Origin: a virus
Strand: one strand, 5' to 3'
Virus record (IMG/VR): IMGVR_UViG_3300048921_000095
Coordinates: 1-41,787 of that record
Length of the DNA stretch: 41,787 bases
The first letter of the stretch is position 1, and every line of letters starts with the position of its first letter. The notes beneath the pieces were generated by a model. The model did no database searches and was not told where the DNA came from. It saw nothing but the letters and a program-made list of their open reading frames with translations. Below are positions 1-41,787 of the stretch, in pieces. Both the position numbers and the translations under genes were made by a program.

Positions 1-258
1 TACAACAAAGTGAGCCAGGCGTTCACCGTCTTCCTGCCCGTGCGTTCCGTCGGCGTGATGGGCGATGGTCGTAAATATGACTGGGTTGTCTCCCTGCGCG
101 CGGTCGAAACTATCGACTTTATGACCGCCCACTGGGCGCACCTGCCGTATGACTTCCTGGGCCGCGTCTCTAACCGCATTATCAACGAAGTGAACGGTAT
201 TTCCCGTGTCGTATATGACATCAGCGGGAAGCCGCCAGCTACGATTGAGTGGGAATGA
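1..258 (+). CDS. guaA: GMP synthase (glutamine-hydrolysing), C-terminal 85 residues
   Basis: The frame is open from base 1 and ends at TGA 256-258. The translation ([14 protein letters not shown]...PATIEWE) is the C-terminal dimerisation domain of GuaA, which converts XMP to GMP using glutamine and ATP in the cytoplasm. The start lies outside the window, so the gene is partial here. The last codons (Ile-Glu-Trp-Glu-stop) lie inside the prophage attachment core, so integration leaves the protein sequence intact. This is host sequence and marks the left prophage boundary. Identification is secure because the C-terminus is very highly conserved in enterobacteria. Confidence 0.97.
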
Positions 259-259
259 T
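244..259 (+). other. attL core at guaA 3' end
   Basis: ATTGAGTGGGAATGAT here matches ATCGAGTGGGAATGAT at 41622-41637 with one mismatch, a silent Ile codon change. Thirteen bases (247-259) are identical. The core spans the last four GuaA codons and the stop. Confidence 0.9.
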
Positions 260-304
260 GAATAGCTAGCTCATAGCTAATCATGACTATTCAAAATCAA
301 ATCC

Positions 305-331
305 AACCCTCTGTTTTTACAGAGGGTTTTT
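305..331 (+). terminator. prophage-borne replacement guaA terminator
   Basis: A perfect 10-bp stem AACCCTCTGT/ACAGAGGGTT with a TTTT loop is followed by a T run. It sits 46 bp inside the prophage from attL. It has the same architecture (10-bp AACCC-type stem, 4-nt loop) as the terminator 43 bp beyond attR, so the phage appears to restore termination of guaA after it integrates. Confidence 0.85.
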
Positions 332-374
332 GTTTATATCTACCCATACCTATTCACTGTATCTCACGTTTTTT

Positions 375-394
375 GACGGTATGCATGACGGTAT
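375..394 (+). repeat. candidate integrase arm-type sites, left
   Basis: GACGGTAT occurs twice (375-382 and 387-394) with a 12-bp period. The same arrangement recurs at 41543-41562 near the right end. Paired direct repeats flanking both att cores are what tyrosine integrases use as arm sites, so I infer that role. Confidence 0.6.
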
Positions 395-408
395 TACCTA
401 AAAGGTAT
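394..408. promoter_or_regulatory. operator TTACC-N5-GGTAT upstream of int
   Basis: This copy of the 15-bp palindrome has one mismatch in the last base. It lies 43 bp before the integrase start and directly abuts the left arm-type repeats, so repressor and integrase binding could compete here. A possible -10 (TATACT, 406-411) overlaps its right half. Confidence 0.65.
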
Positions 409-450
409 ACTCTCATTCCGTCATTTTAACTGTGCAGATCCGGGTGAATC

Positions 451-1707
451 GTGCTTACCGATACCAAACTAAAAAACCTCAAGCCGCAAGAAAAAATCTA
501 CAAGGTCTCAGACCGCGACGGACTGTATGTTGCGGTGCTCCCGTCAGGCAGTGTCTCGTTCCGCTATGACTATCGCATTAACGGTCGCCGTGAAACGCTG
601 GTGATCGGGCAGTATGGTCGTGACGGTATCACGCTTGCTGAAGCACGTGACGAATTGATAGCAGCCAAAAAGCTCCTCAAGGCAGGCCAGTCGCCCGCTG
701 CGGCGAAACGTGACGGTATGCTGAGAGCGCGTGGAGAAGAGGCATTTTCCGCTCATACCGTCGCTTACATGAAGCATGTCACCCTGGCGGACAGCACCAG
801 GCAGATGAAGCAGGCGGTTATCGACCGCGATATTCTTCCGGCTCTGGGCAAAAAGCTTATGGGTGAAGTCACTACCAGCATGGTTCGCGACCTGTGCGAC
901 AGGATAGTAGCCCGCGGCGGTAGAGCCACGGCGGTGCAGGCCAGGCAGTTAATCAACAGCATATACCGCTATGCCAATGACCGCGGGCACAGCTACGTTA
1001 ATCCGGCCGCGTCGATTAACCCGACGGCGATCGCCGTGTTCAAACCTAAGAGCCGGAGCCTGACGCCGGAAGAGATCGGTACGCTGTTACGATCGCTTGA
1101 TACCGTCAGCGCCATGCCGACGCTGAAGCTTGCCGTTAAGCTGGTGCTGATCACCCTTATCAGGAAAAGCGAGTTCACGCTGGCGACGTGGAAAGAGGTC
1201 GACTTCCGCAAAGCAACCTGGTCAATCCCGGCGGGCAGGATGAAGGCGGGGCGCGACCACGTCATCTACCTGCCCAGGCAGGCGCTTGATCTGATGGTTG
1301 GGTTGCAGATGTGCGCCGGCGGCAGCGAGTACCTTTTGCCAGGCCGTTACGATATCCGCAAGCCGCTGTCGAATGCCGCCCTCAACTCGGTGATCAACCG
1401 GGCTGTTGAAGAGGCCAATAAAAATGGCGTCGAGCTGGCGGCGCTCAGCGTGCATGACCTGCGCCGTACCGGCAGCACGCTGCTGCACGAAGCAGGTTTC
1501 CCGTCTGACTGGATAGAGAAGGCGCTGGCGCATGAGCAGCGCGGCGTGCGGGCGGTGTACAACAGAGCGGAGTATTCCCGGCAGCGGGCTTATATGTTGC
1601 AGCAGTGGGCAGATATGATTGATGTGTGGGCTGCCGGTGAGCATTACGATCTAGTGCCGTTCTCACCGGCTAAGTTTGAGGCGTGGCTGAAAGAGACGGA
1701 TAAATAA
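451..1707 (+). CDS. int: tyrosine-family prophage integrase
   Basis: This 418-aa protein has the P4-integrase layout: an N-terminal DUF4102-type arm-binding segment (about residues 1-85, with GLYVAVLPSGS and YGRDGITLAEAR), a SAM-like core-binding segment (about 98-185) and a C-terminal catalytic domain. Visible catalytic residues are Arg238 (LIRKSEFTLATW), His335 and Arg338 (HDLRRTGSTLLHEAG), His361 and the nucleophile Tyr370 (HEQRGVRAVY). It catalyses recombination between attP and the guaA attB. The only reasonable start is GTG at 451. It is transcribed towards the interior, convergent with the leftward early operon, and an operator-like site precedes it. Length and motifs are typical, with no sign of decay. 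Confidence 0.95.
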   Translation: MLTDTKLKNLKPQEKIYKVSDRDGLYVAVLPSGSVSFRYDYRINGRRETLVIGQYGRDGITLAEARDELIAAKKLLKAGQSPAAAKRDGMLRARGEEAFSAHTVAYMKHVTLADSTRQMKQAVIDRDILPALGKKLMGEVTTSMVRDLCDRIVARGGRATAVQARQLINSIYRYANDRGHSYVNPAASINPTAIAVFKPKSRSLTPEEIGTLLRSLDTVSAMPTLKLAVKLVLITLIRKSEFTLATWKEVDFRKATWSIPAGRMKAGRDHVIYLPRQALDLMVGLQMCAGGSEYLLPGRYDIRKPLSNAALNSVINRAVEEANKNGVELAALSVHDLRRTGSTLLHEAGFPSDWIEKALAHEQRGVRAVYNRAEYSRQRAYMLQQWADMIDVWAAGEHYDLVPFSPAKFEAWLKETDK

Positions 1708-1708
1708 A

Positions 1709-1909
1709 TCAATGTGACATGTCACTACATTCAATCTCGCCGCAGCGCGTGCACTGCCGGTGATCACCTTGTCCTGCCCATTCATGGAGGCAGTCGCCGC
1801 GCATCAGCATGCGGTATGCCTCCAGCTGGAAATCCTCCTTGATTGAGCGCTGGCGCGATTCCAGATCAGCGATGCGGACAGCCAGCGCTTCGCGCGTTAC
1901 GGCGGTCAT
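1709..1909 (-). CDS. small zinc-ribbon-like protein
   Basis: This is a 66-aa protein with a helical N-terminal half (VRIADLESRQRSIKEDFQLE) and a C-terminal Cys/His cluster (CLHEWAGQGDHRQCTRCGEIEC) that looks able to bind one zinc ion. It is the last gene of the leftward early operon, and its ATG overlaps the methylase stop by four bases. I do not recognise a family. Its final codons overlap a perfect GTGAC-AT-GTCAC palindrome. A nucleic-acid-binding accessory role is plausible from the zinc ribbon but not shown. Confidence 0.7.
   Translation of the reverse strand: MTAVTREALAVRIADLESRQRSIKEDFQLEAYRMLMRGDCLHEWAGQGDHRQCTRCGEIECSDMSH
1714..1725. repeat. GTGAC-AT-GTCAC palindrome between convergent genes
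   Basis: This perfect 12-bp palindrome sits between int and the convergent leftward operon. The same form recurs at 16610-16621, with variant centres at 14140-14151 and 31050-31061. GTCAC is also the unit of the iterons in the replication gene. Function is unknown. Confidence 0.5.
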
Positions 1910-2556
1910 GCTGCCCGCTCCCTGCCCTGATTATCCGACGGTGCCAGCGGCGCATTACTGAAGGCCTGCGCCATACCAGAAACATCCAGCGCATAGCCGG
2001 GGTGAAGCTGCACCGCCGGGCCATCGCACTGGTTGCCCCACACATCGAAGCCATGCGACGACTGGCGGGCGAAGAGTTCAATGCGCGGCACATCGCCCAG
2101 CAGTTTAACCAACTTCTCTCGCACGCAATCCGGCTTCTGCGAATGCGCCAGGCGCGGCGCGGTGAATGACTGAATAATCCCTGCATTCATGCGCTCAGGC
2201 AGTTTGCCGCGCACCGCAAACAGGCAGTCTTCGCTGTTGGCGCGGGTCATGTGGCCCATACCCATCACCAGCTTGTCGGCCTGGCGGCTTCCGCATTTAT
2301 TCCAGGTAAAACCCTTCATTGTCATCAGTCGGAATCCCCACGCTTCGACAACCTTAAGAGCCTCTACCGGCTGCGTCGGCACCCACCACATAGCGAGCAG
2401 GCAGTTTTCAGCAGCCAGATCCCACACCGGCAGGCGGCAGATATCCTGCACGCCCATTACCGGATATTTGAAGCCCGCGCCGCGGTCACCGTCGGCGGCT
2501 TTGTCGCGATATGCCCACGGCGGATCAGCGTAGATGAGGGTGTATTTACCGGTCAT
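1906..2556 (-). CDS. MT-A70 family adenine N6 DNA methyltransferase
   Basis: The 216-aa protein has the MT-A70 catalytic tetrad DPPW at residues 11-14 (LIYADPPWAYRDK), a conserved ENCLLAMWW strand and a C-terminal region (RIELFARQSSHGFDVWGNQ) typical of phage members. These enzymes transfer a methyl group from S-adenosylmethionine to the N6 of adenine. In phages they are thought to protect DNA from host restriction or to mark it. It overlaps DUF4406 upstream and the zinc-ribbon gene downstream by four bases each. No cognate nuclease gene is adjacent, so it is an orphan methylase. The target sequence cannot be read from the protein. Confidence 0.9.
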   Translation of the reverse strand: MTGKYTLIYADPPWAYRDKAADGDRGAGFKYPVMGVQDICRLPVWDLAAENCLLAMWWVPTQPVEALKVVEAWGFRLMTMKGFTWNKCGSRQADKLVMGMGHMTRANSEDCLFAVRGKLPERMNAGIIQSFTAPRLAHSQKPDCVREKLVKLLGDVPRIELFARQSSHGFDVWGNQCDGPAVQLHPGYALDVSGMAQAFSNAPLAPSDNQGRERAA

Positions 2557-2840
2557 GCGGAATGCTCCATGATGATGTCGAGGCCTAATTTTTTAGCCAT
2601 CGCGTGCTCTGCGATCGCGCCTTCTGATTTATCCCACCCACGAAGCATGAAAATGGCGTCAGCACTGCGAAGCATGGCGAGGCAAATATCCATGTACTGA
2701 AATTGAGTGAGCCCGTCAGGTAAAACAGCAGGACACAAAACAACATGGCCCTGCTTCATCAGAGATAAATGCTGCTTACGGAAAGCATCTCGGTTGAAAT
2801 CTGGGAAACCTGTCATTGGTCCGGCGATATAAACTTTCAT
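2553..2840 (-). CDS. DUF4406 protein (nucleoside deoxyribosyltransferase-like fold)
   Basis: This 95-aa protein begins MKVYIAGPMTGFPDFNRDAF, the hallmark of DUF4406, a phage family with the fold of nucleoside 2-deoxyribosyltransferases. A downstream DAIFMLRGWDKSEGA segment matches the usual ligand-pocket region with an acidic and a tryptophan-rich stretch. A role in nucleotide metabolism is plausible, but the activity of this family is not established to my knowledge. It is translationally coupled on both sides (ATGA overlaps) inside the leftward early operon. Length is normal for the family. Confidence 0.85.
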   Translation of the reverse strand: MKVYIAGPMTGFPDFNRDAFRKQHLSLMKQGHVVLCPAVLPDGLTQFQYMDICLAMLRSADAIFMLRGWDKSEGAIAEHAMAKKLGLDIIMEHSA

Positions 2841-2995
2841 TTCCCACCCCTGCTATTGTGAATCTGCTCCGCGATGCGCTGAGCCTTTAATGGGTTTTTG
2901 ATTACCTGGCCGTCGGGAGAAACCCAGCCACGGCGCAGCATTGAATACGGCAGCGTGACGCTGCCAACGGTGATCCCGTCATGTGGGTTAGTCAT
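2837..2995 (-). CDS. 52-aa hypothetical protein
   Basis: The frame opens at ATG 2995, overlapping the end of the PerC-like gene, and closes at TGA 2839-2837 in an ATGA overlap with DUF4406. The sequence MTNPHDGITVGSVTLPYSML...GWVSPDGQVI continues to a basic helical end. Conserved-looking operon position and tight coupling at the 3' end argue that it is real. I recognise no family. A longer reading in the same frame (to 3295) is mostly antisense-like sequence overlapping the PerC-like gene and is not favoured. Confidence 0.65.
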   Translation of the reverse strand: MTNPHDGITVGSVTLPYSMLRRGWVSPDGQVIKNPLKAQRIAEQIHNSRGGK

Positions 2996-3305
2996 ACACC
3001 ACCCCGCGAGCGCCGATGCCGCTGTAGTCGCCCCGGCGCAGACCGTTGCCACGGGTGATGCACTGCTCGCGGCGGATGGCAATCTTCGCCCGCTCCACCT
3101 CCGTCTGCGCAGCGTCCAGGCATTTAAGCCAGAGGCATGATGCACGGCGGTACTTTCCCGCCTTCTCCTGCTCGATGGCACGCTGCTCGATAAGCTTTGC
3201 TTTCGGGCTGATAGCCACCGTTTTCTCGCTGGAGCGCACCGCGACTTTGGTGTTGTGGTAATTGGCCAGCTTTTTGGCGTTGTACTGCTCAACATTCTTT
3301 CTCAT
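2988..3305 (-). CDS. PerC-like transcriptional regulator
   Basis: This 105-aa protein starts MRKNVEQYNAKKLANYHN at ATG 3305, coupled by ATGA to the membrane peptide upstream. Its C-terminal half (EKAGKYRRASCLWLKCLDAAQTEVERAKIAIRREQC, in segments) resembles the PerC/DUF-type domain found in enterobacterial phages. There, a helical pair containing A-R-x-W-L...T-x-x-ER...RR-x-x-C is conserved. PerC relatives in enteropathogenic E. coli activate host promoters. Prophage copies may do likewise, but that is inference. An upstream in-frame extension to 3389 exists and is rejected because it would overlap two genes. Confidence 0.65.
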   Translation of the reverse strand: MRKNVEQYNAKKLANYHNTKVAVRSSEKTVAISPKAKLIEQRAIEQEKAGKYRRASCLWLKCLDAAQTEVERAKIAIRREQCITRGNGLRRGDYSGIGARGVVYD

Positions 3306-3418
3306 CGGATCCAGCCTTCGCGCGCAATGAGCGCTATCAGAAACAGGTAAAGTGAAACGGAGGTCAGGTACCAGTAATGCCCTGACCATTTTTCCCAGTG
3401 CCCGCGCAGCCTGTTCAT
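3302..3418 (-). CDS. 38-aa predicted single-pass membrane peptide
   Basis: This frame starts at ATG 3418 (ATGA overlap with the AlpA-type gene) and ends at TGA 3304-3302 (ATGA overlap with the PerC-like gene). It encodes a basic N-terminus (MNRLRGHWEKWSGHYW), a hydrophobic stretch (YLTSVSLYLFLIALIA) long enough to cross the membrane, and a short REGWIR tail. The double overlap within a coupled operon supports expression. No family is recognised. It could be a toxin-like, exclusion or membrane-sensing peptide, but nothing in the sequence decides this. Confidence 0.6.
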   Translation of the reverse strand: MNRLRGHWEKWSGHYWYLTSVSLYLFLIALIAREGWIR

Positions 3419-3663
3419 GCAGCGCTGCTCACCGGGCGGTAAGACCTGAGTTGAACAGGAGGCTTCTTACCCTGGTAGGTTGCCGGGCTGGATGCCTGCC
3501 GCTCATCGAGCCAGGCCTCAACCTCGTTTTTGTTCCACGCACAGCGGCGGTCAGTGATCCAGAAGCGCTGCGGGAATTCGCCGTTACGCTCCATGCGGTC
3601 GATAGTGCTCCACGACAGCGGCACCACCGCCAGAAGTTCCTTTTTGCCAAATGCACCTTTCAT
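3415..3663 (-). CDS. AlpA/MerR-type HTH protein, candidate excisionase
   Basis: The 82-aa protein contains a MerR-like winged HTH: FGKKELLAVVPLSWSTIDRMERNGEFPQRFWI followed by CAWNKNEVEAWLDER, the pattern of AlpA-family regulators. In prophages with P4-like integrases such proteins act as excisionases or as activators of int. It starts at ATG 3663 with a good GAGAGG ribosome site and is separated from RecT by 48 bp, the largest gap in this operon. Its C-terminal Ser/Pro-rich tail is unremarkable. Excisionase is the best guess because no other candidate is present. Confidence 0.75.
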   Translation of the reverse strand: MKGAFGKKELLAVVPLSWSTIDRMERNGEFPQRFWITDRRCAWNKNEVEAWLDERQASSPATYQGKKPPVQLRSYRPVSSAA

Positions 3664-3711
3664 AGATACCTCTCTGGTTGCATGTGTGGCGCCGCAGCGC
3701 CACGGTGGTTG

Positions 3712-4602
3712 TTACATAGGGATGTCGAGCAGCTCGTTTTTACGGATGCCGTAGACGTCGGTTGCCGTTTCGAGCAGATCCTCACGACCGGCCAGCACTT
3801 TGGCGGCGAACTTATACGCCTTATCCAGCTCTTCAACGGTCTTCGAGTGCATAGCCTTTTCGGAGAAAGCGGACAGCAACTCTTTCGGACTGCGTTCTTC
3901 TTTCTGCGTTGACTGCTTCTCTTCCACTGGAGCGCTGTCGGCGGCTTTACCGTTGATAAGCGCATTCATACCGGCAGCCGTGGCGGGCGGCGGAGTAACG
4001 TCACGCTCCACGCGCGGGCGGCTCTCTTCCAGCTCATCCGGGGTGTAGACGCCGAGCAGCACATCCGGAGCATGCAGGCGCGCCCAGCGCTTAACGCAGA
4101 GGTAAGCCAGTTGCTGACGTGGATCCTGTTCCCACAGTGGTGAGTTACGCACCCCGGCCTGCGCCATGCTGATCGTCAGTGAGCGCGGATCAGCTTCGCC
4201 TTTGATGGTTGCCGACACGGTTACGGTGAGTGACGGTGATTTGTCGGTCTTGCCGTTCACCTTCGACCAGTCACCGGCCCACTCGTAATTCAGTCGGGTT
4301 GTCAGCAGGTTTGAGGATGACACCACCGCGTTGACCAGTTGCGCTTCATAGCCCAGAGTGCCGTTAACGACGTGCGTTTTCTGCGCCACGGCGAAGGGGT
4401 TCATGCCCCACTGCGCCGCCTGCATCGTCACCGCCAGGCAGTCAGCAGGCTTGCCAGCCAGGTGCTGAGGCACGGTTGCCTTACTCTGCGACATCAACTC
4501 AGCGAAGCGAACCAGCTGGTTCATGCCTTCCGGGCTGAAAATTGCCGCAGCGGTGCCGACGGTAGCGTTAGCCTGGGTGGTTAAAGTCATTTCGTTGCTC
4601 AT
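3712..4602 (-). CDS. recT: RecT-family single-strand annealing recombinase
   Basis: This 296-aa protein matches RecT: an N-terminal region with SQSKATVPQHLAGKPADCLAV and MQAAQWGMNPF, the core HVVNGTLGYEAQLVNAVV, and the signature NSPLWEQDPRQQLAYLCVKRWAR. It anneals complementary single strands during phage recombination and works with the nuclease encoded just upstream. The start chosen is ATG 4602 (MSNEMTLTTQ), which overlaps the nuclease stop as ATGA; nine extra in-frame codons exist but would deepen the overlap. The C-terminal 80 residues after the core are acidic and low-complexity, as is usual in the family. Confidence 0.93.
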   Translation of the reverse strand: MSNEMTLTTQANATVGTAAAIFSPEGMNQLVRFAELMSQSKATVPQHLAGKPADCLAVTMQAAQWGMNPFAVAQKTHVVNGTLGYEAQLVNAVVSSSNLLTTRLNYEWAGDWSKVNGKTDKSPSLTVTVSATIKGEADPRSLTISMAQAGVRNSPLWEQDPRQQLAYLCVKRWARLHAPDVLLGVYTPDELEESRPRVERDVTPPPATAAGMNALINGKAADSAPVEEKQSTQKEERSPKELLSAFSEKAMHSKTVEELDKAYKFAAKVLAGREDLLETATDVYGIRKNELLDIPM

Positions 4603-5420
4603 ACGTAAGCGTCCTGTTTGCGTGCCCACTCAGGGCGTTTGATAATTTCCACACCGCCCCAGTCATTGGTGGTGCGGCAATGGTGATAGGTATTCAGATC
4701 CCGGCGAAACAGCGCATGCCCTGCGTCGATATCCGGCGCATCCAGTTCAAACACGCGCACCGGGTAGCGGCCACAGTCGATGGTTTCGCTGACGGCGATG
4801 AAAATAAAACCGTGAGGTTCGCCTGTCGTTTGCTGACCGCCTTCCCGGTACATCGCGTCCTGAACGTGGTAGCGGAATTCCTCGATATGCCGCGCGAAGC
4901 GATCCATATCAGCCACTTTTTTCACGTCCAGCATGATGGGGTGCTTAATCAGCCGCTTATCCGGGCGGATTCGGCATAGCTCGCCAGTCTCCGGATCAAT
5001 CCAGTAGTGCGATGATTCACATTGGCCTTCTGCTTCTAGTAACCAGCGCGCCGCCGGGTGCGCCATAACGCTTTCGCGCATCAGTTGCAGCTTCCGGCCC
5101 TGTTCGGCATCCATAACGGTCATGCCTTTACCTGCAACCTCAGCCAGGAATGCGGATTCCTCTTCCTTGCCTGCATTGCTGCGGCGGTTAAATTGCGGTG
5201 CAACGATGAAGCGCTTGTCGAATTCTTGCGGCTCCAGAATCACGCAGTGCAGCGCGGTGCCCATGTCCAACGCTTTAAGCTTTTCGGTGTCGACCGGAGC
5301 CGCGCGCTGCCACTTCAGCATTGCCGGATTGATCGCCACCATGTCCAGCATCGACTTACTCACACCTTCACCGGCGTGGTAAGCATCGTTAGGGATGTTG
5401 TGGTAGATGCCAGGTTTCAT
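4599..5420 (-). CDS. RecE-type exonuclease VIII C-terminal nuclease
   Basis: The 273-aa protein begins MKPGIYHNIPNDAYHAGEGVS, typical of PD-(D/E)XK exonucleases of the RecE C-terminal family. Visible active-site elements are His58 (GTALHCVIL), Asp154 (IRPDKRL), Asp165-x-Lys167 (LDVKK) and the QxxxY motif at 187-191 (QDAMY). It should degrade the 5' strand of linear duplex DNA to give 3' overhangs for RecT. Length equals the stand-alone nuclease domain; the long N-terminal part of E. coli RecE is absent. The gene is coupled to RecT downstream and to a 100-aa gene upstream. Confidence 0.9.
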   Translation of the reverse strand: MKPGIYHNIPNDAYHAGEGVSKSMLDMVAINPAMLKWQRAAPVDTEKLKALDMGTALHCVILEPQEFDKRFIVAPQFNRRSNAGKEEESAFLAEVAGKGMTVMDAEQGRKLQLMRESVMAHPAARWLLEAEGQCESSHYWIDPETGELCRIRPDKRLIKHPIMLDVKKVADMDRFARHIEEFRYHVQDAMYREGGQQTTGEPHGFIFIAVSETIDCGRYPVRVFELDAPDIDAGHALFRRDLNTYHHCRTTNDWGGVEIIKRPEWARKQDAYV

Positions 5421-5719
5421 GCTGCTGCGCTCCCGGTGTCGATTTTGTCGGCCATATCCCAGCGACCGATGATGCCGGTAAGCTCGCTAACCATCTTTGC
5501 CATGGCGTCTTCGTACTCGACGCTTTCTTTTGCAGCTTCCAGAATCTCAGGGCGAACACCGGCGCGCAGCATGGCGCGGTCCAGATCTGCTTCGAACTGT
5601 GCCGGAGTAACCGCGTCCTGCAATTCCACCTGGCGGGTGTGAAGTTCCTCAGCCAGCGCGTTATCGCATTCGAAATAGCCCATCAGCATTTTCAGCTTCA
5701 TTTGTTCTTTAATTTTCAT
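5417..5719 (-). CDS. 100-aa helical protein of the recombination operon
   Basis: The protein starts MKIKEQMKLKMLMGYFECDN at ATG 5719, overlapping the stop of the 57-aa gene as ATGA, and overlaps the nuclease start. It is predicted mainly helical, with many charged residues (LDRAMLRAGVRPEILEAAKES) and no Cys or membrane segment. An in-frame extension to 5944 is open but would cover the 57-aa gene and lacks coding character. I do not recognise a family. Position suggests an accessory role in recombination or early takeover. Confidence 0.65.
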   Translation of the reverse strand: MKIKEQMKLKMLMGYFECDNALAEELHTRQVELQDAVTPAQFEADLDRAMLRAGVRPEILEAAKESVEYEDAMAKMVSELTGIIGRWDMADKIDTGSAAA

Positions 5720-5889
5720 TTGGTCACCCCACAAAGTGCTGCGAATCCTGCTTTCACCATCTGGTCGAAGTTCATGGTGATGCTGTCGCGTTTGTTGCTT
5801 ACCGAAACCAGTTTCCACACATAGCCGCAGGCCATTTTGATAACTGCGTGTTCGGTGCCGTTGTATGTCACTACCGGTGCGCTGTTCAT
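5716..5889 (-). CDS. 57-aa hypothetical protein
   Basis: ATG 5889 to TGA 5718-5716 gives MNSAPVVTYNGTEHAVIKMA...GFAALCGVTK. It follows the 330-aa coiled-coil gene after 8 bp and ends in an ATGA overlap with the next gene. The predicted content is beta-rich with two Cys residues. No family is recognised. Exact junctions on both sides in an operon of coupled genes make it a likely real gene. Confidence 0.6.
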   Translation of the reverse strand: MNSAPVVTYNGTEHAVIKMACGYVWKLVSVSNKRDSITMNFDQMVKAGFAALCGVTK

Positions 5890-5897
5890 TTTGATAA

Positions 5898-6890
5898 TCA
5901 GTACTTAATTGAGACGGCCGATACTTTTCCGCTGGCGATAGCAATCAGCGCTTTCTCTGCTATTTCCTGCGAAAGACCGCTTTCGATGAGGTCTGCGATA
6001 GCCTGACGGTTGATGGTGCGGCGATGCTCTTTGTCAGCTGCACGGCTCGCTTCTTCATCGGCGATGCGTTTTTGTTCTGCCAGACGGGCAGCTTCTTTGG
6101 CTTCGGCTTCGCGCTTGATTCGATCGGCTTCTTCCTGTGCTTTGCGCTGCTCGGCGGCGATAGCGGCCTGCTTTTCACTTTCAGCGCGCAGGCGGGCCTC
6201 TTCGGCTTCACGTTGCGCGCGCTGTTCGGCTTCAATGCGCTGACGCTCGGCGGCTTCTGCGCGGGCTTTCTCTTCAGCTTCCCGGCGGGCTGCTGCTTCA
6301 ATCTCTGCACGATGGCGCGCTTCTGCTTCGCGCTGTGCCTTCTCGGCGGCTTCGCGTTGCAGCTGTTCATCACGCTCGCGCTGTTCCTGTTCAGCCCGGC
6401 GGCGCTGCTCTTCGCGTTCGCGGTCAAATTTGTAATTTTCAAGCAAGGCTAATTCATGATCCGCTTCGAACCTGGCGGCCTGCTCCTGATCAAACTTGGC
6501 GTTCATCTCCAGCGCTTCGACGTGCATAGCGTTCATGGCTTCCTCTGCCTTGAGGCGTTCCTGCTCGGCTTCCCATTCGGTGAGTGGGCGGCGGGTCGCA
6601 TCGCGCAGCTCGTCACAGGCATCAACGAAACGCTTAATCTCGGCCTCAGCGGGGCGCACAGCCTCTTTCAGCCGTTTCAGGTACTCACGCCCCGGCTTCT
6701 CAATTGCCGTCTTGCTGCGAGATACCTGCGCCGCCAGCGAGGCGACACGTTCACGACCTTTTTTGGTGCTAAGGTCAGGTACTTCACTGACCGCCTGGCG
6801 GATCTGATCGAGATAAGAATCAAGACCATTAGGCACATAAAGCGCCGGAGCCTGCTCCGGGTTGATTTCGATGACTGTTAATTCGCTCAC
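5898..6890 (-). CDS. 330-aa coiled-coil protein of the recT operon
   Basis: Residues about 1-110 are a mixed domain (MSELTVIEINPEQAPALYVP; TKKGRERVASLAAQVSRSKT). Residues about 115-290 form an uninterrupted charged coiled coil rich in Glu, Arg, Ala and Gln, with repeats of the type EAEEKARAEA. The end (INRQAIADLIESGLSQEIAEKAL) is a globular helical tail. Similar long helical proteins are encoded next to phage recombination genes, but I know of no fixed function. The GTG start at 6890 overlaps the upstream stop as GTGA. TolA-like annotations for such proteins reflect low complexity only. Soluble, with no signal peptide. Confidence 0.75.
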   Translation of the reverse strand: MSELTVIEINPEQAPALYVPNGLDSYLDQIRQAVSEVPDLSTKKGRERVASLAAQVSRSKTAIEKPGREYLKRLKEAVRPAEAEIKRFVDACDELRDATRRPLTEWEAEQERLKAEEAMNAMHVEALEMNAKFDQEQAARFEADHELALLENYKFDREREEQRRRAEQEQRERDEQLQREAAEKAQREAEARHRAEIEAAARREAEEKARAEAAERQRIEAEQRAQREAEEARLRAESEKQAAIAAEQRKAQEEADRIKREAEAKEAARLAEQKRIADEEASRAADKEHRRTINRQAIADLIESGLSQEIAEKALIAIASGKVSAVSIKY

Positions 6891-7036
6891 TTGACCACCT
6901 CCATATTCATTTCTGTTTTAAAAGCCAGCTTGGTGGTAAACGCCCAGTTGATGGCCTCATGCAGCGTCTTAAACTTGCTGCTCATCAGCCCGCACGCCGT
7001 AACGCAGAACCAACCGTCTATGATTTTCCACTGCAT
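6887..7036 (-). CDS. 49-aa hypothetical protein, first gene of leftward operon
   Basis: ATG 7036 to TGA 6889-6887 encodes MQWKIIDGWFCVTACGLMSS, then KFKTLHEAINWAF and a Met-rich end. It is the first frame after the leftward promoter at 7061-7096 and is coupled to the coiled-coil gene by a GTGA overlap. A short beta-hairpin followed by a helix (WxxxxGxxxCxxxCG...F.TLxEAxxW) is visible. No family is recognised. Confidence 0.6.
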   Translation of the reverse strand: MQWKIIDGWFCVTACGLMSSKFKTLHEAINWAFTTKLAFKTEMNMEVVK

Positions 7037-7053
7037 GATTCGTTACCTCAGTG

Positions 7054-7096
7054 TTACCGTTGAGGTAATCATTAACCGTATATGGGTTGAAGTCAA
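7054..7096 (-). promoter_or_regulatory. leftward early promoter with operator
   Basis: On the minus strand a -35 TTGACT (7096-7091), a 17-bp spacer and a -10-like AATGAT (7073-7068) lead into the leftward operon. A perfect operator TTACC-N5-GGTAA at 7054-7068 covers the expected start point. The spacer contains an AACC-N6-GGTT-like element (7074-7088) centred 20 bp from the operator. A second TTACC half site lies at 7043-7047. Confidence 0.7.
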
Positions 7097-7115
7097 TAGA
7101 TATGAACATAAAAAA

Positions 7116-7130
7116 TTACCCAGCAGGTAA
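7116..7130. promoter_or_regulatory. operator TTACC-N5-GGTAA, distal leftward site
   Basis: A perfect copy lies about 62 bp upstream of the first leftward operator (centre to centre). The pair, with the AACCGTATATGG element between them, repeats the spacing seen at 10324-10400 (upstream operator 42-43 bp from the element, downstream operator 19-20 bp). Cooperative binding or looping is possible. Confidence 0.7.
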
Positions 7131-7143
7131 TTATCAAGGGCGT

Positions 7144-7166
7144 AAAAAAGCCGCGTTTAAGCGGCT
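7144..7166 (-). terminator. terminator of the repressor transcript
   Basis: On the minus strand the stem AGCCGC/GCGGCT with a 6-nt loop is followed by six T residues, 18 bp beyond the repressor stop. It would separate repressor mRNA from the leftward early operon. Confidence 0.8.
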
Positions 7167-7183
7167 ATTTGCAGGAATATCAG

Positions 7184-7771
7184 TTAGTTGCGTGGTGATA
7201 ATTCATTCTGAGAAATGGCAAATTTAATGAAGCTTTCGATCCTGTTTTTCTCTTCTTCAGGTAACGATGCATATTTCTGCCTGTCGTACCGGATGACCGA
7301 CGGGTCTGCCGGATGCAGCAGCAGCTCATATCCCTGGCGGCCAAAGGCGCGGGCTATCGCCTCGAGAGTGGAGATCGACACGCTGGCCTCTTTGTTGATG
7401 ACCCGGCCTACAGTGGCCTGGCTGACTCCGCTGGCGCGCGATACCTTGCCCTGAGAAGAAAGCTCGCGGCTCTCCTGCATCCAGCGGGTGAGGTTTACGG
7501 ATGCTATCTCGCCGACGTTCTGTGCGCCGTCATGCTGATAGGAGAGGTCTTTCGTGTCGCTGTCGAGATCCATCCAGAAGCGGGGTTTGCGTCCTGCCTC
7601 TTCAATCTTCCTCGCGGACTGGTCACCAATAATCTTTTTGCCCAGCGCCCAGCGGTTCACCAGGTTTGCCTGTGTTCCCATTCTTTCGGCAAGCCTCGTC
7701 TGAACACCGTTAAATTCGCTGTTGATCAGGTTCACCAGGTTTTCGCGGCGCACGTCATAGATGCTTTTCAT
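7184..7771 (-). CDS. immunity repressor with two HTH segments
   Basis: This 195-aa protein is divergent from the Cro-like gene, as expected for the lysogeny repressor. Residues about 9-60 resemble a phage-repressor HTH (TRLAERMGTQANLVNRWALG; then RKIEEAGRKPRFWMD). Residues about 91-151 form a second XRE-type HTH (GKVSRASGVSQATVGRVINK and SISTLEAIARAFG). The 45-residue tail is helical. I see no LexA/S24 peptidase domain: the usual Ala-Gly cleavage region, Ser and Lys motifs and about 100 residues are missing. RecA-driven self-cleavage therefore seems unlikely. The start is ATG 7771. Operators in the 7825-7887 gap suggest autoregulation. Confidence 0.8.
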   Translation of the reverse strand: MKSIYDVRRENLVNLINSEFNGVQTRLAERMGTQANLVNRWALGKKIIGDQSARKIEEAGRKPRFWMDLDSDTKDLSYQHDGAQNVGEIASVNLTRWMQESRELSSQGKVSRASGVSQATVGRVINKEASVSISTLEAIARAFGRQGYELLLHPADPSVIRYDRQKYASLPEEEKNRIESFIKFAISQNELSPRN

Positions 7772-7824
7772 TGAATGGTAATTAGTCTCAAGTGTTTACG
7801 TTATGTCACTAATTAAACGCTAAA

Positions 7825-7887
7825 TTACCTGACAGGTAAATGCACCCGGCAGGTAACTCAACTTGCAATTAATTACCTTATGGGTGA
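7825..7887. promoter_or_regulatory. tripartite operator of the repressor/cro switch
   Basis: Three sites lie in the divergent gap: 7825-7839 (perfect), 7842-7856 (GCACC left arm, perfect right arm) and 7873-7887 (right arm GGTGA). A further TTACC half site is at 7895-7899. A rightward promoter is possible with -35 TTGCAA (7864-7869) and -10 GAATAT around 7887-7892, overlapping the third site. A leftward promoter for the repressor may use TTTACC and TTTAAT near the first site. The layout parallels OR of lambdoid phages. Confidence 0.75.
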
Positions 7888-7923
7888 ATATTCATTACCT
7901 GAACCAAATAACAGGCAATAGCT

Positions 7924-8154
7924 ATGGGCGATAACGAAAAATTTGATTTTAAGAAATGCTGGCTCGACCTGTCGCCCGCTGAGCGCGACCAGTTCGCAGC
8001 GGAGGCTGGCACCACCAGTCACTATATTCAGACGCATCTGACCGGACGCCGGAAGATGCCAGGCAAGAAGCTTATGAATGGTCTTTATAAGGCATGCAGA
8101 GCACGCAACTGGATCCGCACCAAGCCGGAACTGGCAATCTTCTTCTACTCCTGA
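7924..8154 (+). CDS. Cro-like DNA-binding protein
   Basis: This 76-aa protein is divergent from the repressor. It has a compact helical region (SPAERDQFAAEAGTTSHYIQ followed by THLTGRRKMPGKKLMNGL) in which AAEAGTTSHYIQTHL reads as an HTH. The N-terminus is acidic and the C-terminus basic and aromatic. Size and position fit a Cro-type early repressor that favours lytic growth. It is monocistronic, because a terminator follows within 25 bp. The start is ATG 7924; the Shine-Dalgarno is weak. Confidence 0.75.
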   Translation: MGDNEKFDFKKCWLDLSPAERDQFAAEAGTTSHYIQTHLTGRRKMPGKKLMNGLYKACRARNWIRTKPELAIFFYS

Positions 8155-8175
8155 ACCGCAACAAACCCCTCCGAG

Positions 8176-8197
8176 GCCGCCTTATGGCGGCTTTCTC
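8176..8197 (+). terminator. terminator after cro
   Basis: The stem GCCGCC/GGCGGC with a TTAT loop (8176-8191) is followed by TTTCTC. It lies between the cro-like gene and the next promoter, so early rightward genes need either a new promoter or antitermination. No N-like protein was recognised. Confidence 0.7.
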
Positions 8198-8202
8198 ATA
8201 TC

Positions 8203-8230
8203 TATTGTTACCCAACAGGTAATTTATAAT
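8203..8230 (+). promoter_or_regulatory. early right promoter with operator in spacer
   Basis: A consensus -10 TATAAT lies at 8225-8230, with a -35-like TATTGT at 8203-8208. The perfect operator TTACC-N5-GGTAA (8208-8222) fills the spacer. An AATC-ATATTT-GGTT element follows (8228-8241), centred about 19.5 bp from the operator. This should drive the replication genes and be shut off in the lysogen. Confidence 0.7.
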
Positions 8231-8296
8231 CATATTTGGTTGATCTTTTCGTGCTGCGGTGTCAGATTACCAAAGATAAATAACAAAGAGGTCGCC

Positions 8297-8500
8297 ATGA
8301 AAATCATTACTCAGCGCCAGGCTATCGAACTTGGCCTTACCCGATTCTATACCGGCCGCGCCTGTGTGCATGGTCACGACAGCGAGCGGTATTCCATAAG
8401 CGGTGAGTGCGTTCAGTGCAACCACGATCGTGCCCGCCGTCAGGCAATGATGCGCTCTGAAAAGCTTAAAGCTGCAAGGTTAGCCAGAGGTGTTGCATGA
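8297..8500 (+). CDS. small HNH-type zinc-finger protein without nuclease core
   Basis: This 67-aa protein starts at ATG 8297 after an AAAGAGG ribosome site. Residues 10-47 (GLTRFYTGRACVHGHDSERY...GECVQCNHDRARR) match the zinc-binding N-terminal module seen in phage HNH endonucleases, with ligands from a Cys-x-x-x-His pair and a Cys-x-x-Cys pair. The HNH catalytic module is absent, so it is either a stand-alone DNA-binding finger or a shortened relative. It is the first gene of the replication unit and is coupled (ATGA) to the next. Confidence 0.65.
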   Translation: MKIITQRQAIELGLTRFYTGRACVHGHDSERYSISGECVQCNHDRARRQAMMRSEKLKAARLARGVA

Positions 8501-8691
8501 AAGCATATTTCTCTGGAAGCGCAGCAACACTTCACATCGAGCCAGAAAATGAGCAGGAAGAATCAATGCTGAAGATGTGGCACATGCTCAATTTAAGTGA
8601 TCGTCCAACCTATGACGGTTTAATCGAGCCTGGCTACTTTGGCGGATTGCTGATCAGCGGCGTTACCGTTTCAAACGACGAACCAGAGTAG
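8497..8691 (+). CDS. 64-aa acidic hypothetical protein
   Basis: MKAYFSGSAATLHIEPENEQ opens at ATG 8497 in an ATGA overlap and ends six bases before the replication initiator. It is acidic, with a short beta strand start and a central helix (EESMLKMWHMLNLS). No family is recognised; coupling and position make it a likely accessory early protein. Confidence 0.6.
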   Translation: MKAYFSGSAATLHIEPENEQEESMLKMWHMLNLSDRPTYDGLIEPGYFGGLLISGVTVSNDEPE

Positions 8692-8697
8692 GTGATT

Positions 8698-9522
8698 ATG
8701 GCTAACCAATGGTTACGGCTATGGCATGACATGCCAAATGACCCGAAGTGGAGAACGATATCACGGGTATCCGGGCAGCCTATTGCTCTTGTTCAGGCGG
8801 TATATCTACACCTTCTTGTTAGTGGGTCACAAAATGTCACGCGCGGTCACGCGGATGTCACGAACGAGGATTTAGCGTCACATTTTGACGTGACTGAGCG
8901 TGACATAGAGGCGGTGATTTCTGCCATGCAAGGGAGGGTTCTTGAGGGGGACTACCTTACCGGTTGGGAGCGCAGGCAGCCTAAAAAAGAGGACAGGGGA
9001 AACGAAGAAACAGGAGCAAAATCAGCAGCTCAGAGAAAGAGAGAGCAGCGAGAAAGGCAGCGAGCTGACTCCGTGAAAAATCCTGAGTCACGCCTATGTC
9101 ACGAAGGGTCACGACATGTCACAACAGATAAAGAAGAGATAAAGATAAGAGAAGATATAAATAAAACCCCTCTCTCTGCGCGCGAAGAAATTCAAGTCAC
9201 TCCCGTTGTCGTTCCAGGTATCGGGGAACCGATCGGCAAATTCACCATGCATGAAAACTGGCAGCCATCAGATGACTTTGTCATGCGCGCCAGAACTTGG
9301 GGGCATGCGCTGCCTCATGATGGGTACAAGAAATCAGATCTTGCAGAGTTTGTTACGTATTGGGCTGCTGAAGGGAAAGTTATGCAGCACGTTCAGTGGG
9401 AGCAGAAATTTGCACGCCTGCTGATGCAAAAGGCAGCCAGGACCAACGGGAGAAATGGTAAAGGCGAAGAAGAGAACTTGCCTCACTGGAATAGTCCAGA
9501 AGCGTGGGAGGATTTTATTTGA
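8698..9522 (+). CDS. phage replication initiator (lambda O-like position)
   Basis: This 274-aa protein starts at ATG 8698 behind AGGTGA; a GTG at 8692 is less likely. Residues about 1-95 form a winged-helix region (WLRLWHDMPNDPKWRTISRV; VTNEDLASHFDVTERDIEAV) typical of phage replication initiators. Residues about 95-165 are a charged linker. The C-terminal part (PSDDFVMRARTWGHALP; FVTYWAAEGKVMQHVQWEQK) matches the DnaT-like/primosomal C-terminal region of such proteins. It should bind the iterons embedded in its own gene and recruit the P-like loader. The linker and N-terminal codons carry the GTCAC repeats, so DNA signal and protein sequence are superimposed. Confidence 0.85.
   Translation: MANQWLRLWHDMPNDPKWRTISRVSGQPIALVQAVYLHLLVSGSQNVTRGHADVTNEDLASHFDVTERDIEAVISAMQGRVLEGDYLTGWERRQPKKEDRGNEETGAKSAAQRKREQRERQRADSVKNPESRLCHEGSRHVTTDKEEIKIREDINKTPLSAREEIQVTPVVVPGIGEPIGKFTMHENWQPSDDFVMRARTWGHALPHDGYKKSDLAEFVTYWAAEGKVMQHVQWEQKFARLLMQKAARTNGRNGKGEEENLPHWNSPEAWEDFI
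8826..8904 (+). repeat. replication origin iterons, cluster 1
   Basis: GTCAC begins at 8826, 8836, 8846, 8857 and 8877, spaced 10, 10, 11 and 20 bp, with inverted copies (GTGAC) at 8890 and 8900. The motifs therefore fall on one helical face. They lie inside the initiator gene, as the lambda origin does. I infer an initiator-binding array. Confidence 0.7.
9087..9122 (+). repeat. replication origin iterons, cluster 2
   Basis: GTCAC begins at 9087, 9098, 9108 and 9118 (spacing 11, 10, 10 bp). Directly downstream is an A-rich, purine-biased stretch (about 9123-9170) that could be the unwinding element. Confidence 0.7.
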
Positions 9523-10292
9523 ACAACGTATTTCAAGCCATTCATAACCGAGACGGTGCCGCGCTGGCGCGCATGTCAGGCCAGCAGGCGCAGCACGACA
9601 ACGTCGTGAACATCACCGCCGAAAAGCTGATCGACAAACTTTTTGTGCAGCTTAAACAGCTATTTCCAGCTGCTGAGCAGACAAGCCTGAAAACGGAAGC
9701 CCAGGAGTCTGCGGCCAAGAAGCAGTGGATCGCAGCATTCGCCGAGGGTGGGATCCGTACCCGCGAGCAGGTATCAGCTGGCATGCGCCACGCCCGCACC
9801 AGTGAATCGCCGTTCTGGCCATCGCCAGGCCAGTTCATCAAGTGGTGCAAGGACAGCAAGATGGTGCTGGGGATCAGCATCGAGGACGTGATGGGAGAGT
9901 TCCACCGCTACGCCCGCGAGAAGAGCATGCAGCCAGGAGGGCCGGAGCGTTTCCCGTGGCGCCACCCGGTGATGTACTGGATTGTGTGCGACACCCGGCG
10001 CGCGATGTACCAGCGCCAGCTCAGCGAGGTTGAGGTCGAAAAGTTTGCCCGCAAGCTGCTGGATGAGTGGGCTGGTAAAGTCGCTGCGGGGGAGCCAATC
10101 CCCGACCCGGTGCTGAGCATCCAGCAAAAGCCCGAGCCCATGCAGTCCGCCCAGCAGCATGACGATGCATACCATCCACCAGGGCGAAGTTTCGGATGCA
10201 TGCCCAACGCAGCGACTCTAGGCAGCATAACCCCGGCACAGTGGCTGATGGAGGAGTACCGGCGGGGCAAAGAAGCAGGGATTATCAGATAG
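9519..10292 (+). CDS. replication protein P-like helicase loader
   Basis: The 257-aa protein aligns by eye with lambda P: LIDKLFVQLKQLFPA, KKQWIAAFAEGGIRTREQVSAG, MRHARTSESPFWPSPGQF and KWC, then HPVMYWIVCDTRRAMYQRQLS. It should bring host DnaB to the phage origin. I chose TTG 9519, which overlaps the stop of the initiator and follows GGGAGGA by a good distance; the upstream in-frame ATG lacks this. The C-terminal tail (ATLGSITPAQWLMEEYRRGK) is basic and helical. Operon neighbours confirm the role. Confidence 0.9.
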   Translation: MNNVFQAIHNRDGAALARMSGQQAQHDNVVNITAEKLIDKLFVQLKQLFPAAEQTSLKTEAQESAAKKQWIAAFAEGGIRTREQVSAGMRHARTSESPFWPSPGQFIKWCKDSKMVLGISIEDVMGEFHRYAREKSMQPGGPERFPWRHPVMYWIVCDTRRAMYQRQLSEVEVEKFARKLLDEWAGKVAAGEPIPDPVLSIQQKPEPMQSAQQHDDAYHPPGRSFGCMPNAATLGSITPAQWLMEEYRRGKEAGIIR

Positions 10293-10316
10293 CGCGGCAG
10301 CGCATTTTTTTACGCC

Positions 10317-10400
10317 TGTACAGTTACCCAATGGGTAATTATATTTGCGCATTACTATTGAATTTGAACCGTATATGCATTTAAATTACCTGAGAGGTAT
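10317..10400 (+). promoter_or_regulatory. second early-right control region with two operators
   Basis: A perfect operator (10324-10338) exactly fills the 17-bp spacer between TGTACA (10317-10322) and TATATT (10340-10345). Downstream is a second promoter-like pair, TTGAAT (10357-10362) and TTAAAT (10380-10385), whose spacer carries GAACCGTATATG. It is followed by the operator TTACC-N5-GGTAT (10386-10400), which overlaps the ribosome site of the RuvC-like gene. The operator/element/operator spacing (43 and 19 bp) matches the leftward early region. Confidence 0.7.
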
Positions 10401-10402
10401 TT

Positions 10403-10879
10403 ATGTCGATGTTCGTAGGGATTGACCCGGGTTGCAGTGGCGCACTGGTGCTCATGGGTTCCATGGGTGGCTACATCGATCACCTGAACATGCCAACCAT
10501 CAAAGTTGGTACCAAGTCCAGAGTGAACGGCGCAGCAGTGGCCGCATGGCTCAGGGATTACCAGATCGGGCACGCATACCTGGAGCAGGTCGGCGCTATG
10601 CCCGGCCAGGGAACCGCCAGCATGTTCACCTTCGGGCACGCCGCTGGCGTTGTCGAGGGAATACTGCAGGGGCTGAACATCCCGTACACGCTGGTAACGC
10701 CGCAGGCATGGAAGAAAACCGCCGGGCTTATCGGCAGCGATAAGGACGCCGCGCGCAGCCGCGCAATCCAGCTTTACCCCGAACTCAGGGCTCTGGATGC
10801 GAAGGCAAAAGGGCAGGCAATCGCCGACGCTCTGCTGATTGCGAAACATGGGATCGGGCTCATTCAGCGAAATCCGTAA
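10403..10879 (+). CDS. RuvC-like Holliday junction resolvase
   Basis: This 158-aa protein has the RNase H-like fold of phage RuvC: Asp8 in MFVGIDPGCSGALVL, Glu61 in AYLEQVGAMPGQG, and Asp142 in GQAIADALLIAKHG. These acidic residues coordinate the metals that cleave four-way junctions. It likely resolves recombination or replication intermediates before packaging, in the role lambda gives to Rap. The TPQAWKK segment is characteristic of this family. It heads the accessory early unit directly under an operator that overlaps its ribosome site, so repressor binding could block both transcription and initiation. Confidence 0.9.
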   Translation: MSMFVGIDPGCSGALVLMGSMGGYIDHLNMPTIKVGTKSRVNGAAVAAWLRDYQIGHAYLEQVGAMPGQGTASMFTFGHAAGVVEGILQGLNIPYTLVTPQAWKKTAGLIGSDKDAARSRAIQLYPELRALDAKAKGQAIADALLIAKHGIGLIQRNP

Positions 10880-10923
10880 TCAATAACAACATCAATTCTT
10901 TAAAAAACATAAGGATAGTAAAA

Positions 10924-11328
10924 ATGGGTAAGCAAACGATCGAAGAGTTAGAGGCGCAGGTTAAGCAGCTGGCTGCGGAGAATGCAGTTAAGCAGGAGTT
11001 TATCTCTACCTGCTTCCGTGCCGCTGGTGATGGCGGCGATATGGATGGTAACGATATCCAGGAATTAGGTGAACGGCTTGGTCTGTTTGAGCGTCAGACG
11101 TATCAACCGGCGCTGCATGGTTATATCTGCGGGCATGAGGCGGGAGAGGATAGCGTTTATGTCATGAAAGCTCCTCACGCCACCGAAGCCTACGCCGACT
11201 CCCTGCGTGCAGAAGGGGTGGAGATGTTTGCCAGCGAAACAGAAAAACTCGAATGGCATCAATCAACAACCAGATTTGTGCGTAAGTTCGCCGCCCAGCT
11301 CCGCAGCAAATCGGAGGTGCAGTCGTGA
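10924..11328 (+). CDS. Ead/Ea22-like accessory phage protein
   Basis: This 134-aa protein opens MGKQTIEELEAQVKQLAAEN, a short N-terminal coiled coil. It continues with KQEFISTCFRAAGDGGDMDG and an end with RFVRKFAAQLRSKSE. The coiled-coil start followed by a variable body is common in small early proteins of lambdoid phages labelled Ead/Ea22. No biochemical role is known to me. It has a clear AAGGA ribosome site and overlaps the next gene by four bases. Confidence 0.6.
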   Translation: MGKQTIEELEAQVKQLAAENAVKQEFISTCFRAAGDGGDMDGNDIQELGERLGLFERQTYQPALHGYICGHEAGEDSVYVMKAPHATEAYADSLRAEGVEMFASETEKLEWHQSTTRFVRKFAAQLRSKSEVQS

Positions 11329-11573
11329 GCAGACATGAGTTCAGACGGCCGATAGCGGAGCATATCTCTAAAGTTCGCTCAGTCCTGTCAACAGTCCCAG
11401 CAGATAAGCGCCTTCACGTCATCGCTGAAGCATTGTACGACATGAACCCAACAGGAGCGGATGAGGTTTTTCAGGCTTCATGCGGCTGCTATGAGTGGGA
11501 TATCAGCATGGACTACCGCAGCGCCGACGTCCGTTATGCAGAGAAAACAGAGCAGGAGGTGCAGCATGACTAA
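11325..11573 (+). CDS. 82-aa hypothetical protein
   Basis: This protein starts with GTG 11325 overlapping the previous stop. It has a helical N-terminal half (RPIAEHISKVRSVLSTVPAD), a short SCGCYEWDIS beta segment and an acidic tail. It overlaps the following gene by 8 bases. No family is recognised; it belongs to the block of small, exchangeable early genes. Confidence 0.6.
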   Translation: MSRHEFRRPIAEHISKVRSVLSTVPADKRLHVIAEALYDMNPTGADEVFQASCGCYEWDISMDYRSADVRYAEKTEQEVQHD

Positions 11574-11922
11574 CAACGACGACCTGGCGATGAAGACGCG
11601 CAAAGATTTTGAAGCGTATTACAACGAAACTCATTCATTGAAGGCCACCAGTCAATTCAAGCGCTTTGGTTATTACGTTTCGCCAACTATGCAAAAAGCC
11701 TGGGAACTTTGGCAGGCGGCTCAATCCTCACTGCTGGCAGAGCGTGACGCAGACAAGAAGCGCATCGCTGAGCTGGAATCGCGTACGGTGAGCGTTAAGT
11801 TGCCTGACCGCAGTGATGAGATGTTCTGGTCATACACTGGCGATTTCAAAGACGAAAAATACCAGACCGCTGTAATCGTTGCGCTTACTGAGGCTGGCAT
11901 CAAACTGGAAGTGGGGGAGTAG
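11566..11922 (+). CDS. 118-aa Ead/Ea22-like early protein
   Basis: I took ATG 11566 after AGGAGG. The protein begins MTNNDDLAMKTRKDFEAYYN and has a tryptophan-containing repeat (MQKAWELWQAAQSSLL), a coiled-coil segment (ERDADKKRIAELESR) and a C-terminal VIVALTEAGIKLEVGE. The ELWQAAxxSLL...DxKRIAELE pattern is widespread in enterobacterial phage early proteins of unknown function. The in-frame upstream extension to 11461 overlaps the preceding gene and is rejected. Confidence 0.65.
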   Translation: MTNNDDLAMKTRKDFEAYYNETHSLKATSQFKRFGYYVSPTMQKAWELWQAAQSSLLAERDADKKRIAELESRTVSVKLPDRSDEMFWSYTGDFKDEKYQTAVIVALTEAGIKLEVGE

Positions 11923-11924
11923 GT

Positions 11925-12128
11925 ATGTCGAAAATGACCGAATTTGAGCGTGGAGTTTTCTACGCCGCTTATCTGATTTGCGAATTGCATGACCAGCCTA
12001 CGATAGCGGCAGACGTAATCCGCGAAGCCAATCTGGATAGCTGCAAAATTACCGAGCTTGACGACTGTGAATATCACGTTTTGCGCAAGCTTAATTCTTC
12101 TGAAGGCCTGCAACTGAGGACGAGATAA
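11925..12128 (+). CDS. 67-aa hypothetical protein
   Basis: MSKMTEFERGVFYAAYLICE starts two bases after the previous stop. The rest is acidic and helical with two further Cys residues (LDSCKITELDDCEYHVLRKL). The EFERGVxxAA pattern occurs in small phage proteins that often precede or follow Ea22-like genes. Its stop shares a base with the next ATG. Function is unknown. Confidence 0.6.
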   Translation: MSKMTEFERGVFYAAYLICELHDQPTIAADVIREANLDSCKITELDDCEYHVLRKLNSSEGLQLRTR

Positions 12129-12595
12129 TGACAGCACAACTGAGCCTGGAGCGCCTGGAAGCACTGGCTAATCTTCAAAGCCTTGAGTGCATGGTTCTAC
12201 CTGCATCACCTGCGGAATCGGCAGAGATGGCCCGCATGCTGCTGGCGGGAATGGACAGCGAGCCGGTGGCTGTGCCTGATGGTTACGAAATCATCGCAGA
12301 AGCATGGCGATTGATGGACGGGCAGAACCCGGCTACTGCTGAATGGCATAGCGCAGCATCACGCTACCTTAACGCACACAGCCGCGCCGCCATGCTCAAT
12401 GCCGGGCCTGTAACGGCGGCTACGGAGCCGGATGGGTGGAAGCTTGTTCCGGTTGAGCCGACAGTGGAAATGCGTGAAGCATTCCACAAAGCCAATGAGG
12501 AAGCAGAATCAGGACATTGTAGTGTATGGAGTCCGGACCATCAATGGAGCGAAATGCTCGCCGCATACCCGGCAGCGCCTGAGCAGGAGGTGTGA
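12128..12595 (+). CDS. 155-aa DUF-type early phage protein
   Basis: The N-terminal half (LSLERLEALANLQSLECM) and a mid-protein stretch (WHSAASRYLNAHSRAAML) are helical. The second half, GWKLVPVEPTVEMREAFHKA ... WSEMLAAYPAAPE, is the recurrent phage module with WKLVPxEPTxEM and an MLAAxP end. That module is widely seen in lambdoid early proteins, but its function is unknown. The gene looks modular: an Ead-like front joined to the WKLVP tail. Confidence 0.65.
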   Translation: MTAQLSLERLEALANLQSLECMVLPASPAESAEMARMLLAGMDSEPVAVPDGYEIIAEAWRLMDGQNPATAEWHSAASRYLNAHSRAAMLNAGPVTAATEPDGWKLVPVEPTVEMREAFHKANEEAESGHCSVWSPDHQWSEMLAAYPAAPEQEV

Positions 12596-12596
12596 G

Positions 12597-12878
12597 GTGG
12601 CTACTTTACAGCTTGCAGTAAAAGGTGAGTACTTCGACGCCATGAAGCGCGGGGAGAAAACCGAGGAGTATCGCCTGGTGAATCCGTACTGGGGTAATCG
12701 CATCTTTAATCGATGGTATGACACGCTGATCATCACGCGCGGCTATCCACGGAAAAATGATACCAGCCGCCGAATTGTAGTGCCGTATGACGGCTTTGAA
12801 GTAAAAACCATTACGCACCCGCACTTCGGGCCCGAGCCGGTAAAAGTATTTGCGATAAAGGTGAATATCGATGCCTAA
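12597..12878 (+). CDS. ASCH-domain protein
   Basis: This 93-aa protein starts at GTG 12597, one base after the previous stop and close behind AGGAGG. LAVKGEYFDAMKRGEKTEEY and RLVNPYWGNR show the ASCH signature (G-x-K-x-x-E-x-R after an EYFxAI-like start). ASCH domains are small PUA-like beta barrels that bind RNA or nucleotides; some cleave N4-acetylcytidine. Here a role in binding phage or host RNA is possible but unproven. Length covers the domain alone. Confidence 0.8.
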   Translation: MATLQLAVKGEYFDAMKRGEKTEEYRLVNPYWGNRIFNRWYDTLIITRGYPRKNDTSRRIVVPYDGFEVKTITHPHFGPEPVKVFAIKVNIDA

Positions 12879-12951
12879 CCCATTCGACGCCGTGATGTTC
12901 GTCCTGCTGGTGGCTGGTGCTCTCAATGAGTTGGGGTGGTTGCCATGGTGA
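12871..12951 (+). CDS. 26-aa hydrophobic peptide
   Basis: ATG 12871 overlaps the ASCH gene end, and the frame stops at TGA 12949-12951 inside the next gene start. It encodes MPNPFDAVMFVLLVAGALNE plus LGWLPW: a short hydrophobic helix flanked by Pro/Trp. Overlaps on both sides suggest a translated coupling or membrane peptide. I am only moderately sure it is a gene. Confidence 0.45.
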   Translation: MPNPFDAVMFVLLVAGALNELGWLPW

Positions 12952-13148
12952 GTAAACTCAAACAGCGGCGCGTGAGCCGCCTCAAATCCGATGTGGCCTG
13001 GTGGAAAGCGGAAGCAGCGGATCTGTATGCCCGCGTCATGGAGCAGGCCGACGAGATTGCTGCACTGCGCCAGCAGGTCGTGTTTATCCCGATGCCTGTG
13101 GTAATCCCGGAATCGGTAGCAGAGCAGCTCCGGCTGCGTAAGGGGTAA
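12945..13148 (+). CDS. 67-aa coiled-coil protein
   Basis: MVSKLKQRRVSRLKSDVAWW starts at ATG 12945 (GTG 12948 is also possible). The central segment (KAEAADLYARVMEQADEIAAL) forms a coiled coil, followed by a hydrophobic stretch VVFIPMPVVIPE. This layout resembles small phage proteins with an N-terminal basic helix and a Pro/Val patch near the C-terminus. No function is known. Overlaps the 26-aa peptide by 7 bases. Confidence 0.6.
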   Translation: MVSKLKQRRVSRLKSDVAWWKAEAADLYARVMEQADEIAALRQQVVFIPMPVVIPESVAEQLRLRKG

Positions 13149-13150
13149 GC

Positions 13151-13330
13151 ATGCAATACCTGATGCTGATCATGCTGGTCAATGCCGCCGGCAACATCGA
13201 CTACAAAGAGCCGACAGTTTATTACGCGCGTAACGCATGCTACGACGCGCAGAAGGTCATCAAAGAGATGACGCCGAAGAATGCCACTGTGACGCTGGTT
13301 ACGGCCTGTGTGCCGCGAGGGAGGGATTGA
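13151..13330 (+). CDS. 59-aa possibly exported Cys-containing peptide
   Basis: ATG 13151 to TGA 13328-13330 encodes MQYLMLIMLVNAAGNIDYKE, a hydrophobic start, then ACYDAQKVIKEMTP and TLVTACVPRG. Two Cys residues in an otherwise beta/helix/beta pattern could form a disulphide if the N-terminus acts as a signal. It ends in an ATGA-type overlap with the next gene. Codon use looks coding. No family recognised. Confidence 0.6.
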   Translation: MQYLMLIMLVNAAGNIDYKEPTVYYARNACYDAQKVIKEMTPKNATVTLVTACVPRGRD

Positions 13331-13599
13331 TGGACAGCAGAAAGCAGTTTGAGGCAGAGATTAACAAAAAGTTTGGCGACCTTATCGACCAGCGTATTTG
13401 CAAAAACAGTGACGGGGATTATATGGCCTGGGATATGCAGGTCGCATGGTGGGCATGGCAGGCATCGCGTTCAGCTATTGAGATTGAATTACCTGTCGAT
13501 AAGCCTCTGGTTGATAACTATGCCTGTGGATTCAATGAAGCAATCACTGGCGTAGCAGGCGTAATCCGCGCCGCAGGTCTGAAAGTGAAGGGTGATTGA
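13330..13599 (+). CDS. 89-aa hypothetical protein
   Basis: The start is ATG 13330, sharing the last base of the preceding stop; 31 upstream in-frame codons are discarded. MDSRKQFEAEINKKFGDLID is followed by a tryptophan-rich segment (MQVAWWAWQASRSAIEIELP), a pattern shared with many short phage proteins in which a WxxWQAS helix precedes a variable tail. Function unknown. A one-base-spaced start for the next gene follows. Confidence 0.6.
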   Translation: MDSRKQFEAEINKKFGDLIDQRICKNSDGDYMAWDMQVAWWAWQASRSAIEIELPVDKPLVDNYACGFNEAITGVAGVIRAAGLKVKGD

Positions 13600-13600
13600 G

Positions 13601-13939
13601 ATGGCAAAGACTAGCGCAGAGCGCAAGGCAGCACAGCGCGCCCGCCAGGCTGAAGCCGGTGAGCGCAAATTCGAGCTGGTGCTGGATGCCCAGGAAATGG
13701 AGATGCTGGCGCAGAATTGCGCCGCCCGCCGACCGGGGAAAGAGCCTTACGAGATGGGTGAGTATATCGCTCTGCTGATTCGTCAGGACAACGCCCGCGT
13801 CTCCGGCCTGATTAAGTCCATCGGTGCCCGGCAGTGCGGGAAGTGCGGCGATCAGCTGCCGGTGAAGTCCTGCCCGTGCCAGGGTGATTCGAAGTGCTGG
13901 GCTACGCGCGGTTGGCATGAGACTAAACTATCGGTGTGA
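13601..13939 (+). CDS. basic protein with C-terminal zinc ribbon
   Basis: The 112-aa protein begins MAKTSAERKAAQRARQAEAG, a basic helix common in phage DNA-binding proteins. It continues with a ribbon-helix-helix-like segment (RKFELVLDAQEMEMLAQNCA) and ends in a Cys cluster (CGKCGDQLPVKSCPC, then CWATRGWH). The combination suggests a small DNA-binding regulator. The AERxAAxRxRxxxxG start followed by a strand-helix is a familiar but uncharacterised phage family. Confidence 0.65.
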   Translation: MAKTSAERKAAQRARQAEAGERKFELVLDAQEMEMLAQNCAARRPGKEPYEMGEYIALLIRQDNARVSGLIKSIGARQCGKCGDQLPVKSCPCQGDSKCWATRGWHETKLSV

Positions 13940-13945
13940 GGAAAT

Positions 13946-14143
13946 ATGTCTATAAACTGGTTTGTTGTGTGCGAAAAGTGCAAGGTTTTTAAGGATGTGG
14001 CTCAGGGCTACGAAGGGCAGGTAAGACCGACTGAGAGAGGTGAGTTGATTATCAGTTTTCTATATCAGCATGAAGGTCATAATTTGAAGTTCGTGAGTGA
14101 GTATGCTGAAGAAGTCCTTGAAGGGTGCAAAGAAGAGTTGTGA
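13946..14143 (+). CDS. 65-aa zinc-finger-like protein, last gene of the early right unit
   Basis: MSINWFVVCEKCKVFKDVAQ starts behind GAGGAAAT. A CEKC pair and a later HEGH pair (LYQHEGHNLKFVSEYAEEV) could bind zinc. It is the last gene before the SOS-controlled region: a GTGAC-CT-GTCAC palindrome overlaps its stop and a terminator-like hairpin follows 20 bp on. Function unknown. Confidence 0.6.
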   Translation: MSINWFVVCEKCKVFKDVAQGYEGQVRPTERGELIISFLYQHEGHNLKFVSEYAEEVLEGCKEEL

Positions 14144-14153
14144 CCTGTCACAG

Positions 14154-14215
14154 TTGCGAACTATCCCCGCTTAATTATACTGTATATGCAAACAGTATTA
14201 TGGCGGGGATTTTTT
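14154..14215 (+). promoter_or_regulatory. LexA-controlled promoter inside a terminator-like hairpin
   Basis: A perfect LexA box CTGT-ATATGCAA-ACAG (14180-14195; with flanks TACTG...CAGTA, 14178-14197) overlaps the -10 TATACT (14176-14181), which lies 16 bp from TTGCGA (14154-14159). The box is flanked by ATCCCCGC (14163-14170) and GCGGGGAT (14203-14210), an 8-bp inverted repeat followed by T residues to 14215. The right arm contains the ribosome site of the next gene. A transcript from this promoter (start near 14188) lacks the left arm, while read-through RNA contains both. Confidence 0.8.
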
Positions 14216-14464
14216 ATGGGCGTCAAAGACAGCAACTTCCAGATGGTGCGCCACGGCGAGCCGCTCATCATCTTCAAACCAGGCGGGATCGTATTCTTCC
14301 AGCGCGCCAGAGAGCATGGCGGAAAATGGTGGCTTGGCTACACACATCACGAAGGCTTCGAGTTCATCCTCGACCAGCCAGTTTCCATCCATGAGGGCAT
14401 GGTTTTCCTCGTCAACCGAGACAGTGTCCCGCTGCCATCGCCTGACGATTTCCGCCTGGAGTAA
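14216..14464 (+). CDS. SOS-induced 82-aa protein, candidate antirepressor
   Basis: The start is ATG 14216, eight bases after the GGCGGGG ribosome site; an ATG at 14186 lies within the LexA box and is rejected. The protein MGVKDSNFQMVRHGEPLIIF ... GGKWWLGYTHHEGFEFILDQ is predicted beta-rich, soluble and without Cys. I recognise no family. A perfect LexA box directs it, and the resident repressor appears unable to self-cleave. It is therefore a prime candidate for a Tum-like antirepressor (compare phage 186) or another SOS-dependent lytic switch; that is inference from context. It sits alone between the early block and terminase. Confidence 0.75.
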   Translation: MGVKDSNFQMVRHGEPLIIFKPGGIVFFQRAREHGGKWWLGYTHHEGFEFILDQPVSIHEGMVFLVNRDSVPLPSPDDFRLE

Positions 14465-14487
14465 TGATATAGTTACCTGCATGGTAA
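14465..14487 (+). promoter_or_regulatory. terminase promoter (extended -10) with operator
   Basis: TGATATAGT (14465-14473) reads as an extended -10. The perfect operator TTACC-N5-GGTAA (14473-14487) begins at its last base, covering the start site. This places the late terminase genes under the same operator as the early promoters. Confidence 0.65.
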
Positions 14488-14505
14488 TTATTTCAGGTGC
14501 TCATC

Positions 14506-15078
14506 ATGGCAAAAAGACCCTCAACACAGTTCAAGCCGCTGACCGATATGCAGGAGAGATTCTGCCAGGAGTATATACAAACACCTGATAATCAGACAGA
14601 TGCAGCAGTGCGGGCTGGCTATTCAGCAAAGTCTGCGCACAATGCCGCAAGCCAGAACATGGACGAGCCGCGCATTCAGAAACGAATCGCTGAGCTGATG
14701 ACAGAGCGCAATCGCCGCCTGCGCGTCAGCGCCGATTATGTGCTGCAGCGGCTGGTGGAGATCGACCAGATGGACGTGCTGGATATCCTCGACGACGAGG
14801 GCGGCCTGAAGCCGATCAGCCAGTGGCCTAAAGTCTGGCGCACCTCTCTCAGCGCGATGGACATCAACCGGATTCGCATGGCCGGAAAGGATGGTGAGGC
14901 CGATATCGAGTCCACCCTGCAAAAAGTTAAGTGGCCTGACAAGGTGAAGAACCTCGAACTCATCGGTAAGCACGTCGACGTCATGGCGTTCAAGGAGCGC
15001 GTGGAGTTATCCGGAACCGTCACTATCGCCGACAAGATGGCAGCAGCCCGTAAGCGTGTGCAGGATGGTGGGAAATGA
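14506..15078 (+). CDS. terminase small subunit
   Basis: This 190-aa protein has the terminase_2 layout: FKPLTDMQERFCQEYIQTPD, then NQTDAAVRAGYSAKSAHNAA (the HTH that binds pac/cos DNA), and RIQKRIAELMTERNRRLRVS. The middle region (ADYVLQRLVEIDQMDVLDIL) is the oligomerisation part. It recognises phage DNA and stimulates the large subunit. The start is ATG 14506 behind AGGTG; it overlaps terL by four bases. Length is normal. Confidence 0.93.
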   Translation: MAKRPSTQFKPLTDMQERFCQEYIQTPDNQTDAAVRAGYSAKSAHNAASQNMDEPRIQKRIAELMTERNRRLRVSADYVLQRLVEIDQMDVLDILDDEGGLKPISQWPKVWRTSLSAMDINRIRMAGKDGEADIESTLQKVKWPDKVKNLELIGKHVDVMAFKERVELSGTVTIADKMAAARKRVQDGGK

Positions 15079-16553
15079 CCGCCAGCGCCGCGCCATCATA
15101 CGAGGAGCAACTCATCGAGGATATCGCAGGGTTCACGCACGACCCTCTGAGTTATGCGCGCTACGCATTCCCCTGGGGCGAAGAGGGCACGGAGCTGTCA
15201 CACGCCACCGGCCCCCGCACATGGCAGGCAGAAGCCTTTGCCGAGATACGCGATCACCTGCAAAGCCCTGATACCCGTCACCAGCCGCTGATGATTGCCC
15301 GCGCGTCGGGGCACGGTATCGGCAAATCAGCGTTCATCTCGATGCTGATCAAGTGGGGCATGGACACCTGCGAGGATTGCAAGGTGGTGGTGACCGCCAA
15401 CACCGACAACCAGCTGCGTACCAAAACATGGCCGGAGATTATCAAGTGGTCAAATCTGGCGATCACCCGAGACTGGTTCACCTGCACCGCGACGGCGATG
15501 TACAGCAATGACCCGGGGCATGATAAGCGCTGGCGCGCTGATGCGATCCCCTGGTCTGAGCACAACACCGAGGCATTCGCCGGTCTGCACAACGAGCGCA
15601 AGCGGATCATCGTGGTATTCGACGAAGCGTCAAATATTGCCGATCTGGTGTGGGAGGTTGCCGAGGGCGCGCTGACGGATGAGGATACCGAAATCATCTG
15701 GGTGGCGTTCGGTAACCCGACGCGCAACACCGGGCGATTCCGCGAATGCTTCCGCAAATATCGCCACCGCTGGAAGTGTGCGCAGATCGACAGCCGCACC
15801 GTCGAAGGCACCAACAAAGACCAGCTCAACAAATGGGTTGAGGACTACGGCGAGGATAGCGACTTCGTTAAGGTGCGTGTCCGTGGCATCTTCCCTGATG
15901 CGTCAGAGCTCCAGTTTATCCCCACCGGGCTGACCGATGAGGCAATGAAGCGCGTCGTGACCGCAGGGCAGGTAGCGCATGCACCGGTGATTATCGGCGT
16001 CGACCCGGCTTACTCCGGCGTCGATGATGCGGTGATATACCTCCGGCAGGGTCTGCACAGCAAAGTACTCTGGACGGGCAACAAGACCACCGACGATCTT
16101 ATTATGGCGAAGCGCATCGCTGACTTCGAAGACCAGTATCAGGCTGATGCGGTGTTTATCGATTTCGGCTACGGCACCGGGCTGAAGTCAATCGGCGACG
16201 GCTGGGGCAGGTCGTGGCAGCTTGTTCCGTTCGGCGGCGCATCAACCGACCCGCAGATGCTCAACAAGCGCGGCGAGATGTTTAACAGTTGTAAGACATG
16301 GCTGAAGCTTGGCGGTGCGCTGGATGACCAGGAGGCGGCAGATGACCTGTCGGCGGCGGAGTACAAGGTGCGCGTGGATGGCAAGATAGTGATGGAGCCA
16401 AAGGAAGATATCAAAGACCGCCTTGGGCGATCGCCTGGTAAGGGTGACGCTCTGCTGCTGACCTTTGCTTTCCCGGTGGCGAAGCGGTTACGAATTCCTG
16501 GGCAGGATGGGCAGCAGGGCCGGGCCATCACAGAGTACGACCCCTATGCGTGA
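15075..16553 (+). CDS. terminase large subunit (ATPase-nuclease)
   Basis: The 492-aa packaging motor shows a Walker A-type loop ASGHGIGKS (residues 77-85), Walker B IIVVFDEAS (178-186) and a C-terminal RNase H-like nuclease with Asp310 (IIGVDPAYSG), Asp363 (VFIDFGYGTG) and Asp458 (SPGKGDALLL). It cuts concatemers and pumps DNA into the prohead through the portal. The start overlaps terS as ATGA. All catalytic motifs are intact. Unusually, the gene is not directly followed by the portal: a convergent gene and about 0.9 kb of non-coding DNA lie between them. Confidence 0.96.
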   Translation: MTASAAPSYEEQLIEDIAGFTHDPLSYARYAFPWGEEGTELSHATGPRTWQAEAFAEIRDHLQSPDTRHQPLMIARASGHGIGKSAFISMLIKWGMDTCEDCKVVVTANTDNQLRTKTWPEIIKWSNLAITRDWFTCTATAMYSNDPGHDKRWRADAIPWSEHNTEAFAGLHNERKRIIVVFDEASNIADLVWEVAEGALTDEDTEIIWVAFGNPTRNTGRFRECFRKYRHRWKCAQIDSRTVEGTNKDQLNKWVEDYGEDSDFVKVRVRGIFPDASELQFIPTGLTDEAMKRVVTAGQVAHAPVIIGVDPAYSGVDDAVIYLRQGLHSKVLWTGNKTTDDLIMAKRIADFEDQYQADAVFIDFGYGTGLKSIGDGWGRSWQLVPFGGASTDPQMLNKRGEMFNSCKTWLKLGGALDDQEAADDLSAAEYKVRVDGKIVMEPKEDIKDRLGRSPGKGDALLLTFAFPVAKRLRIPGQDGQQGRAITEYDPYA

Positions 16554-16556
16554 AGC

Positions 16557-16576
16557 GAGTTGCGAATCTGCAACTC
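16557..16576 (+). other. hairpin after terminase
   Basis: The inverted repeat GAGTTGC/GCAACTC with a 6-nt loop starts 4 bp after the terL stop. No T run follows on the plus strand, so it may stabilise the mRNA 3' end rather than terminate. Confidence 0.45.
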
Positions 16577-16581
16577 GGGCA

Positions 16582-16606
16582 TAAAAAAGCCCGCACTCGG
16601 CGGGCT
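16582..16606 (-). terminator. terminator between terL and the convergent gp49-like gene
   Basis: The stem AGCCCGC/GCGGGCT with a 5-nt loop is followed, on the minus strand, by six T residues. It ends the leftward transcript of the gp49-family gene and probably also slows rightward transcription. Confidence 0.8.
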
Positions 16607-16609
16607 ATT

Positions 16610-16621
16610 GTGACATGTCAC
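16610..16621. repeat. GTGAC-AT-GTCAC palindrome at convergent end
   Basis: This is identical to the palindrome at 1714-1725 and again sits between the 3' ends of convergent genes. Confidence 0.5.
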
Positions 16622-16625
16622 GCAA

Positions 16626-17003
16626 TCAAGCCTCGCTAAGCTTCTGCTTCAGCAGATAACCTTCCAACATCCAGATTTTATTGACCGCGTTCTCACGGGC
16701 AATCTTGCGTCCGATCTCTGCGTCGAAGTTCTCCGGGCTGGCGCAGGCGCTTTCGCCGGTGACGGTGAAGCCGTTGCGCAGCACCAGGACGCAGAAGGTT
16801 AACAATGGGTGCGCCGCTGCCGTTTCTTCGCCAGGTTGAGTGCCAATATAAACGTCACCATTGGCCTTATATGCCCCGAGCACGCCGTCAGCGGCGGTGA
16901 AGTAGTTTTCCGCCACAATGGTATTTTCAATATGCTGCTGAGTAACGCGCGGCGCGGTTAAGCCTTTCGCCTGAATTTCATGCTCAATATCTTTATCGCT
17001 CAT
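16626..17003 (-). CDS. N4 gp49/Sf6 gene 66 family protein
   Basis: This 125-aa protein matches the gp49 family: AKGLTAPRVTQQHIENTIV, ENYFTAADGVLGAY, LLTFCVLVLRNGFTVTGESA and FDAEIGRKIARENAVNKIW. The family is common in phages, and its function is unknown to me. Start is ATG 17003 (ATG 17006 is equally possible) behind AAGGTG. Twenty-eight further upstream codons in frame lack support. It is encoded on the opposite strand to the flanking terminase and portal genes, as in several related phages. Confidence 0.9.
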   Translation of the reverse strand: MSDKDIEHEIQAKGLTAPRVTQQHIENTIVAENYFTAADGVLGAYKANGDVYIGTQPGEETAAAHPLLTFCVLVLRNGFTVTGESACASPENFDAEIGRKIARENAVNKIWMLEGYLLKQKLSEA

Positions 17004-17124
17004 CATATTCACCTTAAAAAAATGCCCGGCGAACCGGGAGAAATTGTCAACGACGGAGTGCCATCCCTGGCATGGGTGAGGGTTCACAACAGAATGTCAT
17101 CGGGTGGCAATGGCTTTCTGGTGT

Positions 17125-17169
17125 AAAAAGGGCGGTGGCCAGTCCATCTAGGGAGAAACCGCCACCGCC
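17125..17169 (-). terminator. strong leftward terminator downstream of the structured region
   Basis: A perfect 9-bp stem GGCGGTGGC/GCCACCGCC (17131-17139 and 17161-17169) is followed, on the minus strand, by C and five T residues. It would end a leftward RNA started near 17825, before the gp49-like gene. Confidence 0.75.
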
Positions 17170-17825
17170 AAGACTACACACAGCATATCGGTACTACGGG
17201 TATCACGGTCCTAAGGCGTGATTTGGTTGTGGTACGCAGTCTATTCGGCATAGCAGCTCTGCGCAGATGCTTCTAACAATCCCGGTGGTTGCCGGGTTAA
17301 TGCCTTATTCACCACAACGAAGAGAGTACTTAGCCTGTTAAGGCGCCACACTTTGTCGCGGCTCCATAAATACTCTCTCCTGTTGTGTCCTCGTCTCTTC
17401 CGAGGTGTCACACCGAACTGCCACGATGGTGAGTCGCAACTTCGTGCCTAAACGATGGCTTGCACATTCCGGCTACCCGCTGACGAGGAAAACGCAACAA
17501 GGAACATCCCGGACCGCTATCGGCACATGTGCCATATGCCGTACTGCCACAGCTAAAAGCGCGATCCACCGTTTGCATTTAACGACCAGACCAGCAGTCA
17601 TTCACTGAATCGCGCTTTGAGTTATGTGCTGGGATGATGCCCAGCTTATCCACCGCCTTTACTTTTAAGCCCAATATCCTGCTGCGGTACTCCGGGCTAC
17701 TGCATTAGCGTTCACATACCCACCTCTGCAATCTGTCGCATGCTTCATCGCTGTCATGCTCAGCCAACTGTCTAAGAGTTGCACCCGTCGTTGCCGAAGC
17801 TGATAAGTGCAACCCACTAACTGTT
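17170..17825 (-). ncRNA. candidate repressor-controlled structured RNA, about 0.7 kb
   Basis: No convincing gene is present in 17004-17927. On the minus strand a near-consensus promoter (TTGACA at 17860-17855, 17-bp spacer, TACCTT at 17837-17832) is overlapped by a perfect operator, and a strong terminator lies 0.7 kb away at 17125-17169. Between them are several long pairings: CACAAC plus AGAGAGTA with TACTCTCT plus GTTGTG (17313-17387), AAAGCGCGAT/ATCGCGCTTT (17556-17618), GTTGCAC/GTGCAAC (17778-17813) and the palindrome GGCACATGTGCC (17522-17533). Only tiny frames exist, such as a 9-codon one (MEPRQSVAP) behind AGGAGAG. I infer a non-coding transcript, but have no homolog for it. Confidence 0.45.
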
Positions 17826-17903
17826 ACCTAAAAGGTAATAATTGCACCGGATAATGTCAATACCCTGGGTAAAATAATTCGTATATGGTTAAATTGGTAA
17901 TAA
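17824..17903. promoter_or_regulatory. divergent control region: leftward RNA and portal operon
   Basis: A perfect operator (17824-17838) covers the -10/start of the leftward promoter. For the rightward portal operon a TAATTC (17875-17880), a 17-bp spacer beginning GTATATGGTT and a -10-like TAATAA (17898-17903) can be read. The GTATATGG element is centred about 53 bp (five helical turns) from the operator. Confidence 0.6.
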
Positions 17904-17927
17904 TTTAACACACCCGGAGTACCCGCC

Positions 17928-18134
17928 ATGTGCATTGGTAGCACGCCGAAAGTAACTGCCGCGCCGGAAGTTCAGGCCGCACCGCAGGAGCAGGACGCAG
18001 CCGTTGTCAGTTCCCGTGATGAAGAGACCCGCCGCCGCCGCGCTGCTGCTGGCCGCAACTCCACTCTGCTGACCGGCTCGCAGGGCGATACATCCGTTGC
18101 TAATACCAGCGGCAAGACCCTGCTGGGCCAGTAA
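17928..18134 (+). CDS. 68-aa protein preceding the portal
   Basis: MCIGSTPKVTAAPEVQAAPQ starts with a Met-Cys-x-Gly motif, then an Ala/Pro/Gln-rich linker, a basic patch (DEETRRRRAAAGRNSTLL) and a short conserved-looking end (TSGKTLLGQ). Comparable small proteins precede portal genes in T7-like and epsilon15-like phages. I infer a structural or assembly role. Ribosome site GGAG is 8 bp from the ATG. The Met-Cys start is not a lipoprotein signal because no hydrophobic segment precedes it. Confidence 0.7.
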   Translation: MCIGSTPKVTAAPEVQAAPQEQDAAVVSSRDEETRRRRAAAGRNSTLLTGSQGDTSVANTSGKTLLGQ

Positions 18135-18147
18135 CGGAGCACATAAA

Positions 18148-19821
18148 ATGGCTGAAGAATCACTCAAGCAGCGCCTGAACAAGCAGTTCGCACAGCTTCA
18201 GAACGACCGCACGTCGTTCGAGTCGCACTGGCGTGATCTGAGTGACTTCATCAACCCGCGCGGCTCGCGCTTCCTGACGTCTGACGTCAACCGCGACGAG
18301 CGTCGCAACACCAAAATCGTTGACCCTACCGGCAGCCTGGCAGCCCGCATTCTTTCCAGCGGCATGATGTCGGGTATCACCAGCCCGGCGCGCCCTTGGT
18401 TCAAACTGGCAACGCCGGATCCGCAGATGATGGACTTCGGCCCGGTTAAGGTCTGGCTGGAGACAGTGCAGCGCCTCATGAACGAGGTGTTCAACCGCTC
18501 TAACCTGTACCAGTCACTGCCTCTGCTTTACAGCAGTCTGGGCATTTACGGCACCGGCGCGATGGCGGTACTGGATGACGAAGAGGATGTTATCCGCACG
18601 CAGGTTTTTCCGATCGGAAGTTACCACCTGGCTAACTCTGAGCGCGGAAACGTCGATACCTGCTTCCGCAAATTCTCCATGACGGTGCGCCAGCTGGTGC
18701 AGAAGTTTGGCATCGAGAACGTGAGCGATACCGTCAAGAGCATGTTCGAGGCTGGCAACTACGAGAAGTGGATCGAGGTGATGCACGCCGTTTACCCGAA
18801 CATGGATCGCCGCACCGGCAGCCTGTTGTCGAAGGACAAGCCGTTCAAGTCGGTCTACTACGAGTGCGGCGGCGACAGCGACAAGCTGCTGCGCGAATCC
18901 GGCTTCGATGAGTTCCCGATTATGGGGCCTCGCTGGGAGGTCAACGGTGAAGATGTCTATGCCAGCTCATGCCCCGGCATGCTGGCGCTGGGCCAGGTCA
19001 AAGCCCTTCAGCTTGAGCAGAAGCGTAAAAGCCAGCTGATCGACAAGGCGACCAACCCGCCGATGGTTGGGCCATCTTCGCTGAAGAACCAGCGCGTTTC
19101 CCTTCTGCCTGGCGATATCACCTATATCGACCAGGTGACCGGTCAGGATGGCTTCAAGCCTGCCTACCTGGTTAACCCGAACACCGCTGATCTGCTGAAT
19201 GATATTCAGGATACCCGACAGACCATCAACTCCGCTTTCTTTGTCGACCTGTTCATGATGCTGCAGAACATCAACACCCGCTCGATGCCGGTTGAAGCGG
19301 TGATCGAGATGAAGGAAGAGAAGCTCCTCATGCTCGGCCCGGTGCTGGAGCGCCTGAACGATGAGTGCCTTAACCCGTTAATCGACCGCACCTTCTCCAT
19401 CATGGCGCGCAAAAACATGCTGCCGCCGCCGCCTGACGTCATGCAGGGAATGCCGCTGCGCATCGAATACATCTCCGTTATGGCGCAGGCGCAGAAGTCT
19501 ATCGGCCTCTCCAGCCTGTCATCAACCATCGGCTTTATTGGTCAGCTCGCACAGTTCAAGCCGGAGGCTCTGGACAAACTCGACGTCGACCAGGCCATCG
19601 ACAGCTTCGCGGATATGTCAGGAGTCAGCGCGACAGTCGTGTTGCCACAGGAGCAGGTAGAGCAGATTCGCCAGCAGCGAGCTCAGCAGCAGCAGGCCGC
19701 CCAGGCAATGCAGATGGGCATGGCTGCCGCCGACGGAGCCAAGACGCTCAGCGAAACGAATACGCAGGATCCGAATGCGCTCACTCAACTGGTTAACGCC
19801 GCGCGAGGTCAGACGCCATGA
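18148..19821 (+). CDS. portal (head-to-tail connector) protein
   Basis: The 557-aa protein belongs to the T7 gp8/epsilon15 gp4 type connector family: MAEESLKQRLNKQFAQLQND, SHWRDLSDFINPRGSRF, ILSSGMMSGITSPARPWFKL, DTRQTINSAFFVDLFMML and a Gln-rich C-terminus (QQRAQQQQAAQAMQMG). Twelve copies form the ring through which DNA enters and leaves. I took ATG 18148; 17 upstream in-frame codons overlap the preceding gene. The C-terminal Gln/Ala helix is the usual barrel extension. Length agrees with the family. Confidence 0.95.
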   Translation: MAEESLKQRLNKQFAQLQNDRTSFESHWRDLSDFINPRGSRFLTSDVNRDERRNTKIVDPTGSLAARILSSGMMSGITSPARPWFKLATPDPQMMDFGPVKVWLETVQRLMNEVFNRSNLYQSLPLLYSSLGIYGTGAMAVLDDEEDVIRTQVFPIGSYHLANSERGNVDTCFRKFSMTVRQLVQKFGIENVSDTVKSMFEAGNYEKWIEVMHAVYPNMDRRTGSLLSKDKPFKSVYYECGGDSDKLLRESGFDEFPIMGPRWEVNGEDVYASSCPGMLALGQVKALQLEQKRKSQLIDKATNPPMVGPSSLKNQRVSLLPGDITYIDQVTGQDGFKPAYLVNPNTADLLNDIQDTRQTINSAFFVDLFMMLQNINTRSMPVEAVIEMKEEKLLMLGPVLERLNDECLNPLIDRTFSIMARKNMLPPPPDVMQGMPLRIEYISVMAQAQKSIGLSSLSSTIGFIGQLAQFKPEALDKLDVDQAIDSFADMSGVSATVVLPQEQVEQIRQQRAQQQQAAQAMQMGMAAADGAKTLSETNTQDPNALTQLVNAARGQTP

Positions 19822-20129
19822 GCGAATTCGAAGAAAGCGAGAACAAAGAATACCTGGCTCGCATCGCTATCAGAGCAGAGCGCGACATTGCCGACATTCA
19901 GTTTGTGATGTCCAGCGAGCAGGGTCGCCGCGTCTTGTGGTCAGTGCTTGAGAAAGGCCAGGTGTTTGGCTCCTGCTTCAGCGTTGACCCGCACATCACG
20001 GCATTCAATGAAGGGCAGCGAAATCTGGCGCTGGCATTGTTTCAGCGCGTAATGGGCCACTGCCCTGAGCAGTATCTGAAAATGGCAGCCGAGGCCGCCG
20101 CCGACGAAAAGGAGATGTCAGGTGATTGA
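19818..20129 (+). CDS. Bbp19-like small head protein
   Basis: This 103-aa protein (EYLARIAIRAERDIADIQFV; SSEQGRRVLWSVLEKGQVFG; NEGQRNLALALFQRVMGHCP) resembles the Bbp19 family of BPP-1-like phages, encoded right after the portal. It is helical, with the conserved sequence GRRxLWxVL...G.R. Its role in the particle is not known to me. It overlaps the portal stop by four bases and the next gene by eight. Confidence 0.75.
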   Translation: MSEFEESENKEYLARIAIRAERDIADIQFVMSSEQGRRVLWSVLEKGQVFGSCFSVDPHITAFNEGQRNLALALFQRVMGHCPEQYLKMAAEAAADEKEMSGD

Positions 20130-20934
20130 AGCGATCCGCTATTTCCATGCATCCACGCTGATGGAGCTGGAGCAGATGATGCCAGCACTCATTTCTCAGG
20201 GCTGGCAGCCAACAGGGACATTGTCTGTCGATCCATCAATGGGCGGCTGGGATTTCTACCAGACCATGATTAAAGGCGACGCAACTGCAATGCCGAGCAA
20301 CACGGCAGCCGTTACTGATGGCCTGACCTACTCACTGTCAGGATCTGATGGAGCTACCGATCAGGGCGTGACAGTCACTCCGGTAGTTGCGAACAGCCGC
20401 GTCGACCGATTCAAGTTACCGGCAAGTGCTGCTGTCGTGAAAAACAATGACACGGTGTCCGTCCGTAACAGTGCTGGTGCGAATGGTAAAGGCTCTACTG
20501 CCGTCGTCACCAGCGCAGGTGCGATCACCAGCGTCAACCTTCCTGCAACCACAGGGATGGTGGACAACGGTTCTGCTGTAGCGGTGCAGAACTCAGCTGG
20601 CACAGCGGTGCCCGGCACTCACCCGGCAACCGTATCGTCTGGCGTGCTGCAGAACATCAGGCTGGCTGCCACCATCGCGCCCGTCAGCACCGGTGATTCC
20701 GTTGCCGTTCAAAACTCCGCGGGCTCTGCCGTTGCCGGTACGCATTCCGCAACGGTTGGGTCTGGTGCGCTTACCAACGTCAAACTCGCCGCAACGATCG
20801 CCACAGTAGCCAATGGCTCTGTACTGGCATCGCTGCCTGTAACCAACAACGCCATTCTCGCGATTGGCACAGCAAACAGACAGGTAACAGTGACCGTCGC
20901 CAATGGCGTCATCACTGGCCTGGCAATCGTTTAA
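20122..20934 (+). CDS. DUF1737-like domain fused to beta-repeat array
   Basis: The GTG start at 20122 follows AAGGAG. Residues about 1-55 (LEQMMPALISQGWQPTGTLS; GGWDFYQTMIKG) resemble the small DUF1737 module. Residues about 80-270 consist of about four repeats of roughly 40 residues with the pattern VAVQNSAG-x-x-VxGTHxATV-x-SG-x-L. They are rich in Thr, Ser, Val, Ala and Gly and are predicted as beta strands. It lies between portal and scaffold genes, where no standard morphogenesis gene is expected. I suggest a head decoration or fibre-like protein; expression in virions is untested. Confidence 0.65.
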   Translation: MIEAIRYFHASTLMELEQMMPALISQGWQPTGTLSVDPSMGGWDFYQTMIKGDATAMPSNTAAVTDGLTYSLSGSDGATDQGVTVTPVVANSRVDRFKLPASAAVVKNNDTVSVRNSAGANGKGSTAVVTSAGAITSVNLPATTGMVDNGSAVAVQNSAGTAVPGTHPATVSSGVLQNIRLAATIAPVSTGDSVAVQNSAGSAVAGTHSATVGSGALTNVKLAATIATVANGSVLASLPVTNNAILAIGTANRQVTVTVANGVITGLAIV

Positions 20935-20944
20935 GGGTAACGAA

Positions 20945-21646
20945 ATGGGAAATTCTTTGTTTCGCAAAATCTTCGGCATCGTTGCCATGCAGGAAGCAAC
21001 TGACGCCAGCGCTGCTGGTGGCGGTGGTGATGCTCCTGCGCCAGCGACTGATTCATCTGCGCCAGCAGGTAACGAACCTCCAGCAACAGACCCCGCTGAG
21101 CCAGCTGCTGAGCCGGATAAATCGGAGGGCGATAAGCCTGAAGGTGACAAGCCGGACGGCCAGAAGAAACAGGAAGAGCAGAAGTCCGAAGGCGCTCCGG
21201 AGAAATATGAGTTCAAAGCCGGTGAAGGCGTTGAGCTGGATCAGGAAGCCCTGAAAGATTTCGAGCCGCTGGCCCGCGAGCTGAACCTGACCAACGAGCA
21301 GGCGCAGAAGATGGTCGACCTGTACGGCAGCAAGATCCTGCCAATGGTGCAGAAGCAGCAGGCCGAAGCCTGGCAGAAGCAAACCGAAGGCTGGGCGGAA
21401 GCGGTTAAAGCCGACAAAGAGATTGGCGGTGCAAACCTGACTTCCAGTATCAGCACTGCGCAGCGCGCGCTGGAAACCTTCGGCACGCCTGTGCTGAAAG
21501 AATACCTGAATACTACCGGCCTGGGTAATCACCCCGAGCTGATCAAAGTGTTCGTGAAGGTCGGTAAAGCCATGTCGGAAGATGGCATGGTCACCGGCAA
21601 AGAAAGCGGTCAGCGTACTGCTGCCGAAGTGCTTTATGGCAAATAA
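20945..21646 (+). CDS. capsid scaffolding protein
   Basis: This 233-aa protein starts at ATG 20945. An acidic, Pro/Ala/Glu-rich low-complexity region (residues about 15-85) precedes a helical segment (LARELNLTNEQAQKMVDLYG; QKQQAEAWQKQTEGWAEAVK) and a C-terminal helix-rich part (GNHPELIKVFVKVGKAMSED). Composition, size and position between portal and capsid genes are those of scaffolding proteins, which direct prohead assembly and then leave. The LTNEQAQKxVD motif recurs in T7-like scaffolds. Confidence 0.88.
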   Translation: MGNSLFRKIFGIVAMQEATDASAAGGGGDAPAPATDSSAPAGNEPPATDPAEPAAEPDKSEGDKPEGDKPDGQKKQEEQKSEGAPEKYEFKAGEGVELDQEALKDFEPLARELNLTNEQAQKMVDLYGSKILPMVQKQQAEAWQKQTEGWAEAVKADKEIGGANLTSSISTAQRALETFGTPVLKEYLNTTGLGNHPELIKVFVKVGKAMSEDGMVTGKESGQRTAAEVLYGK

Positions 21647-21660
21647 GAGAGGAAACAACC

Positions 21661-22647
21661 ATGGCTGTTAAAGGCTTAACTGCGCTGACGCTGGCTGACT
21701 GGGGTAAGCGCGTAGACCCGAACGGGAAAGTCGATAAAATCATCGAGCTTCTCGGTCAGACTAACCCGATCCTGATGGATATGCCGTTCGTAGAAGGCAA
21801 CCTTCCGACCGGTCACCGCACCACTGTACGCTCTGGCCTGCCGCAGGCAACCTGGCGCTTGCTGAACTACGGCGTGCAGCCGAGCAAATCTACCACTGTG
21901 CAGATCACCGACACCGTCGGCATGCTGGAAACTTACGCAGAAGTCGATAAGTCCCTGGCTGATCTGAACGGTAACACCGCTGAATTCCGCCTGTCGGAAG
22001 ACCGTGCCTTCATCGAAGGCATGAACCAGCAGATGGCGCAAACACTGTTCTACGGCGATACCAGCGTTAACCCGCAGCAGTTCATGGGTCTGTCGTCACG
22101 TTACTCCAGCAAATCTGCTGGTAACGGTCAGAACATCATCGACGCCGGGGGCTCGGGCACCGATAACACATCTATCTGGCTGGTGGTGTGGGGCGAGAAT
22201 ACCGTCCATGGCATCTTCCCGAAAGGGCAGAAGGCTGGCCTGCAGATGGAAGATAAAGGGCAGGAGACGCTGTTTGATGCCAACGGCGGTCGCTATGAAG
22301 GCTATCGCACCCACTACAAGTGGGACAATGGCCTGTCTCTGCGCGACTGGCGCTACGTTGTGCGCATTGCCAACATCGACGTGAGCGATCTGTCGGTGCC
22401 TGGTTCAGCTGCCAACATCGTCAGCCTGATGGTTCGCGCTCTGCACCGCATTCCGAACCGCGGCATGGGCAAGCCGGTTTTCTACATGAACCGCACGATC
22501 GCCCAGGCTCTCGACTTGCAGTCTCTGGATAAAGCGTCGCTGGCGCTGACCGTCAAAGAGACAGAAGGCGAATTCTGGACCGCCTTCCGTGGCATCCCGA
22601 TCCGCGAAACCGACGCGATTCTCGAAACCGAAGCGCGCGTCGTTTAA
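21661..22647 (+). CDS. major capsid protein
   Basis: The 328-aa protein (MAVKGLTALTLADWGKRVDP; LLGQTNPILMDMPFVEGNLP; VRSGLPQATWRLLNYGVQPS; EGMNQQMAQTLFYGDTSVNP) fits the HK97-fold capsid proteins of the epsilon15/BPP-1 group, whose epsilon15 member is about the same length. A strong AGAGGAAA ribosome site precedes ATG 21661. It follows scaffold and precedes two candidate capsid-stabilising proteins. Identification rests on position, size and familiar N-terminal sequence. Confidence 0.93.
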   Translation: MAVKGLTALTLADWGKRVDPNGKVDKIIELLGQTNPILMDMPFVEGNLPTGHRTTVRSGLPQATWRLLNYGVQPSKSTTVQITDTVGMLETYAEVDKSLADLNGNTAEFRLSEDRAFIEGMNQQMAQTLFYGDTSVNPQQFMGLSSRYSSKSAGNGQNIIDAGGSGTDNTSIWLVVWGENTVHGIFPKGQKAGLQMEDKGQETLFDANGGRYEGYRTHYKWDNGLSLRDWRYVVRIANIDVSDLSVPGSAANIVSLMVRALHRIPNRGMGKPVFYMNRTIAQALDLQSLDKASLALTVKETEGEFWTAFRGIPIRETDAILETEARVV

Positions 22648-22700
22648 CCCCTGACAATAACCGGCGGCCCGGTGACGGGCTGCTAACTGGAGAAATTAAG

Positions 22701-23141
22701 ATGATCCTCGACAAACTGTTGATGTTCTCCGAAGCGCAGGCGGTTACGGCTTCTGCTGCTTCTACCGATGTGATTGACCTCGGCCCGATTGACGGCACGC
22801 GCCGCGATATCGGTGTCGGCGAGCCGCTCGAATGGTTCGTTAACGTCAATACCACGGCGACTGCCGCTGGCGCTGCGACTGTTAACGTGCAGTTGCAGAC
22901 CAGCCCGGATAACTCCACCTGGACTACGCTGGCCAGTTCCGGCGATCTGGCGCTGGCTGCGCTGACCTCTGGCAAGCGTATCGTCTCGCAAAAAGTTCCG
23001 CAGGGCGTTCAGCGCTACCTGCGCCTGAACTATGTGGTCGGCACCGGCCCGCTCACCGCTGGCGCGTTTACCTCCGGCATCAACCTTGATGTTGACGGTA
23101 ACAACCAGTACTACTCCATCCGCTCCAAAATCACTGGTTAA
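22701..23141 (+). CDS. Bbp16-like capsid cement protein
   Basis: This 146-aa beta-rich protein (MILDKLLMFSEAQAVTASAA; VNVQLQTSPDNSTWTTLASS; GVQRYLRLNYVVGTGPLTAG) matches the Bbp16 type of jelly-roll cement protein, which sits on the outside of the BPP-1 capsid. It directly follows the capsid gene, as in BPP-1. Length agrees. Its own AAAGGAG-poor start (GGAGAAATTAAG) is adequate for high expression. Confidence 0.8.
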   Translation: MILDKLLMFSEAQAVTASAASTDVIDLGPIDGTRRDIGVGEPLEWFVNVNTTATAAGAATVNVQLQTSPDNSTWTTLASSGDLALAALTSGKRIVSQKVPQGVQRYLRLNYVVGTGPLTAGAFTSGINLDVDGNNQYYSIRSKITG

Positions 23142-23151
23142 GGGGATCTAA

Positions 23152-23544
23152 ATGTCAGGCGAAAAAGCTAAATACCGCGTTCTCCGCCTCTCTCATATCC
23201 ACAACCAGTTGTGGGAAGAGGGTGCCGAAGTGGAGTACGACGGCGAGCCGGGCAGCGCTCTGGAGCCGATCAACTCAGCAGCGAAAGCTGCCAAGAAGAA
23301 GGCAGACCAGAAGCGCGGCATCTCCACTGCTGATGTTCAGCCGTCATCCATTAAGGGCGACGAGAACCACGAACACCAGATTGGTGGTGAGGAAGTGGTC
23401 GACAACGACGCCAATACCTTCAGTGAAGATGAAGCATCGCTCCGCCAGCAATACGAAGAACTTTTCAACAAGAAGCCAGGCAACATGACTGTTGAAACGA
23501 TCAAAGAACGTATCGCTGAAGAGCGTCAGAGACTGGGCCTCTAA
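23152..23544 (+). CDS. 130-aa head-region protein with HeH-like C-terminus
   Basis: The N-terminal part (KYRVLRLSHIHNQLWEEGAE; VEYDGEPGSALEPIN) is beta-rich. An acidic, Lys-rich linker follows, and the C-terminus (LRQQYEELFNKKPGNMTVET, IKERIAEERQ) resembles the small HeH/LEM-like helix-extension-helix found in phage head proteins. I infer a minor structural role from position only. A terminator-like hairpin follows, so downstream genes may be expressed at a lower level. Confidence 0.65.
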   Translation: MSGEKAKYRVLRLSHIHNQLWEEGAEVEYDGEPGSALEPINSAAKAAKKKADQKRGISTADVQPSSIKGDENHEHQIGGEEVVDNDANTFSEDEASLRQQYEELFNKKPGNMTVETIKERIAEERQRLGL

Positions 23545-23560
23545 GCCTCAGGTGTTGAAC

Positions 23561-23583
23561 AGGGGGCTTCGGCCCCCTTCTTG
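23561..23583 (+). terminator. attenuating hairpin within the head operon
   Basis: The stem AGGGGGC/GCCCCCT is closed by a TTCG tetraloop and followed by TCTT. It separates capsid-level genes from the lower-copy tail genes, so partial termination would adjust protein ratios. Confidence 0.7.
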
Positions 23584-23595
23584 CAGGAGCGCATC

Positions 23596-23919
23596 ATGGA
23601 ACTCGTAAACCTCAAAACCGGCACCGACACCTACCAGGACGAAAGCGGCGAGACCCAAACTCGCGACGATTATCCCTGGGGCCTGTGCATCAACCTCGAC
23701 AATGAAACCCTTAAAAAGCTCGGTGCGACTCCGCAGCCTGTCGGCTCTGAAGTGATGATCACCGCGCGCGCCATCATTAAAAGCACGTCCTCGCGCGAAA
23801 GCGAAGATGGAACCAAGCATGATGCCAGTCTGCAAATCACTGATATGGCGGTCTCTGCTGCCAGCCAGCAGGAGCAGAAAAGCGCAGCGGAAACCCTGTA
23901 CGGCAACGGGGGTGAGTGA
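23596..23919 (+). CDS. capsid staple protein, epsilon15 gp10-like
   Basis: The 107-aa protein (MELVNLKTGTDTYQDESGET; DDYPWGLCINLDNETLKKLG; SEVMITARAIIKSTSSRESE) is close in size to the epsilon15 capsid staple gp10, which clamps neighbouring capsid subunits, and occupies the corresponding place. The start is ATG 23596 behind AGGAG. The assignment is by position, size and general appearance. Having both this and a Bbp16-like protein means the capsid may carry two accessory layers. Confidence 0.65.
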   Translation: MELVNLKTGTDTYQDESGETQTRDDYPWGLCINLDNETLKKLGATPQPVGSEVMITARAIIKSTSSRESEDGTKHDASLQITDMAVSAASQQEQKSAAETLYGNGGE

Positions 23920-24524
23920 TGGCATCGGTCGTTGAAATCTGCAACCGCGCGCTGAGCAACATCGGAAACAGCCGCAGCATCAACAGCCTGAACGAAGCCA
24001 GCAAAGAAGCCGGTGAGTGCTCCCTGCATTTCGATGCCTGCCGCGATTCGGTGCTGGCTGACTTCGACTGGAACTTTGCCACTAAGCGCGTGGCGCTGGC
24101 CGACACCGGCGCGCCACCGCCTGACTGGAATTTTGCATATCGCTACCCGACGGACTGCGTGCGCATCACCGAAATTATGGTGCCCGGTGTGCGTAATCCG
24201 ACCGCAGCGCAGCGCATTTCTTATGAGGTTGGTGCAGATGCCGGCGGCACAGGAAAGCTAATCTACACCGATCAGGAAGATGCCTGGCTGAAATACGTAG
24301 GGCGCGTCACCGACGTGAACATGTACGACGCTATCTTTGCCGAGGCGCTGGCCTGGCGACTGGCGGCCGCGATTAACATGGCGCTGACCGGCAATGCAGA
24401 TCTCGGCAACAATGCCCTCAATATGTACGGGCGCGTGATCCTGAGCGCAGGCTCTCACAGCCTAAACGAATCTCAGGAGCCGGTAATGCCTGAGAGCGCC
24501 TTCACCAGCGCGAGGTTGTCATAA
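23919..24524 (+). CDS. tail tube/adaptor protein, T7 gp11-like
   Basis: This 201-aa protein shows the pattern of tail tubular protein A: VVEICNRALSNIGNSRSINS, FDACRDSVLADFDWNFATKR, WNFAYRYPTDCVRITEI and EALAWRLAAAINMALTG. These proteins bind the portal ring and connect it to the nozzle. ATG 23919 overlaps the previous stop; a GTG at 23916 is possible. It is followed without a gap by the nozzle gene. Confidence 0.9.
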   Translation: MASVVEICNRALSNIGNSRSINSLNEASKEAGECSLHFDACRDSVLADFDWNFATKRVALADTGAPPPDWNFAYRYPTDCVRITEIMVPGVRNPTAAQRISYEVGADAGGTGKLIYTDQEDAWLKYVGRVTDVNMYDAIFAEALAWRLAAAINMALTGNADLGNNALNMYGRVILSAGSHSLNESQEPVMPESAFTSARLS

Positions 24525-26992
24525 TGGCGATTAGCTGGATTCAGCCGAGCTTTGCCGGCGGTGAGATCGGCCCGTCTCTTTACGGGCGCATTGATATGTC
24601 GAAGTACCAGGTGGCGCTGCGCAAGTGCGACAACTTCATCGTGCGGCAGTATGGCGGGGTCGAGAACCGCCCAGGCACAAAGTTTGTCGCAGCGGCGAAA
24701 TACCCAAACCGTAAGTGCCGCCTGATCCCTTTCCAGTTCTCTACGGTGCAGACCTACGCGCTGGAGTTCGGTCACAACTATATGCGCGTCATCAAAGACG
24801 GTGCGGTAGTGCTGACGACCGGAAACGCCATTTATGAACTGGTGATGCCATACACCGAAGATGATCTGTTTAAGCTGAAGTTCACGCAATCAGCAGACGT
24901 AATGACCATCTGTCATCCTAACCACCCGCCTAAAGAGTTGCGCCGATATGCGCATGACAACTGGCAGATCGTCGACGTTGTGACGACTAACGGACCGTTT
25001 GAGGATATCAATGTCGACAAGTCTGTCACCGTCTATGCCAGCGCCGAAACCGGCACGATTACACTGACTGCCAGCAGCGCAATCTTTGGTGCCGAGCAGG
25101 TCGGTAAGCTTTTCTATCTCGAGCAGCCTGCCGTGGATGGGATCCCTGTATGGGAAACGAGTAAAACCACTGCCATCAATGATGTTCGCCGGGCTGACAG
25201 CAACTATTACCGTGCCAATACAGCCGGAAAAACCGGCACGCTGCGACCCTCGCACACTGAAGGTATGGCGTGGGATGGCTGGGGCGGAACCAGCGACAGC
25301 GATACTGGAATCCAGTGGGAATATCTCCACAGCGGGTTCGGTATCGCGCGGATCACTGCTGCGGCAGGCACGACAGCAACGGCGACAGTGCTTTCCCGCA
25401 TACCGTCTAACGCTGTTGGTAGCACGAAAGGCAGCTACAAGTGGGCGCGATACGCCTGGAACAGCGTAAACGGCTACCCGAGCACCGTCGTTTACTACGC
25501 ACAGCGCCTGTTCTTCGCGGCATCCACAGCGTACCCACAAACAATATGGGCCAGCCGCACCGGGGATTACAAAGACTTTGGCAAAAATAACCCGACTCAG
25601 GATGATGACCGGATTATCTATACTTACGCTGGTCGGCAGGTGAATGAGATCCGCCATCTGATAGACGTTGGTTCTCTCGTCGTGCTTACATCAGGCGGTG
25701 AATTCGTCGCATCGGGCGATCAAAACAAGGTACTCACACCGCCATCGTTCTCTCTCAACTCTCAGGGTGCTAACGGCTGCAGTAATGTACCTCCGATCGC
25801 CGTGGCAAACATCGCCCTTTTTGTGCAGGACAAGGGAAGCGTTATCCGCGATCTGGCGTACAGCTTTGACGTCGACGGGTTTCAGGGTAATGACCTGACA
25901 ATCCTGGCTAACCACCTTTTCCAGCGTAACCGAATCATCGACTGGTCATTTTCGACGGTGCCGTACTCGGCAGCTTTTTGCGTGCGTGACGATGGCCTGC
26001 TGCTGGTGATGACCTACCTGCGAGAGCAACAGGTTTTCGCCTGGGCACCACAGTCCAGCGCCGGTAAATACGAGAGCACCTGCAGTATCAGCGAAGGCAA
26101 TGAGGATGCCGTTTACTTCGTCGTGAACCGCACCATCAATGGACAGCCAGCACGGTACATTGAGCGGCTTTCATCACGACTTTTCAGCACCGACGAGGAT
26201 GCTTTCTTTGTCGATAGCGGCCTGAGCTATGACGGACGTAACACCAGCGGAGCGCGAGCTGTGTCCATAACTGGCGGCAGCGGAACGTGGCCATATGAGC
26301 AGCCTTACACACTGACCATTACTGGCAGCAACTACTTTATCAGCAGCGACGTCGGCACGCAGATCCAGATTCCTTATACCGAAGTGGAAGACGGCGAGGT
26401 GATTAACAAAGAGCTGCGGCTTGATATCCAGTCAGTGACCAGCGGTACCGCCGTAGTGGTAATGGCTAACCGCGATATCCCGGCAGCACTTCGGAACAAC
26501 GCCACCACAAACTGGCAGCTCGCGCGCAAAACATTCAGCGGGCTAAACCACCTCGAAGGCCAGACCGTGAACGTTCTTTCCGACGGCAGCGTTGAGCCGC
26601 AAAAGGTTGTCACCGGTGGTGCTGTAACTCTCGAATCTCCCGGCGCTGTTGTGCATATCGGTCTGCCGATAACTGCTGAACTGGAGACGCTGGATATCAA
26701 TATCACCGGGCAGGAAACGCTGCTGGATAAAAAGCAGATTATCCCTTCCGTAACCATGGTGGTGAATGCCAGCCGCGGCATCTTTGCCGGAACGTCTGGC
26801 GGCAAGCTTTACGAATACGCCCAGCGCGAGTTCGAGTTTTACGATGACCCGGTGCAGGACGCAACGGGAAAAGTGGAAGTGAAGCTAGACAGCAACTGGC
26901 AGAAAAACAGCAGGGTTAAGGTGCAGCAAACAGACCCTTTGCCGCTGGCTATCCTGGCTGTCATCCCTCGCCTGACCGTGGGAGGCTTCTGA
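24524..26992 (+). CDS. tail nozzle protein, T7 gp12-like
   Basis: The 822-aa protein begins MAISWIQPSFAGGEIGPSLY and GRIDMSKYQVALRKCDNFIV, then RQYGGVENRPGTKFVA. This N-terminus is shared by nozzle proteins of T7-like and epsilon15-like podoviruses. The rest is beta-rich (propeller-like) with repeated YxxRxxFAASxxxP-type strands, such as YYAQRLFFAASTAYPQT. Six copies usually form the tail tube tip. Coupled to the gp11-like gene (TAATG) and the gp13-like gene (TGATG). Confidence 0.88.
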   Translation: MAISWIQPSFAGGEIGPSLYGRIDMSKYQVALRKCDNFIVRQYGGVENRPGTKFVAAAKYPNRKCRLIPFQFSTVQTYALEFGHNYMRVIKDGAVVLTTGNAIYELVMPYTEDDLFKLKFTQSADVMTICHPNHPPKELRRYAHDNWQIVDVVTTNGPFEDINVDKSVTVYASAETGTITLTASSAIFGAEQVGKLFYLEQPAVDGIPVWETSKTTAINDVRRADSNYYRANTAGKTGTLRPSHTEGMAWDGWGGTSDSDTGIQWEYLHSGFGIARITAAAGTTATATVLSRIPSNAVGSTKGSYKWARYAWNSVNGYPSTVVYYAQRLFFAASTAYPQTIWASRTGDYKDFGKNNPTQDDDRIIYTYAGRQVNEIRHLIDVGSLVVLTSGGEFVASGDQNKVLTPPSFSLNSQGANGCSNVPPIAVANIALFVQDKGSVIRDLAYSFDVDGFQGNDLTILANHLFQRNRIIDWSFSTVPYSAAFCVRDDGLLLVMTYLREQQVFAWAPQSSAGKYESTCSISEGNEDAVYFVVNRTINGQPARYIERLSSRLFSTDEDAFFVDSGLSYDGRNTSGARAVSITGGSGTWPYEQPYTLTITGSNYFISSDVGTQIQIPYTEVEDGEVINKELRLDIQSVTSGTAVVVMANRDIPAALRNNATTNWQLARKTFSGLNHLEGQTVNVLSDGSVEPQKVVTGGAVTLESPGAVVHIGLPITAELETLDINITGQETLLDKKQIIPSVTMVVNASRGIFAGTSGGKLYEYAQREFEFYDDPVQDATGKVEVKLDSNWQKNSRVKVQQTDPLPLAILAVIPRLTVGGF

Positions 26993-27456
26993 TGATTGAC
27001 GCTCAGATCGTACCGGCAACCGCAGCGCACATAGAGGAAATCCTGCCGCGTGTCCGGCAGGCTGATATTGAGGAGTTTCTGGCTACCAACGGCTGGAGCC
27101 CTCGGCGTGTGATGGAGTTTGGCCTCAACACCTCTACCTTTTCGTGTGCTGGTTTAATCAATGGCAGGGTGATCACCATATTCGGCGTAGCGCCCGGTTC
27201 AATGATCGGCGGAACTGGCATACCCTGGCTGGTTGGCACCGAAGATCTGGAGAAATATCAACGGACTTTCCTGCGCCGCTGCCGCAAGGTGGTCAATGCA
27301 ATGCTGACCGTTTATCCGTATCTTGAAAACTATGTTGATGCGCGGAATCACGTTGCTAAGACCTGGCTGAAATGGCTCGGGTTCGAGCTGGAAAACGCCG
27401 CGCCCTACGGCAAGCATCGCCTGCCATTCCACCGTTTCCACATGGAGAAAAAATAA
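26992..27456 (+). CDS. internal virion protein, T7 gp13-like (GNAT-like fold)
   Basis: This 154-aa protein (AAHIEEILPRVRQADIEEFL; SPRRVMEFGLNTSTFSCAGL; IPWLVGTEDLEKYQRTFLRR; WLKWLGFELENAAPYGKHRL) resembles T7 gp13-type proteins, which have an acetyltransferase-like fold without known catalysis. In T7 gp13 is needed for core assembly. Its ATG overlaps the nozzle stop, and its stop overlaps the gp14-like start. Confidence 0.85.
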   Translation: MIDAQIVPATAAHIEEILPRVRQADIEEFLATNGWSPRRVMEFGLNTSTFSCAGLINGRVITIFGVAPGSMIGGTGIPWLVGTEDLEKYQRTFLRRCRKVVNAMLTVYPYLENYVDARNHVAKTWLKWLGFELENAAPYGKHRLPFHRFHMEKK

Positions 27457-27995
27457 TGTGTGATCCGGCTACCGCTCTTGCCGGCGCGAGCGTCGCGCTT
27501 GGTGGTCTTTCAGCAGTTAACCAGTATCAGAACAGCCGCTACCAGGCCGCGCAGGCTAACGCAAATGCTGATGCAGCAACGGCTCAGGCTGAGGATGCTG
27601 TTAATCGTGGCAATGCAGCAGCTGATCAGCGTCGCTCACAGATGCGTCAGCAACTGGGATCGCAGGCAGCAGCGCTCGGTGCCAACGGCGCGGATTTGAG
27701 TTCCGGCTCTGCGCTAAACGTCTTTGGCGATACTGCACAGTTTGGCGAACTGGACGCGCTGACGACCCTCAATAACGCTACGCGCGAGGCTTACGGCTAC
27801 CAGACGCAGGCGCAGAACTTCAAATCCCAGGGCAGCGCGGCAGCGCGGCAGGGTACGTTCGGTGCGGTTACCACGCTGCTTACTGCGCCGCTGAATGCCT
27901 ACGGCGCATATAAAATGGGTGGCGGCACATGGAGCCCGTTTTCTCAGAGCGCGGCACCGATCAGCGCAGCCGTCGGCACACCTACCGGTCGATAA
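27456..27995 (+). CDS. internal virion/ejection protein, T7 gp14-like
   Basis: This 179-aa protein begins MCDPATALAGASVALGGLSA, a Cys-x-Pro start with a hydrophobic helix, followed by a long Ala/Gln helix (YQAAQANANADAATAQAEDA). It ends with a hydrophobic segment (FGAVTTLLTAPLNAYGAYKM). T7 gp14 and relatives leave the virion first and form a channel in the outer membrane. I took ATG 27456; upstream in-frame codons overlap the previous gene. Confidence 0.85.
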   Translation: MCDPATALAGASVALGGLSAVNQYQNSRYQAAQANANADAATAQAEDAVNRGNAAADQRRSQMRQQLGSQAAALGANGADLSSGSALNVFGDTAQFGELDALTTLNNATREAYGYQTQAQNFKSQGSAAARQGTFGAVTTLLTAPLNAYGAYKMGGGTWSPFSQSAAPISAAVGTPTGR

Positions 27996-28004
27996 GGAGA
28001 CATC

Positions 28005-30821
28005 ATGCCAGTCGTACCTACAGTCACCGGGCGTCAGGTCCAGTCTCAGGGATTCAACTCTCAGCCCATTCAGCCACAGAGCGCGCCGAATTTTGCTGAT
28101 GCTCTTGTCGATGTAGGATCCAAAGCTATCGGCGTTTTCGCCGAGGCAAAGCAGCGCGCCAACGTGGCGCTGACGCAGGATGCCTCACTGCAACTCGACA
28201 ACATCGGTAGCGAGCTGATGAACAATCCCCAAACAGGGTTAATCAACCTGCAGGGGAAAAACGCCATTGGCAAGGCTGGCGAGTACGTTCAGCAGTTTGA
28301 TTCTCAGGTGCAGAGTATTGCGCAGTCTCTCCCTGATGAGCAGGCCCGTGCAGCATTCCTGAGCCAGGCACAGCAGCAGCGTACGCAGTTCGCCACGATG
28401 GCAGGTCGCCATGAAGTTGGTCAGATCAACGCGTATGAGGAAGGTCAGTTCCAGGCTACGCTCACCAACAGCGGTAAGAAAGCGGCATCGATGTATGGAG
28501 ATAATGCTGCGTACGTTTCGGTTAACCGGGAAACCTTCCAGCAGATCGACCAGTTCGGTGCGGCGCACGGCTGGAGCCCTGAGCAGATTCAGGCCAAAAA
28601 GATCGAGTTCAAGGAGGCTGCCGCTAAATCGACCGCAAGCAATGCGGTGGGTGCCGATTACCTGCGAGTACGCCAGCAAAATGGCGAACTCAGCGATACG
28701 CTGGCCGGGGCTAGACGGGCCACATTAAGCCCATATGGTGGAGAGCCAAAATCCACTAAGGGTATGGTGACACAAGGAAACATTAACCTCTTTAACAGGC
28801 CATCCGTTAAAAACGAAGATGGCACAATCAGTACCGTCAGAACAATTTCAATCGGCACCGATGCTGGTGAAGTACTGATACCAACAGTAAGTGATGACGG
28901 TAAGTTACTATCTGATGACGAAGCCATAGCCCTCTATGAGAAAAGCGGCAAGCATCTTGGTATTTTCGACAATCCTGATGACGCGACAGCATATGCTGAA
29001 AAACTTCACGACCAACAGGATCAGTATTACGTAAAAGGGGATAACGGATCAGCGCGCGGTATTCGCAATAACAATCCTGGTAACCTCGAGTACAGCAAAA
29101 ATAATCCGTGGGTAGGGCAGACAGGTGATGATGGCCGTTTTGCAAAATTCGAGACGCCGGAGCATGGTATTCGCGCGCTGGGTCGCAACCTGCTTTCATA
29201 TCAGCGGCAGGGCATCGACACCGTTAACGACATCATCACGCGCTGGGCACCGCCGGAAGACAATAACGACACCGCCGCATACATCAAATCTGTCTGCGCG
29301 AAGCTTGGCGTAAGCTCGGATCAGCAGATCAATGCGGCCGACCCCGACACGCTCAAAGCATTGTGCGCGGCAATCATCACCCACGAAAATGGCAATCAGC
29401 CGTATTCTGACCAGCAACTTTCTTCTGGTATCAATGCTGCGATCGGCGTTTCCAATCTGCCAACCACCAATAAAAGATATACAGGAACCCCCTGGTTTGA
29501 TGCTCTTAACGAAGCAGACCAGGCGGGAATTTTGCGACAAACAGATGCGATAGCTAAACAGCAGCAAACAGAATACCGTGCCTTGCTGGATGAAAGAGTG
29601 CGCGATGCCAGTGCCGCGTATATGCGCGGTGTGGAGTTCCCCAACGCTCCGACGCAGCAGGACTTCCTGGCCGGATACGGATTGCGTGAGGGTAATCTGC
29701 GCTACACAGAGTTTCGGAACAACCAGATCGCGGGGCAGTATATCGGTTCCTTCAGGAACCTGCCGACGCAGAGCATTGAGGGCGTTGTAGCTGGCCTCAA
29801 GCCTGGAACTGAAGATAGTGGCGAAGGTTATGCAGCGCGCGCCGCTACCTATGATGCCGTCGTTAAAGCGGCTGGCGAGGTTATCCGGCAGCGTAAAGCT
29901 GATCCCATTCAGTACTCATTGGCAACAGGCCAGGCCAAACCTCTGGATTTATCCAGCCAGCAAAACTTCGGCTCCAGCATAGCGCTGCGCGCGTCGCAGA
30001 TTAACGATCTGTCGAAAACGTATGGCACTCCGGTAACTTTTTTCTCCAAAGAAGAGGCGGCGCAGATAGGTCACTTCTTCCGTGATGCGCCGGTATCTCA
30101 GCAATCTGCTTATCTCGACACCATCCACAAAAGCACCGGCGGCGGCAAGACCTATATGGCAGCACTTCAGCAAATCAGCGTGAATGCGCCGTCTGCCGCA
30201 GTTGCCGGAATTCTTATGGACAAGCCTGGCGGTGTGGTTGCTGAGAAGAACTGGTTCAATCCTGATGTTTCTGTGTCGCCTTCGACCGCATCGCAAACCA
30301 TTCTGGCTGGTGCCGCAGCGCGTAAGGGCTCGAAAGAGGCCAAGGGCATGACAATGCCAAAAGAAAACGATATGCGGCTCGAGTTCAGCGATACCGTTAA
30401 AGATGCATTTGCCGGTGACGCGCAGGGCGCATCTATGGCGTATGACGTTGCGAAAGACTACTACGCCGGGGTGATGGCGCAGAAGGGCGATCTCTCTGGT
30501 GAGCTGGATTCTGACGTCTGGAAGCAGGCGATCAACGTCGCTACCGGCGGCGTGCACGATTACAACGGCATGGGTAATGTCCTGCTGCCGTGGGGAATGT
30601 CTTCTGAGCAGTTCGATAAAGAGGTTAATCAGGCATGGGAAACGCAGGTTACCGGTGCTGGCGTTAAGGCTCCGCCAGGGCAGTACGGCCTGCAAAGCTA
30701 CGGCGACAGCCAGTATCTTGTGAAGCTCGGCACCGGCTATCTGCTGAAGCCTGACGGATCCCCAGTAATTATCGACCTGACGCAGCAGCGCCTGCGCTTC
30801 ACGGGGGACATTCCGCAATGA
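28005..30821 (+). CDS. internal ejection protein, T7 gp15-like, with muralytic-type insert
   Basis: The 938-aa protein has a helical N-terminal region (residues about 1-240). It then has a module at about 255-345 (NLFNRPSVKNEDGTISTVRT; VLIPTVSDDGKLLSDDEAIA; KHLGIFDNPDDATAYAEKLH) that recurs in phage internal proteins. A lysozyme/transglycosylase-like module follows at about 349-465 (ARGIRNNNPGNLEYSKNNPW; GIRALGRNLLSYQRQGIDTV; ITRWAPPEDNNDTAAY). The C-terminal half is helical. Such proteins extend the DNA channel across the periplasm and thin the cell wall. T7 itself carries its muralytic domain on gp16, so the order differs. Confidence 0.88.
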   Translation: MPVVPTVTGRQVQSQGFNSQPIQPQSAPNFADALVDVGSKAIGVFAEAKQRANVALTQDASLQLDNIGSELMNNPQTGLINLQGKNAIGKAGEYVQQFDSQVQSIAQSLPDEQARAAFLSQAQQQRTQFATMAGRHEVGQINAYEEGQFQATLTNSGKKAASMYGDNAAYVSVNRETFQQIDQFGAAHGWSPEQIQAKKIEFKEAAAKSTASNAVGADYLRVRQQNGELSDTLAGARRATLSPYGGEPKSTKGMVTQGNINLFNRPSVKNEDGTISTVRTISIGTDAGEVLIPTVSDDGKLLSDDEAIALYEKSGKHLGIFDNPDDATAYAEKLHDQQDQYYVKGDNGSARGIRNNNPGNLEYSKNNPWVGQTGDDGRFAKFETPEHGIRALGRNLLSYQRQGIDTVNDIITRWAPPEDNNDTAAYIKSVCAKLGVSSDQQINAADPDTLKALCAAIITHENGNQPYSDQQLSSGINAAIGVSNLPTTNKRYTGTPWFDALNEADQAGILRQTDAIAKQQQTEYRALLDERVRDASAAYMRGVEFPNAPTQQDFLAGYGLREGNLRYTEFRNNQIAGQYIGSFRNLPTQSIEGVVAGLKPGTEDSGEGYAARAATYDAVVKAAGEVIRQRKADPIQYSLATGQAKPLDLSSQQNFGSSIALRASQINDLSKTYGTPVTFFSKEEAAQIGHFFRDAPVSQQSAYLDTIHKSTGGGKTYMAALQQISVNAPSAAVAGILMDKPGGVVAEKNWFNPDVSVSPSTASQTILAGAAARKGSKEAKGMTMPKENDMRLEFSDTVKDAFAGDAQGASMAYDVAKDYYAGVMAQKGDLSGELDSDVWKQAINVATGGVHDYNGMGNVLLPWGMSSEQFDKEVNQAWETQVTGAGVKAPPGQYGLQSYGDSQYLVKLGTGYLLKPDGSPVIIDLTQQRLRFTGDIPQ

Positions 30822-32623
30822 GCTACTTCGGATTTAACCCGGTAAACCAGAACCAGCAGCTGGATCAGGCCGCATCCAACCCAATCGGAAGCCCTAAAAA
30901 CGATGTCGGCTTTTTTGATGGCTCAGTCAGCGGCGCGGCATCCGGTCTGTATTCTGGTCTTGTTGCGAAGCCTGACCAGATTTTGTGGGCTGGGGTTGAT
31001 GCAGTCGTGTCGCCCATTGCTCAGTTTGTTAATGACAACACATCATTTCGTGACACGTCACCTGAGTACATCGCCCGGCAGAGAGAGCTTGCTGCAGCAC
31101 AGGTTAAGCGCCTGACGCCGGACGCCGCCACTACCGGCACCGCCGGTCAGGTGCTGTATGGTCTTTTCGATATGGGATCTCAGGCAGTAGTCAGCACGCT
31201 GGCCGCTGGTCCTGCTGGCGCCGCTGCTGCTGTAACGAGCCTGCAGGGATTCTCCGAGTTTGAGCGACTGCGCGGCGAGGGTGTCGATTACAGCACCGCT
31301 CAGGAGGTAGCGCTGGTGCACGGCCTTACCGCTGGTGCCGGTACGGTCATACCGATGAGCATCGGCCTGCGTGCTGGTGGCGCACTGGCTGAAGGTGTCG
31401 GCGCTCAGTTATCACGGTCGGCGATTGGCAATGCTGCTGGTACCGTTGCGCGCGCTGCGCCTGATATCGCTTATGCGGCGGGTACGAACGTCGCCTTCGG
31501 GATGGCTATGCGAGGCAGCACCGCCTCTATCCTGCGCAACAATGGCTATGAGGATATGGCCTCTCAGTATGACGTGTTCGATAAGCAGGCGATGGCGATC
31601 GATGCAGTTCTCGGGCTTGCATTCGGCGGCGTAGGCCGGTTCGTTAACTCGCGTGGTGAAAATGTACGCCCACCTGATTTTATGCCCGCCGACGTCGATG
31701 CAGCGCTGGCGGCCAATGCGGCTCATCATGCTGAGTTTGATATCGCTCCAGGTATCCCGGTTAATGTGCTGTCACGTGATGCGCATGCCCAGGCGCTACG
31801 TCAGGCAATGCAGGATGTCAGCGCAGGACGATCGGTTGATGTGGCGAGCATTGTTGAGCCTGCGGCATTCACCAGCATACCGGCACGGCGCAGCATTATA
31901 TCGCAGGCACTGGATGAGATGCTTTCTCAGGCAGATGAGGGAGCGACATCCAGGGCTCTTGAAATGCGAACGCTTGAGGATCAGGCTGCGCAAATTCTTC
32001 CACGTGGTGACCGCAAGGTTTACCAGTCAGAAATAGCCAACAGTGAACGCATTATCAATAACCTCACTGAGCAGCGTAACCAGATACTGGCAGAGCAGCC
32101 GGCTGGCAGCGGCAAAGCACTGTCCCGTGCCCGCGCCGACAAGCAGGAAAGGCTGAGAGATGTAGACCAGCGGATCAGCGAAGCGCAGGGTCGCCTGGAA
32201 TTCTCTCGTACCGCACTGGCTCCGCATGAGCCTGGTGGTGAATTCTTCGAGGCAAGAGCAGAGATCGCCCGCAGGCAGCAGGCAGAGTCCGAGCTTGATG
32301 CGCAGGCTCTTTCATTTTTCCGCACGGCAGAAGTTCGTTCCGCCGATGAAGTCGCACCGCTGGAGCCTAACGCGGCTCTCCGGGACATAGAAAGCACGCC
32401 ACCGGCAAGAACGGTTGACAATCAGCAGGACATTGACGTGATGGCCGCCGAAGAGTCGCTGGCATTATCGCCAGATATGATGATCACCATGCTTGATGAA
32501 GATGGCAATCCACAGTCAAGAAGCGCGCGCGAGGCCCTCGACGATGCCGCACGGGAAAATGATAAGGCGGTGCAGGACTCCAGACTTTTCGATGTCGCTG
32601 TTGCGTGTTTCTTAAGAGGATAA
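30818..32623 (+). CDS. ejection protein, N-terminal gp16-like component
   Basis: The 601-aa protein overlaps the gp15-like stop (ATGA). Residues about 35-260 are Ala/Gly-rich with amphipathic or membrane-active stretches (VVSTLAAGPAGAAAAVTSLQ; GLTAGAGTVIPMSIGLRAGG; MAIDAVLGLAFGGVGRFV). Residues about 400-600 are acidic and coiled-coil (ERIINNLTEQRNQILAEQPA; EFFEARAEIARRQQAESELD). It is followed after 3 bp by the 824-aa gene, and the two together equal the size of a T7 gp16-type protein. Inner-membrane passage during ejection is the inferred role. Confidence 0.8.
   Translation: MSYFGFNPVNQNQQLDQAASNPIGSPKNDVGFFDGSVSGAASGLYSGLVAKPDQILWAGVDAVVSPIAQFVNDNTSFRDTSPEYIARQRELAAAQVKRLTPDAATTGTAGQVLYGLFDMGSQAVVSTLAAGPAGAAAAVTSLQGFSEFERLRGEGVDYSTAQEVALVHGLTAGAGTVIPMSIGLRAGGALAEGVGAQLSRSAIGNAAGTVARAAPDIAYAAGTNVAFGMAMRGSTASILRNNGYEDMASQYDVFDKQAMAIDAVLGLAFGGVGRFVNSRGENVRPPDFMPADVDAALAANAAHHAEFDIAPGIPVNVLSRDAHAQALRQAMQDVSAGRSVDVASIVEPAAFTSIPARRSIISQALDEMLSQADEGATSRALEMRTLEDQAAQILPRGDRKVYQSEIANSERIINNLTEQRNQILAEQPAGSGKALSRARADKQERLRDVDQRISEAQGRLEFSRTALAPHEPGGEFFEARAEIARRQQAESELDAQALSFFRTAEVRSADEVAPLEPNAALRDIESTPPARTVDNQQDIDVMAAEESLALSPDMMITMLDEDGNPQSRSAREALDDAARENDKAVQDSRLFDVAVACFLRG
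31050..31061. repeat. GTGAC-AC-GTCAC palindrome inside an ejection gene
   Basis: A fourth GTGAC-NN-GTCAC palindrome, this one in coding sequence. It may be chance, unlike the intergenic copies. Confidence 0.35.
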
Positions 32624-32626
32624 ATT

Positions 32627-35101
32627 ATGCGTCAGGAATGTATTAACGCCGTGCAGCAGGCAGCAAGCCGCCGACTCACGCAGCAGGAAATCCAGAATAT
32701 TGAAGACCGTATTTACCGGAATATGCGACAGCTTGCACGCAATGATCCGGCTTCATGGCGGGCGATGACTGACGCCGAACGTCTGCGCCGTGCCGGGCAG
32801 TTAGCAGCGAACGAACTCACCAACGAAGCAGCGCTGAAGAAGCGCCGCGTTGCGCTCACCATCGCAGCCAGGCAGCGTCTCGACGCCTTCATAAAAACCT
32901 ATCAGGGGAAAGACGGCAAGCTTGAGGCCCTTAACCGCACCATCGCCTTTCACGCTGACGGCAAATCTAATTTCCTGTCGGTAGAATCACGCGGTAAAGC
33001 CACACGTGACTATGCGCTCAGCCAGATTCAGGAAGCATTCGAAGCGGTAGACCCGCGATTCTTCCACCTGTTTGAGGACGAGGCCAGCGTGCGCGATCTG
33101 GTTTACGAGATGCGCGGGCAGGACACCGGAAACGTGAGAGCCAAGAAGGGAGCAAAAGCATGGGCTGGCGTTACAGAATTGCTGCGCCAGCGCTTCAATG
33201 ATGCTGGTGGTGATATCGGCTACCTGGAAAACTGGGGCATCCCTCAGCACCACTCAATGGAGAAAGTCGGCAGGGTCTCACAGGACAAGTGGGTCAGCGA
33301 CGTGATCGGCAAGCTGGACCGGAAGTACTACACCAAAGAAGACGGCCAGTTGATGAGTGACGCGGAGCTGAGCACCTTCCTCGGAGAAGCATACAACACG
33401 ATCGCCACCGGCGGGCTGAATAAACTTAGCGATACCGGCATGCGGCTTTCAGGCGCGCGCTCTAATCGCGGTAACGCGTCTCGGCAGATCCACTTCAAAG
33501 ACGCAGATTCTTACCTTGAGTATCAGCGCGAGTATGGCGATCGATCTCTGTGGGAGGTCATGGTCGGTCACCTGGAAGGTATCAGCAAAGATATCGCGCT
33601 GGTTGAAACGTACGGTCCGAACCCCGATCACGTTTTTCGCTCTATCCTCGACGATGTCACAGCTGAGCAGGCCACTGCCAACCCTGAGCGCACCGGCAGG
33701 ATCAAGCGCCTGGCTAACAGCACTGAGAACCTTTACAACTTTATCTCTGGCAAGACTCAGCCGATCGCCAACCCGCACATCGCGCGGTGGTCTGACAACA
33801 TCCGTAACTGGATGGTGGCGAGCCGTCTTGGATCCGCGCTGCTGGCTTCGTTCTCTGACCTGGGCACGATGTACATGTCAGCGAAGGTAGCGAACATCCC
33901 TATGAACCGGCTGTTTATGAACCAGCTTGAGGCGATGAACCCGGCGAATCGCACTGAACTTGCCCGCGCCCGCCGCGCCGGTCTGGCAATGGAATCTCTG
34001 CTCGGCAGCGTTAACCGCTGGGCGATGGATAATATGGGGCCGTCGGTTTCCCGATGGGCAGCAACGGCGGTGATGCGCGCCAGCGGCCTGACAGCATGGA
34101 CTGATGCGCACAAACGCGCCTACGGTGTGACGATGATGGGCAGCCTTGGCGAGGTGGTCAGCAGGGCGCCGGATCTGCGCAGCCTAGATGACAGTGATTT
34201 TCGCATATTGAAAAGCAAAGGAATCACCGAGCAGGACTTCAGCGTCTGGAAGCTGGCGCAGCAGGAGGACTGGGGTAACGGCAACACGACGATGCTGACT
34301 CCGGAAAGTATCATGCGGATCCCTGATGCTGCCGTGATGCACTTAGGCCTCCCTGAGCGTGTCAGGTTTGAAGCTATGCGCCGACTGCTGGCGGCGGTAT
34401 CTGAAGAAGTCGACATGGCCGTGATTACTCCGGGCGCGCGCGAACAGCTTCTTACCGGCGGCGGTTTGCAGCGCGGGACATGGAAAGGCGAATTGACCCG
34501 CTCCGTGTTCCTGTTCAAATCGTTTCCGATCTCTGTTGTGTTACGGCACTGGACGCGCGCAATGGGGATGCCTTCCGCTGGTGGCCGCGCCGCTTATATC
34601 GCCGCGTTTCTCGCCAGCACCACGATGCTCGGAGCGCTGTCTCAGCAGCTTAACGACCTGGCATCCGGGCGCAATCCCCGGGAGATGACCGGTAAAGATG
34701 CAGGTAAATTCTGGCTTGGTGCGCTGCTTAAGGGGGGTGGGCTTGGCCTGTATGGCGACTTCCTTCTTTCTGACCACACGCGCTATGGTGGCGGTGCTCT
34801 GGCATCAATGCTGGGGCCAGTGGCAGGGCTTGTTGATGACGTCGTAAAACTCGCGCAGGGCATCCCGCTTAATGCCGTTGAAGGAAAGCCTGAGCAGACC
34901 GGTGGTGATCTGGTTAAACTCGGCAAGGGCCTTATCCCAGGCGCCAATCTCTGGTATGCAAAAGCCGCGCTTGACCATATGATATTTAACCAGCTTCAGG
35001 AATATTTTTCTCCTGGCTACCTGCGCAAGGTAGAGCAGAGATCCAAGAAGCAGTTCAACCAGACATACTGGTGGCGTCCTCAGGACGTGACCCCGCAATA
35101 A
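32627..35101 (+). CDS. large ejection protein, epsilon15 gp17/T7 gp16-like
   Basis: The 824-aa protein is mainly helical (MRQECINAVQQAASRRLTQQ; RNMRQLARNDPASWRAMTDA; TKNI-type sites absent) with later segments typical of podovirus ejection proteins (WMVASRLGSALLASFSDLGT; TAVMRASGLTAWTDAHKRAY; AAFLASTTMLGALSQQLNDL). A C-terminal glycine-rich stretch (FWLGALLKGGGLGLYGDFLL) looks membrane-interacting. It probably forms the outer part of the internal core that is injected with DNA. ATG 32627 follows AGAGGA. I see no lysozyme motif here; that function lies in the 938-aa protein. Confidence 0.85.
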   Translation: MRQECINAVQQAASRRLTQQEIQNIEDRIYRNMRQLARNDPASWRAMTDAERLRRAGQLAANELTNEAALKKRRVALTIAARQRLDAFIKTYQGKDGKLEALNRTIAFHADGKSNFLSVESRGKATRDYALSQIQEAFEAVDPRFFHLFEDEASVRDLVYEMRGQDTGNVRAKKGAKAWAGVTELLRQRFNDAGGDIGYLENWGIPQHHSMEKVGRVSQDKWVSDVIGKLDRKYYTKEDGQLMSDAELSTFLGEAYNTIATGGLNKLSDTGMRLSGARSNRGNASRQIHFKDADSYLEYQREYGDRSLWEVMVGHLEGISKDIALVETYGPNPDHVFRSILDDVTAEQATANPERTGRIKRLANSTENLYNFISGKTQPIANPHIARWSDNIRNWMVASRLGSALLASFSDLGTMYMSAKVANIPMNRLFMNQLEAMNPANRTELARARRAGLAMESLLGSVNRWAMDNMGPSVSRWAATAVMRASGLTAWTDAHKRAYGVTMMGSLGEVVSRAPDLRSLDDSDFRILKSKGITEQDFSVWKLAQQEDWGNGNTTMLTPESIMRIPDAAVMHLGLPERVRFEAMRRLLAAVSEEVDMAVITPGAREQLLTGGGLQRGTWKGELTRSVFLFKSFPISVVLRHWTRAMGMPSAGGRAAYIAAFLASTTMLGALSQQLNDLASGRNPREMTGKDAGKFWLGALLKGGGLGLYGDFLLSDHTRYGGGALASMLGPVAGLVDDVVKLAQGIPLNAVEGKPEQTGGDLVKLGKGLIPGANLWYAKAALDHMIFNQLQEYFSPGYLRKVEQRSKKQFNQTYWWRPQDVTPQ

Positions 35102-35111
35102 GGATGTATCA

Positions 35112-35249
35112 ATGATTTGGGTTCTCTTAGTTATTGTGCTCTCTGCTCTAATTGTTATGGAGAGAAAGGGGACCATTGATACTGAAGAGTTTTCTGTGGC
35201 TATTGTGTTTGTTTTGACTGGATTTGCTGCCTATCTTGGGTTGAGATAA
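35112..35249 (+). CDS. 45-aa membrane peptide closing the morphogenesis operon
   Basis: ATG 35112 lies seven bases after AAGGA and opens MIWVLLVIVLSALIVMERKG, then TIDTEEFSVAIVFVLTGFAA and YLGLR. Two hydrophobic segments with a short charged loop suggest two membrane spans. A terminator follows 13 bp after the stop. Good ribosome site and clean end support a real gene. No family recognised; it could be a holin-like or superinfection protein. Confidence 0.65.
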   Translation: MIWVLLVIVLSALIVMERKGTIDTEEFSVAIVFVLTGFAAYLGLR

Positions 35250-35262
35250 TTTAAGTTTGAAA

Positions 35263-35283
35263 GCCCGCTTTCGCGGGCCTTTT
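35263..35283 (+). terminator. late operon terminator
   Basis: The stem GCCCGC/GCGGGC with a TTTC loop is followed by CTTTT. It ends the 17-kb head, tail and ejection transcript before the tailspike unit, which has its own operator and promoter. Confidence 0.85.
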
Positions 35284-35319
35284 CCGCACAATTCACGAAG
35301 CTAGAAAGCCGCTTTTCTA

Positions 35320-35346
35320 AAGGTATTGTGGAAATCGCAATACCTT
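35320..35346 (-). terminator. candidate terminator of the 86-aa leftward gene
   Basis: A perfect 9-bp inverted repeat AAGGTATTG/CAATACCTT with a 9-nt loop lies 5 bp beyond the stop of the leftward gene. The T run after it on the minus strand is short, so termination may be weak. Confidence 0.5.
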
Positions 35347-35351
35347 CCGTG

Positions 35352-35612
35352 CTACACCATTTCTTTTTTTAGTCTCATGGCGCAGTAGTCGAGATGCGTC
35401 TGTATGTCGCGCATCGACATTTGTGAGGCCGTGACGTAATTCATCAGCGCCGCTAATTCCGCCATCGGCCCTTCAACGTTAAAGCCATCATCGCTTAACT
35501 CCCGCAAAAGCGTCATCAGGTGTGATTCCTGAATCAACGACCTTACGCCGTCATTCGTATGAATTCTTTCGGCGAATCCGTGTTCCAGAGGGTGGTTATA
35601 CTGGCGCTGCAT
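35352..35612 (-). CDS. 86-aa protein behind a LexA-like box, second SOS candidate
   Basis: ATG 35612 (MQRQYNHPLEHGFAERIHTN) follows GGAG by 8 bases; a TTG six codons earlier is possible. The protein is helical (DGVRSLIQESHLMTLLRELS; MAELAALMNYVTASQMSMRD; LDYCAMRLKKEMV) and soluble. I recognise no family. A LexA box with one mismatch lies 22 bp upstream and overlaps the best promoter. It is a lone leftward gene between the late operon and the tailspike, a typical place for a lysogen- or SOS-expressed gene. Roles could be antirepression, toxin or host control. Confidence 0.7.
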   Translation of the reverse strand: MQRQYNHPLEHGFAERIHTNDGVRSLIQESHLMTLLRELSDDGFNVEGPMAELAALMNYVTASQMSMRDIQTHLDYCAMRLKKEMV

Positions 35613-35633
35613 CTCATGGTCTCCGTGCAATTA

Positions 35634-35660
35634 CTGTATATATATACATATATCAGACAA
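35634..35660 (-). promoter_or_regulatory. near-consensus LexA box and promoter of the 86-aa gene
   Basis: CTGT-ATATATAT-ACAT (35634-35649, plus strand) differs from CTGT-N8-ACAG by one base, and the left flank TACTGTATATATATA is the consensus. On the minus strand TTGTCT (35660-35655), a 16-bp spacer and TACAGT place the -10 inside the box. Confidence 0.7.
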
Positions 35661-35688
35661 GTGGTAATTTCTCCAGCCTAACTTTTAG

Positions 35689-35745
35689 TTACCTGCAAGG
35701 TAATAAAATTGCGCATTTAATCCACATATGGGTTAAGCGTAATAG
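35689..35745 (+). promoter_or_regulatory. tailspike operator and promoter
   Basis: A perfect operator (35689-35703) is preceded by TTTAGT, almost the same sequence as the terminase operator (TATAGT then TTACC). An ACATATGGGTT element is centred about 31 bp downstream, followed by a -10-like TAATAG (35740-35745). The tailspike therefore has its own repressed promoter. Confidence 0.6.
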
Positions 35746-35796
35746 AATGCCTACAGAGACAGCGTACCCGGGCGCTGTGACAGGTGGAGAAATTTT

Positions 35797-38385
35797 ATGA
35801 CCGTATCAACAGAGGTTGATCACAACGATTACACAGGCAATGGGGTAACTACCTCATTCCCTTATACCTTCAGGATTTTCAAAACGTCTGACATCACGGT
35901 GACGGTAGTTGATCTCGCTGAAAACATCACGACGCTGAACCTCGATACCGATTACACGGTGAGCGGGGCTGGTGGCTTTACCGGCGGTAATGTAACGCTG
36001 CCTGCGCCTTTGGCCAATGGTTATAAGATCTCCATCGCGCGCAACCTTCCGCTAACGCAGGAAACCGACCTGCGCAACCAGGGTAAGTTTTTTGCTGAAG
36101 TGCATGAGGATGCTTTCGACAAGCTGACGATGCTTATCCAGCAGGTATTCAGCCGCTTCAGCCTGGCTCTGCGTAAGCCATCATTTCAGGCGTCCTGGTA
36201 TGATGCGCTGGGGAACAGCATCAGGAATCTGCGCGATCCTGTAAGTCCGCAGGATGCTGCGACAAAAAATTATGTAGACGCATCAGAGATGAGTGCATTC
36301 CGTCGCACGTTACGTGTTCCAGAATCCTTCATATCTGAGCTTCCATCAGCAGCAAACCGAGCTATGAAATCGTTGCAGTTTGACGAGGCTGGTGATGTGC
36401 AACTCGTCAGTGTCAGCACACCTTCTATCCCGGACCTGATCGTTAACGGGGATCAGAAGGTTGGCAGTACCTACGGTGGCACAGTCTATAGCGATTATCA
36501 GGTATCAAGCTTCATCAAAAAGGGGGGCTTTGTTACCGGCGGAACTGTCACCAAAAAGTTTGATGTCTTCCGACACAGCGACGGCATGTGGTATGCCTAT
36601 AAGTTGTCGCTGCCGTTCACGGTTATAGCTGGATCTGCACCAGACAGTAACTGGGTTTGTGTAGGCATCCTTGATCGTTATTCCGTAGGAGATCTGAGAA
36701 ACTTCAAAGGTGTTGGAGATGGGGTTGCTGATGATACAAGTGCTTTAATAAAAGGATGCTTGTATAGCGATTTTTTCAACACTAAGACTTTTGTCCCAAA
36801 AGACTTTACATTTATATCAGGACCGATAAAGCTTATCGGTATGGATGGGCTGTGGATTGCCGGTTCAGGCACTATAAAAATGAAAGGTGGGCGTACTGGC
36901 GCTGTATTATATTCTGGCGGTGCTCAGATAACTTTCATTGGTGCTAAAAATGTTGTCATCGATGGCCCAACCTTTGATGGTAACCGTGCTGGTTCTCCAC
37001 TATATACCGGGTTCAACCATGGTATTCAGTTTGTAACAGGCGATAATGATTACCGATCAAATAACGGTGGGGAGTCAAAGCCAAACACTAACATCAGAAT
37101 TATTAACGCTAAATTTAAAAATCAAGGTAGCTTTAGCTCAGGCTATGATAAATTTGGTGATGCTATTTACTTGTTTGGGTGTGACGGAGTATTAGTAGAA
37201 AATGTTTATTTTGAGAACGTGGGTCGCTGGGCTGTTGCAGTTAGCGATTCTATTAATGTAAAAATCATAAGTAATAGTTGTGACAACTCTCAGTCTGGCT
37301 CAGTGGCTCTCGGGTTTGTAGATGTCGAAACAGAAAGCACTGATCAAGTGAACGGTACATATGCTCGAGATATTATTATTGCCAACAACATACTGAAGGG
37401 ATTTTGTCAGATACTGGTTGGCGGTGGTTGTCATGAAGCAAACTACCAAGGCACATATCATTATGTAAAAAACGTACTGGTATGCAACAACGTGCTTACT
37501 GTAACTGGTGGTCCACATTCAAATCCATCATATCTTACTAACTTAATTTTTATGGGGTGCGCGCCATTCTGTAATGTTTTGCCGACGCAAGGTGTTGTAG
37601 AAAATGTAAATATAATTTTCTCAAATAATAATTTGAGGTTTGAACTGTCTGCACTGTCAATTGGTATGGGGATAAACGCCCAAGGCATTGGTGGTAGCAA
37701 TTTGGTGCAGGGTATTTCTTTTATTGGGAATACGATAACTGGTTTTTCAAAGGGAATACAGGCATCAGGAGTAAGTGGTAGCGGTGGATATTCTTTAAGA
37801 GATATTGTTGCAGACTGTAATACAATAGTTTGCAATGGAGAAAATTCAATAGGCATTAGGTTCGCTGCAACGCAAATTGTTCACTACATGATTGGTCGAA
37901 ATATAATCCGCGGAACCAGAACTAGAGCCATCTCTATTGAGGATGCAAGAGCACTTGGCGCCATTGATTCATGCGGAATTGTTAACGAAAACAGCATGGC
38001 AGCAGATAGTGGAACAAATATGTTCACTGACATTTATCGCGCATCTCTTATAGGTAACTTATGCGTTGGAGGAGCTAGTCAACTTGACATGACTGCGAAT
38101 ATCATTGATAAGAACTACGGCAACTCATGGAATTCTTTTAAAAGAACTATACCAGCTATTAACATCCCTGTTGGCGGACAGCAGGCTATAGGTGGCATAG
38201 ACCTGACTGGTATGGCTCAATTCGGTTATACTTTCACCATTGAACCGCCTTTCTATTTAGACCAGGCTACGTATCAGGGATCTGTTTCCTCTCCAGCGAT
38301 TGGGACTTTAGTTCTAAAAAACGGAACGTCTTCACCTATAACCAAGATCCCTGCGGAATGGAACTGTGTTGTAGAAAAGAGGTAA
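35797..38385 (+). CDS. tailspike with T7 gp17-like anchor and beta-helix body
   Basis: The 862-aa protein has an N-terminal anchor related to the T7 tail fibre head (residues about 1-135: DYTGNGVTTSFPYTFRIFKT; TLPAPLANGYKISIARNLPL; EDAFDKLTMLIQQVFSRFSL). A linker with LRDPVSPQDAATKNYVDAS follows, and from about residue 300 a right-handed beta-helix of the pectate-lyase type (GVGDGVADDTSALIKG; NVVIDGPTFDGNRAG). Such spikes bind and usually cut O-antigen. The DNA turns clearly more AT-rich from about 36700 to the end, suggesting that the receptor-binding part was acquired by exchange. ATG 35797 follows GGAG. Confidence 0.9.
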   Translation: MTVSTEVDHNDYTGNGVTTSFPYTFRIFKTSDITVTVVDLAENITTLNLDTDYTVSGAGGFTGGNVTLPAPLANGYKISIARNLPLTQETDLRNQGKFFAEVHEDAFDKLTMLIQQVFSRFSLALRKPSFQASWYDALGNSIRNLRDPVSPQDAATKNYVDASEMSAFRRTLRVPESFISELPSAANRAMKSLQFDEAGDVQLVSVSTPSIPDLIVNGDQKVGSTYGGTVYSDYQVSSFIKKGGFVTGGTVTKKFDVFRHSDGMWYAYKLSLPFTVIAGSAPDSNWVCVGILDRYSVGDLRNFKGVGDGVADDTSALIKGCLYSDFFNTKTFVPKDFTFISGPIKLIGMDGLWIAGSGTIKMKGGRTGAVLYSGGAQITFIGAKNVVIDGPTFDGNRAGSPLYTGFNHGIQFVTGDNDYRSNNGGESKPNTNIRIINAKFKNQGSFSSGYDKFGDAIYLFGCDGVLVENVYFENVGRWAVAVSDSINVKIISNSCDNSQSGSVALGFVDVETESTDQVNGTYARDIIIANNILKGFCQILVGGGCHEANYQGTYHYVKNVLVCNNVLTVTGGPHSNPSYLTNLIFMGCAPFCNVLPTQGVVENVNIIFSNNNLRFELSALSIGMGINAQGIGGSNLVQGISFIGNTITGFSKGIQASGVSGSGGYSLRDIVADCNTIVCNGENSIGIRFAATQIVHYMIGRNIIRGTRTRAISIEDARALGAIDSCGIVNENSMAADSGTNMFTDIYRASLIGNLCVGGASQLDMTANIIDKNYGNSWNSFKRTIPAINIPVGGQQAIGGIDLTGMAQFGYTFTIEPPFYLDQATYQGSVSSPAIGTLVLKNGTSSPITKIPAEWNCVVEKR

Positions 38386-38393
38386 TAAATTAA

Positions 38394-38411
38394 GCGCGCC
38401 GCACGGCGCGC
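38394..38411. terminator. hairpin between convergent tailspike and acyltransferase genes
   Basis: GCGCGCCG/CGGCGCGC with a 2-base gap between arms (so a few inner pairs must open for the loop) lies 8 bp after the tailspike stop and 5 bp from the acyltransferase stop. T runs on both sides are short. It probably serves both directions. Confidence 0.6.
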
Positions 38412-38416
38412 CATTT

Positions 38417-39523
38417 CTAATCTTTTTTCATGTGTTTTATAAATTTTCTTGCTAATGTCATGCTTGGTTTTTCTACGCAGATGTATAACAAGTATGAAAG
38501 AGCGATTGCCATTGTTAGGGCAAGCAGGAATTTACTAAACCCGGTGGCGAACTCAAACGGAGGGAATGAAAAACCAGGGGTATAGAGTGTATCCATTAGC
38601 ATCGGATGAACCAGATAAAGCGAATATGATATGTTCCCAAGGAACATCAGAGGTTTTATTTCAGACATTCCTCTTACCATTTCATAGAATACCATGACGA
38701 ACATCAATATCATGCAGTGAACGCCTACATTCACAATCCCATGGCCACCATTGTAACGAGAACCGAAGGAAAAAACGGAGAAAGATATTCCAATCACTAG
38801 CATAAAATTAGCTAAAGACGTTGCATTAAAATTCATATCTTTTAGCTTTATATATATCTCACAAAGTACCATCCCATAAACAAACTCAAAAAGCATCGGT
38901 GATGCAAATATTTTGATTATGCCTTGCAGTGAATTTTTTGCTTCAAAATTAAGGGTGGCTTGAGATGAAAATGATAGAGACCCATTTACATAGGCATTTG
39001 AAGAATAAACAACTAATAATATTAATGCCGAACATAACAATGACCTATATCTACCACTTAAAGACATTGATATAAGAAATAAAAAGTAAAAACATATCTC
39101 ATATGTAAGCGTCCATGCGGTATATATTAGAGAGAATCCATAGTATGGTGCTTCAGCGTTGAAATCAAAAGGTAAAAGCAGCGCTGCCTTTATGAGCCTG
39201 ATGTCAACAGGATTATTGTAGAAGTAAACGAAAGAAAATATCAAAAGGCAAACAATGTAAACAGGGTAAAGCCTGAACATTCTTCTTATTGTAAAGTTAA
39301 GTGGCGAAAAATCTTTTGTGGTTGACAGGACGATAACGAACCCGCTTAACATAAAGAATATATCCACTCCAAAATAACCACCCTCAAAAAGAAGATCGCC
39401 TAAATTCTGTTGCGCGTATGTATGATTAAGTAATCCCCTGTAATGAAAAAAAACAACAGCAAGGCACGCAATTCCTCTGAGGTAATGTATTGAAAGCAAT
39501 GTTCCCTTATTTTCACTCATCAT
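38417..39523 (-). CDS. acyltransferase-3 family O-antigen acetylase, lysogenic conversion
   Basis: The 368-aa integral membrane protein has the acyltransferase-3 (OafA-type) pattern: IHYLRGIACLAVVFFHY with Arg16 and His27, YFGVDIFFMLSGFVIVLS, RRMFRLYPVYIVCL, and about ten membrane spans, ending LGNISYSLYLVHPML and CVEKPSMTLARKF. These enzymes O-acetylate surface sugars. phiV10 carries a comparable gene that changes its receptor, and this copy lies next to the tailspike as expected for receptor masking. It is AT-rich relative to the phage. It is leftward, with its own presumed promoter, and no full operator lies upstream, consistent with expression in the lysogen. Confidence 0.92.
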   Translation of the reverse strand: MMSENKGTLLSIHYLRGIACLAVVFFHYRGLLNHTYAQQNLGDLLFEGGYFGVDIFFMLSGFVIVLSTTKDFSPLNFTIRRMFRLYPVYIVCLLIFSFVYFYNNPVDIRLIKAALLLPFDFNAEAPYYGFSLIYTAWTLTYEICFYFLFLISMSLSGRYRSLLCSALILLVVYSSNAYVNGSLSFSSQATLNFEAKNSLQGIIKIFASPMLFEFVYGMVLCEIYIKLKDMNFNATSLANFMLVIGISFSVFSFGSRYNGGHGIVNVGVHCMILMFVMVFYEMVRGMSEIKPLMFLGNISYSLYLVHPMLMDTLYTPGFSFPPFEFATGFSKFLLALTMAIALSYLLYICVEKPSMTLARKFIKHMKKD

Positions 39524-39651
39524 TTTTTACTCATTAGAAGTTTGTGCACATTATGCATAAATTATGAATGAATGGTAGAAAAGCGTCCTGTAGCAACCTG
39601 CCAAACTGATGGGTTGATGCATCCTTAGTTGAGACAAGTAAATTCCTTCGG

Positions 39652-39697
39652 AAAAATCTCAGGTAATCTTAACCGTATATGGTTTATTGTGTATGAT
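39652..39697 (+). promoter_or_regulatory. lysis promoter with half operator
   Basis: A GGTAA half site (39662-39666; left arm degenerate) is centred 19 bp before an AACCGTATATGGTT element (39671-39684), the spacing seen at other operators. A -10 TATGAT (39692-39697) lies 17 bp from TTAACC (39669-39674). It should drive the lysis genes. Confidence 0.6.
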
Positions 39698-39723
39698 GAA
39701 CTCACCATATAAGGGGGTTCGTC

Positions 39724-39762
39724 ATGCATGATAAACGGTGGTCACCATGTCAGCCACGATGA
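39724..39762 (+). CDS. 12-codon leader frame overlapping the holin start
   Basis: A strong AAGGGGG ribosome site (39711-39717) is six bases from ATG 39724, which opens MHDKRWSPCQPR and ends at TGA 39760-39762. The stop overlaps an in-frame holin ATG (39759) as ATGA, while the longer holin start (39747) has only a weak ribosome site. A second short frame from ATG 39728 is also possible. I infer translational coupling that could set holin timing. Confidence 0.45.
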   Translation: MHDKRWSPCQPR

Positions 39763-40151
39763 CAGCAGGCACGCTGAATCAGTCGCTTAGTATCGGCGCA
39801 CTGGCTTCTGTTGTCGCAGGAGTACCTCCAGAAGTTGCGCTGGGAGCACTCGCCGGAGCGGTAATTTTTGTTACCTCGGCTATTGAGTTCCCTGTAAAGC
39901 GAAGGGTGCTCCTCGCCTTTCTCAGCTTTCTCTGCGGGCTTCTTTTTTACAAAGCGACAGCGGCAATTCTGATCGGCGTAGCGAGCCTGATCCCTACGAT
40001 TACGCAGGACTCTTTTGAAAAAGGGATTGTGTTCGCCGCCGGCGCGTTCGTCTCTTCGATCGTGGCTGTCCGGATTGGCATATGGCTCTATCACCGTTCT
40101 GAAAATCCACGCGACCTGATTCCGGGGAGAAAAGACGATGACCAGCCCTGA
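39747..40151 (+). CDS. holin-like membrane protein 1
   Basis: The protein has 134 residues from ATG 39747 or 130 from ATG 39759 (MSATMTAGTLNQ: two Met four codons apart, as in dual-start holins). It has three hydrophobic segments (LSIGALASVVAGVPPEVALG; VLLAFLSFLCGLLFYKATAA; GIVFAAGAFVSSIVAVRIGI) and a charged C-terminal tail ([18 protein letters not shown]). This fits a phage holin or pinholin that opens the inner membrane at a set time. It overlaps the second holin-like gene by 14 bases. GTG 39738 is a less likely start. Confidence 0.75.
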   Translation: MSATMTAGTLNQSLSIGALASVVAGVPPEVALGALAGAVIFVTSAIEFPVKRRVLLAFLSFLCGLLFYKATAAILIGVASLIPTITQDSFEKGIVFAAGAFVSSIVAVRIGIWLYHRSENPRDLIPGRKDDDQP

Positions 40152-40431
40152 AATGCTACTGCTTCTCAACGCCATCATTAGCGCGGGCATCGCTGTCCGC
40201 GTTCTGCTTTTCCGCCGGGAGGGAGCCCGGCACCGCTGGTGGGGAGGGTGGCTCGCATATCTGGTAATTGTCGTGGCAGCCAGCGTGCCGGTGCGCACTT
40301 TGTATGGCTACTACATTCTCCCCGACTGGTCAGACGTAATTATCAAAGCTGTATTCCTCGCTGCACTGATAAAGACGAAGGGCAATGTCGTTCAGATTTT
40401 CAAGATCACGAGGTCTCAGCATGGACATTAA
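40138..40431 (+). CDS. holin-like membrane protein 2 (3-TM holin family)
   Basis: The 97-aa protein ([60 protein letters not shown]) resembles the putative three-span holins that precede GH19 or lambda-type endolysins in enterobacterial prophages. A pair of adjacent holin-like genes suggests holin and antiholin; which is which cannot be told. GGGGAGA ribosome site; overlaps the endolysin start by 11 bases. Confidence 0.8.
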
Positions 40432-41047
40432 CCAATTCCAGCGCACAGCTGCGCTTTCACCCGACCAAGCTAAACGCTGGTTCCCGCACATTACCGCCGC
40501 TATGCAACAGTTCGCCATCATCAAGCCAGAAGACCAGGCGATGTTTATTGCTCAGGTTGGCCATGAGTCTGCAGGCTTCACTGCGCTGGTGGAGAGCTTT
40601 AACTACAGCGTCGCTGGGCTGCGTGCGACATTCTCTGGACGCCTGACACCGGATCAAATTAATGCCCTGGGGCGCAAGGAGTATGAGAAGTCACTGCCGG
40701 TGGAGCGCCAGCGCGCCATTGCCAATCTGGTTTACAGCAAGCGCATGGGGAACAACGGCCCGGGCGACGGCTGGAATTATCGCGGGCGAGGGCTAATTCA
40801 GATCACCGGCCTGACTAATTACCGCGACTGCGGCAATGGCCTGAAGGTCGATCTGGTTTCACAACCTGAGCTGCTGGCGCAGGATGCATATGCGGCCCGC
40901 AGCGCGGCGTGGTTCTTTGCCACGAAGGGATGCCTCAAGTTCACCGGCGACCTGGCGCGTGTCACGCAGATCATTAATGGTGGGCAGAACGGCATCGAAG
41001 ACCGCCGCGCCCGGTACTCTGCGGCGAAGAAGGCGCTGGCGGTATGA
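40421..41047 (+). CDS. GH19 (chitinase-like) endolysin
   Basis: This 208-aa protein matches phage glycoside hydrolase family 19 lysins: [20 protein letters not shown] with candidate catalytic Glu49 and Glu58, [16 protein letters not shown] (residues 115-130) and [18 protein letters not shown]. It cleaves the glycan backbone of peptidoglycan after the holin opens the membrane. No signal peptide or SAR segment is visible at ATG 40421, so it depends on the holin. Overlap with Rz follows. Confidence 0.93.
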
Positions 41048-41544
41048 TCTCACTCTTCTTAAAATCGTACTGGAAACAGTTGCTTATCATGTCAATGCTT
41101 GCTGCTCTGGTCACCGGCGGCATCATCGCCTGGCATGTGCACGGCAGCACGCAATATGAAGCCGGGTACGCGCAGGCTCAGGCCGATGCCAAAGCAGCGA
41201 TCGCCCGCGAGAAGAAACAGAATGAGAAGGATAAAGAGACAAATGAACGTGAAGCGCAGCAGCGTATTGACCAGGCGCGCAATGATGCTCTCGATGCTGC
41301 TTCCCGTGCTGAGCGGTTGCAGCAGCAACTCGTTGCCATCCGCAAACAGCTCGGGCAGTATAACCATTCTCTCGGTGTTGGCCCGTCAGCCGCCGACACC
41401 GGAATTCTGCTTGCCGACGTGCTCAGCCAATCTCTCGAAAGAAACCGACAGCTGGCAGAATACGCTGACCGGGCAGCAGAGGCCGGGAGAACCTGCGAAC
41501 GACAGTACGACGCACTAACGAAGCGGGACACTTTCACCCGGTGA
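41044..41544 (+). CDS. Rz-like i-spanin
   Basis: The 166-aa protein has an N-terminal membrane anchor ([18 protein letters not shown]) and a long periplasmic coiled coil ([40 protein letters not shown]), ending [14 protein letters not shown], typical of lambda Rz. It spans the periplasm with Rz1 to fuse inner and outer membranes at lysis. ATGA overlap with the endolysin. Confidence 0.9.
41243..41518 (+). CDS. Rz1-like o-spanin lipoprotein, nested in Rz
   Basis: In another frame inside Rz, ATG 41243 opens [20 protein letters not shown] followed by PVLSGC, a lipobox with Cys26 as the lipidated residue. The mature part has short Pro-containing stretches ([34 protein letters not shown]). Nested Rz1 genes of this kind are standard in lambdoid phages. 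The start could also be an internal Met (41282 or 41285). The lipobox makes the call firm. Confidence 0.85.
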   Translation: MNVKRSSVLTRRAMMLSMLLPVLSGCSSNSLPSANSSGSITILSVLARQPPTPEFCLPTCSANLSKETDSWQNTLTGQQRPGEPANDSTTH

Positions 41545-41562
41545 CGGTATATAAAACGGTAT
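41543..41562 (+). repeat. candidate integrase arm-type sites, right
   Basis: GACGGTAT (41543-41550) and AACGGTAT (41555-41562) repeat with a 12-bp period, matching the pair at 375-394. They begin one base before the Rz stop codon ends and lie 60 bp from attR. Confidence 0.6.
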
Positions 41563-41621
41563 GTGGATTTCATCTCCATAAAAAGTGTATATAAATCAAT
41601 TCACTAAATCAACTGTACACA

Positions 41622-41637
41622 ATCGAGTGGGAATGAT
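41622..41637 (+). other. attR core
   Basis: ATCGAGTGGGAATGAT repeats the guaA 3' end and encodes Ile-Glu-Trp-Glu-stop as at attL. This copy must descend from the original chromosomal gene end on its 3' side. Host sequence follows. Confidence 0.9.
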
Positions 41638-41680
41638 CGGATAGCTTTTTCCGAGTTTTTCAGAGAACTAAATTAAATAT

Positions 41681-41707
41681 AACCCACTGTTTATACAGTG
41701 GGTTTTT
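41681..41707 (+). terminator. original host guaA terminator
   Basis: A perfect 10-bp stem AACCCACTGT/ACAGTGGGTT with a TTAT loop is followed by a T run, 43 bp after attR. It was presumably the guaA terminator before integration. The remaining 80 bp to the window end are AT-rich, and I see no gene in them. Confidence 0.85.
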
Positions 41708-41787
41708 TATATTTGGCGCTATAAGACTTATATTAGTGGAGCACTTTATATTCAGGATTCGCGAATTTAAAGAAGCTTGTAATAGCG

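Follow-up and report, generated by a model that had tools for sequence, protein, structure and literature searches.

In IS50/Tn5 and IS10/Tn10, read-through RNA from outside promoters folds in such a way that the ribosome-binding site of the transposase is hidden. The IS50 promoter P1 is in addition modestly repressed by LexA, and Tn5 joins LexA with transposase control, with the LexA site being weak and Dam providing the stronger control (PMC4265352). In bacteriophage T4, genes e, soc, 49, and I-TevI have long early transcripts in which a hairpin covers the Shine-Dalgarno (SD) sequence or AUG, while a promoter between the arms gives rise to RNA without the 5' arm, which is translated; for gene e, the effect is ∼100-fold (PMC3014915). 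In tisB/istR-1 of E. coli, a gene under LexA control is subject to a further lock at the RNA level, its ribosome-binding site being sequestered (PMC7708055).

The locus described here was found in a viral stretch of 41,787 nt (the window; coordinates are window positions unless another locus is named). On its plus strand, the last conserved early gene (13592 to 13939) was assigned to phrog_536, "transcriptional regulator" (PHROGs E 1.5e-49), and encodes a protein with a zinc-ribbon-like C-terminus. It is followed on the same strand by a 65-aa open reading frame (ORF) with no family match (13946 to 14143), the last gene before the hairpin, and by an 82-aa SOS gene of phrog_2100 (14216 to 14464; PHROGs E 4.6e-22 for residues 1 to 72). 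The latter starts at ATG 14216, a longer ORF from ATG 14186 beginning ahead of the predicted SOS transcription start. Between these two genes, the plus-strand arms ATCCCCGC (14163 to 14170) and GCGGGGAT (14203 to 14210) are perfect reverse complements of 8 bp, and a U14171-G14202 wobble lengthens the stem to 9 bp (14163 to 14171 with 14202 to 14210). Enclosed by this stem is a LexA box, CTGTATATGCAAACAG (14180 to 14195), which has two perfect half-sites, agrees with the extended consensus at 17 of 20 positions, and is the sole CTGT-N8-ACAG of the window (0.45 expected). The right arm is the SD region of the 82-aa gene, with GGGGA ∼11 nt 5' of the ATG, and a T6 run (14210 to 14215, plus strand) leads up to the start codon. 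The preliminary description of an 8-bp hairpin around a LexA box with the SD in the right arm was thus confirmed by the perfect arms and the single box. Its placement of the box in the hairpin loop held in that the box is enclosed by the stem, but the loop is not open: in the RNA the half-sites pair together, giving a two-storey predicted fold with an inner stem of 14177 to 14183 with 14192 to 14198.

The predicted minimum free energy was -24.4 kcal/mol for positions 14154 to 14220 (z = -4.9) and -23.1 kcal/mol for the 48 nt from 14163 to 14210 (z = -5.3), and in neither case was any of 200 shuffles as good. An equally good stem arose in 0.7% of cases when the left 24 nt were shuffled. Comparison with the covariance models of known RNA families in Rfam gave no match up to E = 1. 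The predicted SOS promoter, also on the plus strand, comprises a weak -35 (TTGCGA, 14154 to 14159), a 16-nt spacer, and a -10-like TATACT (14176 to 14181) overlapping the LexA box, with a 9/12 match overall. The LexA box overlaps this predicted promoter just 5' of the start codon, as is characteristic of a LexA-regulated gene, and transcription would start near 14188, within the box. The left arm sits in the spacer between -35 and -10, and therefore LexA-driven RNA should be devoid of it. The cost of opening the SD was predicted to be 15.0 kcal/mol in read-through RNA versus 3.5 kcal/mol in SOS RNA starting at ∼14188, a wider gap than in any other leader of the comparison. Both features of a lock of the T4 gene e type were thus predicted, namely, a hairpin covering the SD on the long RNA and an inner promoter whose RNA would lack the 5' arm. 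The stop codon of the 65-aa ORF lies 20 nt 5' of the left arm, and therefore a ribosome terminating there should leave the hairpin free. On the minus strand, a promoter-like match, TTGACG-18-CATAAT (10/12; 14226 to 14197), faces left across the LexA box. Antisense RNA across the hairpin is conceivable from this match, although such matches are expected by chance.

The favored reading, judged likely and resting on sequence analysis, is that the hairpin serves as a translational lock against early read-through that would open solely on SOS RNA. The early operon, from the replication genes through phrog_536, would continue into the SOS gene, as no terminator separates the two. Read-through RNA with both arms would fold into two storeys, the outer stem hiding the SD and the LexA palindrome forming the inner one, and during ordinary early expression the SOS gene would be left untranslated. 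Upon LexA cleavage, RNA would begin within the box, at ∼14188, so that the left arm would remain promoter spacer DNA and the SD would be exposed. LexA repression and the hairpin would together confine the product to SOS. Inferred in this account are the point at which transcription starts, the binding of LexA, the occurrence of read-through, and how strongly translation is blocked.

Comparison of sequences revealed not only the hairpin and the LexA-promoter geometry but also their recurrence, covariation, and absence behind an insulating terminator. In epsilon15-like (Uetakevirus) phages, the site is flanked by the phrog_536 gene on one side and the terminase on the other. The phrog_536 gene was upstream of it in all at-site relatives and was used as the anchor for locating it. 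The commonest occupant was a UmuD'-like protein (phrog_3469), present at many loci including phages Kp4865-1 and BUCT554. Annotated as UmuD-like, this protein begins exactly at the UmuD' N-terminus (GFPSPA..), i.e., at the post-cleavage start, and therefore should have no need for RecA-stimulated processing. The other occupants were phrog_2100 (the window, L136, and L241/L257), a third LexA-box family (MRTFSTAGYKFY...; L135 and L149, ∼2387 to 2660) in which the hairpin is followed by a T run and then the ATG, like in the window, and a 63-aa family with a GTG start (L130 and others). In all at-site classes except the 63-aa class and L131, the left arm in the spacer pairs with the SD, the arms being ATCCCCGC/GCGGGGAT in the window, ATTTCATTG/CGGTGAAAT in L241 and L257, CCTCACAT/ATGTGAGG in the UmuD'-like class, GCCCTCT/AGAGGGC in L268, and AGCCC/GGGCT in L149, with a stem also in L136. 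For all nine terminator-free representatives at the site, stem p values were 0.002 to 0.034 against shuffled left arms, a null that allows for the G-rich SD right arm, the single values being modest.

These arms also bear on whether the inverted repeat could act as an operator in the DNA, with a second regulator binding the arms that flank LexA. The arms are symmetric around the promoter, and repeats of this kind are frequent in phage promoters, but at one and the same site they are completely different between phages, their spacing shifts by 1 to 2 nt, the right arm always coincides with the SD, and wobbles are frequent among the pairs. An operator role therefore appeared very improbable.

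The family phrog_2100 ranges over P22-like phages, SSU5-type phage-plasmids, P2-like phages, where it adjoins a gene of the DinI family, and further phages of enterobacteria. A LexA box was located 31 to 37 nt before the start in nearly all stand-alone copies, a position kept across P22-like, SSU5-like, and other phages, and because of this, SOS control is by prediction the rule for the family. The hairpin is not a trait of this family, because the phrog_2100 leaders elsewhere mostly lacked an SD hairpin: in 26 non-redundant leaders, stem p values were spread roughly evenly from 0.016 to 0.97. By these comparisons, the hairpin is a trait of genomic position, not of gene family. Three leaders of P2-like phrog_2100 copies with a LexA box and a T run (L025, L033, and L048) looked similar by eye and were rejected, their stems being no better than those of shuffles. 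Two phrog_2100 copies in Enterobacteriaceae genomes, off the phrog_536 site (L310 and L320), had a stem over the SD (p = 0.008 and 0.042) and are possible independent cases. As for the 82-aa protein of the window, no close homologues turned up when viral and genome contigs were scanned with the single sequence, and its best identity was <60% in other collections and 53% at most in a family-wide scan of 392 genomes. Its AlphaFold model was fair (pLDDT 78) with no significant structural match in the PDB, and no sequence match to solved structures and no Pfam or NCBIfam family were found.

Covariation was assessed in 42 UmuD'-like leaders, many of which share ancestry, so that cell counts overstate independent events. 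In this set, 96.3% of the outer-stem cells pair, whereas slid registers pair at ≤67%. Two-sided changes were observed in 5/9 pairs, versus 1.3 expected from shuffles, with 0/500 shuffles as high, and further pair types numbered 16, versus 11.3 in shuffles. RNAalifold recovered the identical structure unprompted. Individual leaders provided clear examples: L260 has two double compensations, U-A to C-G and A-U to G-C, and in L237 a pair goes from C-G through U-G to U-A. In L268, the whole stem is replaced; it seems unpaired in the MAFFT alignment through a column shift but does pair once the register is moved by one position. An excess of wobble over A-C (12 events versus 2) was considered as evidence for the strand and was discarded, the composition of the left arm already predicting a strong excess.

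The upstream context was examined with terminators called by a simple pattern. Genes at the site that bear the hairpin follow a co-directional gene by 30 to 40 nt, and where another gene intervenes, as in the window, they lie ∼240 nt from phrog_536; no terminator matching the simple pattern was found between them and the preceding gene. In the 63-aa class (8/8 loci), the gene is placed ∼150 nt downstream, separated by an intrinsic terminator, and is without the hairpin. Similarly, in L192, which is preceded by a terminator, the SD arm has been kept but the left arm is gone. UmuD'-like genes behind other upstream genes (L184 and L188), where the short gap yielded no terminator, keep the stem. 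In L175, a 1.9-kb insertion separates the left arm from the remaining hairpin. This insertion (∼55 to 1960) lies in the -10 region of the UmuD'-like SOS promoter, carries an opposite-strand ORF of 495 aa, and is possibly a group II intron. The association has exceptions. At the site, L131 is without both a clear terminator and a spacer stem. Elsewhere, three phrog_2100 genes (L004, L106, and L010) begin 21 to 22 nt behind a co-directional gene and lack a terminator as well as a stem joining spacer and SD. Exposed genes of this kind can thus go without the stem, so that selection for a lock does not invariably follow from read-through.

Alternatively, the main role of the hairpin could be to end the early operon as an intrinsic terminator, with the SOS promoter in its loop by chance and the SD overlap a by-product. 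A T6 run directly follows the stem in the window, where it may make a weak intrinsic terminator, T6 to T7 runs occur in L135/L149, and at the same site a canonical terminator was present in 21/41 phages without an SOS gene there (L125, L126, L232, L242, and others). Against this, the stem is kept without a T run in the large UmuD'-like group, L136, and L241, so that the SD pairing, not the U tract, is conserved; moreover, the 32-nt interrupted loop of the window hairpin is unusual for a terminator, and the hairpin was missing from the output of the standard scan. This alternative was accordingly considered unlikely, although termination is possible in the window and L135/L149 as a nonconserved element. 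The interpretation in the preliminary description, in which read-through RNA would both tend to terminate and hide the SD, therefore stood in part: the hiding and freeing of the SD appear well supported by recurrence, compensatory changes, and absence behind a terminator, but the T run behind the proposed tendency to terminate did not extend to the large UmuD'-like group.

It might also be that a G-rich SD met a C-rich spacer by chance in one phage. The exact arms are private to the window, as a scan of viral contigs for the exact arm pattern gave just five matches, all unrelated, and the stem is mostly missing from phrog_2100 leaders elsewhere. This explanation is disfavored, and scarcely credible, since the arrangement recurs at the site with other sequences and genes, shows covariation, and is lost where a terminator lies upstream. 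Recurrence with different sequences and genes therefore points to real selection for the design. We consider it fairly probable that temperate phages repeatedly nested a LexA promoter in an SD-hiding hairpin, with the operator as both repressor site and inner stem and the position after the early operon as a slot for locked SOS genes (UmuD'-like, phrog_2100, and others). The design is proposed for a group of temperate phages of gut bacteria, in which SOS-only genes would carry it.

Two sets of palindromes were observed around the locus. The palindrome GTGACCTGTCAC (14140 to 14151), whose position beside phrog_536 is conserved in relatives, is one of the GTGACNTGTCAC-type palindromes found at 1714, 14140, 16610, and 31050; the type lies directly 3' of phrog_536 in most relatives and is a possible operator of a regulator. 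The second, TTACC-N5-GGTAA, occurs in eight exact copies (0.01 expected), at 7054, 7116, 7825, 8208, 10324, 14473, 17824, and 35689. Four surround a repressor-like gene (7184 to 7771), and the rest are apparently intergenic, including the repressor-operator-like TTACCTGCATGGTAA (14473 to 14487) between the SOS gene and, just after it, the terminase. They look like dispersed repressor operators, to which the stoperators of mycobacteriophage L5 are comparable.

If true, the proposed lock explains how damage-response genes can be parked directly behind early genes without leaky synthesis, among them one for an already-processed UmuD'-like protein, able perhaps to raise mutation. It would constitute a natural damage sensor with two layers. 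Spacer-to-SD complementarity around a LexA box provides a comparative signature for finding other locked SOS genes, and phrog_2100 emerges as a widespread SOS-box protein worth attention.

Among known systems, the commonest gene at the site resembles phage P1 HumD and host UmuD' in starting at the UmuD' N-terminus. It differs from HumD in scoring 39.4 with the HumD model, against an NCBIfam cutoff of 120, and the window differs from the HumD/UmuD' relatives in carrying phrog_2100 at the site. For LexA-controlled antirepressors of the Gifsy type, we know of no read-through hairpin. They share with the present genes a LexA box, residence in temperate phages, and often small products (PMC3121763). 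The tisB lock works directly on the SOS transcript, by way of structure, processing, a standby site, and antisense RNA, and does not single out read-through RNA. Unlike in IS50, the genes here are phage SOS genes with near-consensus LexA boxes. The closest parallel is T4 gene e, where the lock likewise acts on read-through RNA and an inner promoter omits the 5' arm. The preliminary description had suggested that such control was undescribed for a phage gene, which overstated the novelty, as T4 genes e, soc, 49, and I-TevI share the read-through-only SD hairpin (PMC3014915). In T4, however, the inner promoters are late ones that set timing in a lytic phage, whereas in the window the inner promoter is predicted to be LexA controlled, with DNA damage as the trigger and the operator as inner stem. 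What looks new is that the predicted lock is tied to LexA and that its inner stem is the operator palindrome.

Follow-up and report, generated by a model that had tools for sequence, protein, structure and literature searches.

In our study, the block between the terminase and portal genes of the window (the whole stretch of viral DNA that was analysed, 41,787 nucleotides) was found almost certainly to encode a conserved structured RNA. The RNA joins a constant core to a row of stem-closed slots with differing contents, and this combination of a conserved core with exchangeable cassettes is the main point beyond the first-pass annotation of the block. The RNA and its core-plus-slots architecture are well supported by sequence comparison, from which we infer its transcription, timing, action in trans and decoy role. 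The block may well represent a repressor-controlled, modular RNA of the lytic phase, which would act in trans by displaying swappable domains to RNA-binding partners of the host.

Gene neighbourhood and control elements

The window belongs to an epsilon15/phiV10-like podovirus (Uetakevirus), and its best named matches are phiV10, BUCT554, PAT1, epsilon15 and SPC32H. The two terminase subunit genes, small and then large, are followed by a minus-strand gp49/66-family gene, the RNA block, a 68-aa gene and the portal gene (Table 1). In phage Huey, the stretch matching the gp49/66-family gene carries the annotation 'anti-CRISPR protein'. The acyltransferase-3 gene of the window is presumably of the kind that modifies the O-antigen in phiV10-like phages. 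At the stretch corresponding to the block, the epsilon15 record annotates sites for a repressor, for IHF and for RNase III together with a terminator, and several relatives carry a minus-strand tRNA-Arg. A 20-bp perfect inverted repeat, TTAAATTGGTAATAATTTAA (17889-17908), is located between the promoter and gp3; it occurs once in the window and is almost unchanged across the epsilon15-like relatives, and the IHF-site annotation of epsilon15 falls in the stretch corresponding to it.

Table 1. Positions of the RNA features and of the genes discussed in the window.
Feature	Position	Strand	Remarks
gp49/66-family gene	16626-17009	-	PF13876; first same-strand gene past the RNA terminator
Terminator	17125-17169	-	Long-loop hairpin: stem 17169-17130, T-run 17129-17125
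Predicted non-coding transcript, about 700 nt	17125-17825	-	From promoter to terminator; putative transcription
RprA-like 3' element GCTGTGTGTAGTCTTGGC	17184-17167	-	Exact in 37 loci including the window
Conserved hairpin ATCACGCCTTAGGACCGTGAT	17202-17222	-	126 of 292 loci
Slot 2: GUGG..CCAC-closed domain	17225-17315	-	tRNA-Arg(UCU) or other domains there in relatives
Slot 1: 38-nt insert (about 17331-17368) in a constant stem	17313-17387	-	Commonest insert family
Constant pseudoknotted RNA core, 155 nt	17388-17542	-	Covariation across 60 distinct homologues; 148.7 bits (E 3.4e-49) with model R1
Accessory hairpin AAAGCGCG..CGTTAAAT..CGCGCTTT	17556-17619	-	In other phages before the core, after the core or after the terminator
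Accessory module GGAGTACCGCAGC..CTGGGCATCATCCCAGCACATAAC	17621-17693	-	Before the core in the window, L002 and L007; after the core in L091
Operator TTACCTTTTAGGTAA	17824-17838		Perfect palindrome over the -10 box; epsilon15 repressor-site annotation at the corresponding place
Promoter	17832-17860	-	TTGACA (17860-17855), 17-nt spacer, TACCTT (17837-17832)
68-aa gene	17928-18134	+	Borders the block on the portal side
Portal gene	after the 68-aa gene		PF12236
Acyltransferase-3 family gene	38420-39523		PF01757

The first-pass annotation had described the block as holding no credible gene and as carrying a minus-strand promoter under a perfect operator, and both descriptions held on closer analysis. 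Across 64 representatives, the core is covered by no conserved reading frame, and the protein-coding reading of the block was rejected on this ground. A 9-codon frame (MEPRQSVAP) that had also been pointed out does exist, but it is not supported as a gene: of the 18 variants of the insert family to which it belongs three have it broken, the other families lack it, and in most relatives it is thus broken or missing. The promoter and the operator are both present, and the -35 box is TTGACA in most of the relatives and TTGACC or TTGACT in some. The promoter of the window is not listed by a generic scanner because its -10 box matches at only three of six positions. Among the representative cores, 61% have a sigma70-like promoter (score >=10) within 420 nt upstream, compared to 13% of shuffles.

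Operator-like sites gave 15 strand-wise matches in the whole window against 0.28 expected, corresponding to about 12 sites, several of which cluster around the repressor/cro genes at 7187-8151. Since these sites are enriched and several lie near the repressor/cro pair, control by the prophage repressor can soundly be deduced from the sequence. The further operator-like sites, about ten in number, are at 394, 7054, 7116, 7825, 7873, 8208, 10324, 10386, 14473 and 35689, and the one at 14473 directly precedes the gene for the small terminase subunit.

The strong minus-strand terminator of the first-pass annotation was borne out, as the long-loop hairpin and T-run are present; a generic terminator scan misses the hairpin because of the length of its loop. 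Promoter, operator, terminator and conserved fold together agree with the structured, non-coding minus-strand RNA of roughly 0.7 kb that had been predicted. The fold z-score against shuffles was -3.0 for the minus strand (711 nt) and -2.2 for the plus strand; beyond these scores, it is the comparative evidence that is decisive for structure above chance.

The constant core

When 80 viral contigs, five genome loci and named phages were compared, strongly conserved islands stood out on the minus strand. With all but three of the loci then collected (307 in total) the core profile gave a match; near-duplicates are frequent among these loci, and many had been retrieved by patterns taken from the core itself. 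The loci come from pattern scans and are biased to conserved members. Covariation was drawn from related sequences, namely the 60 distinct cores of alignment A3. In a structure-free scan of all column pairs of A3, the top-ranked pairs (155:163, 6:32, 53:93, 153:165, 46:99 and 187:198) fall within, or lengthen, the helices proposed by inspection.

The covariation check confirmed that the structure is conserved in relatives. Of the refuting conditions given in the first-pass annotation, a lack of conserved structure in relatives and a conserved protein frame were both checked, and the RNA claim withstood the two checks. The full structure with two pseudoknots has 94.7% of its cells paired, and both sides are changed in 15 of the 34 core pairs across the 60 distinct homologues. 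Doubly changed cells numbered 135, against a shuffle mean of 40 with no shuffle as high, and slid structures used as a control paired 28-43% of cells. The PK1 helix is invariant and hence covariation gives no proof of it, and the PK2 helix shows three C-G to A-U changes. RNAalifold on A3 recovered only part of the fold because pseudoknots are outside its model; likewise, the minimum-free-energy z-scores of the core (mean about 0) are uninformative, pseudoknots being outside the energy model. The core matched no Rfam family, relaxed thresholds included, and searches of an open-access library turned up no description of it.

Slots and their inserts

Slot 1 follows directly after the core and is closed by the constant stem CAAC..AGAGCAYT / AGTGCTCT..GTTGTG. 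This stem, the best of those picked out in the first-pass annotation, proved to be real and is common to the window and dozens of phages. In 224 loci, the slot-1 inserts were sorted into about 37 families unrelated to one another; this number is approximate, since the sorting relied on a regular expression and a similarity cut-off and included some truncated inserts. The two halves of the stem co-vary, with a mean of -17.3 kcal/mol for cognate halves versus -13.4 when halves are swapped between dissimilar stems. In 372 pairs of loci the cores are at least 97% alike and the slot-1 insert families are different, and ten insert families are common to epsilon15-like and other phages. The inserts themselves are not unusually stable in folding energy (mean z -0.38), and minimum-free-energy z-scores are as uninformative for them as for the core. 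Slot 2 of the relatives is filled by tRNA-Arg(UCU), by several non-tRNA frames with variable interiors or by tRNA-like RNAs. As read from the sequences, the slots are sites of cassette exchange on a constant scaffold, and this constant-stem cassette architecture with host-RNA look-alikes appears to be new.

Cassettes resembling known RNAs

The host-RNA look-alikes are found in relatives and are absent from the window, and slot 1 of the window, like most other inserts, is without a recognised counterpart. The cassettes were compared with E. coli rRNA, RNase P RNA, tmRNA and some tRNAs, and 195 matches to these stable RNAs were obtained at E <=0.001, whereas the complementary strand gave 0 and shuffles gave 0.6; most of the matches are tRNA modules. 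The tRNA-Arg(UCU) is present in 52 of 88 distinct blocks of relatives and at 81 loci in the slot-2 survey, and no tRNA was detected in the window by ARAGORN or Rfam. Other tRNA-like domains keep the D-arm and T-arm and have the anticodon arm replaced by 60-69 nt, and they reach the tRNA cut-off (L332, 29.7 bits; L359, 42.1 bits). T-arm-like hairpins were found at 14.5% compared to 0.6% in shuffles.

Two independent cassettes resemble helix 11 of 16S rRNA. One of these is found in L040, L088, L110, L118, L151 and L175 (Rfam SSU model, E 2.6e-7 for L118), and the other in L014 (E 3.6e-7), with the closing stem altered on both sides. A similarity of L009 and L133 to other regions of 16S rRNA (E 0.007) was at chance level and was discarded.

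In case of small RNAs, STnc100 (RF02076) matched slot 2 of L341, L343 and L348 with 45.7-47.7 bits against a cut-off of 47, L341 being above it (47.7) and the other two just below. The 3' ends of L344 and L362 matched RprA (RF00034) with about 50 bits, below the cut-off of 70, and it is the element GCTGTGTGTAGTCTTGGC that aligns there with the RprA 3' end. The window gave no match to the covariance model of STnc100 or to that of RprA. Its slot 2, taken as 17225-17319, matched the Methylophilales-1 RNA (RF03011) in full length but with 26.3 bits against a cut-off of 79.9 (E 0.002-0.009). That family is named for unrelated bacteria, and slot 2 of the window could be a distant shared RNA domain. 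A hammerhead-ribozyme-like match was seen in the slot-1 insert of L347 at 221-267 (the same phage as L107, 384-430) with 28.7 bits, the cut-off being 34.

Distribution of the core

The upstream flanks of the core loci form 16 clusters which are mutually without detectable similarity, the largest being epsilon15-like and the second lambdoid. In lambdoid phages, the core lies just downstream of a CI-type repressor gene, on the same strand and behind a PL-like promoter. The PL operator-like sequence is repeated between cro and CI in mEp390, BUCT708 and ST101-KPC2phi6.3, and in cdtI the PL palindrome was sought between cro and CI and found only at PL. Matches to C4 antisense RNA and isrK above the cut-off were observed in cdtI (L303, 697-885) and mEp460 (L310, 626-814), where they adjoin antirepressor genes on the opposite side of CI from the core RNA.

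In P1-like elements the core adjoins a DnaB-type helicase gene, and in Stenotrophomonas and Jedunavirus genomes it is beside genes other than terminase. It is also present in the lytic phages SopranoGao and IME346. The RNA of IME346 stands alone with its own terminator, and the flanking genes are oppositely directed. In SopranoGao (L305, 3140-3916) the row of modules is extended by two further stem/slot pairs, and a tRNA-like D-arm lies near the genome end. Among 295 genomes from the family to which a Pseudocitrobacter host belongs, six carried the core; of 398 genomes sampled across the phylum, only that Pseudocitrobacter host genome itself did. This rarity is consistent with a phage-borne element. 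The core RNA loci are mostly unannotated or annotated as hypothetical proteins.

Discussion

In the proposed mechanism, the phage repressor would close the RNA promoter in the prophage state. On induction or infection, RNA polymerase would then make an RNA of about 700 nt and stop at the RNA's own terminator. The fixed core is followed by the stem-closed slots, and recombination at the constant stems would be the way in which phages trade the inner domains of these slots. The cassettes may act as decoys or sRNA-like units for RNA-binding proteins, nucleases or the translation machinery of the host, RNA-targeting defences possibly being among the targets, and they would diversify because hosts differ. 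Action in trans appears the most likely, given that a number of slots in the family hold host stable RNAs, or RNAs resembling these or STnc100. This reading is supported by the covariation of the core, the shared operators, the 16 contexts, the stand-alone copy of IME346, the exchange of inserts and the look-alikes. On the other hand, most inserts lack a recognised counterpart, the look-alikes belong to relatives and the inserts have ordinary folding energies; besides, in both epsilon15-like and lambdoid phages the RNA is followed by a gene on the same strand, which fits a leader role too. The RNA may act as a sponge or as an antisense RNA, two roles raised in the first-pass annotation, and a putative sponge or decoy role ranks first among these ideas. 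More tentatively, the constant core and covarying stems might be a display scaffold for exchangeable mimics of host stable RNAs, that is, for recombining decoys against RNA-targeting defences or the translation machinery.

Structured phage RNAs with tRNAs or variable linkers (GOLLD, ROOL) and prophage sRNAs (STnc100, PasD) are a kind already known. STnc100 is a prophage sRNA which is expressed in EHEC and has been seen on Northern blot (PMC5331693), is related to PasD (PMC13192938) and is described beside stx2 in Stx phages (PMC12370729). STnc100 and PasD resemble the present RNA in being structured prophage RNAs, and the full STnc100 model matches slot 2 of three relatives, whereas STnc100 is without the 155-nt core and without the row of slots. 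The RprA sRNA and the present RNA have GCTGTGTGTAGTCTT before the terminator in common and are otherwise unrelated. As for phage tRNA genes, the complete tRNA-Arg(UCU) in slot 2 of many relatives is only one of several contents. In one alternative, the transcript is a precursor of several sRNAs, cut (for instance by RNase III, RNase E or RNase P) into tRNA or into mRNA-pairing sRNAs of the STnc100/PasD type with an Hfq-type 3' end. The STnc100 match in an RNA that is known to be expressed and PasD-related, the RprA-like 3' element, the annotated RNase III site of epsilon15 and the complete tRNA in many slots all agree with it. We consider it unlikely, as the core is conserved beyond any slot, which is not expected of a disposable precursor; moreover, no common seed region was found and the 16S-like cassettes are left unexplained.

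In the lambdoid phage HK022, the put RNA is a structured RNA just after PL. It is a short two-hairpin element without slots, and it is set beside the present RNA by description alone. By analogy with it, the core could be a factor-independent antiterminator or attenuator acting in cis as an early leader, by which polymerase would run past the terminator into the downstream operon, the slots being passengers. The core of lambdoid phages sits at PL directly after CI, a terminator lies within or after the array, and a same-strand gene is downstream in the window, all of which would suit this function. It is somewhat less probable than the sRNA precursor. The RNA of IME346, which has its own terminator with no same-strand gene behind it, speaks against it as the sole role; also, it does not account for the exchange of slots or the host-RNA look-alikes.

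GOLLD and ROOL are large structured RNAs of phages and prophages, found near tRNAs, with pseudoknots and of unknown function; GOLLD linkers sometimes hold tRNAs, and GOLLD increases during lysis (PMC12286853). An RNA-only assembly around variable cargo, as an analogue of GOLLD (RF01998) and ROOL (RF03087), would agree with the present RNA in being a large pseudoknotted phage RNA whose variable region is able to hold tRNA. However, the core is without any Rfam match, and the GOLLD and ROOL covariance models gave no match even at relaxed thresholds. Sequence and fold are unrelated, the conserved core is smaller, being only about 155 nt, and is found in Enterobacterales phages, and its inserts, enclosed by constant stems that co-vary, are traded among phages; this analogy is improbable as an explanation. 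A packaging RNA or pac/cos element, which the first-pass annotation had offered among the possible roles, has only the adjacency to terminase genes in epsilon15-like phages in its favour and can practically be dismissed, because the core adjoins CI/PL in lambdoid phages and a DnaB-type gene in P1-like elements, stands alone in IME346, is beside other genes in Stenotrophomonas and Jedunavirus genomes, and is under lysogeny-type operators.

Phage genomes are usually read as proteins, and here an RNA locus is under lysogeny-type control. The RNA family is common to epsilon15-like, lambdoid, P1-like and some lytic phages, its core occurs in many unrelated phages of gut bacteria, and the way its cassettes are built has the look of an arms race fought with RNA. 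If the decoy reading is true, the inserts would be a readable library of RNA-dependent targets in the host, each indicating a host factor, such as the one by which 16S helix 11 or the tRNA elbow is recognised. Should the role turn out to be regulatory, many temperate phages would still share, at the PL position, an RNA family that is defined here.
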